64,000 bases of DNA from Prochlorococcus sp. scB243_498I20 (lineage in GTDB: Bacteria > Cyanobacteriota > Cyanobacteriia > PCC-6307 > Cyanobiaceae): contig JFMR01000045.1 of the NCBI GenBank assembly GCA_000635015.1, positions 124,001-188,000 on the forward strand. Direction: 5' to 3'. This document shows, one piece after another, positions 1-64,000 of the stretch; the first letter of the stretch is position 1, and each line of letters begins with the position of its first letter. Both the position numbers and the translations under genes were made by a program. The notes under the pieces were generated by a model that worked only from the letters and a program-made list of their open reading frames with translations, did no database searches and was not told where the DNA came from.

Positions 1-899
1 AAATTCTTAGAATTAAATTTTTCATCTGATTTTAAATGTTTATCAAAAAATTTTAATAAAGTTTCTTGTGATCCTTTCCACCAATTTAGATGTGTTGCAT
101 TCCCAATAATAATCTCTGGGCTTCCACCAGCTTCCTTAGATTTTTTATAAAGATCAAAGGCACCTTTTAAATGTGGATCCCAAAGTCCTCCAATAATTAA
201 CATAGGTTGTTTAATCCATGATGAAATTGGTTTAAATTCTTCAAATGGGCTAGCACTATTTAAATTTTTAAGCCATTCCAAAACAAAGCTATTAGGATCA
301 TATTTTTTTAAAGTATCAATTCCTTCCCTTAAATAACTTTTATTTTCTAAGGCTAATCTTATCTTTTCCCACTCAAGCAATTTATTTTCTCTTTTCATTT
401 TTATTGCTGCGATTTGAAGTCCCCATGCAATATTGTTATGCCACCAATATGCGCCTCCATCTGAGCACCAATGATCCTTAATATTCATCCCAGTCATTGC
501 TGGAGATAAACAATCGGGCGGCTTTGAATTTAATTCACCAGTTAGTTGAGTAAATCCTTGATATGAAAAACCATATAAGCCAATTTTTCCATTACATTCT
601 TTTAGAGACCTTACCCATTCATGTGTTTCTGAAGTATCGCTAGCTTCTTGAGAAAAACCAATAAAAACCCCTTCAGAAGAACCCATACCTCTGACATCCT
701 GAATTATTACCATATACCCTTTGGAAGCCCACCATTCTGGGTGAGAATAGGTAATAGTTGAAGCTATTTCCCTACCATATGGTTGTCTCATCAATAATGC
801 AGGCCATGGCCCATTACTATTAGGTAACCAAATCCTGGATATCAGTCTTACTCCATCTCTAAGTAATAGAGACTTGTCAAACCATCTTGAACCAGACAT
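1..899 (-). CDS. CocE/NonD family hydrolase (X-Pro dipeptidyl-peptidase S15-like), truncated at window edge
   Basis: Reverse-strand reading from the ATG at 899 gives MSGSRWFDKSLLLRDGVRLISRIWLPNSNGPWPALLMRQPYGREIASTITYSHPEWWASKGYMVIIQDVRGMGSSEG..., typical of the CocE/S15 N-terminal domain; open to position 1 and absent from the ORF track because it runs off the edge. Confidence 0.88.
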   Translation of the reverse strand, partial: MSGSRWFDKSLLLRDGVRLISRIWLPNSNGPWPALLMRQPYGREIASTITYSHPEWWASKGYMVIIQDVRGMGSSEGVFIGFSQEASDTSETHEWVRSLKECNGKIGLYGFSYQGFTQLTGELNSKPPDCLSPAMTGMNIKDHWCSDGGAYWWHNNIAWGLQIAAIKMKRENKLLEWEKIRLALENKSYLREGIDTLKKYDPNSFVLEWLKNLNSASPFEEFKPISSWIKQPMLIIGGLWDPHLKGAFDLYKKSKEAGGSPEIIIGNATHLNWWKGSQETLLKFFDKHLKSDEKFNSKN

Positions 900-907
900 T
901 TAGGCTT

Positions 908-1180
908 TTAGATAATGTCTGGGCAGTGCAGCCCAATGACGTAAATAGAAAAGATCTCTGCATTAACGGGATTTAATTTTTGTTTGTTTGATACATAATC
1001 TATAGCTTTATCTGAGCTGGCTGAAATGCCTTTTGAATTAAACTCTCTAAACTTATTACATAAATTTCTAGCTTCGTTTGGATTTTTTTTTACAGTTTCC
1101 AATAAGTTAGATTGACTCAAAACAGGGTATAAAGAGTTTGAAAACAAAAATAAAAAAAATAACAAAGGTTTCATTATCAC
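908..1180 (-). CDS. small putative secreted hypothetical protein
   Basis: 90 aa ORF with hydrophobic N-terminal signal-like segment MIMKPLLFFLFLFSNSLYPVLSQS; sits just downstream of co-oriented genes. Confidence 0.65.
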   Translation of the reverse strand: MIMKPLLFFLFLFSNSLYPVLSQSNLLETVKKNPNEARNLCNKFREFNSKGISASSDKAIDYVSNKQKLNPVNAEIFSIYVIGLHCPDII

Positions 1181-1214
1181 TAACTTTTTTTAAATTCTAC
1201 ATTAAAAAATTTTT

Positions 1215-1634
1215 TTATCCAAGATTTCTAACAGATTTGTCGATTTGACTAGCTTTTTTAATCCATTCTTTTAAGAGAGTAAAAGTTGTATCTGTTTCAG
1301 TTTTTACTCCAAGAATTCTTTCTAATCTACCAATTTTACGTTCTAATTCGTAAGGGGTAGATAGTGATAATGAATTTAGAGAAGATATACCGCAATGTAA
1401 AAGTAGATATGCTTGCGGTGGAGAAATTCCAATTTCTTTATTAAAAATAGCTATAGCTCTAATTTTCTTAAGATTATTTAATGTACATAGTGAAGATTTT
1501 CTTTGAATTTCATATATATCTAAGTCCGAAAGATTACTTAATTTTTCAAAATCAGACAGATTATTTTGAATAAAAAAAGATTTCTCATGTCTAAAATTAG
1601 TTGGCAAAAAATCTAAAAAGGTTTTACTTTCCAT
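1215..1634 (-). CDS. DUF4332-like (helix-hairpin-helix type) protein
   Basis: 139 aa ORF; pattern ISPPQAYLLLHCGISSLNSLSLSTPYELERKIGRL resembles DUF4332. Confidence 0.7.
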   Translation of the reverse strand: MESKTFLDFLPTNFRHEKSFFIQNNLSDFEKLSNLSDLDIYEIQRKSSLCTLNNLKKIRAIAIFNKEIGISPPQAYLLLHCGISSLNSLSLSTPYELERKIGRLERILGVKTETDTTFTLLKEWIKKASQIDKSVRNLG

Positions 1635-1644
1635 TTTTAATAGA

Positions 1645-2088
1645 CTAATTCATTTTTACATTTTTCTTAACTTCCCCTATAACAACTGGTTTACTTACAC
1701 CAGCTGAAATTTTTTCAAGTTTTCTTATCTTTATTTTTACATTCGCACCAGATCTGCTACCTTTCCTTAAGTTTTCAGATAATTGTTCCAATGTTGGTTC
1801 GATAGATTCTTCTGGAAAGTCATCATCTGCTTTAGCGATAATCAAATCGAATCCATTGTCATAAACGATTGGAACATATTTTGCACCCTCTATTACAACC
1901 TTTTCGGAGTAACTTTGTATAAATGCCCAACTACTCAAAGAAAGCAATAATGAAAAGATAGTTGCTCCAATTATTCGAAATTTAAAACCAAAATTAAATA
2001 TAAAAGCTGCTATTGTGCAAACGAAAAGTAATATTCCAATAGATCCAAAAATTTTGGGTGTGTTCTCTAATAGTTCAAAAAAAGACAT
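1645..2088 (-). CDS. Ycf51-like (DUF2518) membrane protein
   Basis: 147 aa; two N-terminal TM segments followed by VIEGAKYVPIVYDNGFDLIIAKADDDFPEESIEPTLEQLSENLRKGSRSGANVK, resembles Ycf51. Confidence 0.65.
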   Translation of the reverse strand: MSFFELLENTPKIFGSIGILLFVCTIAAFIFNFGFKFRIIGATIFSLLLSLSSWAFIQSYSEKVVIEGAKYVPIVYDNGFDLIIAKADDDFPEESIEPTLEQLSENLRKGSRSGANVKIKIRKLEKISAGVSKPVVIGEVKKNVKMN

Positions 2089-2140
2089 TTAGTGGCTTTG
2101 ACCTGATTAATTTCTTATATTTTGTAAGCCTACTCTATTT

Positions 2141-5100
2141 TTGGGCTCTAACTTGAAAAAAATTAGATCTCTAAATTTAAATACTAAGATACTTTTAGTA
2201 GGGATGCTTTTGCCCTTAGGTTTTCTAGGCTCTTTATTATTAAACAATTTTTTAAAAGAAATTTATAGTTCTAGAAAATTAGAACTAGAAAAAAGTATTG
2301 AGAATTTTTTAGATAAAAATGTTGATTTAGGTGATTATGTCGGGATTAGATTTCTTGGTATTTCTTTGGGTAATTCAAAAATTAATGATAAAAAAAATAT
2401 AGATTCTGAAATTAAAGCTAAAAATGTATATGTGGGCATTATGCCTTTAAGATCTTTTTTAAAACAAAAATGGATTTTAAAAATAAGTCCTAAGGAAGCT
2501 GCCATAAATATAGATAAAGATTTTTTTAAAAGGGACGAATCTAATAAAAATGCTAGAAGTACAAAAAAATTACAACCAAAGTATGAATTGAACTTTAACT
2601 TAAATAAATATTCAGATCTAAAGTTTAAAGCAGGATTAAAAACAAAAGTAAAAGGTAATGTTATTTACAATTCAAGAAATAGACAAATCATTGCGAATGT
2701 AAAATCAAATTTTGATGAAAAGGGTTTTTTAAAATTTAAATTTAATACAAAGTTAAATCAAAACTTTTTAAAATTGGATTTATTTTCTAATGGTTTAGAT
2801 CTTGAGAATTCTGAATATATTATTGGGAATAGAAAAATTAGCTTTAAAAAGGGCACCTTTAAATCCAACTTTAAATTCAATAAATCATCAACGCGTACAT
2901 TTTGTGAAGGAAGATTTTCTTTTACTAATTTAAAAATAAAACCAGAAGATTTAGCAGAAAATATAAATTCAAATTCAACTAAGTTTTTTTGTAAAGATAA
3001 TAATTTAATTGTTAATTCAGAAAAATTAAATTATGGAACTTTGACTTCGAATTTTAATCTCAATGTACCATTTAATAAAAGTTCCAATAATATTGATCTA
3101 ATAGGAAGTATTGGATACATTAATAGCCTGAATCCAGATATCAAATTATCGGGTAATATGCCCTATTGGTTTGATACGAGAGGTATTAATTTTGGTGATA
3201 TAGATACTAGTTTTAAAATAAATAGAACTCAATTATCTAATTTAAATATTTTCAGAAAAAATGATATAAGGGGTTTCATTACTGCTAAAGGAGAATTAAA
3301 AGGAAAAATTACTGATCCTGATATTTCTATAAACTTTAATGTTGATTATCCGCACTTTAAAGGTATCCGTATTAGAGAAACATGGGAGGGAGATATTAAA
3401 AATGAAAATAATGTATTTCTGCTAAATATGAAAAATAGATATTCTCCAATCCCTTCATTTCTTTCAATTAAGTTCGACTCTGATCTTAAACTGGATAATG
3501 CGAATTTCATAAGAGTTTTTAACTCAAATAAAGGGACTGTAGGTATAGTCAAAGAGAACGATAGTTATAACTGGCGAGCGGATAATTTTCCTCTTGATGA
3601 ACTTGAATTATCTTTAAACAAAAATCAATTCGATAGAATTGATGGAATTATTAATGGTGAGGGATCAATTTCGTCAGACCAGTCATCCATTGTTGGCCGA
3701 CTTGCTTGGAGTTTAGGTAAATATAGAAACATTAAACTAGCCAATTCATTATTTGATTTCAGTGTTAAAAATAATTATTTTTATATAAATTCTTCATTGT
3801 ATCCAATCGATGGAGGAGTAATTGAAGTCGAATATGATTCAAATAAAAATAATTTTATTAATTCAGAATTCACGAATGTAAGCACTAGTTGGACTATCCT
3901 TACCGCGGTTGATATTTTTAACTTTGATAATAAAAAAGTTATTCCAGTAAGTAAATCAAATATTTTGAATGATTTGGAAATAAATAATGATAAAAAATCA
4001 TTTAAAGAGAGGATCGAATTTATAAATAACTTTATTGAAAATAGTAATGTGCTAGATGACAAATTTAATTTGCAAAAATATTTAAATAAATTTAGAAGTA
4101 GATACAATGGAAAAATTACTATCCAGGGCGATAGACCTGTCAATTACAAATTGAATGCAGAATTAAATGGCTATCTTGATGTACCTAAAGATGACTACAA
4201 GAAGAATAATAAAGAGGAATTTTCTATTGATTTGGAAGGGGGATTATTAACAGGAAAAGGTTCTTTAAGAATTAAGAAATTACCATTAAATGCTGCAAAT
4301 ATCTTTTTAAATAAGCCAAGAGATTTTATTGGAGGGTTGGATATTAATTTATTTTATGATCTTGACACAAAATCTTTCTCTAGCGAAATCCTTTCCAACA
4401 ATTCATCAATTAAAAATAACATAATAATATTTGATAAAGGACTTGTTGAATTTAATGATTCTATTTTTGATATTGATTTTTCCCTTCTAATAAATGACTC
4501 TGAAATCCCAATTAATATTGAAGGCTCAATGCCTATAAATAAATCTGATAATATTGATCTACGATTGATTGGGAATGGAAAATTTTTTGAGTTAATAGAT
4601 ATTTTTGCTGATGAATACTTTACCTTTAAAGAAGGTGATGTGAATCTTAGAGTGATTCTAAAAGGAACCTTAAATAAACCTCTATTAAACGGATTTGTCG
4701 TAGTTAAAGATTCTGAAATTGATTTTCTAAACAATAAAATAAAAGATATTAACAGCACAATAATTTTTGATTTTGATTCTTTAGAGATCAGTAATCTAAA
4801 AGCAAAGGCTGAAGATTCTGGAGAAATTTTTATAAAAGGTTCTTTGCCTTTTTATAGTAAACATGATTACGAGAATGCAAAAATTAATTTAATATCGAAT
4901 AGATTTACTTTAGAGAAAGATAATTTTAATTTTTTAATAGATTCAGATATTTATTTAAGTGGATCATTTGAAAGACCTGTCTTGGGAGGTTCTTTATCTT
5001 TTAATAATGGATTTATTAATTTTAATAGCACCAATCAAAATAATAAAAAAGAAAACAATCTTATACGAAAAAAGGATAAAAAAGATTGGCCTGAACTTTA

Positions 5101-6100
5101 TTGGAATAATAATGAAAATATTGAAATAATTTCAAATGAAACAATTTTGAATTCAGTTCTATTAGGAGAAACTTTGCCTAATTATTTGGATAATTTGAGC
5201 TTTAATAATCTTAAATTAAAACTTGGACCAGAATTTAAACTTCAATATTCAGAGATAGTTCAAGCTTATTTAGAAACCAAATTAGACCTTACTTTAAATG
5301 GCGAGGTTGGAAAAGATTTAAATGCTAGGGGTCTTATTTACCTTAAGAAAGGTAGAGCAAATCTATATACTACCCCGTTTAAGCTTGATAAAAATAAAGA
5401 TAATTATATTTTATTTGCATCGAGAAGTGGTGTAGTTCCATTTATTAATTTTTCTCTAGTCAGTAAAGTCCCAGATTCTATAATTCCTATAAGTGAAAAC
5501 AATCAGGATTTAAATATCTCAGGGGATGTTGCTGTTGATACTACTTCAAGTGGTAGTGGTGCATTTGGGATTGGTAATTCAAGGCTTATCAAAATTGAAG
5601 CATCTTATGAAGGATTTTTAGATCAATTATCTTTTGCTGATGAAAATAAAAGAATCCAATTAAGAAGTACTCCAAGTTATAACAGATCACAAATAATTGG
5701 TTTGATTGGAGGTAACTCTGCAAATTTAATAAATAGAGCCTTTATTTCTCAAATTAATAATGCTGATGCATTTAGTGAAAGATTTCAGTTATCTCTATAT
5801 CCAGCATTAATAGAAAATAATGATTCATTGAATAATATTTTTTCTAATGAAAATTTAGATATGGAGAATGATGGTCAATCATCTTCTAATGAGGAATTTT
5901 CTTCTCAAGCTTGGATTGCCGAAATAGGTTTTGATATTACTGATGCAATAAATTTTGCCTTTCAAACCGTTCCAGGTAGAGATGATATTTCACCTTTAGG
6001 GATTTTGACTTTCCAGGTAAATCCAAACTTAGAATTATTAGGTTCTTATGATTCGAATGGAGATTGGAAAAGTCAAGTTCAATTATTTTTTAGATATTAA
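2141..6100 (+). CDS. TamB/DUF490-like translocation and assembly protein
   Basis: 1319 aa; N-terminal TM anchor, long beta-rich repetitive body and a C-terminal block (NISGDVAVDTTSSGSGAFGIGNSRLIKIEASYEGFLDQLSF...AWIAEIGFDITDAINFAFQTVPGRDDISPLGILTFQVNPNLELLGSYDSNGDWKSQVQLFFRY) typical of cyanobacterial TamB homologs; TTG start. Confidence 0.85.
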   Translation: MGSNLKKIRSLNLNTKILLVGMLLPLGFLGSLLLNNFLKEIYSSRKLELEKSIENFLDKNVDLGDYVGIRFLGISLGNSKINDKKNIDSEIKAKNVYVGIMPLRSFLKQKWILKISPKEAAINIDKDFFKRDESNKNARSTKKLQPKYELNFNLNKYSDLKFKAGLKTKVKGNVIYNSRNRQIIANVKSNFDEKGFLKFKFNTKLNQNFLKLDLFSNGLDLENSEYIIGNRKISFKKGTFKSNFKFNKSSTRTFCEGRFSFTNLKIKPEDLAENINSNSTKFFCKDNNLIVNSEKLNYGTLTSNFNLNVPFNKSSNNIDLIGSIGYINSLNPDIKLSGNMPYWFDTRGINFGDIDTSFKINRTQLSNLNIFRKNDIRGFITAKGELKGKITDPDISINFNVDYPHFKGIRIRETWEGDIKNENNVFLLNMKNRYSPIPSFLSIKFDSDLKLDNANFIRVFNSNKGTVGIVKENDSYNWRADNFPLDELELSLNKNQFDRIDGIINGEGSISSDQSSIVGRLAWSLGKYRNIKLANSLFDFSVKNNYFYINSSLYPIDGGVIEVEYDSNKNNFINSEFTNVSTSWTILTAVDIFNFDNKKVIPVSKSNILNDLEINNDKKSFKERIEFINNFIENSNVLDDKFNLQKYLNKFRSRYNGKITIQGDRPVNYKLNAELNGYLDVPKDDYKKNNKEEFSIDLEGGLLTGKGSLRIKKLPLNAANIFLNKPRDFIGGLDINLFYDLDTKSFSSEILSNNSSIKNNIIIFDKGLVEFNDSIFDIDFSLLINDSEIPINIEGSMPINKSDNIDLRLIGNGKFFELIDIFADEYFTFKEGDVNLRVILKGTLNKPLLNGFVVVKDSEIDFLNNKIKDINSTIIFDFDSLEISNLKAKAEDSGEIFIKGSLPFYSKHDYENAKINLISNRFTLEKDNFNFLIDSDIYLSGSFERPVLGGSLSFNNGFINFNSTNQNNKKENNLIRKKDKKDWPELYWNNNENIEIISNETILNSVLLGETLPNYLDNLSFNNLKLKLGPEFKLQYSEIVQAYLETKLDLTLNGEVGKDLNARGLIYLKKGRANLYTTPFKLDKNKDNYILFASRSGVVPFINFSLVSKVPDSIIPISENNQDLNISGDVAVDTTSSGSGAFGIGNSRLIKIEASYEGFLDQLSFADENKRIQLRSTPSYNRSQIIGLIGGNSANLINRAFISQINNADAFSERFQLSLYPALIENNDSLNNIFSNENLDMENDGQSSSNEEFSSQAWIAEIGFDITDAINFAFQTVPGRDDISPLGILTFQVNPNLELLGSYDSNGDWKSQVQLFFRY

Positions 6101-6166
6101 TTCAGAAATAAATTTACTTTAAAGAATCGTTAATTTGAATTATTATTAGATTAACTAAAAAATATT

Positions 6167-7477
6167 ATGGCTAATATCTTTGAAGTTCCTCAACCAGATA
6201 ATAATCTTCTAGAAAAAGCTGAGAAAGTTCGTTTGGCTGCAATAAAAATAAGTCAGACTGAAAATCAAAATCGAATAAAAGCCTTAAATTCTATGGCTGA
6301 TTATCTAGAGAAAAATTCTAAAGAAATATTAGAGGCTAATAATGCGGATTATTCAAGTGCAGAAAAAAAAGGTATTTCCAGGGCTTTACTTTCTAGATTA
6401 AAGTTATCAAAATCAAAATTAAATTCAGGAATTGAAGGAGTAAGAAAAGTTGGAGACTTGGCTGATCCTGTAAATCAAGTTCAAATAAAAAGAGAGCTTT
6501 CAAAAGGATTGATCTTAAAAAGAAAAACTGTACCAATTGGTGTCTTAGGGGTTATTTTTGAATCAAGGCCAGATGCCGTGATGCAGATTAGTTCTTTAGC
6601 AATAAGATCAGGTAATGGAGTAATGCTAAAAGGTGGTAGTGAAGCCTATTTAACAAATACTTCAATAGTGAAAGCATTGCAAGAAGGTTTAAATGAATCA
6701 GGTCTTGATAAAAATGCAATATGTTTACTAACAAGCAGAAAAGATAGTATGGCGATGTTAAATCTTGAGAAATATATAAATTTAATAATTCCAAGAGGAA
6801 GTAATGAATTAGTTAAATTTATTCAGGAGAATACAAGAATTCCTGTGCTAGGTCACGCCGATGGAATTTGTCACTTGTTTATAGATATTGAGGCAAATCT
6901 AGAGATGGCATTATCAGTCGCTTTGGACAGCAAAATTCAATATCCTGCAGCATGTAATGCTATCGAAACTTTATTAGTCCATAAAGATATCGCACCAGCT
7001 TTTTTAGAAAAGGCCATCCCTCTCTTTAATTCTAATGATGTTAAATTAATCGGAGATAAGAGATCAGTTGAATTAGGTTTAAAGCATGAGGCTAGTGCAG
7101 AAGATTGGCAAACTGAATATTTAGATTTAACTCTATCGATAAAAATTGTTGATGATCTTGAGGCGGCAATCACACATATTCAAAAATATAGTTCAAAACA
7201 TACAGATGGAATAATTACTGAAAATTCAAATACTGCCAATAAATTTATAAATGTAGTTGATAGTGCAGGTGTTTTTCATAATTGCTCTACAAGGTTTGCA
7301 GATGGGTTTAGATATGGATTCGGAGCTGAAGTTGGGATATCTACCCAAACTCTTCCACCAAGGGGACCTGTAGGTCTAGAAGGTTTGGTAACTTATAAAT
7401 ATTTTCTAAAAGGTGATGGGCAAATAGTTGATGATTTTTCATTAGGAAAAGCTATCTATACCCATAAAGATCTTTAA
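6167..7477 (+). CDS. proA: gamma-glutamyl phosphate reductase
   Basis: VPIGVLGVIFESRPDAVMQISSLAIRSGNGVMLKGGSEA and GAEVGISTQTLPPRGPVGLEGLVTYKY motifs. Confidence 0.97.
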   Translation: MANIFEVPQPDNNLLEKAEKVRLAAIKISQTENQNRIKALNSMADYLEKNSKEILEANNADYSSAEKKGISRALLSRLKLSKSKLNSGIEGVRKVGDLADPVNQVQIKRELSKGLILKRKTVPIGVLGVIFESRPDAVMQISSLAIRSGNGVMLKGGSEAYLTNTSIVKALQEGLNESGLDKNAICLLTSRKDSMAMLNLEKYINLIIPRGSNELVKFIQENTRIPVLGHADGICHLFIDIEANLEMALSVALDSKIQYPAACNAIETLLVHKDIAPAFLEKAIPLFNSNDVKLIGDKRSVELGLKHEASAEDWQTEYLDLTLSIKIVDDLEAAITHIQKYSSKHTDGIITENSNTANKFINVVDSAGVFHNCSTRFADGFRYGFGAEVGISTQTLPPRGPVGLEGLVTYKYFLKGDGQIVDDFSLGKAIYTHKDL

Positions 7478-7488
7478 AACTTTTAAAG

Positions 7489-7851
7489 ATGGAAACTTTT
7501 TTAAAAATTGAAAATATTAAACTTTGGTCTAGGGTTGGCGTTCTTGATGAAGAAAGGGAATTAGGACAACTATTTACTTTAGATATATTTTTGTGGACTG
7601 ATTTTGAAAAATGTACAATAAATGATGATATAAAAAAAACAGTTGACTATTCAAAGTTAGTTCAAATTTTAAAAGATCAATCAAAGAAAATATATTGTTT
7701 CACAATCGAAAAATATTCAAACTCAATTCTAGAAATCATTGATCAGGAATTTAAACTTTCTAAAATTAAAATTATTTTAACGAAATGCAATCCTCCAATA
7801 ACAGGTTTCGATGGGAAGGTGTCAATAGTAAGAATTCTTGAAAATAATTAA
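7489..7851 (+). CDS. folB: dihydroneopterin aldolase
   Basis: 120 aa; IKLWSRVGVLDEERELGQLFTLDIFL...KTVDYSKL, FolB pattern. Confidence 0.9.
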   Translation: METFLKIENIKLWSRVGVLDEERELGQLFTLDIFLWTDFEKCTINDDIKKTVDYSKLVQILKDQSKKIYCFTIEKYSNSILEIIDQEFKLSKIKIILTKCNPPITGFDGKVSIVRILENN

Positions 7852-8449
7852 AGTATTGAAAAAAAGAAATCCTATTATATTGATTCATGGTCTTTGGAAT
7901 ACTTCAAGTATTTTTTCTTCTGTTACATCAAAACTTGATGATATTGGTATTGAATATTTTGCCCCAACTCTTAAGCATTCATTTGGAATGACTTCAATTC
8001 TGGATTTGACTAATAAATTAAACGAATTAATTTTAGAGAAATATGGTTTAGAAAAAGAAATAGATATTTTAGGATTTTCTATGGGAGGAATAATTTGCAG
8101 GTGCTGGCTTCAAAAATTTAATGGATGTAAAAGAACAAGAAGATTAATATCTATAGGTTCCCCTCATAAAGGAACTTTGATGGCTCAATTAATACCTAAA
8201 TATCCTTTTAGAGGAATATCAGAGATGAAAATAAATAGTAAGTTTTTAAAGGAACTTGCAAATAATGATTTTTTACTTGATGATATTGAGTGTATAAATT
8301 TCTTTACATATTGGGATTTGATGGTTTTTCCTGGCTGGTGGACAAACTTAAAATTTGGGAAAAAAATATCAGTAAAAGTATATAAACATAGAAATCTAGT
8401 AAGAAACAAATCTGTAGTTGACAAAATAATTGAAGAAATTATTATGTAG
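7838..8449 (+). CDS. lipase-like alpha/beta hydrolase
   Basis: NPIILIHGLWNTSSIF and nucleophile elbow GFSMGG; overlaps folB by 14 nt; TTG start. Confidence 0.88.
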   Translation: MKIIKVLKKRNPIILIHGLWNTSSIFSSVTSKLDDIGIEYFAPTLKHSFGMTSILDLTNKLNELILEKYGLEKEIDILGFSMGGIICRCWLQKFNGCKRTRRLISIGSPHKGTLMAQLIPKYPFRGISEMKINSKFLKELANNDFLLDDIECINFFTYWDLMVFPGWWTNLKFGKKISVKVYKHRNLVRNKSVVDKIIEEIIM

Positions 8450-10529
8450 ATCCAGTTAGACCCAAGTGTCTTATTAAAGAATCTGTTTGCGGCTCTCTTC
8501 CCCTGAATAATTTAAATATGTCTAATGGAGGTAAGCTTCCACCCAGACTAAGTATTGTATCTTTAAATTTCTTTCCTATTAATTTTAAATCTTCAGAGTT
8601 TTCTAAATCAGCCTCTTCAAACATTGAAAATGCATCAGCACTTAGAACTTCAGCCCATTTATATGAGTAATATCCTGCAGAATATCCTCCTGCAAATATA
8701 TGACTAAAACAACAAAGAAATTGATCTTGTTGAATTGGTTCAATAACAGTAGTTTGTTTTGCAATTTCTCTTCTTATTTCATCTGCTGTTTTACCTTCGT
8801 TTTTATCAATACTACTGTGTAATCTGAGATCTGTTATTGCAAAATGTAGTTGTCTAAGAGTCGCCATTCCACAATTGAAAGTTCTATTCTTTAGGAGCTT
8901 CTCAAAATTCTCATCGGATAATTTTTCTCCTGTTTTATAGTGCTTAGCAATATTCAAAAGTGTGTTTTTGTGGAAACACCAGTTTTCCATGAATTGACTT
9001 GGAAGTTCAACTGCATCCCATTCAACATTATTGATGCCTGCTGCTTGAGGAAGATTTACAGTGGTAAGCATGTGTTGAAGACCATGACCAAATTCATGGA
9101 ACAAAGTCTGAACTTCTTCAAAACTCATCAAACTCGGTTTATCTTTTGATGGTGGAGTCTGATTACAAACGAGATAAGCTACAGGAAGGGTCTTTTTACC
9201 AATGTTGTTTTTATTCAAACATTCATCCATCCAAGCCCCTCCTCTCTTTGATTCAGGCCTCGAATATGGATCGAGGTAAAAGGATGCTATTTTGTTATCT
9301 TCTTTATTGAGGATATTAAAAAATAAAACGTCATCATTCCAGAGAGGCGCCTCATCAGTTGCCTCTACAACTTTAATTTCAAAAAGCTTTTCACTTAATT
9401 TAAATAAACCTTTCAATACATCATTTAGTGGGAACCAAGGTCTCAAGGACTCTTGATCCAAATTGAGCTTTTCCTTTCTAAGAAGTTCTGACCAAAAACT
9501 AATATCCCATGGCTCGATATTCTGTGTTTCTGAAAACCCATTAGCTTTAGAAAACTTATCGAGCATTTCTAATTCAATTTTTGCAGTTTTGAATGCTGGT
9601 GCTCTCAACTCTTCTAAAAGGTTTTCAACATTTTTAATTTCTTTTGCCATTTTTGTTGACAAACTTAGTTCTGCCCAACTTTTATAACCGAGTAGATTAG
9701 CCTTTTTAGTTCTAAGAGATAATATCTCTTCAATGATTTGAGAATTGTTATTTTCTCCTTGAGATGCCCTACCAACGAATGCCTTATATAGTTTCTCTCT
9801 AAGATTACGGTCGGTGGCATACGTCATAAATGAAGTATAAGTTGGTATATCTAGACTCAATTTCCAAGGACCATTTTTGATATCAACTTCTTCATCTTTT
9901 TTTAAGTGGTTTTGCGCAGAAATTGCCATTAATTCAAGTACTCGTTCAGGAAGACCATCGACTTCAGATCTCTTATTTAGTATTAAAAACCATTTATTAG
10001 TTGCATCGAGAACATTATTGCTAAAGTCTGTTGATAGCTTTCCAAGCTTTTCTGAAATTTTGTTAAATTCTTCTTGATCATCCTTTTCTAGTGAAATTCC
10101 CCTATGTTGCATCTCAAGAATTTCTTTATCCAAAATTCTGTTTTTAATTTGATCAAAGTTATTTGTCTCTTTAAGCTTGACTAAAGATTTATAAATTACT
10201 TTACTTTGTCCGAATCTATTGCTCAAGCTAATAATCTCAGGAAGAAATTTTGAATAAATTTCTCTTAGACTTTCAGAATTATTTACTGCATTTAGGTGAC
10301 TTATTACTCCCCAACTCCACCTAAGAATTTCATTTACTTCATTTAAGGGATTTATTACCTTATCCCAATTTAAATCATTTTGAAGTAAATAATTCGTTAA
10401 ATTTTTTTCTATGTTTTTAAAATCTTCAGTTATCTTTTCTAGTACTACTGGGAATTGTTTACTTATGCTTTCGGGAGTAAATTTTTTAAATTCTGGTAAT
10501 TGCCCATATTTAAAAATTGAGGTATCCAT
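8442..10529 (-). CDS. prlC: M3 family oligopeptidase (oligopeptidase A-like)
   Basis: HEFGHGLQHML zinc site and long M3 sequence; 695 aa. Confidence 0.95.
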   Translation of the reverse strand: MDTSIFKYGQLPEFKKFTPESISKQFPVVLEKITEDFKNIEKNLTNYLLQNDLNWDKVINPLNEVNEILRWSWGVISHLNAVNNSESLREIYSKFLPEIISLSNRFGQSKVIYKSLVKLKETNNFDQIKNRILDKEILEMQHRGISLEKDDQEEFNKISEKLGKLSTDFSNNVLDATNKWFLILNKRSEVDGLPERVLELMAISAQNHLKKDEEVDIKNGPWKLSLDIPTYTSFMTYATDRNLREKLYKAFVGRASQGENNNSQIIEEILSLRTKKANLLGYKSWAELSLSTKMAKEIKNVENLLEELRAPAFKTAKIELEMLDKFSKANGFSETQNIEPWDISFWSELLRKEKLNLDQESLRPWFPLNDVLKGLFKLSEKLFEIKVVEATDEAPLWNDDVLFFNILNKEDNKIASFYLDPYSRPESKRGGAWMDECLNKNNIGKKTLPVAYLVCNQTPPSKDKPSLMSFEEVQTLFHEFGHGLQHMLTTVNLPQAAGINNVEWDAVELPSQFMENWCFHKNTLLNIAKHYKTGEKLSDENFEKLLKNRTFNCGMATLRQLHFAITDLRLHSSIDKNEGKTADEIRREIAKQTTVIEPIQQDQFLCCFSHIFAGGYSAGYYSYKWAEVLSADAFSMFEEADLENSEDLKLIGKKFKDTILSLGGSLPPLDIFKLFRGREPQTDSLIRHLGLTGST

Positions 10530-10542
10530 TTATTAAAGTAAT

Positions 10543-12084
10543 TTAATTAACTAAAGTTGGTATTAATCCAACTAATTTAGCTAGAGTAAGCTGTTGACTG
10601 AGAGCATTAGTTGAAGATTCGTATAAATTTATCGCGATTTTTGGCCAAAAACCTATCACCAAAGTAGGCAACAACAAGCTGAACCCAATTGTCAATTCTC
10701 GACCATTCATCTCTTTGACTGTAGCTAGTGCGGGAATTCTAGGACCAAAAAATACTCTTCTACACATTGATAGTAGATATATTGGTGTAAGAACTAAACC
10801 TATAGCTGCAATAAGAATAGTGATCGATCTAAAGATAGAGCTGAAGCCTTCTTGACTTGTGATTCCTAAAAATACAGTTATTTCACTTATAAAACCGCTC
10901 ATCCCAGGTAGTGCTAGAGAAGCTAAAGAGCTTGCCAAGAAAAAAGCAAAGGTTATTGGCAAAACCTTTGCTAAGCCGCCCATATTAGGTATAGAAAGAG
11001 TATTTGTTCTTTCATAGAATGAGCCCGTAACAAAGAACATAGCTGCAGCTATAAGTCCATGACTGATCATTTGTAACATTGCTCCGCTAATACCTAGAGC
11101 ATCTACTGCTCCAATTCCTAACAGAACAAAACCCATATGACTCACAGAGCTACATGCAATTCTCCTTTTAACATTATCTTGTGCGAATGCATTAAGAGCT
11201 CCGTAAATTATGTTAATAATTCCGAGAATAATTAACGCAGGTGCAATTTGAAGATGTACTTCAGGGAGTATTTGAACATTGAATCTTAAGAGAGCATAAC
11301 CTCCCATTTTTAAAAGTATTCCAGCTAGTAACATTGAAACTGGAGCATTAGCCTCTCCATGTGCATCGGGTAACCAAGTATGTAATGGAAAGATAGGAAG
11401 TTTTACTCCAAAACCAATTAAAAATCCTAAATAAGATAATAAAGCTAGGCTGCCCGTTACATGTTTATTGGTTAAATCGGTAATATTTAAAGTAAAAGTA
11501 TCACCACTCAAGGCAAGTGCTAACCCACTTATGAGTATTAATAAAGAAGCTAAAGCTGTATAAAGAATGAATTTAGTTGCAGCATATAATTTCTTTTTCC
11601 CTCCCCAAATCGCAATAAGAAGATACACCGGAACTAATTCAAGTTCCCATGCCAAGAAAAACAATAGGAAATCTTGAGAAAGGAAAACTAGTGACTGTGC
11701 TGATGCTTGGACTAGTAAAAGAGCGAAATATAGATTAGATTTTTTCTTGATTTTCCAACTGGCCGCAGCCGATAAAAATGTAATTAACCCACTTAAAGCT
11801 ACTAAAGGAGCGGATAACCCATCTACGCCAAGAGACCACTCTAAGCCTATAGATGGTAACCAAGAAGCTCTCTCTACCAGTTGTAAAGAGCTATCTGAAG
11901 TATTGAATTTTTGAAAAAGGACGCCAATTATTAGTAAAAAATCTATAAATAAAAAACTTAATGAGATATTTCTAGGGAGTGAATTATCTTCTCCTTCTTT
12001 TGAACTCAAGAAAGGCATTATTAATGCCCCAATTAAAGGTAGTAAAACAATAGATGATAGCCAAGGAAAAGATTCTAGATTCAT
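10543..12084 (-). CDS. ndhD: NAD(P)H-quinone oxidoreductase subunit 4 (NdhD)
   Basis: 513 aa multi-[40 protein letters not shown], antiporter-like NDH-1 subunit. Confidence 0.96.
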
Positions 12085-12163
12085 TTATGTAATGAATAAT
12101 TTTTTTATTCTAGTTGAAGTTGTACTAGCTTGAGACTATAACATTAAAAATGCCTAAGTAAAA

Positions 12164-13111
12164 CTACTTACCAGAGATAGTGCTAAATTGGCTGCCCGTT
12201 GTTTGAACGTTTAAGAACGGTGCTCTGCTAGCTACACCTGACTTCTCCCATGCTTTGACCATGGCTTGACTAACGTCTTTACCATTTTCTTTTTTGCACA
12301 AAGCCAAGATACTTGGTCCAGCCCCACTAATTGCACATCCTAGAGCACCTGCATTTAGTGCAGCATTTTTAACTTCTAATCCACCCTTAATAAGTTTCCA
12401 TCTGTAGGGTTCATGAAGCTTATCAAACATTCCCTCTTTTATAAGTTCTGCATTTCCTGCTTTTAAGCCATTTAGTAACAAAGTAAGTGCTCCCATATTT
12501 GTCACTGCATCTGATATGGGCACATTCTTCGGCATAACCTTTCTTGCTTCACTTGTGCTTAGACGAATCGCAGGTATTGCTACAACCGCTTTAATCGAAT
12601 CGTGCCAATCACATCTAATTATTCTCCATCTTTGAGAAGATGACTTGGCTGACAAACAAAGGCCGCCTAGGAGAGAGGGCACCACATTGTCAGGATGACC
12701 TTCTATATCAATGGCAAGTTCAAGGAGCTTTTCTTTGGATAATGGAGAATTCATTATTGCATTTGCTCCGATTAGCCCAGCAACTATTGCTGTAGCACTA
12801 CTCCCAAGTCCGCGTGCAGGCGGCACTGCTAACTTAACTCTTGCTTCAAGCGCATAAGGTTCTATATTCGCACTCCCCCATACTTTCTGAGCTGCTCTAA
12901 AAACTAAGTTTTCAGGTCCTCCCCTTAAGTGATTACCATCTGTACTTTCCATTATTAAATCAAACCTATCTCCACCACCTTCAATCCTTGTAAAAATAAA
13001 CTCATTATATAAATCTAATGCTGCTCCAAGACAATCGAATCCAGGCCCTAAATTGGCAGTTGTGGAAGGCACTGTTACCCTTATTTTTTTACCTACTTCA
13101 GGAATAGACAT
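12164..13111 (-). CDS. thrB: homoserine kinase
   Basis: VTVPSTTANLGPGFDCLGAALDLYN and VPPARGLGSSATAIVAGL. Confidence 0.97.
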   Translation of the reverse strand: MSIPEVGKKIRVTVPSTTANLGPGFDCLGAALDLYNEFIFTRIEGGGDRFDLIMESTDGNHLRGGPENLVFRAAQKVWGSANIEPYALEARVKLAVPPARGLGSSATAIVAGLIGANAIMNSPLSKEKLLELAIDIEGHPDNVVPSLLGGLCLSAKSSSQRWRIIRCDWHDSIKAVVAIPAIRLSTSEARKVMPKNVPISDAVTNMGALTLLLNGLKAGNAELIKEGMFDKLHEPYRWKLIKGGLEVKNAALNAGALGCAISGAGPSILALCKKENGKDVSQAMVKAWEKSGVASRAPFLNVQTTGSQFSTISGK

Positions 13112-13120
13112 TTTTTGCTA

Positions 13121-14155
13121 TTAAGTTTTTAAATGCATTTTTGCTCTGCAGGCTGCACTAAAAAGTCCAAACTCTTCATCTAGGATTACTCTTATAGGTA
13201 TTGTTTTAAGAATATCTTTTAATCTACCCTTGTCGAAAAATTGTTTCATAAATAAATCTGATTTAAAGTTTTTGAAATGCTTTGACGCGGTTCCTCCTGA
13301 AATCCATAACCCGCCAAAGCATAATTCTTGAAGAGCAACATCTCCCAAAAAAGAGGCATATGCGCCTAACCAAATCCTCTCAACTTCAATCATTAGCTGA
13401 TCACCTTCTTTAGAAAAATTACAGATTTTTTCAGGAAGTTCTTTTCTCATAGCATCAAAAATTTTAATTTCTTTTAAATATTGTTGTAGAGGATGGTTAC
13501 GAGCATCAGGCTTGCTTAGTCTCCATTCGGCAATTCTTGATAAACCAGTGCCGCTAATAATTCTTTCACAAGATATTCTCTCAACTTTTAAGTAATTCTT
13601 AAGCCAAATTTTTAATTCCCATTCTAATTTTGACTTTGGGGAGTACTCAACATGACCGCCTTCGCTAGCTAAAACTTTTACCTTTTGTCCCGATATTATG
13701 CCTCTTGCAATGCCCAAACCAGTCCCAGCTCCAACAATAGCATGCAAATCATTATTAGAACCTTCAGAATGGGATCCATCTTGAATAGTAGAATATTGGT
13801 TATCTTTTAAGTAAGGTATTCCAAAAATTTGGACTGCGAAATCATTTATTAGCTCGCAGCCTTTAAAATTAAATTTGTTCTTTAAAGCATTTCCAGAAAT
13901 ATTCCATGATAAGTTAATAATCTGTGCTTCGTTATTAGATAAAGGACCAGCTACGGCGAAACAAGCAAAAGAAGGATGAGTTATATTTTTGCATTCATTT
14001 TTGAGAAAATCTTCTAGGATGAGATCAAAAGAATCCCACTCAGAAGAAGCATATTTCTTTTTTAATATTAACTTTGGCGAATCATCATTTTTTACTTTTT
14101 CGAATATCCCCAACAGAACTTTTGTCCCTCCTAAATCACAAGCGAGAAAATTCAT
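13121..14155 (-). CDS. glk: glucokinase
   Basis: LACDLGGTKVLLGIFE; AIVGAGTGLGIARGI; ASEGGHVEYSP. Confidence 0.93.
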   Translation of the reverse strand: MNFLACDLGGTKVLLGIFEKVKNDDSPKLILKKKYASSEWDSFDLILEDFLKNECKNITHPSFACFAVAGPLSNNEAQIINLSWNISGNALKNKFNFKGCELINDFAVQIFGIPYLKDNQYSTIQDGSHSEGSNNDLHAIVGAGTGLGIARGIISGQKVKVLASEGGHVEYSPKSKLEWELKIWLKNYLKVERISCERIISGTGLSRIAEWRLSKPDARNHPLQQYLKEIKIFDAMRKELPEKICNFSKEGDQLMIEVERIWLGAYASFLGDVALQELCFGGLWISGGTASKHFKNFKSDLFMKQFFDKGRLKDILKTIPIRVILDEEFGLFSAACRAKMHLKT

Positions 14156-14165
14156 AGATTTGAAA

Positions 14166-16082
14166 TTATTCTGTTCTCCCTTTTTTTTCTATTAATTCAT
14201 CCATTAATTTATAGAGATTAGGTAAATTGAAAATTCCTAAATTTCTTCCATTTAAAGATCTTAAAGCAACTGAATCAATTTCCTCTTCTTTATCTCCAAT
14301 AACTGCAATTAACGGAACTCTCCCAAGAGTTGCTTCCCTTATTTTATATCCTATTTTTTCATTTCTAATGTCAACTTTTGATCGGTAACCATTATTGTTT
14401 ATTAGTTCATTAAACTCTAAACACTTTTCGATATTTCTATCAGTAATGCTTAGTAGAATAATTTGATAAGGGGCAAGCCAAATTGGGAATTTTGCCTCAT
14501 ACTGTTCAATTAAGATTCCGATAAATCTCTCAAAGGATCCTAAAATTGCTCTATGAAGCATAACTGGATTTCTTTTTTCATTATTTATATCTACATAAGT
14601 TGCATCTAATCTAATAGGCATTGAGAAATCAACCTGAATTGTTCCACATTGCCAGACTCTATTAAGACAATCTTTTAACGAGAATTCTATTTTTGGACCA
14701 TAAAAAGCACCTTCTCCTGGTTGGAGTTCCCATCTTAGCTTCTTATTATCAAGAGCTTTGGTGAGAGCCTCTTCTGATTTATCCCAAATCTCTTCACTAC
14801 CTACCCTTTTTTCAGGACGAGTTGATAATTTGATAATGATTTCATCAAAACCAAAAGTTTTATAGACCTCGAAAACAAGATCTATAAAAGTAGATACCTC
14901 TTCTTGAATTTGCATTTCAGTGCAGAATATGTGGGCGTCATCTTGGGTAAAGTTTCTTACTCTCATTAAGCCGTGTAGTGCACCAGAAGGTTCATTTCTG
15001 TGACAAGAACCAAATTCAGCAAGACGAATAGGTAAATCCTTATAACTTTTTAAACCTTGATTAAATACTTGAATATGGCATGGACAATTCATTGGTTTAA
15101 TTGCATAAGTTCGATTTTCTGATGCAGTAGTGAACATATCGTCTCTAAATTTTTCCCAATGACCGGATTTTTCCCAAAGAGATTTATCAACGGCTTGTGG
15201 GGTTTTAATTTCTAAATAATCATTTTTTTTGAGTATTTCTCTTATGTACTTTTCCAGTACTTGGTAGATTGTCCATCCATTTGGATGCCAAAAAATCATT
15301 CCTGGAGATTCTTCTTGTATATGAAATAGTGAATGTTTTTTGCCAAGTTTTCTATGATCCCTTTTTTCTGCTTCTTCGATTCTTGTTAAGTAATCATTGA
15401 GTTCTTTTTCTTTTGCCCATGCAGTTCCATATATTCTCTGTAATGATTCATTCTCACTATTACCTCTCCAGTATGAACCTGATAATTTAAGTAATTTAAA
15501 GTGTCTCAAATGTCTAGTATTGGGTACGTGAGGCCCTCTGCACATGTCGATATATTCTTCGTGTTTGTATAAATTGATGAGACCTTCTTCAGGAATTTCT
15601 TCAATTATTCGTAATTTAAAAGTCTCATCTCTTTCTTTAAAAGTTTTAATTGCCTCTTCTTTAGAAACTTGAAAAATTTCAACATCATAGTTTGTTTTTA
15701 TTAATTTATTAATTCTATTTTCAATTTTTATTAAATCTTCAGGAGTAAATCTGTATTCAGAAAAAATATCGTAATAAAAACCATCTTCAATTACAGGCCC
15801 AATCGCCATCTTAATATCAGAGTAAATTTGTTTAACTGCATGACCAATCAGGTGAGCAAATGAATGTCTTATTATTTCAATTCCTTCTTTATCTTTTGAT
15901 GTGATGATTACAACTTCGGAATCTTTACTTATAGGAATAGTTGCATCAAGAAGAACGTCATTTACTTTCCCAGCTATTGTTGCTTTAGCTAATCCAGCGC
16001 CTATACTCTGGGCAATTTCTAGAATAGTTACAGATTTTTCGAAAACCTTTTTTGAACCATCCGGTAAGGTAATTATTGGCAT
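14166..16082 (-). CDS. thrS: threonyl-tRNA synthetase
   Basis: 638 aa class II aaRS with TGS domain; [56 protein letters not shown]. Confidence 0.98.
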
Positions 16083-16085
16083 ATT

Positions 16086-17102
16086 TTATTTCTCCATTTC
16101 AAAGAATCCTAATTTTGATTTAACTCTTTTTAAAGTCTGATTTGCTAAATCTTCAGCTTTTTCCTTACCCTCATCAAGGATTTTATTTAATTGATAAGGA
16201 TCATTAATTAATAATTTATATTTTTTCTGAATAGGTTCTAGTGATTCAATAAGTTGTTCTGTAATTAATTTTTTAAATGTCCCCCATCCAGTCTCTGAGA
16301 AATTATTTTCACATTGAGAAATTTCTTTGCCAGATAATATTGAATAAATCATCAAAAGATTTTTAGATTCTGGCCTCTCAGGGTTGTTAAATTCAATTCC
16401 AATAGAACTGTCACTTTTTGCTCTTTTTATTTTTTTCGTTATTACTTCAGGAGCATCTAATAAGTTAATACGACTGCCTTCATTAGGATCACTTTTGCTC
16501 ATCTTTTTTGAACCATCAATTAAACTCATTATTTTTGATCCATTCTTCATGATTATTGGTTGAGGGATTTTTAAAATATTTTTGTCCTTACTAAATCTGG
16601 CATTAATTCTCTGTTGTGCAATATCTCTGGCAAGTTCAAGATGTTGTTTTTGATCCTCACCAACTGGTACAAAGTCAGCGTCATATAGAAGAATGTCTGC
16701 AGCCATTAGGATCGGATAGTCAAATAATCCAATGGATACATTATTCCCCTGTTGTATCGATTTTTCTTTGAATTGAATCATTCTTTCCATCCAATTTATT
16801 GGGGTCATGCAATTTAATATCCAACAAAGTTCTGAATGTGCAGAAATCTGACTTTGGACAAAAATTGAGCATATGTTGGGATCTATTCCACAAGCGAGGT
16901 ACAAAGCTGCCGTAGAAATAGTGTTCTGAGACAATTCTTTGGGATTATATGAAGCTGTGATTGCGTGCAAATCAACTACACATAGAAATGTTTCATATTG
17001 CTCTTGAAGCGTAACCCAATTATTTATGGCCCCAAGCCAATTTCCAATATGTAAATCACCAGTTGGTTGAACTCCAGAAAGAATTCTTTTTTTATTTGCC
17101 AT
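16086..17102 (-). CDS. trpS: tryptophanyl-tRNA synthetase
   Basis: SGVQPTGDLHIGNWLGAI and KMSKS motif. Confidence 0.98.
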   Translation of the reverse strand: MANKKRILSGVQPTGDLHIGNWLGAINNWVTLQEQYETFLCVVDLHAITASYNPKELSQNTISTAALYLACGIDPNICSIFVQSQISAHSELCWILNCMTPINWMERMIQFKEKSIQQGNNVSIGLFDYPILMAADILLYDADFVPVGEDQKQHLELARDIAQQRINARFSKDKNILKIPQPIIMKNGSKIMSLIDGSKKMSKSDPNEGSRINLLDAPEVITKKIKRAKSDSSIGIEFNNPERPESKNLLMIYSILSGKEISQCENNFSETGWGTFKKLITEQLIESLEPIQKKYKLLINDPYQLNKILDEGKEKAEDLANQTLKRVKSKLGFFEMEK

Positions 17103-17514
17103 CCTCTTCTACTTCGCTAGATTGGATCTCTTCAGTTGAGGTACTTTTAACAGGTCTTGCAAAAGGGTCAGGTGCTGTTGTTGTCTTTTCTTCATAAGGA
17201 TTTTGTGATTGTCTATTCGGAGAAGAGTTTTTATTATTTTTTGCATATTCTTTGATTGATTCAATCAATTTTTCGTCTTTGATCATTTCGCTAAGTGTTC
17301 TAACTGAGAAACCCAGAACTGCAACGGTAGATCTCAATTGAAAGGCCTCTTGTATTGATTTAACAGCTTTCATTTCGTTATCACTCAATCGTATGCGGAA
17401 TCCTCCTCCATCTCTTCTGCCGCCCGATCTATCTCTGAAATTAGATCTTTCATTGTTAGAGCGACCTCTATAATTTTCTTGTCCAGGATTATTGCTGAAA
17501 TTTGAATTAGACAT
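17092..17514 (-). CDS. conserved hypothetical with Arg/Gly/Asn-rich disordered N-terminus
   Basis: 140 aa; NYRGRSNNERSNFRDRSGGRRDGGGFRIRLSDNEMKAVKSIQEAFQLRSTVAVLGFSVRTLSEMI; overlaps trpS start by 11 nt. Confidence 0.75.
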   Translation of the reverse strand: MSNSNFSNNPGQENYRGRSNNERSNFRDRSGGRRDGGGFRIRLSDNEMKAVKSIQEAFQLRSTVAVLGFSVRTLSEMIKDEKLIESIKEYAKNNKNSSPNRQSQNPYEEKTTTAPDPFARPVKSTSTEEIQSSEVEEDGK

Positions 17515-17679
17515 CTTGATGTTTCTTAAGTTATTTAAATAGTCTATTAACTTAGCATCTTGTTATGCAATAAATCTTTTGAAAAGCCTTAATTTTTTAT
17601 CTTTTGATTAACGACTTATGAAATTTTGCTTTTCTCATTCATAACTTGCATTAAAATAAAATTAGAAAAATAAAGTATT

Positions 17680-19014
17680 GTGTTTGATATTAGTAAAGAC
17701 AACCTTCTAAAGGATTTCATAAAGTTTCCGAAAAAAAATCTTATCATTATATTATTATTACTAGGTTTTGGGGAATGGTTTGTTAGTGACCTAATTCATT
17801 TTGCAGGTGGCTCAATAGGATTTTTTGCGTTGTGTTTGGGGGGATTTTTTTACTTGAAGAATGATAAGCCTAAATTTAATGAACCAAATAATTTAGATGG
17901 TTGGATAAATCTATGTAATGAAGATTTAAAATTTTTTGAAGAACTAGAAGCAACAAATGATTTAGAAAAACAGAATTCAAAAAGACAAAAAACACTTGAG
18001 TCGATTCTAAATAGATTTGAAAAAGAAAAAATAAGTTGCATTGGACAAAAAGATTATCAAAGTTGTCAGTCTGTTTTAAAAAGTCATTTTAAAATAGATA
18101 AGTTTGACTTTGATTTATACGAAAAACTGCCTAAATACAATTCTTCTCAAGTTATTCCAGAAGAAGCTTTGAAGAGTGATGCAATCTTGTATTTTTTAAA
18201 CTTGCCTTTGTCGGCAAATGATTTTTTGTGGCTGGAAAAGTTTCCTGAAAATATGCAAATCTGGCTGGTGGCTTTAACTTCCAACGAAATAGAAGCCAAA
18301 AATCAGATAGAAGAGCTAAAGTCGCAAATTTCAACTGAATTTATAAATAAAATTATCACTTTTGATGTGAATAAAAATGAAATAACAAATATACCTTTTT
18401 CGTTAAGGAAGTTTTTTATAAGTTCATCTAAAAATATTGAAAATACAAAAAAAAGGCTTTTGAAAGAACTACATGTTGCCTGGCAATCTGAAATTGAAGG
18501 TATAAGAAGAATGCAGTTAAAAGGTATACAAAGAAAAAATCAAATTCTTGTAGCAACAACTGTTTTCTTATCTCCTATCCCATCAATCGATGTTATGGCA
18601 ATGACAGTACTAAATTCTTTAATGATTAAAGAAATTAAGTCTATATGGGGATGTAATTGGTCTCCTGAAATTTTAGATAAAGTATCCAAAGAGATTTTAA
18701 AGACCGCAATTGCTCAGGGAGTTATTGAATGGAGTGGACAGACTCTTATTGGTATAACAAAATTACATGGCCCAAATTGGCTTGTGTCTGGAACATTTCA
18801 GGCTGTCAGTGCTGCTTACTTAACAAGAGTAGTATCAAGTTCTTTGGCTGATTTTATGGCAATAACAAAAGGAGTAGAAGAACCTGATTTGGATTTTATA
18901 AAGAAAAATTCTGAGAAAATTGTTGAAAAAGCTTTTGAAAAAGAAAAAATAAATTGGAAAGGGTTTATTTCTGATCTTAGAAAACCACTTATGAAACTAT
19001 CTTTTAGTTCATAA
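17680..19014 (+). CDS. DUF697 (YcjF-like) membrane-associated protein
   Basis: 444 aa; LSPIPSIDVMAMTVLNSLMIKEIKSIWG...AAYLTRVVSSSLADFMAI is DUF697-like; GTG start. Confidence 0.8.
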   Translation: MFDISKDNLLKDFIKFPKKNLIIILLLLGFGEWFVSDLIHFAGGSIGFFALCLGGFFYLKNDKPKFNEPNNLDGWINLCNEDLKFFEELEATNDLEKQNSKRQKTLESILNRFEKEKISCIGQKDYQSCQSVLKSHFKIDKFDFDLYEKLPKYNSSQVIPEEALKSDAILYFLNLPLSANDFLWLEKFPENMQIWLVALTSNEIEAKNQIEELKSQISTEFINKIITFDVNKNEITNIPFSLRKFFISSSKNIENTKKRLLKELHVAWQSEIEGIRRMQLKGIQRKNQILVATTVFLSPIPSIDVMAMTVLNSLMIKEIKSIWGCNWSPEILDKVSKEILKTAIAQGVIEWSGQTLIGITKLHGPNWLVSGTFQAVSAAYLTRVVSSSLADFMAITKGVEEPDLDFIKKNSEKIVEKAFEKEKINWKGFISDLRKPLMKLSFSS

Positions 19015-19025
19015 TCTAAGGATGA

Positions 19026-19934
19026 ATGTTAAATATGAAAAAAAATATTCTCTTTTTTAGTTTGTTACTTCTGATTTCTCTTGCTTCAGGATCATGTAAG
19101 AGAATATCAAAAAAAAATGAAACTAAAGAAGTAATACTGGCAAGTTTCACTGTTTTGGCGGATATAATTAGCAATGTCGCTAAAGATGATTTTATTGTTA
19201 GATCAATAACGAAACCTGGAGTTGAAGTTCATGGCTACCAACCAACTCCAAGCGATTTGGTAAATGCCTCTAGTGCTTTTGTTTTTATTGATAATGGATT
19301 TGGATTTGAATTATGGGCTGAAAAATTTGTTTCTAATTTAAAAGTTAAAAGAATTACTGTCGCGGAAGATTTAGATCCTATTTTTATCAGTGAAGATTTT
19401 TATAAAGGGAAACCCAATCCTCACGCCTGGATTTCTCCAAAAAGAGGGATACTATACGTAGATATTCTCGTGGATTCTTTATCAGAATTGAGGCCAACTA
19501 AAAGGACATTATTTGAAGAAAATGGAAAAATTTATAAAGATAAACTATCCAAAATAGATAAAGAATTCTCACTTTTTATTAATAACTTAAATAAAGAAAG
19601 GAGGTATCTAGTAAGTTGTGAAGGTGCTTTTTCATATTTAACAAATGATTATGGATTAGAGGAAGTTTATTTGTGGCCGGTTAATGCTGAGAGTCAAATT
19701 ACTCCTAAAAGAATGGCAAGAACAATCTCACTAGTTAAAGAAAAAAATGTTCCATCTGTATTTTGCGAAAGTACTGTAAGTAACGAATCTCAAATGGTTG
19801 TTGCAAACGAAACTGGAGCTAATTTTGGAGGAAATCTTTTTGTTGATTCATTATCTGATGATAGTGGGCCTGCTAGTTCCTATATAAAAATGCTTGAGCA
19901 TAATTTGGACTTGATTAAAAAAGGACTTTTTTGA
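19026..19934 (+). CDS. metal (Mn/Zn-type) ABC transporter substrate-binding lipoprotein
   Basis: ZnuA/MntC family; lipobox-like LISLASGSC; VEVHGYQPTPSDLVNASSAFVFIDNGFGFELW; NPHAWISPKRG. Confidence 0.92.
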   Translation: MLNMKKNILFFSLLLLISLASGSCKRISKKNETKEVILASFTVLADIISNVAKDDFIVRSITKPGVEVHGYQPTPSDLVNASSAFVFIDNGFGFELWAEKFVSNLKVKRITVAEDLDPIFISEDFYKGKPNPHAWISPKRGILYVDILVDSLSELRPTKRTLFEENGKIYKDKLSKIDKEFSLFINNLNKERRYLVSCEGAFSYLTNDYGLEEVYLWPVNAESQITPKRMARTISLVKEKNVPSVFCESTVSNESQMVVANETGANFGGNLFVDSLSDDSGPASSYIKMLEHNLDLIKKGLF

Positions 19935-19937
19935 ATT

Positions 19938-20702
19938 ATGGAAACAATCAATTATCAAAACTATAGGATTGAGGCAGAGAATATTTGCGTAGATTACAAC
20001 GGTAAGGTGGCTTTGTATGATGCCAATTTAAGATTGCAACCAGGCCAGATTTGTGGGTTAGTAGGGATGAACGGGGCTGGTAAAACAACTTTCTTTAATG
20101 CTTTAACTGGCTTTGTAAATATTTCAAAGGGAAAAATCAGAATAAATGGAGAGTCTGTAAGATCCGCTCAAAAAGATCAGACAATTGCTTATGTTCCTCA
20201 AAATGAGGGTATTGATAGTCAATTTCCAATAAGTGTTTGGGATGTAGTGATGATGGGAAGATATGGTTCGATGAATATTTTTAGGTGTCCCAGAGAGTCT
20301 GATGTTCAGGCGGTTAAACATGCTATTGAGAGAGTTGATCTTACTGATCATTTATCTACACCTATTGGAAACTTATCTGGAGGTCAGAGAAAACGAACTT
20401 TTTTAGCTAGAGCAATTGCGCAAAGAGCATCAATACTTCTTCTTGATGAGCCTTTTTCAGGTGTTGATATAAGAACTGAAAAACTTATCTCGGAATTATT
20501 TATTCAATTTAAAAATGAGGGAAAAACCATATTATTATCAACGCACGATATGATTCATGTCCGTGAATTTTGTGATTTGGTTCTTTTAATAAATAAAACT
20601 GTTGTAGCTTATGGCGAGACCTCTGAAGTGTTTACCCCTGAAAATATTACAACTACTTTTGGAGGGATCTCACCGGATTTCTTGTTTGGACCTGAATCCT
20701 AA
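19938..20702 (+). CDS. metal ABC transporter ATP-binding protein
   Basis: Walker A GMNGAGKTT, signature LSGGQRKR, Walker B ILLLDEP. Confidence 0.96.
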   Translation: METINYQNYRIEAENICVDYNGKVALYDANLRLQPGQICGLVGMNGAGKTTFFNALTGFVNISKGKIRINGESVRSAQKDQTIAYVPQNEGIDSQFPISVWDVVMMGRYGSMNIFRCPRESDVQAVKHAIERVDLTDHLSTPIGNLSGGQRKRTFLARAIAQRASILLLDEPFSGVDIRTEKLISELFIQFKNEGKTILLSTHDMIHVREFCDLVLLINKTVVAYGETSEVFTPENITTTFGGISPDFLFGPES

Positions 20703-20714
20703 ATTTTAAATTAT

Positions 20715-21581
20715 ATGGAGCTCTGTTCTTTTTTAACTTTAGATTCATTCATAACAGATCCTTTGACTCATGACTTTATGAGAAAAGCACTTCTTATGAG
20801 TTCATTAGTTGCAGCTGTTTGTGGTTTTCTATCAAGTTATTTGACTCTTAAAGGATGGGCTTTAATGGGAGATGCAGTGTCACATTCCGTAATGCCTGGT
20901 GTCGTGGTGGCTTATGCATTAGGTCTTCCTTTCTCATTGGGTGCATTTATTTTCGGAGTTGGTTCTGTAGCATTGATAGGGTTTATTAAACAGAAATCCA
21001 GAGTTAAGGAAGATACTGTTATTGGGTTGGTATTTACAGGATTTTTCGCTCTTGGAATTGTATTGGTTTCTAAGATTAAAAGTAATATTGATCTGCACTC
21101 TATTCTTTTTGGTAGTCCATTAGGAATATCACTTTCAGATGTAAAACAAACTATTTTCATTTCTTTATTGGTAGTAATCCTTTTATCAGTTTTTAGAAAA
21201 GATTTAATGCTTTATTGCTTTGATCCTAGGCATGCAAAAACAGTTGGGATTAACGTTTTTTTTCTTCATTATTTACTCCTCACATGTCTATCTTTGGCGG
21301 CTGTTGTGGGTTTGCAGTCTGTTGGAATTATCTTGGTAGTTGCAATGTTGATTACACCAGGGGCTACAGCATATTTACTTACGGATAAGTTTGATAATAT
21401 GACATTAATTTCAGTATTAAGTGCAATTATCTCAAGCCTGATAGGAATCTATGTTAGTTTTTGGTTTGATCTTGAAACAGGTGGATCAATTGTTTTGGCA
21501 CAAACTTTTATATTTTTATTTGCTTTTTTATTCGCCCCAAGATACGGAATATTTAAGTTAAAGAAATTATTTGCTGGATAA
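20715..21581 (+). CDS. metal ABC transporter permease (ABC-3 family)
   Basis: 288 aa; GWALMGDAVSHSVMPGVVVAYALGLPFSLGAFIFG, typical ABC-3 permease. Confidence 0.95.
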   Translation: MELCSFLTLDSFITDPLTHDFMRKALLMSSLVAAVCGFLSSYLTLKGWALMGDAVSHSVMPGVVVAYALGLPFSLGAFIFGVGSVALIGFIKQKSRVKEDTVIGLVFTGFFALGIVLVSKIKSNIDLHSILFGSPLGISLSDVKQTIFISLLVVILLSVFRKDLMLYCFDPRHAKTVGINVFFLHYLLLTCLSLAAVVGLQSVGIILVVAMLITPGATAYLLTDKFDNMTLISVLSAIISSLIGIYVSFWFDLETGGSIVLAQTFIFLFAFLFAPRYGIFKLKKLFAG

Positions 21582-21583
21582 AA

Positions 21584-22756
21584 ATGATAGTGGTGGAAGA
21601 AACTTTAAATAAAAAGTGGAATTGGTGGCCATTATTCCCCTTATATCCTTATGGAAAAAAGAAAACAATTTTAAGAGAATTAATTCCTGATCAAATATGG
21701 TCTTTGGAACAAATACAGGGACTATATTATGTTGCGGTTCCTATAAGAATGACGGTAATAAAGGTTGATAATGGACTGATGCTAATAAATCCACTGCCAC
21801 CGACAAAAGAATTAATAAATGAGTTGGCAAAATTAATTGTGATTCACGGCAAAGTAAAAACAATAATTCTACCGAGTGCCTCTGGACTAGAACATAAAAT
21901 CGGACTGCCAGCTCTTTCAAGAATTTTTAAAGATGCAGAAATTTGGCTTTGTCCTGGGCAATGGAGTTTCCCCATAAATCTACCACTAGATTTCTTAGGA
22001 ATTCCATCAAAAAGATCAAGAATAATGTTTGAGGAAGGTATTCCACATGCAAACTTATTTAAATGGTCTTCATTAGGCCCACTAAATTTAGGACTTGGAA
22101 GATATCAGGAGATAAGCTGTTTCCATTATCCTTCGAAAACTCTTCATGTAACAGACGCAATAGTGGGGATAGACTCCACACCACCTGAGATATTTAATTT
22201 TGATCCAACTCCACTTCTTTTTCATGCTAGAGAGAGAGGAGATGAACCTTTGATTGACTCCATAGAACAAAGAAAAAAAGGATGGAAAAGGTTAGTATTA
22301 TTTTCATCTTTTTTGAAACCAGGTAAATTAAATATTCCACCTTTAAAAAAAATATTTAAGTATTCATTCAAAAAAGATCTTAGAAATTTGAGATCTCATT
22401 TCGGTATTTATCCCTTTTTATGGGACGAAGATTGGGAATCCTCTCTTGTTGAAATAATGGGTAAAGATACTCCTAAGATTCAAATTGCACCAGTTTTAAA
22501 GAAATTAATTTTTCCGCGTTCAAAAGAAGTTTTACTTAAATGGTTAGAAAATATCAAGTCTTTTGAAGACATGGAATATTTAATTCCAGCTCATTTTACG
22601 GCCCCTATAAAATTTACGATAGAAGATTGTCAAAAATTAATTAATGAAATTAATTCCCAAAAGTGGGACAAACTTCCTGAGGACAATAAATTTTTGATGG
22701 GTTTATATAAAAAGTTGTTTGAACTAGGAATAATTCCTGAAGAAGTAAATCTTTAA
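21584..22756 (+). CDS. DUF4336 domain protein
   Basis: 390 aa; PLFPLYPYGKKKTILRELIPDQIWSLEQIQGLYYVAVPIRMTVIKVDNGLMLINPLPPT...LPSASGLEHKIGLPALSRIF. Confidence 0.82.
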   Translation: MIVVEETLNKKWNWWPLFPLYPYGKKKTILRELIPDQIWSLEQIQGLYYVAVPIRMTVIKVDNGLMLINPLPPTKELINELAKLIVIHGKVKTIILPSASGLEHKIGLPALSRIFKDAEIWLCPGQWSFPINLPLDFLGIPSKRSRIMFEEGIPHANLFKWSSLGPLNLGLGRYQEISCFHYPSKTLHVTDAIVGIDSTPPEIFNFDPTPLLFHARERGDEPLIDSIEQRKKGWKRLVLFSSFLKPGKLNIPPLKKIFKYSFKKDLRNLRSHFGIYPFLWDEDWESSLVEIMGKDTPKIQIAPVLKKLIFPRSKEVLLKWLENIKSFEDMEYLIPAHFTAPIKFTIEDCQKLINEINSQKWDKLPEDNKFLMGLYKKLFELGIIPEEVNL

Positions 22757-22762
22757 AAACTA

Positions 22763-23098
22763 TTATTCTTCAATAGACATGTTTTCATCATTTTTAAGAG
22801 TTTGTTCAAGCTCTTTTCTTTGCTCCATTTGTCTTAAGAAATATCCTGTCATCATTGCAGAAGATAATAAATTAGCGATGTTGTCTTTTGAAGATGTTAT
22901 CTTTACATCAAATTGATCTGAAGGAAGCATTCCAAGAAGACCTTGGACATTATGTCTAATAATTTCTTGAATATCTTCACTAGCTGATTTTGCTACTCTT
23001 TGCAGGACTTCTGGAGATTGTTTTTGTAAATATTGGATTAAATCATTCTCATCGTTTGGATCATTATTTTCAGTGGCAAGAAATTCTGGATTAAACAT
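22763..23098 (-). CDS. DUF760 family protein
   Basis: 111 aa; LIQYLQKQSPEVLQRVAKSASEDIQEIIRHNVQGLLGMLPSDQFDVKITSSKDNIANLLSSAMMTGYFLRQMEQR. Confidence 0.88.
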   Translation of the reverse strand: MFNPEFLATENNDPNDENDLIQYLQKQSPEVLQRVAKSASEDIQEIIRHNVQGLLGMLPSDQFDVKITSSKDNIANLLSSAMMTGYFLRQMEQRKELEQTLKNDENMSIEE

Positions 23099-23143
23099 TT
23101 CTACAACTTCAAGTTATAAAAACCTTACAACATCACGTCCCCA

Positions 23144-23728
23144 TTAATCTAAATTATTAAGGGCAGGGAACCGAATAGGTCCAATTTTATTAAAAGGCCA
23201 ATATCTAAAAATTGCTTTGCCAATGACTTTTTCATAGGGTAAAAACCCCCAAATATGTGAGTCCATACTGTTATTTCTATTATCTCCCATCACCCATAAT
23301 GACTTTTCCGGGACAATAAAAGGCCCAACAGAATAATTAATATTTTTGTCAAAAATGTAATTTTTTTGAGCGATATCATTTAAGTAAAGGTTACCATCTC
23401 TTACTTCTACCTTGTCTCCAGGTATTCCAATTACTCTTTTTATTAGTGCAGTATTTGCTTCATAACCAGCATTAATTAATTGTTCCGGGACGTTAAAGAC
23501 AACTATTTTATTTTTTAATTTTGAAAGATTTGATTTGGATGTGATTTTGGGGGTTACTTTCTCGACAAGAATTTTATCTTGTATTTGAAGAGTTGGGAGC
23601 ATTGACCCGGATGGGATCCATCTTGGCTCTATAACTTGCCATCGTATAATTAAAGCTATAGATATCCATATTAAAAGATTCTTTAAATCTTTTAGTATTG
23701 AATTTATTTTTTCTTGAGTTGTAGACAT
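23144..23728 (-). CDS. lepB: signal peptidase I
   Basis: RWIPSGSMLPTLQIQDKILVEKV; KRVIGIPGDKVEV; WVMGDNRNNSMDSHIWGFLP. Confidence 0.97.
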   Translation of the reverse strand: MSTTQEKINSILKDLKNLLIWISIALIIRWQVIEPRWIPSGSMLPTLQIQDKILVEKVTPKITSKSNLSKLKNKIVVFNVPEQLINAGYEANTALIKRVIGIPGDKVEVRDGNLYLNDIAQKNYIFDKNINYSVGPFIVPEKSLWVMGDNRNNSMDSHIWGFLPYEKVIGKAIFRYWPFNKIGPIRFPALNNLD

Positions 23729-23778
23729 GTTTTATTTAATTCAGTTATAAGGAAAATCCCAAAGCATTTATATAAATT

Positions 23779-25542
23779 ATGACATCATCTATTGAATGCA
23801 AAAATTTTCTTAGAAGTTTACAACTTTTGAATCTTCTCATAAAAATAGGAGTTCAAAATTTAATACTATGTCCAGGTAGTAGATCAGCACCTTTAGCGAT
23901 AGCTGCTGGAGAATTAAGTAAATTAGGACTGGTAAATATTTTCAATTCAATAGATGAGAGATCTGCGGGATTTCACTCTCTTGGTATTTCTGCTGCATCA
24001 GGTAATCTTTCTTTAGTTATTACAACTTCTGGGACGGCCGTAAGTAACTTATTGCCAGCAGCAGTTGAGGCAGATCGATCTTGTAAAGGTATTATATTTC
24101 TTACTGCTGATAGACCTTTAAGATTAAAAGATTGTGGCGCTAATCAAACAGTAAATCAAGAAGATTTTTTGAGTTCAGTTTGCAGAAAGGTTTTAAGTAC
24201 AAATCTAAATGGACTTCATGAAACACAAGAAAATGAAATCTTGAATTTAGTTCGAATTACTGAGAAACAAATATCAACCTTCCCTGGTCCTATTCATTTA
24301 AATATTCCTATTGATAAACCTTTAAATATTTCATTTTTGAATAAAAAAAATGTTTTAGAGGTTTTTGAGAGAATTTATTTAAAGAAAAAATATATATTTC
24401 AGGAAGTTGAAATAAAGTCTGATAAAAACAAATTCTTAGAGATTTCAAAAAGTTTAAATTTAGATGAATCCGGCATTATTTTGGTAGGTCCCTATCAAGG
24501 TTCCATAAATGATTTAACTTCTTTCAATAAATCTTTAGAACGATTACAAGAAATTACTGGTTGGCCAGTATTTGCTGATCCTGTTTCAGGTGTTTATTCT
24601 GATTTGAGAGGATTAGTTGTGAATTGGGAATTAGTCCTAAGAAAAAATAAAAATTCAATAAATTGTCATCAACTTTTGAGGCTTGGCCCTATGTCATCCT
24701 CAAATGATTTAGAAAAGTTTTTAATAAACTTCGAAGGGATACAAATTCTTATAAAAGAAAAAAACTATAGAAAATTGGACCCTATAAAAAAATCATTTGA
24801 ATATGATTTTGGGCTATTAAATTTTACTACCCTATTGTTAGAGGAATTATCAATTAACGAAAAAAACAAAAAGTCTCTTACTCCTATGGCTCTAGATCTA
24901 ATAGAGCAAGGAGAGCAGATTAAAGATATTTTAAAAGAGAAAATTATTCAAGATAATCAGATTACTGAGTATATGTTGGCAAATCTTGTCCCAAAACTTT
25001 GGCCAGCTGAAAATCCTATAATGCTTTCCGCAAGCAGTCCGATTAGAGATTGGCTTACATTTTCCGAGAATTGCACTTTAACAAGAAATTGTTTCAGCTT
25101 TAGGGGAGCTTCTGGCATAGACGGTACTTTATCTCTTGCACTTGGTATTTCTAGAATTAAAAATCCTCTGCTTCTTGTTACTGGAGATTTGGCTTTTATT
25201 CATGATATAAACGGTTGGTTGATTGAAAATTCAATCGATATGAATTTAACAATTCTTCTGATAAACAATAATGGTGGAAATATATTTAACCGTATTTATA
25301 AAAAAAATTTAAAAGAAGATGAATTAAAAAAACTTTTTCTTATGCCAAAAGAAATAAACTGGCCAAAACTCGCAGAGGGTTATCAAGTAAACTTTAAAAG
25401 TGTGGCAAATTTTAAAAAATTACGAGAGGCATTCGATTGGAGCATTTCTATCCAGAAATCTGTAATAATTAAAGTTGATATTGATCCAGAAAATGAAATT
25501 TTTGAAAAAAATGCCCTGCTAGAAAAAATAATTGGCAGTTAA
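23779..25542 (+). CDS. menD: 2-succinyl-5-enolpyruvyl-6-hydroxy-3-cyclohexene-1-carboxylate synthase
   Basis: 587 aa ThDP enzyme; [51 protein letters not shown]-like [16 protein letters not shown]. Confidence 0.96.
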
Positions 25543-25577
25543 ATTTATCATTTTCTATCATTGAATAATTAGGTTTC

Positions 25578-26435
25578 ATGCAAGTATTACCTGGTAAAAC
25601 AACTTTAAATTGGTCAGAATACAAATCTTATGAGGATATATTGTTTCACAAATCAGATGAGGGAATCGCGAGAATTGCAATTAATCGACCTGAGAAAAGA
25701 AATGCATTCAGGCCGCAAACTGTAGATGAACTCATTAACGCATTTAATATCGTAAGAAATGATGAAACTATTGGTGTAGTTCTGTTTACAGGTGCGGGAC
25801 CTGATAAGAAAGGTATTTATTCTTTTTGCTCTGGAGGTGATCAGAGTGTAAGAGGTGAAAATGGTTATAAAAATGATAAAGGTAAGCAGAGATTAAATGT
25901 ACTTGAACTTCAAAGATTAATAAGAAGTTTGCCTAAAGTGGTTATTGCCTTAGTTCCTGGCTTCGCAATTGGAGGAGGTCAGGTACTTCATTTAATTTGT
26001 GATCTTAGTATCGCCTCTGAAAATGCAATATTTGGTCAAACAGGTCCAAGAGTTGGTAGTTTTGATGCGGGTTTTGGATCTAGTTATTTAGCAAGACTTG
26101 TTGGTCAAAGAAAAGCAAAAGAAATTTGGTTTTTATGTAGAAAATATAATTCCAAGGAAGCTCTTAAGATGGGGTTGATAAATGCAATTACAAAGATTGA
26201 AGAATTAGAAGCTGAGGGTGTAATCTGGGCAAGAGAGATTTTACGAAATAGTCCAACTGCTATTCGTATTCTTAAAGCTTCATTCAATGCAGAGAATGAT
26301 GGGATTGCGGGTATTCAAGAATTATCTGGATACACAACTCAATTATTTTATTCTACTGAAGAAGCGCAAGAAGGTAGAGATGCCTTTCTTGAAAAACGTC
26401 CACCAGACTTTTCTGACTATAAGTGGACACCTTAG
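25578..26435 (+). CDS. menB: 1,4-dihydroxy-2-naphthoyl-CoA synthase
   Basis: crotonase family; [46 protein letters not shown]. Confidence 0.97.
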
Positions 26436-26469
26436 TTTATTTTTCAAAAGAACTTTTAAATAATTATCA

Positions 26470-27927
26470 ATGAGAATTCTTCTTGCCGCTGCTGAATGTG
26501 CTCCAATGATCAAAGTTGGAGGTATGGGAGATGTTGTTGGTTCGTTACCACCATCTTTGATAAAACTTGGTCACGATGTAAGGGTAATAATTCCAGGATA
26601 TGGAAAATTGTGGAGTCTCTTAGAGGTATCAAATGAACCAGTCTTTAGAGCAAATACAATGGGCACTGATTTCTCAGTATATGAAGCAAAACATCCCATT
26701 CATAATTATGTGATTTATCTAGTTGGTCATCCAACATTTGACTCTGACCAAATATACGGAGGCGAAAATGAGGACTGGCGCTTTACATTTTTTGCTAGTG
26801 CCACTGCAGAATTTGCCTGGAATTGTTGGAAACCTCAAGTTCTCCATTGTCATGATTGGCACACTGGAATGATCCCTGTTTGGATGCATCAGGACCCAGA
26901 AATTAGTACTGTCTTCACAATTCATAATTTAAAATACCAAGGCCCTTGGAGATGGAAACTTGAAAAAATGACTTGGTGTCCCTGGTATATGCATGGAGAC
27001 CATACAATGGCTGCGGCAATGTTGTACGCAGATAGGGTCAATGCTGTTTCTCCGACTTATGCAGATGAAATTAAAACCCACGAATACGGGGAAAGCCTTG
27101 AAGGATTACTTAATTACATTTCAGGTAAATTAAGGGGAATTCTTAATGGCATAGATCTTGATGAATGGAATCCAGCTAAAGATCCAGTTTTACCTGCAAA
27201 ATTTAGTATTAAGAATTTAGAAAATAGGCTTGAAAATAAAAAAATTCTGCAGAGAGAAATGGGACTTAAAGTTAATCCTAAAAAATATCTTTTAGGTATG
27301 GTCAGTAGGTTAGTTGATCAGAAAGGGGTTGACTTACTTCTACAAGTTTCAAGAAGACTTTTAGCATATACAGATTCGCAAATAGTTGTTTTAGGGACTG
27401 GAGATAGATATTTAGAGTCAGGATTATGGCAACTTGCATTAGATTACCCAGGAAGATTTTCTGTATTTCTTACTTATGATGATTCTTTATCAAGACTTAT
27501 ATATGGTGGATCTGATGCATTTTTAATGCCAAGTAGATTTGAACCTTGTGGTATTAGTCAATTACTTGCTATGAGGTATGGTTCTATTCCTATAGTAAGG
27601 CGAGTAGGAGGTCTAGTTGACACAGTTTTACCTCATGATCCAGAAAATAATAGTGGCACAGGTTTTTGCTTCGATCGCTTTGAACCTATAGATTTCTATA
27701 CATCTTTAGTAAGGTCTTGGGAAGCTTTTAGGCATAAAGATAGTTGGGAATTATTGCAAAAAAGAGCAATGAGCCAAGAGTTTAGTTGGCAAAGATCCGC
27801 ACTCGAATACGAAATTATGTACAAAGATGTATGTGGAATAAAAGAACCATCTCCAGATTTGGCTGAAGTTGAAAAGTTCTCTTACGGACAATCCGCTGAT
27901 CCATCTTTAAAAAAAAGTATGACTTAA
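26470..27927 (+). CDS. glgA: glycogen synthase
   Basis: [62 protein letters not shown]. Confidence 0.97.
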
Positions 27928-27934
27928 TTTTTTA

Positions 27935-29308
27935 ATGGAATTCTCTTTATCAGAATTAAACGATGTTTTGGGGGATATTAGAAATCTAAGGGAGGGAAAA
28001 AGAGATTTTTTAAATTTTAAAAATATAAGTATTGATAGTAGAACTTTATTAAAAAATGATCTTTTTATAGCTATCAAGGGTAAAAATTTTGATGGACATA
28101 GTTTTCTTCCAGAGGCTTTAAATAAAGGAGTTAAAGCAGTAGTTATAAAAGAAGGCATGCAGAGATTACTTCCTAGTAATTTTCCTTATTGGGTTGTAAA
28201 TGACACAACAGAGGCATTTCAAAAATTAGCATTGCTAAAAAGAAAAAAATTAAATATTCCTATTGTCGCAATAACTGGTTCAGTGGGTAAAACAACAACA
28301 AAAGAAATGATTGGTGGAGTTTTAAATAAACTTGGAAAAATTAAATTATCTCATGCAAATTTTAATAATGAGATTGGAGTTGGTCTTACTATTTTTGCTA
28401 CAGATATAGAGGATAAAGTTTTAGTTCTTGAGATGGGGATGAGAGGTCTTGGACAGATTGAGAATTTATCTAAATATAGTGAACCTGATATTGCAGTTAT
28501 TACTAACATTGGCACAGCTCATATTGGATTGTTAGGCTCGAAAAAGAATATTACTTATGCAAAGTGTGAAATTAGTAAATTCTTAAATCCAGAAGGAGTT
28601 GTAATTATTCCTGCAAATGATTCATTCCTAGAAAAAACTTTAAAAGAATTTTGGAAAGGTAGAGTGATAAAAGTAAAGCTATTAAACATAAAAAATCAAA
28701 AGGAGAGTTTTAATAAAGATGATAATTTGCGAGGATTTTATAACCCTTCGAAGAAGACAATTTTAATTGAGGAGAATACCTTTGAAATTTCATTTGAGGG
28801 ATTGCACAATGCTTCGAATTTCTTATTTGCTTATGCAGTTGCTAAAGAGCTGGGAATTGATTTTTCAAGTTTTAATAAATTTGATTTTGTAAGTTTAGGT
28901 GGAAGGAATAAAATTCTTAAATCAGCAAAAACAACAATTTATGATGAATCATATAATGCCTCGCCAGAGTCGGTAAAAGCATGTCTTGAAAACTTGATTG
29001 GAAAACCGAGAAATAAATTTTTCATCTTTGGAAGCATGCAAGAATTGGGAGAAGAATCTGAAAAGTATCATAAAGAAATATTCAACTTAATAAATAATTC
29101 AAACATAGAAAAGTGTTTATTTATTTGTGATAAAAAAAATGAAAAAATTTACTCCAATTATCTAAAAGATAAGAAAAAATTTTTAGTTTTAAATAACATT
29201 AAAGATGTGCCTAATGAGATAAACAAATCCACAAAAAAAGGTGATTCTATTCTTATTAAAGGGAGCAGATGTTGGGAACTTGAAAAAATTATTAAGTTAA
29301 TTAATTAA
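27935..29308 (+). CDS. murF: UDP-N-acetylmuramoyl-tripeptide--D-alanyl-D-alanine ligase
   Basis: AITGSVGKTTTKEMI; IAVITNIGTAHIGLLGSKKNI; YDESYNASPESV. Confidence 0.95.
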   Translation: MEFSLSELNDVLGDIRNLREGKRDFLNFKNISIDSRTLLKNDLFIAIKGKNFDGHSFLPEALNKGVKAVVIKEGMQRLLPSNFPYWVVNDTTEAFQKLALLKRKKLNIPIVAITGSVGKTTTKEMIGGVLNKLGKIKLSHANFNNEIGVGLTIFATDIEDKVLVLEMGMRGLGQIENLSKYSEPDIAVITNIGTAHIGLLGSKKNITYAKCEISKFLNPEGVVIIPANDSFLEKTLKEFWKGRVIKVKLLNIKNQKESFNKDDNLRGFYNPSKKTILIEENTFEISFEGLHNASNFLFAYAVAKELGIDFSSFNKFDFVSLGGRNKILKSAKTTIYDESYNASPESVKACLENLIGKPRNKFFIFGSMQELGEESEKYHKEIFNLINNSNIEKCLFICDKKNEKIYSNYLKDKKKFLVLNNIKDVPNEINKSTKKGDSILIKGSRCWELEKIIKLIN

Positions 29309-29309
29309 A

Positions 29310-30659
29310 TCAGGATTTCTTTCTTTCCCAATTTTCTATATTTACTTGCTTAGTTCTTGAGATTGCCAATGAATTATCTTTGGAGTCTTTTGTGATCACT
29401 GAGCCGGCTCCTGTTGTAACTGATTCACCGAGATTTATTGGCGCTACAAAAACTGTATTTGCACCAATACTGGAATTTTTACCAATCTTTGTTTGATGTT
29501 TTTTCTGACCATCAAAATTTGCAGTAATAGTACCTGCTCCAATATTTGTAGATCTTCCAATAATAGAGTCGCCAATATAACTTAGATGGTTTACTTTAGA
29601 TTCTTCCTCTAATTGACTATTTTTGATCTCAACAAAATTACCTATTTTGCTAAAGGAAGATATTTTGGAATTAGGTCTTATATGACTATAAGGGCCAATT
29701 TTTATAAAATCCATTATCTGAGAAGCATAAACAGTAGAGTTTGAAATTTCACAATGTAATCCCACATTAGAATTAGCAATAAAAGTATTTGGTCCGATAA
29801 TGCAATGACTACTTATTTTCGTATTTCCCCTTATATGAGTATTAGCTTCAATAATCACGTCCTTACCGATTTCGGCTTCTTCACTAATTGAACAACTTGC
29901 TTTATTTATAAAAGTTACACCATTAAGCATATGCTTTTCTTTAATTGAATTCTGAATATTTTCCTCGCACTCTGATAGTTGAATTCTGTTATTAATTCCT
30001 TGAAGCTCTCCATTATCTTCTACCTCGAGGCTTAAAGAATTCTTTAGTAAAGATATTGTATCTGTTAAGTAAATTTCTTTTTGATTATTATTGCTTTGCA
30101 AGTTATTAATTATTTCTGATAATTTACCCCAGTTAAAACAATAAATACCTGCATTTATTAATGGATTTTCTTTCTCTAGATCATTGCAATCTTTTTCTTC
30201 AACAATTCTTTCTATAAAATCCCCCTTTATAAAAACTCTGCCATATCCCTGAGGATTTTTTTTCTTTGTAGTAATTAAAGAAACATCAGCATTTTTTGAA
30301 TCGTGTAAGTGTATAAGTCTTTTTAAAGTACTAGGCTTTATGAGTGGCACATCGCCGTTAAGTACCAATAGTTTTCCTTCATGTATTTTTATTTCTCTAC
30401 AAAGTACTTGGATAGCATGACCGGTACCTAATTGAGGTTCTTGAATAACAACTTTGAATTTTTTATCGTTTGGGATTGACTTTTGTACTTCTGTTGACTT
30501 GTGTCCAGTAATTACGAAAATTTGATCAGGTTTTAATTCGACACATGAATCAATTACTCTTTGTAGGAGACTTTTACCAGAAATTTTATGTAAAACTTTT
30601 GGCAATGAACTTTCCATTCTAGTGCCTTTGCCTGCCGCTAATATTGCAACACTTAACAT
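29310..30659 (-). CDS. glmU: bifunctional UDP-N-acetylglucosamine pyrophosphorylase / GlcN-1-P acetyltransferase
   Basis: [32 protein letters not shown]-terminal left-handed hexapeptide repeats [16 protein letters not shown]. Confidence 0.97.
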
Positions 30660-30684
30660 GTTTATTTGAAATCCTTATTTAAAT

Positions 30685-31590
30685 TTAACTCTTAACGGAT
30701 AACTTCGTCATTCCCCACTTCTCTCTCCATTTTTTTGTAGATAAAAGATTTGAGAATAATTGCTCATCTAATCTCCTTTTGAGTATATCGTCTTTACTTG
30801 CGTTTAAATCTTGATCTCTATATGAAATACTAGCTTTAGTTAAAAGATGTTCCTCTTCCATTAAAGATAACTTTTCAAAATTGAAATTTGATTTTAATTT
30901 ATTCTTTTCAAGTTTTGATATTGCGACAGTTCCCTGACTCCAACTAGTTCTGTTTTTAAAACTTGGCTTAATTGTAAAAATTTCTAATCCAAGATTTCTT
31001 AAGGTTTTTCTTACTGCTGCTGAAGAAGAATAAGTTATTAAATAACCCTGAGAATTAAGATTTTCTGCGACTTTAGATAAAAATTCAATTGTCCATACTT
31101 GTGGGCATTTTTGAGGAGAAAAACCATCTAAATAAATCAGATCAAATTTAATAGATGAAGGAATAATTTTGATTTTTTCTCTAGCATCACCCCACAAAAC
31201 GCTGCACTTAAAAAATTGATCCTCAAAGTAATCTTTTCGATAAAGTGATTCAAATATTGTCCTGACTTTTGGAGCCCATAATTTTAAAAAAGATTCATTT
31301 CTAAGCGAATATTCAAGAGGCTTTTTATCAATCTCCAACGCATACAAATTTAAATATGATTTTTGTTTAATTAATTCATCTAATAAAGATGCGGAATTGT
31401 ACCCTAAACCAAAACATATATCCAAAACATTAAGAGATTGCCCCTTAAATCTTTGCAAATTAGAGGTAGCTGTAAACTTTGACTTTGTTTCCTCCAACGC
31501 GCCCAATAAACTATGGAAGTTCTCTTGAAAAGACAAACTTCTTAAAGAGTAACTACCATCTTTAGTTAAAACTTCTATTAATTCAGACAA
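30685..31590 (-). CDS. MnmC-like tRNA methyltransferase domain protein (DUF752 type)
   Basis: 301 aa; LTKDGSYSLRSLSFQENFHSLLGALEETKSKF; VLDICFGLGYNSASLL; FDLIYLDGFSPQKCPQVWTIEFL; no FAD oxidase domain. Confidence 0.88.
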   Translation of the reverse strand: MSELIEVLTKDGSYSLRSLSFQENFHSLLGALEETKSKFTATSNLQRFKGQSLNVLDICFGLGYNSASLLDELIKQKSYLNLYALEIDKKPLEYSLRNESFLKLWAPKVRTIFESLYRKDYFEDQFFKCSVLWGDAREKIKIIPSSIKFDLIYLDGFSPQKCPQVWTIEFLSKVAENLNSQGYLITYSSSAAVRKTLRNLGLEIFTIKPSFKNRTSWSQGTVAISKLEKNKLKSNFNFEKLSLMEEEHLLTKASISYRDQDLNASKDDILKRRLDEQLFSNLLSTKKWREKWGMTKLSVKS

Positions 31591-31602
31591 AAAATTTTTA
31601 GG

Positions 31603-32952
31603 CTAGTTAGTTAGTTTGGCCAGCTCTTCCCAAAAAGTGGGGTACGAGACGCTAGCTGCATCTGCCCTCATGATTTTTGAGGTACCTTTGGCAAGAAGTG
31701 AAGCAATAGCAAGACTCATTGCTATTCGATGATCTGTCTCACTGTCTACTTCCGCAGAATGAAATTTTGATTGCCCATTAATAATTAATCCATCCTCTTT
31801 TTCTGTTATCTCAGCACCAAATTTTCGTAACTGTCGTGCCATGACTTTTAATCGATCTGTTTCTTTAACTCTTAATTCTTGTGCATCTTTAATTTCAGAA
31901 ACTCCATTACAAAAACAGGCAGCCACAGTTAGGATAGGAATCTCATCTATAAGTTTTGGGAGAATATCTCCTTTAATAGTAAATGATCTTAAATTATTTG
32001 AGCTCTTTACTTTAATAGATCCAATAGGTTCGCCTGCAATAGTCGATTTATCTAAAATTTCATAATCACACCCCATTGAATCCATTACATTTAAAATTCC
32101 TGTCCTTGTGGGATTTAGTCCGACATTCTGAATTAAAACCTCTGAATTTGGAACAATAGATGCAGCAATCATCCAAAAAGAAGCAGAGCTTATATCTCCA
32201 GGAATCAATATTCTCTGGCCAATTAAGTTACTACCTGACTTGATAACTACATTTCTTCCTAATTCTCCCCTTATACTTATGTCTGCTCCAAATGCTTTTA
32301 ACATTCTTTCAGTATGATCTCTTGAAGATGCTGGTTCAATAACAGAAGTAGTTCCAGAAGCTTTGAGGCCTGCCAATAAGATTGCAGATTTCACTTGGGC
32401 ACTTGCTACAGGGGTTCCAATAACACAGCCTTTTAATTTATTCCCATCAATTGAGATTGGAGCTTTGTTACCGTTTTCTCTGCCAAAAATTCTGCCACCC
32501 ATCAACGATAACGGTTTGCCCACTCGCCCCATTGGCCTTTCATTAAGAGAAATGTCTCCTGTTAAGATAAAATTCTTGCCTTCTTGACCGGCAAGTAATC
32601 CCATTAATAATCTCATGGTGGTTCCCGAATTCCCACAATTTAGGATTTCTTTGGGCTCTCTAAATCCATCAAGACCCAATCCTGAAATCGTAAAAGGCTC
32701 ATTTTTTTTTATTTCTGGTATGTTAACACCTAATTTTCTTAGACAATCAGCAGTTGAAAGTGGATCTTCAGAATGTAAGAATCCCTCAATGGTCGTGTCA
32801 CCTTTAGCAATACTTCCAATTATTAGAGCTCTATGAGAAATAGATTTATCTCCAGGTACTTTTACTTTTCCTTTTAAATTAACTCCACCTTTTATTGTGC
32901 GGATATTATTCATTTTCAAATTAATTACTTGATAAGATTTCTGTAAAAACAA
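31603..32952 (-). CDS. aroA: 3-phosphoshikimate 1-carboxyvinyltransferase (EPSP synthase)
   Basis: [55 protein letters not shown]. Confidence 0.98.
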
Positions 32953-33046
32953 ATTAGTTTTATATTATCAATAAGTTTGTTTTTAAAAAAAAAATAATCA
33001 AATTAAGTAACTGTTTTCTATAATAAATTCAGAAAAGGATTCGATT

Positions 33047-33775
33047 ATTAATCTTACTTATTATCACGTCGCAAAAGATGTTCCTATAAATAGTCCAGAC
33101 ATTGCGGTAGTCATTGATGTTTTAAGGGCGACAACCACAATTTCTTGGGCTTTAAAAAATGGAGCTGATTCAATACAAGTTTTTGCAGATTTAGATTTAT
33201 TAAAAGAATCTGCAAATAACTGGCAAGTTGAAAAGAGACTAATGCTTGGAGAGAGAGGCGGAAAGAAGATTGAGGGATTTGATTTAGGAAATTCTCCTTT
33301 ATCAGTTACAAAAAAAGTCGTTGATGGTAAAAGACTGTTCATGAGTACTACTAATGGGACTAAATCATTGCAAAAAGTTCAAAATGCTAAGCATTTATTT
33401 GCTATGGGTCTCCCCAATAGGAAAGCAGTTGCCGAAAAAATCATTTCATTAAAAAGTGAAAATGTTTTAATACTTGGTAGTGGTTGGGAAGGCTCTTATT
33501 CACTTGAGGATTCTTTAGCTGCTGGTGCTTTGGCCACATACCTAAAACAGAACTGTGATTTTGAAATTAATATTCTGAATGACGAATTACAAGCTGCTTT
33601 GGCACTTTGGGATGTCTGGAAAAATGATATTTTGAAATGTTTAAAAACAGCAACCCATGGCAAAAGATTGACAAGTCTTGGAGATTATGAGGATGATTTT
33701 AAATGTTGCTCTGAACTTGACTGCTTAGATATTGTTCCAGCTCAAGTTGAAAGAGGTGTGATTCGTGCATCATGA
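33047..33775 (+). CDS. comB: 2-phosphosulfolactate phosphatase-like protein, proposed ATT start
   Basis: ORF track begins at internal ATG 33242, but the frame upstream encodes INLTYYHVAKDVPINSPDIAVVIDVLRATTTISWALKNGADSIQVFADLDLLKESANNWQVEKRL, the expected ComB N-terminal region; AAGGA at 33035-33039 lies 7 nt before ATT 33047. Confidence 0.85.
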   Translation: MNLTYYHVAKDVPINSPDIAVVIDVLRATTTISWALKNGADSIQVFADLDLLKESANNWQVEKRLMLGERGGKKIEGFDLGNSPLSVTKKVVDGKRLFMSTTNGTKSLQKVQNAKHLFAMGLPNRKAVAEKIISLKSENVLILGSGWEGSYSLEDSLAAGALATYLKQNCDFEINILNDELQAALALWDVWKNDILKCLKTATHGKRLTSLGDYEDDFKCCSELDCLDIVPAQVERGVIRAS

Positions 33776-33805
33776 TTTACGAATTAGTTCATTGGGAGTA
33801 AAGTC

Positions 33806-34633
33806 TTGACTGATTTTTTGGTAGCTGCATTACAAATTACAAGTACTTCAAATGTTGAAGCAAATTTTACTGAAGCAGAAGAACAGATTGAATTAGCTGC
33901 TAGAAGAGGTGCTGAGTTAATAGGATTGCCTGAGAATTTTGCTTTTTTAGGAGGAGATGATGAAAAACTTAGATTAGCTTCTGAATTATCAGAGAAGTGT
34001 GCAAATTTTCTAAAAACTATGTCACAAAGATATCAAGTTTTTCTTTTGGGGGGAGGATATCCTGTCCCTGCTGGTGATGATAGTCATACTTACAATAGAT
34101 CAGCATTATTTGGGAAAGATGGACAGATTTTGGCGAAATACGACAAGATTCATTTGTTTGATGTTGATTTGCCAGATGGAAATTTATACAAGGAATCATC
34201 CACTATTTTATCTGGAGCAGAGTATCCGCCTGTTGTAAATGTCCCAGGTTTATGCAAAATAGGATTGTCGATTTGTTACGACGTTAGATTTCCTGAACTC
34301 TATAGATATTTGTCTTCCAATGGTGCAGAGCTAATTATGATTCCCGCAGCTTTTACAGCATTTACTGGAAAAGATCATTGGCAAATCCTATTGCAAGCAA
34401 GAGCAATTGAGAATACAGCATATGTAGTCGCTCCAGCTCAAACTGGGATACATTATGGAAGAAGGCAAAGTCATGGCCATGCAATGGTGATTGACCCTTG
34501 GGGTACAGTTTTATCTGATGCTGGAAAAACTCAAGGAGCTGCAATAGCACCTGCTGATAAAGAAAGAGTAAAGAAAATTAGGGAGCAGATGCCAAGCCTT
34601 AAACATAGAAAAAACAAATTGTTTTCAAACTAA
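33806..34633 (+). CDS. nitrilase superfamily carbon-nitrogen hydrolase
   Basis: Catalytic triad contexts LIGLPENFAF, KYDKIHLFDVDLP, GLSICYDVRFPELYR. Confidence 0.94.
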   Translation: MTDFLVAALQITSTSNVEANFTEAEEQIELAARRGAELIGLPENFAFLGGDDEKLRLASELSEKCANFLKTMSQRYQVFLLGGGYPVPAGDDSHTYNRSALFGKDGQILAKYDKIHLFDVDLPDGNLYKESSTILSGAEYPPVVNVPGLCKIGLSICYDVRFPELYRYLSSNGAELIMIPAAFTAFTGKDHWQILLQARAIENTAYVVAPAQTGIHYGRRQSHGHAMVIDPWGTVLSDAGKTQGAAIAPADKERVKKIREQMPSLKHRKNKLFSN

Positions 34634-35718
34634 TGATAAAGTTTTTAGATAAAAAACTTTTTCGTTATATATCCGTTTTTTTATTTTTAAATTCTTCAAT
34701 CCTTCCAGTTAAATCTTCAAGTGCTCTTGCAGCATGGGCTATAAATGATAATGGAGTTTTAGAATTAAGAACTAAATCAAATACAAATTTAAAAGCATAC
34801 TTTCAGAAGGCTAACCAAATATCGGGAGATAGATTCTGGGTAGATTTCCCAGGAGAATTAAAAAATCCCAGAACAATAAAAGGTAATGGCCAAATAAAAG
34901 AAATTAGATTGGGTAAACCAGGTAAGGGCAAAACAAGACTAGTAATTGAATTTAAGGAAGAGACTTATTTGAAACCTTTGACTTGGCAAATGGTTGGCTT
35001 AGATGAAAATAGATGGAAAATCAAACTATTTAAGCCAAAATATTCATTTAAAAAAATTGGTGAAGGTTTAGTTAAAAAGAAAAGAGGAAATTTCAAAGCA
35101 AATCAAAACTTAATTCATAAAAAGAAAAACAATTATGGTTACTTGAAACTACCAGAGGTAAAACGAAACAAGTTTGAGGTTGTACTCGATCCAGGGCATG
35201 GAGGACCTGATCCGGGAGCAATAGGTATTGGTGGTATTAGAGAAACAGATGTTGTTCTAGAGGTTTCAAAAATAGTTAAAAACTTACTTTCTGAGAAAGG
35301 TGTCAAAGTAAGGTTGACTAGAACAAATGATATTGATTTGGATTTGCCTCCAAGAGTTTCCATTGCTAATAATACGGATGCAGATATCTTTGTAAGTATT
35401 CATGCAAATGCCTCAAGAGGTAAAAGAAGAGACATAAATGGATTGGAAACCTTTTATTACAGAGGGTGGAGAGGAAGATTACTTGCGAAAAGAATTCAAA
35501 AACAAATTTTAAGAGTTTCCCCAGGGAGTCCTGATCGAGGAGTTAAACAAGGTCGATTTTATGTTATTAAAAATACTAGGATGCCTGCAGTCCTTGTAGA
35601 AATTGGATTTTTAACGGGAAGATTAGATGCGAGAAGATTAGAAAAAATAACGCATAGAAAAAGATTAGCCTATGCAATTGCAACAGGCATCCTCGAATAT
35701 CTAAATAAAGTAGGGTGA
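34633..35718 (+). CDS. N-acetylmuramoyl-L-alanine amidase (Amidase_3 with AMIN-like N-terminus)
   Basis: VVLDPGHGGPDPGAIGIGGIRETDVVLEVSK; VSIHANAS; VLVEIGFLT. Confidence 0.94.
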   Translation: MIKFLDKKLFRYISVFLFLNSSILPVKSSSALAAWAINDNGVLELRTKSNTNLKAYFQKANQISGDRFWVDFPGELKNPRTIKGNGQIKEIRLGKPGKGKTRLVIEFKEETYLKPLTWQMVGLDENRWKIKLFKPKYSFKKIGEGLVKKKRGNFKANQNLIHKKKNNYGYLKLPEVKRNKFEVVLDPGHGGPDPGAIGIGGIRETDVVLEVSKIVKNLLSEKGVKVRLTRTNDIDLDLPPRVSIANNTDADIFVSIHANASRGKRRDINGLETFYYRGWRGRLLAKRIQKQILRVSPGSPDRGVKQGRFYVIKNTRMPAVLVEIGFLTGRLDARRLEKITHRKRLAYAIATGILEYLNKVG

Positions 35719-36509
35719 AACTTAAAATAGGTATATTTGACAGCGGGATAGGTGGTTTTACTATCCTTAATTCTTTACTAAAAACACGTAAAGATGTAGA
35801 AGTTTTTTATTTGGCGGATACAAAAAGGATACCTTTTGGGAACAAGAATTCTAAAGAAATAAGACTAATTGCAGAGGATATTTGTACTTTTTTTGTTGAT
35901 AAGAATTTGGATGCACTTTTAGTTGCTTGTAACACTACAAATGCGTGTGCACTCGATATTTTAGAAGATAATTTAAAGGTCCCTTGTTTTGATCTTATAA
36001 ACTCAGTATCGGAAATAGTTGATAAACGAATAATTGGTGTCCTAGCAACACAAACAACTGTTCGATCGTCGTATTACAAGAAAGCTATAAATTCTAAAAA
36101 AGAGAATACGATAATATTTCAGCAAGAATGTCCAGAATTTGTATCAGAAATTGAAAAAGAAAAATTAAATCTTGATAAGTTAAATAATCTTTCAGACTTA
36201 TACTTAAGACCACTTATAAACAAAAATATTGAAGAATTAATACTTGGTTGTAGTCACTATCCTTTAATTTATGACTTTTTAAGAAAAAAATTAGATTCGA
36301 ATATAAAAATTATTGATCCATCGTTAGCATTAATAGAAAAATTTAATGAATCTTTTGCTATTCCAAAAACTGACTGCTACGAGGGTATTTCTTGCGAAAA
36401 TGTAAAATTTTTTGTTACTTCAAAAAGAGATGAGTTTTCCAATAAAGTGAAATTTTGGCTTGGAATTAATAAAGAAATTAGGTTGGTTAACCTCCGAAGT
36501 AATGTTTGA
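35715..36509 (+). CDS. murI: glutamate racemase
   Basis: GIFDSGIGGFTILNSLL; VACNTTNACALD; LILGCSHYPLI; GTG start overlapping upstream stop. Confidence 0.95.
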   Translation: MKLKIGIFDSGIGGFTILNSLLKTRKDVEVFYLADTKRIPFGNKNSKEIRLIAEDICTFFVDKNLDALLVACNTTNACALDILEDNLKVPCFDLINSVSEIVDKRIIGVLATQTTVRSSYYKKAINSKKENTIIFQQECPEFVSEIEKEKLNLDKLNNLSDLYLRPLINKNIEELILGCSHYPLIYDFLRKKLDSNIKIIDPSLALIEKFNESFAIPKTDCYEGISCENVKFFVTSKRDEFSNKVKFWLGINKEIRLVNLRSNV

Positions 36510-36536
36510 TTCTTTAAGATATAGAAGAGGTTAATC

Positions 36537-37508
36537 ATGAATACAGTAACAGAGCTACTACAACCAGTTGAAAATGATCTTGATGATCTTATTTTAGAGC
36601 TGAAAAATCTTATAGGAGCTGGACACCCAATTCTTCAAGCCGCAGCAGAACATCTTTTTAGTGCTGGTGGGAAAAGGCTGAGACCTGGTGTAGTTTTATT
36701 GATTTCAAAAGCTATATCACCTGAATTTTGCTTGACAACCAAACATAAAAGACTTGCTGAAATAACTGAGATGATTCATACTGCCTCATTAGTCCATGAT
36801 GATGTTGTTGATGAGGCGTCTACAAGAAGAGGCGTAGATACAGTTCATAGCAGATTTAATACAAGAGTAGCTGTTTTGGCGGGTGACTTTTTATTCGCTC
36901 AAGCAAGTTGGCATCTAGCAAATCTTGACAATGTAAATGTAGTTAAATTACTTAGTAGAGTAATAATGGATTTAGCAGAGGGTGAAATCAAACAAAATTT
37001 AAATAGATTTGATTCCGCTCAATCTTTTTCCAAATATATCAACAAAAGTTATTGTAAGACAGCATCACTAATAGCCAATAGTTGCAAAGCAGCTGGAGTT
37101 TTGAGTGGGATTAATGACGAAAACTTAACCTCGTTGTACGATTTTGGCAAAAATATTGGTTTAGCATTTCAAGTTGTAGATGATATTCTTGACTTTACTG
37201 GGAATGATAAACAACTAGGAAAACCTGCTGTAAGTGATCTTGCTAGTGGTTATCTAACCGCACCAGTTTTATATGCCTTAGAAGAAAATAAACAATTGTC
37301 AGTTCTTATAAATAGAGAACTTGCAGAAAATGATGATTTAGATGATGCTCTTAATATTATCATGAACTCTAAAGCTATTGAAAGATCCAGGAAACTAGCT
37401 GAGGATTTTGCAATGCTTTCTAAAGAAGCTATAGTCTGGCTTCCTGATTCAGAATATAAAAGAGCTTTAATGGCTCTTCCAGAATTTGTTCTAAGCCGTA
37501 TTTATTAG
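36537..37508 (+). CDS. sds: all-trans polyprenyl (solanesyl-type) diphosphate synthase
   Basis: First DDxxD: LVHDDVVDEASTRRG; second: FQVVDDILDFTG; 323 aa. Confidence 0.92.
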   Translation: MNTVTELLQPVENDLDDLILELKNLIGAGHPILQAAAEHLFSAGGKRLRPGVVLLISKAISPEFCLTTKHKRLAEITEMIHTASLVHDDVVDEASTRRGVDTVHSRFNTRVAVLAGDFLFAQASWHLANLDNVNVVKLLSRVIMDLAEGEIKQNLNRFDSAQSFSKYINKSYCKTASLIANSCKAAGVLSGINDENLTSLYDFGKNIGLAFQVVDDILDFTGNDKQLGKPAVSDLASGYLTAPVLYALEENKQLSVLINRELAENDDLDDALNIIMNSKAIERSRKLAEDFAMLSKEAIVWLPDSEYKRALMALPEFVLSRIY

Positions 37509-37603
37509 ATCTTTTAGAAATAAAATCTATGAGCTAAATTAATATTAAAATTTCTGAAATCCTTAATTTTTTCGACTAAATTTATTAAGCATAGATTTAT
37601 TTA

Positions 37604-39586
37604 ATGTCATTAGATAAAAAAAATTCAATCAATAACATACTTGAAGAAAAGAGGATTTTCCATCCATCAAAAAAATTTGCAGAAAACTCGAATATTAGTA
37701 CTCAAGAAGAATTACTAATTCTAAAAAAACAAGCATCAGATAATCCTATTAATTTTTGGGGATCTTTTGCAAAATCTGAATTAGATTGGTTTGAACCATT
37801 TCAAACTGTATTAGATAACGAAAATGCGCCCTTTTTTAAATGGTTTAAAGAAGGGAAACTCAATATTACATATAACTGCTTAGATAGACATATTAAGAGA
37901 GGGGTTGGAGGAAAGACCGCACTTATATGGGAAGGCGAACCAGGAGATAGCAAAAAATATACTTACGAAGAACTTCTAAAAGAGGTTTGTAAGGCAGCTA
38001 ATGCATTAAAAGCAATTGGTGTAAAAAAAGGAGATTTGGTATGTATTTATATGCCGATGATTCCTGAAGCAATGTTTGCGATGTTAGCTTGTGCAAGAAT
38101 TGGCGCGCCTCATTCAGTTGTTTTCGGAGGATTTTCTTCAGAAGCTTTAAAAGATAGGTTGATTGATGGAAACGCCAGATTTGTTATTACTGCTGATGGT
38201 GGTTTTAGAAAAGATAAGGTAATTGAACTTAAGAAAGCGGTTGATGCGGCCATTGAAAGTGGAGCAGATAAAGTTGTAGAAAAAGTAATTGTTGTTCAAC
38301 GATCCAAAAAAAATATTGCGATGGTTGATGATAGAGATTTCTGGTGGCACGAATTAGTAAAAGATCAAAAAGATTATTGTGAACCAGAAATAATGAATAG
38401 CGAAGATAGACTTTTTATTCTTTATACTTCAGGCTCTACTGGAAAGCCCAAAGGTGTAGTTCATACTACAGGTGGTTATAATCTTTGGTCCCATTTGACA
38501 TTAAAATGGATATTTGACTTAAAAGATGACGATATTTACTGGTGTACTGCTGATGTTGGTTGGATTACAGGTCATAGTTATATAGTTTATGGGCCTTTAT
38601 CTAATGGCGCTACAACCTTAATGTATGAGGGAGTGCCAAGACCCTCTAATTTAGGGGCTTTTTGGGAAATTGTTCAAAAATATAAGGTTTCTATTTTTTA
38701 TACTGCACCAACTGCAATAAGAGCATTTATGAAGTCTGGGCGTGAAATACCTGATAAATATAATTTGGCTAGTCTTAGACTTTTGGGCACAGTTGGAGAA
38801 CCAATTAATCCTGAAGCATGGATGTGGTACAAAGATGTTATTGGTAAAGATAATTGCCCTATCGTTGATACTTGGTGGCAAACTGAGACTGGTGGTGTGA
38901 TGATAAGCCCCTTGCCTGGAGTCGTTGCTACAAAGCCAGGTTCAGCTACTTTTCCTCTGCCAGGAATCGAAGTTGAAATTGTCGATAAGAATGGAGATAA
39001 GGTTAATGAGAACGAGGGTGGCTATTTAATTATTAAGAAACCATGGCCAGGAATGATGAGAACAATTCACGGAAACTCAGAAAGATATTTGGAGAGTTAT
39101 TGGGAATATATTTCCTTTAAAGGAGAAAAAAATGTTTATTTTGCTGGAGATGGAGCACGCATTGATGAAGATGGATATATATGGATTATGGGGAGAGTTG
39201 ATGATGTCATAAGTGTTTCAGGACATCGGTTAGGGACAATGGAAATAGAATCTGCTTTGGTAAGTCATAAATCAGTTGCAGAGTCTGCCGTCGTTGGCAA
39301 AAAAGATGATTTAAAAGGTGAAGTTATAGTTGCTTTTGTATCTCTAGAGAAAGACGTGAAAGGTTCTTCAGAATTAGTAGAGAATCTAAAGAAACATGTT
39401 GTTAATGAAATTGGAATTATCGCAAAGCCTGAAAAAATTATAATTTCTGACTCTCTTCCGAAAACACGTAGTGGAAAAATTATGAGGAGAATTTTGAGAT
39501 CTTTGGCTGCTGGAGAAAAAATTAGTGGGGATATAAGCACTCTCGAGGATAGTTCTGTTTTGGAAAAATTGAAAGAATTATCCTGA
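37604..39586 (+). CDS. acs: acetyl-CoA synthetase
   Basis: 660 aa; [43 protein letters not shown]. Confidence 0.98.
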
Positions 39587-40306
39587 TTAAGATTCATCAA
39601 TTAAATTAGAAATTTTTTTTATGGTGTTTCTTTTGAATTCATCATCGGCCCAGTCTCCCAAGAAATTTTCTCTTAGTCCTGCGCTCGCAATTATGGTATG
39701 TGTACCTTTTAACATAATCCCCTTAGAATTGTCTTCTTTTCTTGCTTTTAGACAAGAAAATAATTTATCTGTTTGATCTAATTCGTCTGAGTTGAATTTT
39801 ATTAGGAAGTTATTTTTTTGACTATATGTTTTTTCAATTAATCGTAAAGTTCTTTCGGGACTTGGGCTAAATTCACTGTTGAATTCTAATTTTTGAGAAA
39901 TTTGTTTCAATAATGGAATTGATTTGTTAGCACTAAAATTATTAAAACTAATGGATATAAATTTTTCGCAATTTCTTCCGCCATCAGGAGAAATTAAATG
40001 AAGTTTACAGCCTAGGCTATGACCAATTCTTATTGAAGGAATTGATGCCCCTATTCTCTTGGATAAAGATATTCGGCAATTCTTAAAATCTTTCCATGCT
40101 TTGATAGCAAGTTGTTGGTGATCAAATTGTGGTGTGTATTTATATGCATGTACTGCATAATTTTTATTAATTAAACTCTCTATGAATCTTCTATAAGTTA
40201 AATCTGGTTTAGAAGCTAAATAACTTCCACCAATAAATTCAACAATTTTTTTTGGATTTGAAGGCCAATAACAGAAATTGTTAAATTGAAATTTTGTAAA
40301 AGTCAT
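39587..40306 (-). CDS. DUF1350 family alpha/beta-hydrolase-like protein
   Basis: 239 aa; VEFIGGSYLASKPDLTYRRFIESL, elbow-like GHSLGCKLHLI. Confidence 0.85.
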   Translation of the reverse strand: MTFTKFQFNNFCYWPSNPKKIVEFIGGSYLASKPDLTYRRFIESLINKNYAVHAYKYTPQFDHQQLAIKAWKDFKNCRISLSKRIGASIPSIRIGHSLGCKLHLISPDGGRNCEKFISISFNNFSANKSIPLLKQISQKLEFNSEFSPSPERTLRLIEKTYSQKNNFLIKFNSDELDQTDKLFSCLKARKEDNSKGIMLKGTHTIIASAGLRENFLGDWADDEFKRNTIKKISNLIDES

Positions 40307-40422
40307 CTTTCATAAACTAAAAATGTTTCAAAAAATATTTTTTAGCCTGTTTTTAAATTTATATTAATTTTAAAGAAATATTTATTAAATGCGTCAAGAT
40401 AAATGAAAGTATTTTGAGTTAA

Positions 40423-41202
40423 TTGGAACTATTTAACAAAAAAGAATTAAATCAATTGGATTTTCTTCATGATCAAATAAACACCAATCCCTCTGAAGAG
40501 AGAGTAACTAATAAAAATAAAAAAATTGAAAAAATCTTAATTCTTGATACTGAAACAACAGGTTTAGACGAAAATAAAGATGAAGTGATAGAAATAGGTT
40601 GTATCTTATTTGATGTATCTTTTAAATGTGTACTTTCACAAGTTTCTTTTTTACTTCCAGTTAATAATAATGAAGCCGAACATGTAAATGGTATATCTGC
40701 AGAAGTAACTAATATCTCTCAACCATGGGAAGATGGATTGAATTTCTTTCTAAAACTGGTTGATTCTTCAGATTTCATCGTTGCTCATAACGTGGAGTTT
40801 GATAAGAAATGGTTTGGAAAAGGAAGATTGCCTAAGCTTAATAAGAAATGGATATGTAGTTTAGAGGATATTAATTGGTCTTTTCAAAAATCACTAAAAA
40901 CAAGACCTTCAGTAACTGATCTAGCCTTATCTTTTGCAATACCAGTTTGGAATTTACATAGAGCTTTATCTGATTGCTTTTACATATCTGAGGTCTTCAA
41001 AAAATGCGACAACTTAGAGGAACTTTTATTTAAAGCTACTGAACCAAGGTTTTTATACAAGGCTTTGGTTAGTTATGAAGATAGGTCTTTAGCTAAAAAT
41101 GCTGGGTTCAGATGGAATAGTCCTGTGCAAGGAGCTTGGTCAAGAAAATTAACTACTGATGAGGCAAAAAATCTTGATTTTAGAGTTGAGATTTTGAATT
41201 AA
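40423..41202 (+). CDS. DnaQ-like 3'-5' exonuclease
   Basis: ILDTETTGLDENKDEVIEIG (ExoI), HNVEFDKKWF (ExoII), HRALSDCFYISEVF (ExoIII); TTG start. Confidence 0.92.
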   Translation: MELFNKKELNQLDFLHDQINTNPSEERVTNKNKKIEKILILDTETTGLDENKDEVIEIGCILFDVSFKCVLSQVSFLLPVNNNEAEHVNGISAEVTNISQPWEDGLNFFLKLVDSSDFIVAHNVEFDKKWFGKGRLPKLNKKWICSLEDINWSFQKSLKTRPSVTDLALSFAIPVWNLHRALSDCFYISEVFKKCDNLEELLFKATEPRFLYKALVSYEDRSLAKNAGFRWNSPVQGAWSRKLTTDEAKNLDFRVEILN

Positions 41203-41232
41203 AATTTATTTAATTTTTGACTAAGAAAATAT

Positions 41233-41655
41233 TTAGTGCATCTTACAAGGCATCCATTTATTACCCATTTTATGTGCTCCAATACATCCGTATTTTGAAG
41301 CAGCCTTCTCAGCCTCTTGTTTAGTGTTGAATAGATCTGAGATCATATTTTCCTTATTTGAATTTGAAATTTGTTTGGAATGATTATGATGATTATTAGG
41401 AGAATTAGGTGAATACTCCCATATCCCCATAGTAGTAACACCGGCAGAAATAATTCCCATCCCAACTACTGATAAATTTACTATCCCCATTGCGACTGCA
41501 CCAAATGAAAATACACCCATTGGGACTACCCCTATACTTATTACTCCCATTGGCACTATTCCTATTGAAACTATACCAAGAGGTGCTATTCCAAAAGCAA
41601 TCTTTTTTGGTTTTGTACCGCAATGTTGATTCTCTTTACTTTTATTAATTCCCAA
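41233..41655 (-). CDS. protein with decapeptide (GxxPMGxxSx) repeats and C-terminal DUF3721-like domain
   Basis: Repeats GIAPLGIVSI GIVPMGVISI GVVPMGVFSF GAVAMGIVNL SVVGMGIISA GVTTMGIWEY; C-terminal FNTKQEAEKAASKYGCIGAHKMGNKWMPCKMH. Confidence 0.85.
   Translation of the reverse strand: MGINKSKENQHCGTKPKKIAFGIAPLGIVSIGIVPMGVISIGVVPMGVFSFGAVAMGIVNLSVVGMGIISAGVTTMGIWEYSPNSPNNHHNHSKQISNSNKENMISDLFNTKQEAEKAASKYGCIGAHKMGNKWMPCKMH
41413..41592 (-). repeat. six in-frame 30-bp (10-codon) tandem repeat units
   Basis: Counted from the 41233-41655 translation: residues 22-81 divide into six 10-residue units. Confidence 0.85.
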
Positions 41656-41753
41656 TAGTTTTTCTAAATGTTAAATTAAAATTGTCTCACACAATAACCA
41701 ATCAAAGATTAATTTCTAGATGAATTAAAAATTTTGAATTATTTTTTAGAACT

Positions 41754-43034
41754 TTGAATAACTTAAAAAACCTAAGAGGAACAGTAGACCTATTTCCTGA
41801 TCAATTAATAAAGTGGCAAAACGTTGAAAAAATTCTATTAGAACAGCTTTCTAGAGCATCCATAAAAGAAATACGAACACCAATATTGGAAATGACCGAA
41901 TTATTTATAAGAGGAATTGGTGAAGGAACAGATGTTGTCAGTAAGGAAATGTATACATTTTTTGATAGAGGGGAGAGATCTTGCACTCTAAGGCCTGAAG
42001 GAACAGCCTCAGTCGCACGAGCGTTAATACAAAATGGAATATCGACTAATCCTCTTCAAAAACTTTGGTACATGGGTCCTATGTTTCGATACGAAAGACC
42101 TCAAGCAGGCAGGCAAAGACAGTTTCATCAATTAGGTGTTGAGTTTATAGGACATGATTCAGTTAGAAGTGATGTTGAAATTATTGTTTTAGCTTGGGAT
42201 ATCTTAGGTAAATTAGGAATAAAAGAACTCAATCTTGAAATAAATACGTTAGGTGATACTAATGACAGATCAAATTTTCAGAAATCTTTTTTAAAATGGT
42301 TAGAAATAAATAAAGATTCTCTAGATTTAGATTCTCAGAATAGAATTTCTAAAAACCCTCTGAGGATTTTGGACTCAAAGAATATTCAAACTAAAAAAGT
42401 TCTTGAAAATGCACCAAGATTATTTGATTTTTTATCTGAAAAAAGTCATAACAGATATTTAGACTTAAAAAAACAATTAGAGGTTTTAAAAATACCTTAT
42501 GTAGAAAATTTTAATCTAGTAAGAGGTTTAGATTACTACACCCATACAGCTTTTGAAATTACGAGTGGGGCTCTGGGCTCCCAAGCTACAGTTTGCGGAG
42601 GAGGCAGATATGACGATTTAATAAAACAAATGGGAGGGCCAAACACTCCTGCAATTGGCTTCGCCATTGGTTTAGAAAGATTAATTTTACTCGCAGGAAA
42701 AGAGCTTGAAATTCCAAGAAATACTGATATCTATATCATTAATCAAGGCTTAATTGCTGAATCATTAGCAATGGATTTATCTAGAAAATTAAGAAATTAC
42801 GATTTGTTAGTTGAGTTAGATTTAAGCGGAGCCTCATTCTCTAAGCAATTTAAAAAGGCAAATAAACTTAAATCTAAAAGTATTATTGTTATTGGTGATG
42901 ATGAGGCAGTTAATGGGGAATTTATAATTAGACTCTTTGATCAATCAGGTAATGGGAATGAAGAGGAGGTTATATCTTTTGAGAATGATATTAAATTAGA
43001 AAATTGGATAAACAATAACTTACTTGTAAAGTGA
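41754..43034 (+). CDS. hisS: histidyl-tRNA synthetase
   Basis: [59 protein letters not shown] start. Confidence 0.97.
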
Positions 43035-43324
43035 TGTTCTTGAAAATAATGATAATTATTCTTTTGTTATTTATTTTTTTAAATTTAAGGATTTTTCTTA
43101 ATTTAAATAGAAAACAAAAACTTTTTAAGTCTAAAAAAAAAACAACTTTCAATAAAAAGAATCTTAATAATTGGATGAATTTAACTAAAAAAGAAAGATA
43201 TTACTTAACAAAACAAGATTCTCTCAACTATATGGATAAAAGAAAACTTTTATTAGACCAAATAAGAAATGAATATAAGAAAATATCTAGAAAAAATTCT
43301 GAGGGGAAAATTAAGAAAGAATAA
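43031..43324 (+). CDS. small single-TM, lysine-rich hypothetical protein
   Basis: 97 aa, overlaps hisS stop by 4 nt (GTGA); N-terminal hydrophobic helix then basic region. Confidence 0.65.
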
Positions 43325-43326
43325 TT

Positions 43327-43626
43327 ATGGAAAATTATTGGACTTCTAATAAAACCATAAATGGATTAAGACATTTTGTTTTAGTAAATGAGACTAAAGA
43401 AAAAGAAAATATTAGTTTTTTAATGGTTTCTGTCCTCGATTCTGAAATTAACTTAAAAACTACTTATGAAGAATTAATAAATAGTGGAAATTGGCACAAG
43501 GGTTGGATCAATCTTTCAAATCATCAATCGATTACAGAAGAATACGTTAACTATAAATCCATCAATAAAGGAAAGGGTATTGATGAGATATTCATTAATG
43601 AAGATTCTTTATTTAATATTTCTTAA
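43327..43626 (+). CDS. TIGR02450-like tryptophan-containing hypothetical protein
   Basis: 99 aa; YWTSNKTINGLRHFVLVNE...VSVLDSEINLKTTYEELINSGNWHKGWINL resembles the TIGR02450 layout. Confidence 0.65.
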   Translation: MENYWTSNKTINGLRHFVLVNETKEKENISFLMVSVLDSEINLKTTYEELINSGNWHKGWINLSNHQSITEEYVNYKSINKGKGIDEIFINEDSLFNIS

Positions 43627-43762
43627 TTTGATCTACATCTTTCAAATCTCTTTTCTTTGTAAATACTAGGTTTTTTGTGACTTAATAATTATTTAAAATT
43701 TTTACCCCTTTCAAAAAAATAAAATTAACGTTATCAAGGATTAATAATATTTACTTAATTCA

Positions 43763-43996
43763 ATGTTAGGGGATATGTGGAGCTCATCTGAGTTGACCTC
43801 GGAAAAACTGGGAATAACTGAAATTAAACTTTCTTTTTTACGTGAAAATGGAATACTCAAGCCTGGGGTTCATTGGAAAAGCTCACCACTAGGTCAGAAA
43901 AAACCTTGGAAACCCAAAGCGCTATACAACATAAAAATGTGCAGAGAAATAATTAATAAATTTTATTCTGAAGAAAACTATAATATTGCAGCCTAA
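43763..43996 (+). CDS. small excisionase/MerR-like HTH protein
   Basis: 77 aa; LTSEKLGITEIKLSFLRENGILKPGVHWKSSPLGQKKPWKPKALYNIKMCREII has the shape of small cyanobacterial/phage winged-HTH proteins. Confidence 0.6.
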   Translation: MLGDMWSSSELTSEKLGITEIKLSFLRENGILKPGVHWKSSPLGQKKPWKPKALYNIKMCREIINKFYSEENYNIAA

Positions 43997-44042
43997 AAAA
44001 TGATAAATTATCCTGATTAATTTGGGAAAATATATAAAATAT

Positions 44043-44219
44043 TTATTCGATTAGATTCTCATCCTTACACTCAATAAGAGTGTTTTGCAAAGTTGGATAT
44101 AAATTAATCATATTTATATATTGTTTCGATTTTCTGTAAGATTTTGCAGCCTTTTTGTAATGAACTTCAGATTTCATTTCTAGTGAAAATTTTCTAGAAG
44201 AATCTTGAAAAGTAGTCAT
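44043..44219 (-). CDS. putative small ORF (58 aa), not in the supplied ORF track
   Basis: Reverse-strand reading: MTTFQDSSRKFSLEMKSEVHYKKAAKSYRKSKQYINMINLYPTLQNTLIECKDENLIE*; fills an otherwise empty gap. Confidence 0.5.
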   Translation of the reverse strand: MTTFQDSSRKFSLEMKSEVHYKKAAKSYRKSKQYINMINLYPTLQNTLIECKDENLIE

Positions 44220-44446
44220 AATATTAGATGTCTTATTCCATATTTAATAATTGTTTTAAAATGAGGCAATAACCACCACGGTGTAATGAAACAAAACATC
44301 GTTTAATGTCAGCAAAATGAAATTTATTTAACTTTTTTGAATTTAAAAATACTGGTTTCTTTGATAGAACTTATATCTCTGAGAATAATTTTTCTTCATT
44401 AAATCTACCTTCTTTACTCTTGTCTTGCCCTACGAATAATTTTTGT

Positions 44447-44469
44447 TTAGTAATAGTTAGGATTACTAA
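44447..44469. promoter_or_regulatory. 8-bp perfect inverted repeat upstream of pcb
   Basis: TTAGTAAT-AGTTAGG-ATTACTAA, about 80 nt before the pcb ATG; candidate regulator site or hairpin. Confidence 0.35.
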
Positions 44470-44549
44470 CCTTTACAATTTTGTTATGAATTCAACTGTT
44501 TGGTGAAATATAAAGTATTCTCAAAACGTTTAAGCTAATCAATTCCTAA

Positions 44550-45608
44550 ATGCAAACCTATGGAAATCCAGATACTACCTATGGATGGTGGGCTGGTAAT
44601 TCAGGTGTAGCAAATCGCTCAGGAAAATTCATTGCTGCTCATGTAGCTCATGCAGGATTAATTGTTTTCTGGGCGGGTGCATTCACCCTTTTTGAACTTT
44701 CACGATTTGACCCAAGCGTCCCAATGGGGCATCAACCTCTAATCGTTCTTCCTCACTTAGCAACTCTTGGAATAGGGTTTGATGCTAATGGTGTTGCGAT
44801 GGGAGATACTAAACCTGTTCTAGCGATAGCAATAGTTCACTTAGTTTCTTCTATGGTTTTAGCAGCCGGAGGACTTTTACACTCTTTACTTCTTCCTGGA
44901 AATCTAGAAGATTCTGATGTAGCAAGAGCTAGAAAATTCAATATTGAATGGGATAATCCAGACAAATTGACATTTATTCTTGGTCACCATTTAATTATTC
45001 TTGGTTTCGCAGTTATCGCTTTTGTTGAATGGGCAAGAGTTCATGGAATTTATGATCCAGCTATTGGTTCTGTAAGACAGGTTGAGTATGAATTAAATTT
45101 GGCCAAAATTTGGAATCACCAAACAGACTTTTTAACTATTGATAGCCTTGAAGAAGTAATGGGAGGCCATGCTTTTCTTGCTTTCGTTGAGATCACTGGT
45201 GGTGCTTGGCATATTGCTACTAAGCAAGTTGGTGAATATACCAAGTTTAAAGGTAAGGGACTTCTCTCAGCAGAAGCTGTTCTCTCATGGTCATTAGCTG
45301 GAATAGGCTGGATGGCTATTATTGCAGCTTTCTGGAGTGCAGCTAACACAACAGTTTATCCAACTGAATTCTTTGGTGAACCACTTGAATTGAAGTTTAG
45401 TATTTCTCCTTATTGGGTAGATACTGTTGATCTTCCTGATGGTGAGTACACTTCAAGGGCATGGTTAGCTAATGTTCATTACTATTTTGGATTCTTCTTT
45501 ATTCAAGGTCATCTATGGCACGCTTTAAGAGCACTAGGCTTTGACTTTAAGAGAGTTACAAATGCTATCAGTAATATTGATAGTGCAACAGTTACTCTTA
45601 AAGATTAA
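44550..45608 (+). CDS. pcbA: divinyl chlorophyll a/b-binding light-harvesting protein Pcb
   Basis: 352 aa; [60 protein letters not shown], Pcb/IsiA/CP43-like family. Confidence 0.97.
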
Positions 45609-45631
45609 TTTTAAATTTTCTTACCAATATC

Positions 45632-45660
45632 AAAAGGCTCCTATTACAGGAGCCTTTTTT
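45632..45660 (+). terminator. intrinsic terminator downstream of pcb
   Basis: AAAAGGCTCC TATTACA GGAGCCTTTTTT: perfect 10-bp stem, 7-nt loop, T tract. Confidence 0.93.
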
Positions 45661-45700
45661 ATTTGAAAAATTTTGTTTATTAATTTAGATTTAGAATTAT

Positions 45701-47089
45701 ATGTTTTTGAAATCATTGAATATTTTTTCGATACAGAATAAAGATATTTTTTCAAATTCTCTATTGATAAGTTTTTTTGGATTGTTAATTATATTTTTTT
45801 TGTTGATTTTTGGAAGGAAATTTAAACTAGCTGTTCAACTCGAGAGATTTGGATTGCCGATAGCAGTCATATCAGGAATTTTAGGTATATCTATAGGCCC
45901 ATTTGGTGCGATACACTTTTTACCAAAAGAAACAATAGATGTTTGGAGTAATTTTCCTACTCCTCTTTTATCATTAGTCTTCGCAACTTTAATGATGGGA
46001 AGACCTATACCGAATATAAATGGTTTAGTTAAACCGATTTTTAATCAATTTCTATTAGCTCTTTCACTAGGTTTTGGACAGTTTTTTGTCGGTGGCATCG
46101 TTGTTAAATATTTTCTGCCTCCATCTATGGACGCAAATCCTCTAATGGGTTGTTTAATAGAGGTAGGTTTTGAGGGCGGTCATGGAGCTGCATCAATAAT
46201 TGGTGAAAGTTTTAATAAACTTGGTTTCCCAAATGGTTTAGATCTTGGTTTGGCTATGGCAACAATGGGTCTTTTATCCTCTTCAATATTGGGTAGCATA
46301 TTCATCTTCCTTGGTAGAACATTAGGTCTTTCAGATACTGATGAAATTCTTGAACAAAACGATAATCTAAAGGGAAAAAATAAGACAGGGATTTTTGTAG
46401 ATTTAAGAATTTTTATAATAAATCTTGGATTCTCTGGTTTGGCAATTTCTTTTGGTGTTTTGCTACTTAAATTTTTAAGGTATGTTTCAAGTTCTTTTGG
46501 AGATTTTTCGAAGGAAATTATTTTTTCACTACCAGTGTTCCCTTTTATCCTTATAGGTTCGCTCCTTATAAGATATATTTTAGAAAAAACCAAAAATACA
46601 GAATTTATTTCAAATATTCTGCAAAGGGAGATTGGTATTTTATCCACAGATTTGTTGATTTTTACAGCTATGGCGAGTTTAGATATCGCAGTTGTTTTTG
46701 ATAATTGGATACTTATTTTAGTGTTTACTATTTTCGGTTTATTTTGGAATTTAATCTGCATTGCTTATTTCGCATATTTCATTTTTGATGATTATTGGTT
46801 TGAAAAAAGCTTGATAGAATTTGGTAACTCTACAGGTGTAGTAGCTTCTGGATTACTTCTTTTAAGGCTTGCAGATCCTAAAAATATTTCTAAGACTTTA
46901 CCAATTTTTACTTCAAAACAGCTCTTCGCTCAGTTAATCCTTTCTGGGGGACTATTCACAGTTCTTGCACCATTAATGATTTCTAAAATTGGGTTAGATT
47001 ATTGGACAGAAATTTGTGCTCTAATTACATTCGCAATTCTTTTTATTGCATTGATTTTTAATAAAGTAGAGATGAAAAAGTTTCAATAA
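45701..47089 (+). CDS. GltS-like sodium/glutamate symporter family transporter
   Basis: 462 aa multi-TM; IEVGFEGGHGAASIIGESFNKLGFPNGLDLGLAMATMGLLSSSILG resembles the GltS GGHG motif region. Confidence 0.82.
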   Translation: MFLKSLNIFSIQNKDIFSNSLLISFFGLLIIFFLLIFGRKFKLAVQLERFGLPIAVISGILGISIGPFGAIHFLPKETIDVWSNFPTPLLSLVFATLMMGRPIPNINGLVKPIFNQFLLALSLGFGQFFVGGIVVKYFLPPSMDANPLMGCLIEVGFEGGHGAASIIGESFNKLGFPNGLDLGLAMATMGLLSSSILGSIFIFLGRTLGLSDTDEILEQNDNLKGKNKTGIFVDLRIFIINLGFSGLAISFGVLLLKFLRYVSSSFGDFSKEIIFSLPVFPFILIGSLLIRYILEKTKNTEFISNILQREIGILSTDLLIFTAMASLDIAVVFDNWILILVFTIFGLFWNLICIAYFAYFIFDDYWFEKSLIEFGNSTGVVASGLLLLRLADPKNISKTLPIFTSKQLFAQLILSGGLFTVLAPLMISKIGLDYWTEICALITFAILFIALIFNKVEMKKFQ

Positions 47090-47125
47090 AAACCCTAGAA
47101 TAGTATTAGCCTAAATTTTATTTTA

Positions 47126-47383
47126 ATGTCATTTACTCCCTACAATATTCCACCTCAAGAAAATAAAGGGAAGTGGTTTAGGAGTCATTTACTCGGAAGG
47201 GAAATCGAACTAGGAGAACTGTATAGTCTTGGATCAAATGATTTAGATTTGATAATGGCGGAGACTGCAGAAATTAGAAGCGATCTTGATTTTAAGGAAA
47301 AAAATATTGGAAAATTTAGGACTGCAGGATATTTTTTGGAGTTAGCAAGAATAATTGAAAAAAGGAAGTTGTTAGAAAGTTAA
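47126..47383 (+). CDS. conserved small hypothetical protein
   Basis: 85 aa ORF with coherent composition: MSFTPYNIPPQENKGKWFRSHLLGREIELGELYSLGSNDLDLIMAETAEIRSDLDFKEKNIGKFRTAGYFLELARIIEKRKLLES. Confidence 0.75.
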   Translation: MSFTPYNIPPQENKGKWFRSHLLGREIELGELYSLGSNDLDLIMAETAEIRSDLDFKEKNIGKFRTAGYFLELARIIEKRKLLES

Positions 47384-48039
47384 TTAAAAGGAAAATAATT
47401 CTTTCTATAATTTGGTTCCCATAATTCGTATTTATACATTAAGGATTTAAATTCTTTATTTTTCTCAAATGAATCTAACCAGTTTTTTATCGAGGGTTCA
47501 AAATAATTTATCCTTTTTTGACTTTCACAAGCGATTCTAAATTGTCTTACAAAAGGCCAAACAGACCAATCAGCGATTGTGGGGCTATCTCCAAAAAAAT
47601 ATTTGTTTTCTGTAAGTAGTGCGTTCCATCTGTTTATAAATTTAATAGCATTTGTGAAATGAAATTCTTCATCACTATCTTTATATCTTGTGGCATATTT
47701 AAATCGATCTAAATGATATTTGAATTCGTTATCGTTTTCATTAATTATTTCAAAAATATCTTCCTTTTTGTTTTCAGGAAAATAAATTAATTTGATGTTT
47801 TCCTTTTTCGACTCTGAGAGAGCCCACAGGATGATTTCAAGACTTTCTTCAATAACTTCACTATTTTTTTTTATAAGAATCGGAACCGTTTTCGTCTTTG
47901 AATTATTTAAAAAATCTAGGGGTTTATTTTTTAAATCAATTTCTCTTATCTCTACTTTTATTTCGCAAATTAACAGGGCCCATCTTGCACGAATTGCATA
48001 TGGACATCTTCGAAATGAATATAAAATATCGTTTTTCAT
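47380..48039 (-). CDS. glutathione S-transferase-like protein
   Basis: YSFRRCPYAIRARWALLICEIKVEIREIDLKNKP (thioredoxin-like GST N-terminus); C-terminal ...SPTIADWSVWPFVRQF. Confidence 0.92.
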   Translation of the reverse strand: MKNDILYSFRRCPYAIRARWALLICEIKVEIREIDLKNKPLDFLNNSKTKTVPILIKKNSEVIEESLEIILWALSESKKENIKLIYFPENKKEDIFEIINENDNEFKYHLDRFKYATRYKDSDEEFHFTNAIKFINRWNALLTENKYFFGDSPTIADWSVWPFVRQFRIACESQKRINYFEPSIKNWLDSFEKNKEFKSLMYKYELWEPNYRKNYFPFN

Positions 48040-48113
48040 ATTGTAAAAACTTTTAATTTCCCTAATTCTTTTAGTATTATCTAAGTAGGAATAGTATTAA
48101 TTTTACAACGCAA

Positions 48114-48656
48114 ATGTCCGGATATGTTTACCTTATTAGAGTAGGAGACCTTTATAGGATTGGGAAAACGGATAATCTTGAAAAGAAAATTAAAAAATTA
48201 AAGCCAGATGAATTATTAACATCAATTATGACTAAGGAGCCAGAAACTCTTGAAGCAAGATTACTAAGAAAATATAAGTCGCAAAGAATTCCTGAAACTG
48301 GTTATTTAAAGCTTTCCAAAAGACAAATTAGAGAATGTAAAAAGCAATTTGAATTAAAGGGTAGCTTACCTCACACTTTAGATGCTGAAGTGTCTATAAC
48401 TCTATTTGCATCTTTTTTATTGTTTTCATTAGGTTCTTTTATTTTTAATTATTTAAATTTTGGATTTGTAAGATCTATATCTTATTCTTTCGGAATGGCA
48501 TCTCTACCTATGGTTATATTATTTATTACAGGTAGTTTTGGCGGATACTTTTCTGAGGATTTATCTCTTTTTTCATTGTTAACTAATCGAATAAAAGGTT
48601 TATTCATTGCAATTGCAATGCTTTCAATGGCTTACTTAATTTTTAATTTAGTTTAA
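48114..48656 (+). CDS. GIY-YIG/T5orf172-like domain fused to C-terminal membrane helices
   Basis: YVYLIRVGDLYRIGKTDNLEKKIKKL then SITLFASFLLFSLGSFIFNYL and further hydrophobic segments. Confidence 0.75.
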   Translation: MSGYVYLIRVGDLYRIGKTDNLEKKIKKLKPDELLTSIMTKEPETLEARLLRKYKSQRIPETGYLKLSKRQIRECKKQFELKGSLPHTLDAEVSITLFASFLLFSLGSFIFNYLNFGFVRSISYSFGMASLPMVILFITGSFGGYFSEDLSLFSLLTNRIKGLFIAIAMLSMAYLIFNLV

Positions 48657-49360
48657 ATTTCATAGTTACAATTTAAGGCGATTTCAAATGGAACTGATTG
48701 GGTAGGTAACTTAAGAATAGTTGAGCATATTTCAGCAATATCTTCAGGTTGTGTCATGCTTGATTTGTCTAAAGAAGAGATATTTTGGGCCATTTTTGTA
48801 TTAACCCAGCTTGGACAAATTGCAGAAATCCTTATATTTTTATCCCAACCTTTATTTTTCATAGTTTGGCATAATCCCATCAAAGCAAACTTTGAAGAAG
48901 AATAAGCGGCTAAATCACCTTTAGATCTTTTCCCACTCATTGAAACTAAAACAATAATTCTTCCTCTTTCAGAGATACATAAATGATCCCAAGAAAGCCT
49001 ACATAAATGCCAAATTGCCAAAAAATTGATATTTAATGTATTTAAAATATCTTCTTCATCACCATCTTTGTATAAGAAAGGAACTTTCGATAATACTCCA
49101 GAACAATTTATTACTGAATCAAATCCTCCAAATTCATCTAGGGTATTCTTTATCCAATTTTCGGCTGTAATTTTTTTTAAAGCATCATAGTGGTTGATTA
49201 TAATTTTCCCTTCGGGCCATTTTTTTGGATCAATAGCGCTTCCTTTTAATGATTCTATATCTCTTATGCCAAGACTAATTCTATTGCCTTCTTTTAATTC
49301 TTTATGTGCAATATTTAGTCCAATACCTCTACTGGCTCCACTTATTAATATGGTTCTCAT
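48653..49360 (-). CDS. short-chain dehydrogenase/reductase
   Basis: ILISGASRGIGLNIA; VINCSGVLS; YSSSKFALMGL. Confidence 0.94.
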   Translation of the reverse strand: MRTILISGASRGIGLNIAHKELKEGNRISLGIRDIESLKGSAIDPKKWPEGKIIINHYDALKKITAENWIKNTLDEFGGFDSVINCSGVLSKVPFLYKDGDEEDILNTLNINFLAIWHLCRLSWDHLCISERGRIIVLVSMSGKRSKGDLAAYSSSKFALMGLCQTMKNKGWDKNIRISAICPSWVNTKMAQNISSLDKSSMTQPEDIAEICSTILKLPTQSVPFEIALNCNYEI

Positions 49361-49368
49361 TTTTTAAA

Positions 49369-50652
49369 CTATATGTTTGGAAATATTATTCTAAGTAACA
49401 TTTTAAATTCTCTTCCATGCATAATCATAAGACCTTTCTTTACACTCCATGGAGCCTTTATAAACATTACGCACATAGCATATACAATCTCTTTTAAAGA
49501 AAGAGTGTCAGTTAGAAACCCATACCATTGATTTTTAGGTAGTTGGAAAAAACTGCCAAAAAATTCTCTCAATAGTTTCTCATCAAACCTCATAAGTTTT
49601 TCTAATCCAAATTGGTAAAGTGATTTCTTCCTAATTAATTCTTTTGACCATAAAGTTTCCCAACCTTTTCTAGCTATATGATAGGTACTGAGATTTTTGT
49701 TTTTAATTGCTTCTGATACTGCCTTTGCGACAAGTGGAGCTCTTCTTAAAACATTACCAATTAAATATCCAGATGCAGGATGTACCATTGAAGCAGCACC
49801 ACCATATCCAAGTATTTGTTGTTTGAAATCTGGGATTGGCATATTCATAGGAAGAAATAAGCCAAGCTCTTCGTGTTGCATGCTTGTGATTGATATATTT
49901 CGATAAGAAAGCCTCTTCTCTAGTCTCTCTTTTAAATTTTCCATTGTTAGAGGATTTACCAAACCAAGAGATGTCTCTTCAAGAAAATATTTCCCACCCC
50001 CCATATCCATGGCATAAAGAAAAGTTGGAGGTTCTTTTTTTTGCTCATCGTTAAGATGGTCATTTCTATAGTCCATCAATACAAACTGCCCTTTCTTAAG
50101 TGGAGGTTTACTAAAATTACCTACTATCCCATAACAAGTTTGGACTGCTAAGGGACCACAGGATTTTAATTTAAGAAAAACAGGATCATACCCTGTTGCA
50201 TCTACTACTAATCTTGCAGAGTAAGTTTTGCCATCTTTTGTAGTTACTGTACTTTTGTATTTTTCAAAATGTATTTTCTTTGCAAAGCCTTGATGCCATT
50301 TAATAAAAGATTTATTGCATTCTTTAAACCAATAATTGTGGAGTTTCTTCTTATCAAATAGTCCATAATCTAGTGAATGTTCCGTGGCTTTATTCTCGTC
50401 GTCCTGCTCTTCTAAAGCGCCATGCCCAAAAAAACTTACAGTATTCTTCCATCTATATTCAAGTAAATCCTGAAGCCCGAGTTGATCAACTTCTTTCCCC
50501 CAAATGCCATATGTATTTGGCCAAGGTTCATCTGGTCCATTTGGAGAAAGCACTTCAACATCTAATTTTTCCTTCCCTAAAGCTGAGGCAATTGCCATAC
50601 CTGCAGGCCCTGCACCCAAAACAAGAACATCTGGCATATTTTCTTTTGACAT
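49369..50652 (-). CDS. crtL: lycopene cyclase, CrtL family (possibly epsilon type)
   Basis: 427 aa; DVLVLGAGPAGMAIASALG; WPNTYGIWGKEVDQLGL; GYGGAASMVHPASGYLIGNVLRRAP. Confidence 0.9.
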   Translation of the reverse strand: MSKENMPDVLVLGAGPAGMAIASALGKEKLDVEVLSPNGPDEPWPNTYGIWGKEVDQLGLQDLLEYRWKNTVSFFGHGALEEQDDENKATEHSLDYGLFDKKKLHNYWFKECNKSFIKWHQGFAKKIHFEKYKSTVTTKDGKTYSARLVVDATGYDPVFLKLKSCGPLAVQTCYGIVGNFSKPPLKKGQFVLMDYRNDHLNDEQKKEPPTFLYAMDMGGGKYFLEETSLGLVNPLTMENLKERLEKRLSYRNISITSMQHEELGLFLPMNMPIPDFKQQILGYGGAASMVHPASGYLIGNVLRRAPLVAKAVSEAIKNKNLSTYHIARKGWETLWSKELIRKKSLYQFGLEKLMRFDEKLLREFFGSFFQLPKNQWYGFLTDTLSLKEIVYAMCVMFIKAPWSVKKGLMIMHGREFKMLLRIIFPNI

Positions 50653-50876
50653 TAAATATAAATCTTATGATTAAAGAAATTTATTGAACAAATTATTACT
50701 TCTGAGCCTAGAATTATATTTTTCATCCAATACTTATAATGAGAGTAGATTAATAATAATCAAATTACTCAAATACTAGTGACTAAGTTTTCGGTGTTTT
50801 AACAATAATTTATAAGATTACAAAATAAAAAAAACTTAATTTATTTTTTTATCATAAAAAAAATATAGAAATTTAA

Positions 50877-51878
50877 ATGATTAAAAATAAAAATATTTTA
50901 ATTACTGGAGGTAATTCAGGAATAGGGTTTGTTGCCATTATTAATTTACTTAATACGAAAAATATTTTATATGTTGTAATAAAAAACGAATTTAGAAAGA
51001 ATGAATTTCTCAGAAAAATCGAGAAACATTTTGATAAAAATTATCTTAGTAAATTTTTAAATATTATTGAAAATTGTGATCTTTCAGATCTAGAGAATAT
51101 TAAAAAAATTAAGGATTTCTTTATTAGCAAAAAGATTTTTTTAGATGTTCTTGTTTTAAATGCAGGATTGCAATATACAGGCTCTTTTTACCCTAAAGTG
51201 TCAAAACAAGGGATAGAACTAACTTTTGCAGTAAATCATCTTGCACATTTTTACTTGGTAAATGTCCTAAAAGATTTTATTAGAGATAAAGAAGAATCTA
51301 GAATAATTATTACATCATCAGATGTACACGACCCCAAAAGTTCAGGTGGCAATATAGGAAAGAAAGCGGGACTCAATAACCTAGTTAATTTAAGAAAAAA
51401 AGTAACTGGGCAATTTTTAAATTTTAATGCTGATGAAGCTTATAAAAATAGTAAGTTATGTAATATTTTGTTTGCTAAAGAACTTGAAAAAAAATTAAAA
51501 ATTTCCTCTAGTAAAATTTCTGTAATTACTTGGGCTCCTGGTCTAGTAATACCAAATGATGATCTTGGTTTTTTTAGATACAGTAAGCGTTTTAATCTCT
51601 TTGGATATTTAATTTTTTCTAAAGCTGCAAAAAATATTTTAGGAATTTCTGAAAGTATAGAAAATGCTGGTAGGATACTTTCTGAAATTGTTTTTGATTC
51701 AAATTTAAATAATATTGGTTACGTTCATTTAAGTAATAAACTTATATCTTTTAAAAAACATAAATTAGTTGAAAGTAAGGTTAGTGATGAGGCAAATAAT
51801 TCTGAGTTGGCTTCAAAACTCTGGATTTTAAGTGAAGAGATTTGTAGATCATTTGGCTTTGTTACTTTCAATATTTAA
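50877..51878 (+). CDS. light-dependent protochlorophyllide oxidoreductase-like SDR (paralog)
   Basis: ILITGGNSGIGFVA; LVLNAGLQ; FAVNHLAHFYLVN; AYKNSKLCNILFAKELEKKL resembles POR YKDSKLCN. Confidence 0.82.
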   Translation: MIKNKNILITGGNSGIGFVAIINLLNTKNILYVVIKNEFRKNEFLRKIEKHFDKNYLSKFLNIIENCDLSDLENIKKIKDFFISKKIFLDVLVLNAGLQYTGSFYPKVSKQGIELTFAVNHLAHFYLVNVLKDFIRDKEESRIIITSSDVHDPKSSGGNIGKKAGLNNLVNLRKKVTGQFLNFNADEAYKNSKLCNILFAKELEKKLKISSSKISVITWAPGLVIPNDDLGFFRYSKRFNLFGYLIFSKAAKNILGISESIENAGRILSEIVFDSNLNNIGYVHLSNKLISFKKHKLVESKVSDEANNSELASKLWILSEEICRSFGFVTFNI

Positions 51879-52886
51879 GGTTTGTGTTGGGAATGCAAAC
51901 TCAATATTATTAACCGCAAATTCCTCAATAATTCTTAAATTTATAGATTGTTGAGCTTCCATTGCGGCGAGATAATTATTTGTTGGGATGTAATAAACAA
52001 GTTCGAAATTAAGACTAAAGTCGCCGAAATCTGTGAAATGACATCTATCAAAAGACGCATCTTTTGTCTCTTCAACAATTTTTTTAATTATTATCGGAAT
52101 CAATTTCATAAGTTTTGGAGAGGTTTCATAAACAACTCCCAATTTATGCACTAACCTTCTTTTTTCCATTTGTGCGTAATTTGAAATTACTCCATTTGTT
52201 AGGGCGCTATTGCTCATTACTATTACTTCTCCATTAATACTTCTTATCCTTGATGATCGTACTCCCACTCTTTCAACCATTCCGAGGACTCCATCGGATT
52301 TTATAAACTCACCTTTTTGAAAAGGTTTATCAAGCAAAATTGTTATATATTCAAAGAACTCCTGAACTGGATCTTTTAAAGCTAATCCAGCTCCAATACC
52401 TCCTGCACTGAGTAAAGCCCAAATAGCAGTCATTTGTACACCTATATTTTGTAAGAAAAAAATTGAGCCAATAGTCCATGTTAATGCTTTTATTAATGGA
52501 GTTAGTGAAGATACCATCGAACTAATTGAGGAATCATTGATTTTTGAGGTCGATTCTGTTAAAGATCTTATTAAAACTTTGTTGAGAGCTTTTATGATGA
52601 TTATTAGTATAAATAATTTCAAAATATTCAATAAGACAGAGATGAAAGTTATTTCATCAGCAAAAAAATAGTCAATTGAAAAATAAAATGAGAGGAGGAA
52701 ACCTATAGGTTTTATAATTCCAGAGATCACCTCAAAAATAAAATCATCGAAATTTGTTTTTGTTCTTTTGGAAATCTTTTTAAAAAATATTTTTGAAACT
52801 TTTGAAATTATTATCGACAATAAAGTTCCAATAAAAAAAATAGATATTGCCAGAAGGAAGTTTTCAGTAACTAATTTCATATTCAA
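51849..52886 (-). CDS. MscS family small-conductance mechanosensitive channel
   Basis: 345 aa; ALLSAGGIGAGLALKDPVQEFFEYITILLDKPFQKGEFIKSDGVLGMVERVGVRSSRIRSINGEVIVMSNSAL. Confidence 0.95.
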   Translation of the reverse strand: MNMKLVTENFLLAISIFFIGTLLSIIISKVSKIFFKKISKRTKTNFDDFIFEVISGIIKPIGFLLSFYFSIDYFFADEITFISVLLNILKLFILIIIIKALNKVLIRSLTESTSKINDSSISSMVSSLTPLIKALTWTIGSIFFLQNIGVQMTAIWALLSAGGIGAGLALKDPVQEFFEYITILLDKPFQKGEFIKSDGVLGMVERVGVRSSRIRSINGEVIVMSNSALTNGVISNYAQMEKRRLVHKLGVVYETSPKLMKLIPIIIKKIVEETKDASFDRCHFTDFGDFSLNFELVYYIPTNNYLAAMEAQQSINLRIIEEFAVNNIEFAFPTQTLNIESNKAK

Positions 52887-52958
52887 ATAAACCCTTAAAA
52901 TTTATCTCTAATAAAATTTTAAATTATCTCCAAACAACAAACCAGTCTTTATTTTTCT

Positions 52959-53528
52959 TTAACTCATTATTATGTTTCTAATTTCTTTAAATTCTTCTCT
53001 ATCCGCAGTTTTGCATAATTCAAAAATTATTGATTCAGTTGTTGTTAAGATCGCCCCACTCTGAGTCATTCTTTGTAATGCTATTTCATGATCTACCCTA
53101 TTTCGACTTCCCATGGAATCTGATATGACAATAACCTCAAATCCTTTTTGTAAAAAATCTAAGACTGTTTGTTGAATACAAATATGCGTTTCGATCCCAC
53201 AAACTATCAAATTAGTAATTTTCTTATCTTTAAGTTCTTTTAAAAAATCTTCTAATTTAGCAAGGCTGAATTCCATTTTTTCAAATCTTCTAAATTCTGC
53301 TTTGGGTGATAATTCAGGTATCGTTACTCCCAATTTGAGTGGGTTCTGTTCAGATATAAATATGTTTTCTTCTAAAATTTGGTAAGCATTTATTAGCTTT
53401 TTTATGTTTTTGATTATTGAATCCTTATTAAAAATTGGTCTTATTATTTTTTCCTGAAGATCAATAATTATCAAGGCGTTTACTTTCGATGATAATTTAT
53501 CAGGAGAGATTTCTTGATCATTCATCAT
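52959..53528 (-). CDS. isochorismatase-family cysteine hydrolase
   Basis: ALIIIDLQEKI; KITNLIVCGIETHICIQQTVLDFLQKGFEVIVISDSMGSR. Confidence 0.92.
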   Translation of the reverse strand: MMNDQEISPDKLSSKVNALIIIDLQEKIIRPIFNKDSIIKNIKKLINAYQILEENIFISEQNPLKLGVTIPELSPKAEFRRFEKMEFSLAKLEDFLKELKDKKITNLIVCGIETHICIQQTVLDFLQKGFEVIVISDSMGSRNRVDHEIALQRMTQSGAILTTTESIIFELCKTADREEFKEIRNIIMS

Positions 53529-53644
53529 TTACACATAAAGATATATTTAACATAATATTTTGAAGAACTTTAGTAAACATTTTAAATAAATAAGTTGTTT
53601 TACTCTCATCTAGAGTTATTATTGAGAATAGCCAAAGGTTAATT

Positions 53645-54097
53645 TTGTCTTTATCCTCTCAATACAAAGTAATCACATCTCCTCTTGGTGATGGATTACA
53701 TAAAGATGGGAAGAGATTAACTCCTCAGAGGTTAAAGGTTCTTAATTTATTTGAAAATATTGGCTCTGGAAAGCATCTTAGTGCGGAAGAGGTTCATGAA
53801 AAGTTAGTTAAGACAAGCTCTAAAGTTTCACTAGCAACAATTTATAGAACTTTAAGACTTTTAGTACAAATGGGTTTGCTTCATGAATTAGAACTCAGTG
53901 AGGGTGGACACAGATATGAATTGCTTAGTAACGACACACCGGATCATCATCATTTGATTTGCATTAGGTGTGGAAGAACAGAAGAATTCGAAAATGATGA
54001 GGTTTTAGAGGCAGGCAAAGTTGCAGCAAAAGTTAATGGTTTTAAACTAATTGAATCCTCTTTAAATGTAAGAGCAATTTGTCCTAATTGCATTTAG
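53645..54097 (+). CDS. Fur family transcriptional regulator
   Basis: RLTPQRLKVLNLFE; SLATIYRTLRLLVQMGLLHELE; DHHHLICIRCGRTEEFE; ICPNC; TTG start. Confidence 0.95.
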   Translation: MSLSSQYKVITSPLGDGLHKDGKRLTPQRLKVLNLFENIGSGKHLSAEEVHEKLVKTSSKVSLATIYRTLRLLVQMGLLHELELSEGGHRYELLSNDTPDHHHLICIRCGRTEEFENDEVLEAGKVAAKVNGFKLIESSLNVRAICPNCI

Positions 54098-54103
54098 CAG
54101 GTT

Positions 54104-55036
54104 TTAACTTAAAGTCCCTCCACAACTTGACCCTGCACCTGCAGTGCAAGCAAAACAATGGTCTTTTACAGCTACCCCGTAGTCAAAAGTAAATGATTCA
54201 TTCAACAGATCAAAAAGTGTCTTTGGTCCTTTATTCTCTCGGAAATTTATCTGTTGGTTAAAGTCACAATCATAAATTTCTCCTAGCCAATTGACGCTAA
54301 TTGTCTTTTTACACATTAGATTTTCTAAATTTTTTTCATTAAAATTTTCTTTTAGTAATCTGTTATAAGTATTTAGTTTCCCTTCTCTTCTAAGAGATTC
54401 CTCATATCTATTTATTGGCATATTAGTTATTGTGTATAAATTATTAAAAACGATATTGTATTTTTCGAATAGAATTTTTTTATAATCCTTCTCCAATATT
54501 TCCTGCGAAGGAGGAAGAATTGGACTTACAGGATTATAAACAAGATTTAATCGTAATCCATTTTCTTTCTTTCCATAGCCTAAATCATTAAGAATTTTTA
54601 TGGCATTAATACTTTTTTCAAAAACGCCAAAACCCCTTTGAAAATCAACATTATTTTTTTCATAACACGGAAGCGAAGCAGTAATTATCACTTTATTTTT
54701 TGCAAGAAATTGAGGAAGATCTTCATAACCTTCTTCAAAAAAAATTGTCAAATTGCATCTATTAATAATATCAACTTGTTTTGTGTTCAAGCTGGTTATT
54801 AGGCTTTTAAATTTTGGGTGAAGTTCTGGCGCACCACCTGTAATATCTAAAGTCTTTATTTTGTATTTTTCAATTATCTTTGGAATAAGAGATATCATTT
54901 CATTGGACATCTTTTCAGTCCTTAGGGGACTCGAATTGACATGACAATGCTTACAAGCCTGATTGCATTTATAACCTATGTTAATTTGCAATGTTTCTAT
55001 AGGTTCTTTATATATTGAGGGGAATTTTTCTTTCAT
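54104..55036 (-). CDS. ArsS-like radical SAM protein (arsenosugar biosynthesis family / DUF3641)
   Basis: CNQACKHCHVNSSPLRTE (CxxxCxxC), LDITGGAPELHPKF, C-terminal HCFACTAGAGSSCGG. Confidence 0.88.
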   Translation of the reverse strand: MKEKFPSIYKEPIETLQINIGYKCNQACKHCHVNSSPLRTEKMSNEMISLIPKIIEKYKIKTLDITGGAPELHPKFKSLITSLNTKQVDIINRCNLTIFFEEGYEDLPQFLAKNKVIITASLPCYEKNNVDFQRGFGVFEKSINAIKILNDLGYGKKENGLRLNLVYNPVSPILPPSQEILEKDYKKILFEKYNIVFNNLYTITNMPINRYEESLRREGKLNTYNRLLKENFNEKNLENLMCKKTISVNWLGEIYDCDFNQQINFRENKGPKTLFDLLNESFTFDYGVAVKDHCFACTAGAGSSCGGTLS

Positions 55037-55076
55037 GAATCTATTATTTACAAATTGTCATTCGGAAATAAAAAAG

Positions 55077-56327
55077 TCAACTATTTTTTTTAAAGTTTGA
55101 TCTCTCATTAGCAAGTTTAATAAACCAACTTATGTATTCTTTGGGACCATTTTTAAAAACTATGTCAAATTTTAAATTGTCATGAACATCACTGATCCCT
55201 ATTAAACCAGTTTTTTTTGTAGAGGGTCTCTCAACTTCACCAGAACTACTATCTACAAAAATTATTTTATTCTTAATCCCAAATTCATTACCTAATATTT
55301 GTATTAATTCTAGAAAAGACCTGTCACTTCCTCCTCTTGAATAACTTTTTTCATCATTATTTTTTTTTGATGTGACTGTGTCACCAACTCCTACAATCAA
55401 AGGCATATCTTCTTTTTGAATAGTTCTTTTGCATAAATCAATTTTTTCTGTAACAGAATTTGGAGAGTTTCTAAAATTAAAGTTTCTTCCAAAAGGCGCT
55501 TTACCAGTTTTATCCGCAATAAATTTATTTAAAAGAAATAAAACTCCAGAATCTTTAACTGCTCCTTTAATAAGTAATTGTATGTCTGTTGATCCGATAT
55601 CATCTTGAGAAGAAAGTTTAATTGTTTCTCTACCATTTTTACTACCTAAATTTGGTGAAATATGAAGGAAAAATGAGTTCTTGAGACCTTCGGATTCAGC
55701 TTTTAAAATGATTTCATTCATCATTTTTTCAAAACTAATTTGAATAAGATTTCTTTTATCAAAATCTTCATGAACTAAATCAAATAGACTATTGAAATTA
55801 ATCGTTGGCGAGAAGCGTGTTTCACATATTGATTTGACTGCGTGAAAATTGATATCCTCTTGGCTAAGTTCAGGAAAAATATTCTTAACTATATAATTAA
55901 ACTTTGGTCTTATTAAACTAGGTACTTTAGATAAAAAACTTAGTTCTTTTTCTGAGACTCCTTCAAAACTTATTTCACCATTACTGTCTTGATACTCTAC
56001 TCCACAGGCAGCTAAACCTCTTAAATATAGTTCTTTGTTTTTAGGCTCAGTAGTGCTGCTTAAACTCCTCTCTATTATTCTGTTAACTCCTCTTGGACCT
56101 TCATGTTCCCCGCAAGTTAATACAAAGAATTCCTCGGCAAATTCTTTTACAGCATAGATATATTTTGATTCTAATTCTCTAGTCATTGGATCTTTAACTA
56201 AAGGGATACAAACTCCGTCAATGTCTTGAATAAATAAGATATTTTTAGAAGAAATTAATTGTTTTTGTTCATTTAAATTACTTGCCATATATTCCATATT
56301 TATAATTATTTTTCTTTTAATTTCCAC
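55077..56327 (-). CDS. stpA: glucosylglycerol-3-phosphatase-like protein (StpA/GgpP)
   Basis: ILFIQDIDGVCIPLVKDPMTRELESKYIYAVKEFAEEFFVLTCGEHEGPRGVNRIIE; NSFFLHISPNLG; PLIVGVGDTVTS...RGGSDRSFLELIQ, resembling Synechocystis StpA throughout. Confidence 0.88.
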   Translation of the reverse strand: MEIKRKIIINMEYMASNLNEQKQLISSKNILFIQDIDGVCIPLVKDPMTRELESKYIYAVKEFAEEFFVLTCGEHEGPRGVNRIIERSLSSTTEPKNKELYLRGLAACGVEYQDSNGEISFEGVSEKELSFLSKVPSLIRPKFNYIVKNIFPELSQEDINFHAVKSICETRFSPTINFNSLFDLVHEDFDKRNLIQISFEKMMNEIILKAESEGLKNSFFLHISPNLGSKNGRETIKLSSQDDIGSTDIQLLIKGAVKDSGVLFLLNKFIADKTGKAPFGRNFNFRNSPNSVTEKIDLCKRTIQKEDMPLIVGVGDTVTSKKNNDEKSYSRGGSDRSFLELIQILGNEFGIKNKIIFVDSSSGEVERPSTKKTGLIGISDVHDNLKFDIVFKNGPKEYISWFIKLANERSNFKKNS

Positions 56328-56457
56328 TTTCTCAGAAATTATAAATTAAAAAACTCAATATTTTCAATAAATAATTTGCTATGGTCAAAAATTGCTTTAA
56401 TGTAGAAAAATATTGGTATGGGTAAGAAATTAAAAAAATTATCAAGAGTTTCCAAAA

Positions 56458-57966
56458 ATGAAGAATAATTTCGTAGAAAACATCAAAGATGAAAAATATT
56501 TTTATTCATTGATTGAAAATATAGAGAATAGCAAAGTTGGATTTTACAGTGTTGGTTTATATCCTGCATCACTAGCATACAACTGTGCTATGCATGGAAA
56601 ATCAAATAATATTCTCTTGGCTCCTAGAGAAAATAGAGATTTGTTAGGTGCTTTCTCGAATGATGTTATTTCTGATATGGATAATGACATTATTGAAAAG
56701 ATTAAGAGAATGGGAAATTATTCTTCAAAGGGAAGAATAAAGTCTTTTGATCTAAAAGATCTTCTTTTGAAATGTGAGATAGTTATTCTTGCCTCAAATA
56801 GTAATCACATACAAGATGATGTTAAAAATGCTTTTGAACTCAGAAAAAATTTAAAAAGAGAAAATGTGGTTCTTGGCTGTCTAGTCGGTTCTTTTTGTAT
56901 TAATAACAAAAATAAAACCCCTTTTATTCTTTGTAATAAATATCCAAATTTAGCTTTTTTTACAGGATTTCATCGTCACGGAGCTTTACGAAATCCTAAT
57001 GATAGTTTTACTGCAAATTTCTGCCATCCTGATGCACTAACAGCATTAATAGGAGCACGCATTTTGAATCAATTATCACCGAAAATTCAAGTTTCTCCTG
57101 GAGTTCACAATATTGAATGTCAATATATAAAGTCAATAAAAAATATCTCATCAATATTTGCAGGTTTTGTAAATAACTTTCATTCCGATAAGCCAGGAAT
57201 GCTGCCTACCATTAATACGATTTTGTTAACTCAATGTTTAGATCAGGCCGCATCAGTATCAATAAAAGTTAGAAAAGAAAATAAATTAGAGAATAAATAT
57301 CTTTCATTAAAAGAACTTGGTTATGGTGAAGAAATAATTAGTGCAAGGGAAATAATTAATTATAAATTTTGTGAAAAAGGAGATTATACTTTTTCTCAAT
57401 TAAATGCTGTTAAGGCTGATGTCTTAGGGAGTATGACTCTACCAACTGAAGGAAAACCAACACGAAATTTTCAAGCAGGACAAGTCTTATCAGATATGCT
57501 TTTGCAACTCAACAGATGTCCAAAAGATGTCTCAGAATTTGTAAATTGGTGTAATAAATATTCTCTCAGTCAAGGAGGTTTAGAAGGTCTAAAATCTTTA
57601 AAATTTTGGCCAGACATTTATAAAGAATTCAAAATTAAAAATAATAATTGTTCAATGATTAATCTGATTTATTTATGCTTTAATGCTAATTCAGAAGAAA
57701 AAAAAGAAATTTATAAGGTTTTAATTAGTTCAGAAGAAATAACTAATTTTTGTCAAGAATCTGTGAAGTCTGAATTATCTTTCGAACTAAATGAAAAATT
57801 AAAAGGAGATTATCTTTTTGATGATATTGAAAACTTTTATAAGAAATTATTTATTGACAAAGAGCAAAACGCCCTTAAAACAAATGAATATAATAATCAA
57901 ATTTCTAAAAAAAATCCTGGTTATATCAATGTATTGAAAATTATTAATAAATATTTTAATAATTGA
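56458..57966 (+). CDS. putative NAD(P)-dependent (glycerol-3-phosphate-dehydrogenase-like) dehydrogenase
   Basis: 502 aa; Rossmann-like start KVGFYSVGLYPASLAYNCAMHGKSNNILLAPRENRDLLG; central NAFELRKNLKRENVVLGCLVGSF; no firm family assignment. Confidence 0.7.
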   Translation: MKNNFVENIKDEKYFYSLIENIENSKVGFYSVGLYPASLAYNCAMHGKSNNILLAPRENRDLLGAFSNDVISDMDNDIIEKIKRMGNYSSKGRIKSFDLKDLLLKCEIVILASNSNHIQDDVKNAFELRKNLKRENVVLGCLVGSFCINNKNKTPFILCNKYPNLAFFTGFHRHGALRNPNDSFTANFCHPDALTALIGARILNQLSPKIQVSPGVHNIECQYIKSIKNISSIFAGFVNNFHSDKPGMLPTINTILLTQCLDQAASVSIKVRKENKLENKYLSLKELGYGEEIISAREIINYKFCEKGDYTFSQLNAVKADVLGSMTLPTEGKPTRNFQAGQVLSDMLLQLNRCPKDVSEFVNWCNKYSLSQGGLEGLKSLKFWPDIYKEFKIKNNNCSMINLIYLCFNANSEEKKEIYKVLISSEEITNFCQESVKSELSFELNEKLKGDYLFDDIENFYKKLFIDKEQNALKTNEYNNQISKKNPGYINVLKIINKYFNN

Positions 57967-58016
57967 TTATTTCTCTAATTTGCTAGAAAGCAAAATTCTT
58001 AATTTATTTACTAATC

Positions 58017-58718
58017 TTGATTGCAGGGTTAGAATTATTATGGTTTAAAAGGTTTTTTTTGAAAAAGGAATTAACTCATCGTTCTCATGAACTTAAAGCT
58101 CTTGGTTGGAATCAAGAAGACTTAACAAGATACGAAGATTTATGGGACTACAGTCAAAGATGGGGATTAATAAATTTAGAAAGAGAAGACAGACAGTTTT
58201 TAAAGAAGGCAGAAAAGTTACTCCCAAAGATCCAAAATAAAAAGATATCCGTTAAAAAAACTATTGAAGAGAAATCTTATTATCTATGGTTAAATTTTTA
58301 CCTCGATGAAATTAATATTTTTAGTAATTCTAATCTTCCAAAAAATAAATATGGTGTTTGGACACTCTTAATTGAAGAGGAAATAAAACTTCTTAAGGAA
58401 TTACAACCAGTTATGGGTCTTCCAGATACTTTAAAAGCTAAGAATCTATTCGAAAATAGAAAAGAGCTTATAAATAAAGCTTTTAGCGAATTTGATGCTA
58501 AGAATAATGATAAGTGTTTCAATTTTGATGAGGTTCTTAATAACTCTGAAAAAGATGTAGGTAAGAATTGGAAATCAATTACTGAAAAAGATCCTAATGC
58601 TAATAAAACTTTTCCAATAATAGATTCTGTAAATATTGAGAAACTCAGATCTGAGATAAAAGATGATTTAAGTTCATATATGAATGATAATTACCCCTCA
58701 TTAAAAAAGGATTTATAA
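58017..58718 (+). CDS. conserved hypothetical protein
   Basis: 233 aa ORF, charged and helical; LTHRSHELKALGWNQEDLTRYEDLWDYSQRWGLINLEREDRQFLKKAEKLL. Confidence 0.8.
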   Translation: MIAGLELLWFKRFFLKKELTHRSHELKALGWNQEDLTRYEDLWDYSQRWGLINLEREDRQFLKKAEKLLPKIQNKKISVKKTIEEKSYYLWLNFYLDEINIFSNSNLPKNKYGVWTLLIEEEIKLLKELQPVMGLPDTLKAKNLFENRKELINKAFSEFDAKNNDKCFNFDEVLNNSEKDVGKNWKSITEKDPNANKTFPIIDSVNIEKLRSEIKDDLSSYMNDNYPSLKKDL

Positions 58719-58774
58719 ATATTTATCTTTTTTTTGTTTTTTTTTGGGACTTTTTTAAGTTAAATAGATAATAG

Positions 58775-60118
<1,344 letters not shown>

Positions 60119-60131
60119 GAAAGGAGATTTA

Positions 60132-61022
60132 TTGGCTTTAATAATTCCTAGTAACTATCACAAGATTAGTGATGTTGAGAAAAATCATATATCTTGGATC
60201 GAACCAGAATTGGCAAAAAGACAGGATATACGTCCTCTTAGGATTGGTATTTTAAATATCATGCCTCTAGGCAAGCAGTATGAATTTAACTTGCTACATC
60301 CACTTGGTTTATCTCCCCTTCAAATTGAGCCAGTTTGGATTAAGCTTAAAACTCACTCATATAAAACCTGGGATCTTAATCATCTGAATAATCTATACAT
60401 TACTTGGGAAGAAGCAAATAATCCAGAACCGTTAGATGGAATCATTATTACTGGAGCACCTATTGAACACCTAGCGTTTGAGGAGGTTAAGTATTGGGAT
60501 GAATTTGTAAAAATTGTAAATGAAGCCAGAAATTCTTGTGCGAGTACTCTTGGATTATGTTGGGCTGGCTTTGCGCTGGCTTATTTGGCAGGGGTCGATA
60601 AGAAAGTTTTTGATAGGAAATTATTTGGGGTATTCCCTTTAAAAAGTCTTGTTCCTGGACACCCTTTGATGGGTACACAAGATGATGAATTTATTTGTCC
60701 TCAAAGTAGATTTGCTGGATTACCAGATTTGGAAATGGAGAAAGCCCAAAAAGAAGGGAAATTGAATTTGTTGGCTTATGGAGAAAACGTTGGATATACA
60801 ATATTTGAATCTAATGATCAAAAACAACTTATGCATTTAGGTCATCCTGAATATACGGTGCATAGAATTATTAGTGAAATTGAAAGAGACAAAGAAAAGG
60901 GAGATGTTCCTCCTCCAAAAAATTTTGATCCAAATAGTTCAAAAACCGCTTGGAGGTCTCATAGGAATTTGCTTTTTCAACAATGGCTTTGGTTCTGTTA
61001 TCAACAAGTTAGTCTTAATTAA
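60132..61022 (+). CDS. metA: homoserine O-acyltransferase (MetA family)
   Basis: RIGILNIMPLGKQYEFNLLHPLGLSPLQIEPVW; DGIIITGAPIEHLAFEEVKYWDE; LGLCWAGFAL; TTG start. Confidence 0.95.
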   Translation: MALIIPSNYHKISDVEKNHISWIEPELAKRQDIRPLRIGILNIMPLGKQYEFNLLHPLGLSPLQIEPVWIKLKTHSYKTWDLNHLNNLYITWEEANNPEPLDGIIITGAPIEHLAFEEVKYWDEFVKIVNEARNSCASTLGLCWAGFALAYLAGVDKKVFDRKLFGVFPLKSLVPGHPLMGTQDDEFICPQSRFAGLPDLEMEKAQKEGKLNLLAYGENVGYTIFESNDQKQLMHLGHPEYTVHRIISEIERDKEKGDVPPPKNFDPNSSKTAWRSHRNLLFQQWLWFCYQQVSLN

Positions 61023-61027
61023 CTTTT

Positions 61028-62593
61028 TTAATGAGCGCATTCCATACCACCTAGTCTTTCAAATAAGTTAAGACTTTCTTTATTTAATCCTACAATTTCA
61101 ACTTTAGAACCACCATTTTGGAACTTTCTAATAATTTGCTCAAGAGCAACAACGCCACTTTGATCCCAAATATGAGCTAAAGACATATCAATTACAATAT
61201 TTTCTGGATGTTCATGAATATCAAATCCTTGTAAAAAATAAATTTTACTTACAAAAAATAATTGTCCTTTTACTTTGTAGGTAGTCAAATTATTTTCTTT
61301 AGCTCTTGAGACAGTTATAACTTTTGCGACTTTTCTGCTGAAAAGGATTGCAGCTAATGCAACTCCAGCAATAACTCCAAGTGCAAGATTATGAGGTTTT
61401 GTTAGCATCGTAACCGCAAAAGTCATAAGCATTACTGCAGTATCACTTTTAGGTATCTTTCTAATATTTTTTAATCCATTTATATCTGCTGTACTTATTG
61501 CTATCGTTATCATGATTGCTACTAAAGCAGCCATTGGTATTGCTCCAATCCAAGACTTCAAGAGGATAATCATAATTAGTAGAGATATACCTGAGGAGAG
61601 AGTTGATAATCTAGATTTACCACCATTTTCAGTATTCATAACAGATTGCCCAACTAAGGCACATCCTGCCATTCCACCAAATAATGATGCCACAATATTT
61701 GCGATTCCCTGTCCTCTTGCTTCTTTATTTTTATTAGAACTTGTATCAGTTACATCGTCTAAAATATCTTGAGTTAAAAAGGTTTCCATTAAACCTACGA
61801 GAGATATTGCAAGTGAAGTAGGTAAAATAATTCCTAATGTTTCAAGACTAAAAGGTACTTTCCCATTTTCTATTGATCCAAAAGGAAGAGAAATACTTGG
61901 TAACCCATCAGGTAATTTACCTAAATCGCTAACTGTTGGGACATCTAGATTCAAGAATATGCTTATGAGAGTAATTAATACTATCGCGATAAGTTGAGAT
62001 GGGACTACTTTTGTGATTTTGGGAAGCCCATAGATAATTATTAATCCTAGAATTACAAGAATCCAAACTACTGGGATCTGAGAATTAACTGGATACTGAC
62101 TCAAAGTTTGTTCAATTAATCCTTTTGATTCTTTAATACCTATTCCTAACTGAGGTAGTTGTGCCTGAAATATTAAAAGCGCCAGTGCATTTACAAATCC
62201 ACTTAATACTCCCGTTGGCACGAATCGCATTTGGTAGGCAAGTCTTAAATATCCCCAAAGAATTTGGAAAATTCCAGTTAATATTCCAGCTGCAATAAGA
62301 TATGGAACTCCTAATCCAGGAGCTTGTGATTCTCCATAAGCAACAAGTCCAGTCATCAAAAGAGCTGTTGATCCTGTAGCTGAAGTGATCATCCCCCTTC
62401 TTCCTCCAACAATCGCAATTGTTATAGATAAGCAAAATGCACCAAAAAGACCAACTTTAGGATCTACACCAGCTATACCTGAAAAAGCAATTGCTTCTGG
62501 GATCATTGCAAAAGCAACAACTAAGCCTGAGAGAATATTTGACTTTGGATCATCTAACCAATTTTTAGATAAATATCTTGAGAAATTTGACAT
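61028..62593 (-). CDS. SulP family anion transporter with STAS domain
   Basis: 521 aa; GLVVAFAMIPEAIAFSGIAGVDPKVGLFGAF; STAS-like NIVIDMSLAHIWDQSGVVALEQII. Confidence 0.94.
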   Translation of the reverse strand: MSNFSRYLSKNWLDDPKSNILSGLVVAFAMIPEAIAFSGIAGVDPKVGLFGAFCLSITIAIVGGRRGMITSATGSTALLMTGLVAYGESQAPGLGVPYLIAAGILTGIFQILWGYLRLAYQMRFVPTGVLSGFVNALALLIFQAQLPQLGIGIKESKGLIEQTLSQYPVNSQIPVVWILVILGLIIIYGLPKITKVVPSQLIAIVLITLISIFLNLDVPTVSDLGKLPDGLPSISLPFGSIENGKVPFSLETLGIILPTSLAISLVGLMETFLTQDILDDVTDTSSNKNKEARGQGIANIVASLFGGMAGCALVGQSVMNTENGGKSRLSTLSSGISLLIMIILLKSWIGAIPMAALVAIMITIAISTADINGLKNIRKIPKSDTAVMLMTFAVTMLTKPHNLALGVIAGVALAAILFSRKVAKVITVSRAKENNLTTYKVKGQLFFVSKIYFLQGFDIHEHPENIVIDMSLAHIWDQSGVVALEQIIRKFQNGGSKVEIVGLNKESLNLFERLGGMECAH

Positions 62594-62623
62594 TTTAAGT
62601 TTCTTTATAATTAAGAAGTTACC

Positions 62624-63904
62624 TCATAAAGGAGGCAAAATACCTTGTGGGTCAAAAATATTCTTTAAAGTTTTTAATTCATTCATTCTATCTCCAAAGG
62701 CTAATGTAATTTCTTCATCATGAGAATTCAAATGATTATGCAATTGGGCTAAGTGAATATTTGGATAAAACTTTTTTAGCTTGCTCCACGATTTATAAAT
62801 CCATTCCAAAGAGATTTCTTTTTCTTGAAGATCATTTTTTTTCCATGATGCATATATCCATGGTTTCCAAGTGCTTTTTCTATGAACAAAAAAGCTTGAG
62901 CCATGATTTAACTTTTTAGTTTTGCAACCTAATTGTTGAGAAGCAATGTAACAGGAATTATTAGGTTTATTATCCATTATTTCGTCCAAACATTTTATGA
63001 AAATTGGGATATCATTTTTTAAATCTTCTCCAAGAAGACTAATTACCTCAGAATGGTTATTTGCATTCAGCTCATATAAATTCAATTCCTTAGGAAAAAA
63101 ATTTATTTTGTTAAAATTTTCATAAAATTGTTTTTCTAAAGTAGGGAATTTGTCTAGAAGCATTACGCATTCTTTTGTTCTTTTATCCACTAAATTATTT
63201 TTGAGTTCAGCAAAAATATATATGTAAATTTTTTGGGCATAAATCCATTGAAGACTAATATTTTCTGGAAAATCCTCTGATAGTTTTATTATTTCTGTAA
63301 GTTCATTTAGATTCACAAATCCTTCAATAACCTTAATTGAATTAGATTGGATAGTCTTAAGTTCTATTTCGGTAATAATTGAAAAGAAGGGTGCTGCGCC
63401 TTTAATTCCTTCCCAAATTAATTGTTCCTCTGTATTTATTTGATTTTTTTTTAAAGAAATAAATGTACCATTACCCAAGAAACCTTTTATTGATTCAATA
63501 TTATCAATGGCTAGTCCGTAGGTTCTACTGAGCGGGCTTACTCCACCAGTAAGTATATAGCCTGCTCCTGGAAGTTTAGAAAGTCCGATCGGAAAACTTC
63601 GATTATATTTTTGTAAATGATTCAATAGATCTCCCATTATTACACCACCTCCAATTGTTACTAGATTGGTTTTTCTATCTAGATGAATTTTGTTGTGTTT
63701 TTTCCTTAGATCAAGTGTTGTAAAACCATTTTTTGCACAGCTAGAAGTTGTACCTCCACTACACACGCAAAGGTGCTCGAATTTTTCGTAAGAATAGTTA
63801 TCCTCATTAAATAAGGATTCATCCACGTCATAAATTAATTTCTTTAATTTTGCATCCTTTGAGTTAATATTTGGAACTTCAAGCAAGTTATTATTATTTT
63901 TCAC
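62624..63904 (-). CDS. FAD-binding oxidoreductase (BBE/glycolate-oxidase-like)
   Basis: LVTIGGGVIMGDLLNHLQKYNRSFPIGLSKLPGAGYILTGGVSPLSRTYGLAIDNIESI; C-terminal LKNIFDPQGILPPL. Confidence 0.85.
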   Translation of the reverse strand: MKNNNNLLEVPNINSKDAKLKKLIYDVDESLFNEDNYSYEKFEHLCVCSGGTTSSCAKNGFTTLDLRKKHNKIHLDRKTNLVTIGGGVIMGDLLNHLQKYNRSFPIGLSKLPGAGYILTGGVSPLSRTYGLAIDNIESIKGFLGNGTFISLKKNQINTEEQLIWEGIKGAAPFFSIITEIELKTIQSNSIKVIEGFVNLNELTEIIKLSEDFPENISLQWIYAQKIYIYIFAELKNNLVDKRTKECVMLLDKFPTLEKQFYENFNKINFFPKELNLYELNANNHSEVISLLGEDLKNDIPIFIKCLDEIMDNKPNNSCYIASQQLGCKTKKLNHGSSFFVHRKSTWKPWIYASWKKNDLQEKEISLEWIYKSWSKLKKFYPNIHLAQLHNHLNSHDEEITLAFGDRMNELKTLKNIFDPQGILPPL

Positions 63905-63951
63905 TACATTATATTGTTCTTTACTATTATGGTATAAATAATAATTTGAAT

Positions 63952-64000
63952 TTGGATAATTTAGATTTGAAGTTAAATAATCAAGTCGCGATACTTATCT
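63952..64000 (+). CDS. possible truncated CDS at right edge
   Basis: TTG GAT AAT TTA GAT TTG AAG TTA AAT AAT CAA GTC GCG ATA CTT ATC reads MDNLDLKLNNQVAILI..., like the start of a Rossmann/SDR protein; divergent from the FAD oxidoreductase; only 49 nt visible. Confidence 0.35.
   Translation, partial: MDNLDLKLNNQVAILI

Follow-up and report, generated by a model that had tools for sequence, protein, structure and literature searches.

The comB gene of high-light Prochlorococcus is, with a probability that we put at about 85%, translated from the AUU at 33047 by way of a short leader driven by a TATAAT element, this codon having replaced an upstream start that decayed. Inspection of the window, i.e. 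the whole stretch of 64,000 nucleotides analysed here, shows that the comB frame lies on the plus strand, is open from 33011 after a TAA (33008-33010) and ends with a TGA (33773-33775). Codons are numbered from 33011, which makes ATT 33047 codon 13 and ATG 33242, the earliest ATG, GTG or TTG in the frame, codon 78. The sequence-only reading from which this work set out had stated that no such codon precedes 33242 after the TAA, had located CTG 33011, ATA 33020 and 33023 and ATT 33044 and 33047 in this interval, and had described AAGGA (33035-33039) as ending 7 nt before ATT 33047; each of these statements is correct. The features are collected in Table 1. The two genes flanking comB were named from their sequences, and we take them to be aroA and a nitrilase-family gene.

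Table 1. Features of the comB region (positions in the window) and of two further genes with putative non-canonical starts (positions in the genome or locus named).
Feature	Position	Strand	Remark
comB, putative CDS from ATT to TGA, 242 aa	33047..33775	+	2-phosphosulfolactate phosphatase family
Putative start codon ATT, codon 13 of the open frame	33047..33049	+	ATT/ATC in 152/152 crown sequences; ATG/GTG in the same column in 27/27 sequences of other genera
AAGGA, Shine-Dalgarno-like, 7 nt ahead of ATT 33047	33035..33039	+	Similar motif in 120/152 crown sequences
TATAAT, -10-like element	33019..33024	+	Present in 151/152 crown sequences
TCG, codon 11, probable former start position	33041..33043	+	ATG/GTG/TTG in basal sequences; TTG in 86/152 crown sequences
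First in-frame ATG, codon 78, very unlikely to be the start	33242..33244	+	21 invariant columns upstream; predicted fold
Presumed aroA (EPSP synthase), divergent neighbour of comB	31603..32913	-	Context only
Presumed nitrilase-family gene, TTG start, downstream of comB	33806..34633	+	Context only
STAS-domain gene, window's genome	G000:C45:404461-404823 (L330)		
STAS-domain gene, another high-light genome	L287:724-1086		
TIGR04168 gene, window's genome	G000:C45:231375-232217 (L358)		
TIGR04168 gene, further locus	L280:12206-13048		

Judged by profile matches, the comB product clearly belongs to the 2-phosphosulfolactate phosphatase family. It matches PF04029 with an E-value of 6.8e-78 and NF002053 with 439 bits (cut-off 319), positions 1-243 of the latter profile covering residues 13-254, so that position 1 of this NCBIfam model falls on codon 13, that is on 33047. 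The ComB proteins of PF04029 with solved structures (PDB 1vr0 and 2yyv) share with it the family and the core motif VIDVLRATTT. The conserved N-terminus (NLTYYHVAKDVP...VIDVLRATTT) does lie upstream of 33242, as the sequence-only reading had it, and its warning that ATG-based calling loses conserved residues is borne out by the 21 invariant residues that precede Met 78. Unlike what is expected of a 2-phosphosulfolactate phosphatase acting in coenzyme M synthesis, comB is found here in a genome (94.7% complete) in which no ComA gene (PF02679) was found, and a coenzyme M pathway in this organism is therefore unlikely. The missing ComA limits the pathway name that can be given to comB, not its membership of the protein family.

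Relatives of comB were searched in 266 genomes of the same genus, in 400 genomes of the family and in a named collection. After removal of duplicates, 186 sequences were retained: 152 from the crown of the genus (high-light), 7 basal sequences of the same genus and 27 from 20 other genera. The named close relatives are Prochlorococcus, including the high-light strains MIT 9302 and MIT 9201. Codon 13 is ATT in 148 and ATC in 4 of the crown sequences, and the same column holds ATG (25) or GTG (2) in the other genera, some of which are interrupted by a stop in codon 11 or 12. The alignment between crown and other genera is free of gaps across the first nine residues, MxLxYFHVA. The alignment of starts across relatives that the sequence-only reading had proposed thus finds ATT/ATC kept throughout the crown, and the ATT start appears to be common to essentially the whole high-light lineage.

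The pattern of substitution also points to codon 13. In the 152 crown sequences, the parsimony changes at its three positions number 0/0/4, as against 2/10/8 at codon 12 and 26/18/28 at codon 11, with a mean of 10.8 for third positions. Codons 14-29 evolve as coding DNA (2.8/4.0/11.4 steps) and codons 8-11 as non-coding DNA (22/18/22). By these counts constraint sets in at the codon 12/13 boundary, codon 13 being the first to be fully constrained; the codons upstream drift fast among relatives, with stops and frameshifts among the changes. The protein is under purifying selection throughout. Codon 11 is non-canonical in 66 crown sequences; 63 of these lack any in-frame ATG, GTG or TTG in the stretch that runs from the nearest upstream stop as far as codon 29, and 38 have no canonical codon before codon 48. 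Further downstream, canonical codons appear and vanish with synonymous change, and only ATG 78, within the fold, is widely shared. The conservation of the third position of codon 13 is high, yet it is not unique among the Ile codons of comB, and synonymous conservation of ATT alone was rejected as not distinctive.

An AlphaFold model of the protein, built with 20 sequences (mean pLDDT 90), places residues 1-8 in a disordered segment (pLDDT <50) and the first core strand at residues 12-20 (block mean about 92). The predicted fold becomes ordered at the codon 12/13 boundary. A start at codon 78 would remove from this model the strands 12-20 and 31-35 and the helix 40-49, along with the 21 invariant residues. 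Initiation at ATT 33047, as put forward by the sequence-only reading, is well supported: the column is homologous to ATG or GTG in 20 other genera, constraint sets in at this codon, every alternative start drifts, and the predicted fold agrees.

In all crown sequences but one, a TATAAT is found 20-26 nt ahead of codon 13. A motif of the AAGG/AGGA/GGAGG type is absent in about a fifth of the crown sequences, which counts against the proposed start. RNA polymerase would start just past TATAAT, near 33031, and the leader would measure about 16 nt, with AAGGA standing 7 nt before the AUU. The initiator tRNA would read this AUU as Met, the first residue of a 242-residue product whose first core strand would begin there. 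A scan with the sigma-70 consensus gave no site, for want of a -35 match, mRNA structure at the start is nothing special (z = -0.07), and a search of the draft assembly for a 16S 3'-end pattern gave no hit.

Codon 11, two codons upstream of ATT 33047, deserves separate consideration. In the 7 basal sequences it is ATG (L247), GTG (L246) or TTG (L241-L245), and the last five, in which codon 13 is TTA or TTT and ATT is lost, all keep this TTG. The start of comB in the ancestor of the genus was thus probably located there, and ATT 33047 is, on this comparison, not simply a swapped ATG, since the basal sequences start at 33041. In the crown, TTG is found at codon 11 in 57% of sequences, including most of the nearest relatives of the window; the others have CTG, TTA, TCG (as in the window), CTT, CCG, CAG and further codons. 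The sequence-only reading had named a conserved ATG or GTG further upstream in close relatives as an observation that would speak against it. Half of this holds: numerous relatives do have a canonical codon two positions upstream, yet it is not conserved among them. Codon 11 has passed between canonical and non-canonical status about 36 times on the gene tree, it changes more often than the mean third codon position, and it evolves like non-coding DNA, so that in the crown it is not, by this measure, a maintained start. This TTG could nevertheless be usable for initiation in the 57% that carry it. We would reconstruct a start that was first an ATG in the codon 13 column, as in other genera, then an ATG, GTG or TTG that the ancestor of the genus had two codons farther upstream; within the high-light crown this second start would have decayed and AUU or AUC taken over (the order of these steps is our inference).

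One might still suppose that codon 11 (33041) is the real start, the TCG of the window reflecting either a recent loss or a mistake in the sequence, and the strains without TTG being impaired or mis-sequenced. This is improbable. The basal codons and the frequency of TTG in the crown and among the nearest relatives would agree with it, but not the repeated flips of status and the fast evolution just described, nor the fact that 66 of the 152 crown sequences, among them nearly all of one deep sub-clade, have TTA, CTT, TCG, CAG and the like while the protein is under purifying selection throughout. The TTG would also stand only 1 nt past AAGGA. A start at ATT 33044 (codon 12) has a spacing of 4 nt from AAGGA, which is possible, ATT or ATC in 141 of the 152 crown sequences and a constrained first position (2 steps). 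It is even less probable, for the remaining 11 crown sequences carry ACT, ACC, GTT or GCC there, all with ATT at codon 13, and codon 12 has undergone more changes than codon 13; in addition the other genera begin at codon 13, and in some of them codon 11 or 12 is a stop.

Starts at a greater distance are scarcely credible. ATG 33242, or the GTG of codon 33 where present, is the first canonical codon that an ORF caller meets, and the conservation upstream would then need another cause. Against this stand the 21 invariant residues before Met 78, the solved structures of relatives, which align from residue 31, the change of codons 14-77 in the manner of coding DNA, and the position of ATG 78, the only widely shared canonical codon, inside the fold. 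We give as little credence to a start farther upstream (CTG 33011, ATA 33020 or 33023) or one that depends on a frameshift. Both the window and many relatives have a frame open from 33011, but the upstream codons of many relatives contain in-frame stops and indels, the conserved TATAAT overlaps the codons of the CTG/ATA region, and residues 1-8 are predicted to be disordered.

The infC gene of Escherichia coli, encoding IF3, has an AUU start and is autoregulated by its own product. The start proposed for comB resembles it in being a conserved rare start with an AUU initiator; it differs in that comB is an enzyme gene and in that infC of Prochlorococcus starts with ATG. In 22 intact infC loci of the genus this conserved ATG directly follows an in-frame TGA; the E. 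coli-type infC loop is therefore absent in the genus, and an infC-type AUU autoregulation in Prochlorococcus was rejected. There was no sign of a relaxed IF3 either: the protein aligns over its full length with IF3 of E. coli and Thermus and keeps the RGRE motif. Codon 13 is ATG in none of the 152 crown sequences, and among 36 comparable neutral sites with a majority of T, 13 never show G. Since T-to-G changes are this rare at neutral sites, the missing reversion to ATG does not exceed what chance would give and was rejected as evidence of selection for a weak start. In Streptomyces, sigR has a GTC start and is repressed by IF3, as shown by experiment (PMC5472188). It is, like comB, a case outside infC of a conserved non-canonical start misannotated by callers; unlike comB, its codon is GUC and its regulation was demonstrated experimentally, the comB start being proposed here from sequence comparison. 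The sequence-only reading had suggested that comB could be under IF3-sensitive control or poorly translated; with the repression of sigR by IF3 established, such control is a reasonable hypothesis. Switches from AUG to AUU at starts do occur and are very rare, with 1 of 61,358 ancestral AUG starts (Belinky et al. 2017, PMC5622118). In contrast to those switches, the AUU of comB would be fixed throughout a clade that counts well over 100 genomes at species level, an upstream start having decayed first. A literature search turned up no description of non-canonical starts for Prochlorococcus.

Rare starts of the AUU type are known from few genes and are cut off by automatic callers, and standard annotation can shorten the comB protein in this way. 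Here a whole, very abundant ocean lineage appears to use AUU in a conserved gene. The apparent steps of the switch, from a canonical codon two positions upstream through its decay to the use of AUU or AUC, are preserved in living relatives, which makes the comB ATT start an unusually clear evolutionary record of a known phenomenon. These relatives form a natural series for testing the replacement of a start codon and the cost of AUU.

Other genes of this kind were sought in 1.2 Mb from a high-light genome, set against 0.8 Mb from a second genus on the basis of 617 sense ortholog pairs after removal of antisense shadow ORFs. A handful of genes has a conserved N-terminus upstream of any canonical codon. 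One of them, a STAS-domain gene resembling those of anti-sigma factor antagonists, has ATA, ATC or ATT and never ATG, GTG or TTG at the start column in 30 of 30 loci from 22 genera, with a sequence of the GGAGG/AGGGGG type upstream in most loci and, in high-light strains, a stop two codons upstream of this column. In the TIGR04168 metallophosphoesterase gene the start is CTG in 26 and TTG in 3 of 30 loci. The NCBIfam TIGR04168 model matches the CTG-started protein only from residue 29, past the metal-binding GDxHG motif, and seems to have been built on proteins truncated before this motif; correct starts thus matter for annotation. As both genes have such starts across the family, non-canonical starts there probably form a small real class, of which comB would be the high-light member. 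It is rather unlikely that these conserved non-canonical starts of marine picocyanobacteria (AUU in comB, AUA/AUC/AUU in the STAS gene, CUG in TIGR04168) are held weak by selection, so that their translation would respond jointly to IF3 activity or initiation fidelity.

Three further genes were observed in passing. A high-light scpB-like gene (L415:18058-18621, minus strand, and L435) has no in-frame ATG, GTG or TTG before its conserved N-terminus; in other genera this gene often begins with ATG GCC. A transporter-like gene (L432:5506-6423) has an ATT aligned with the ATG of the other genus in a single pair. Likewise in a single pair, a YfiH-like gene on the minus strand of G012 (about 484220-485029; H_-_714971_715781) has, in this strain, a conserved N-terminus that no canonical start precedes.
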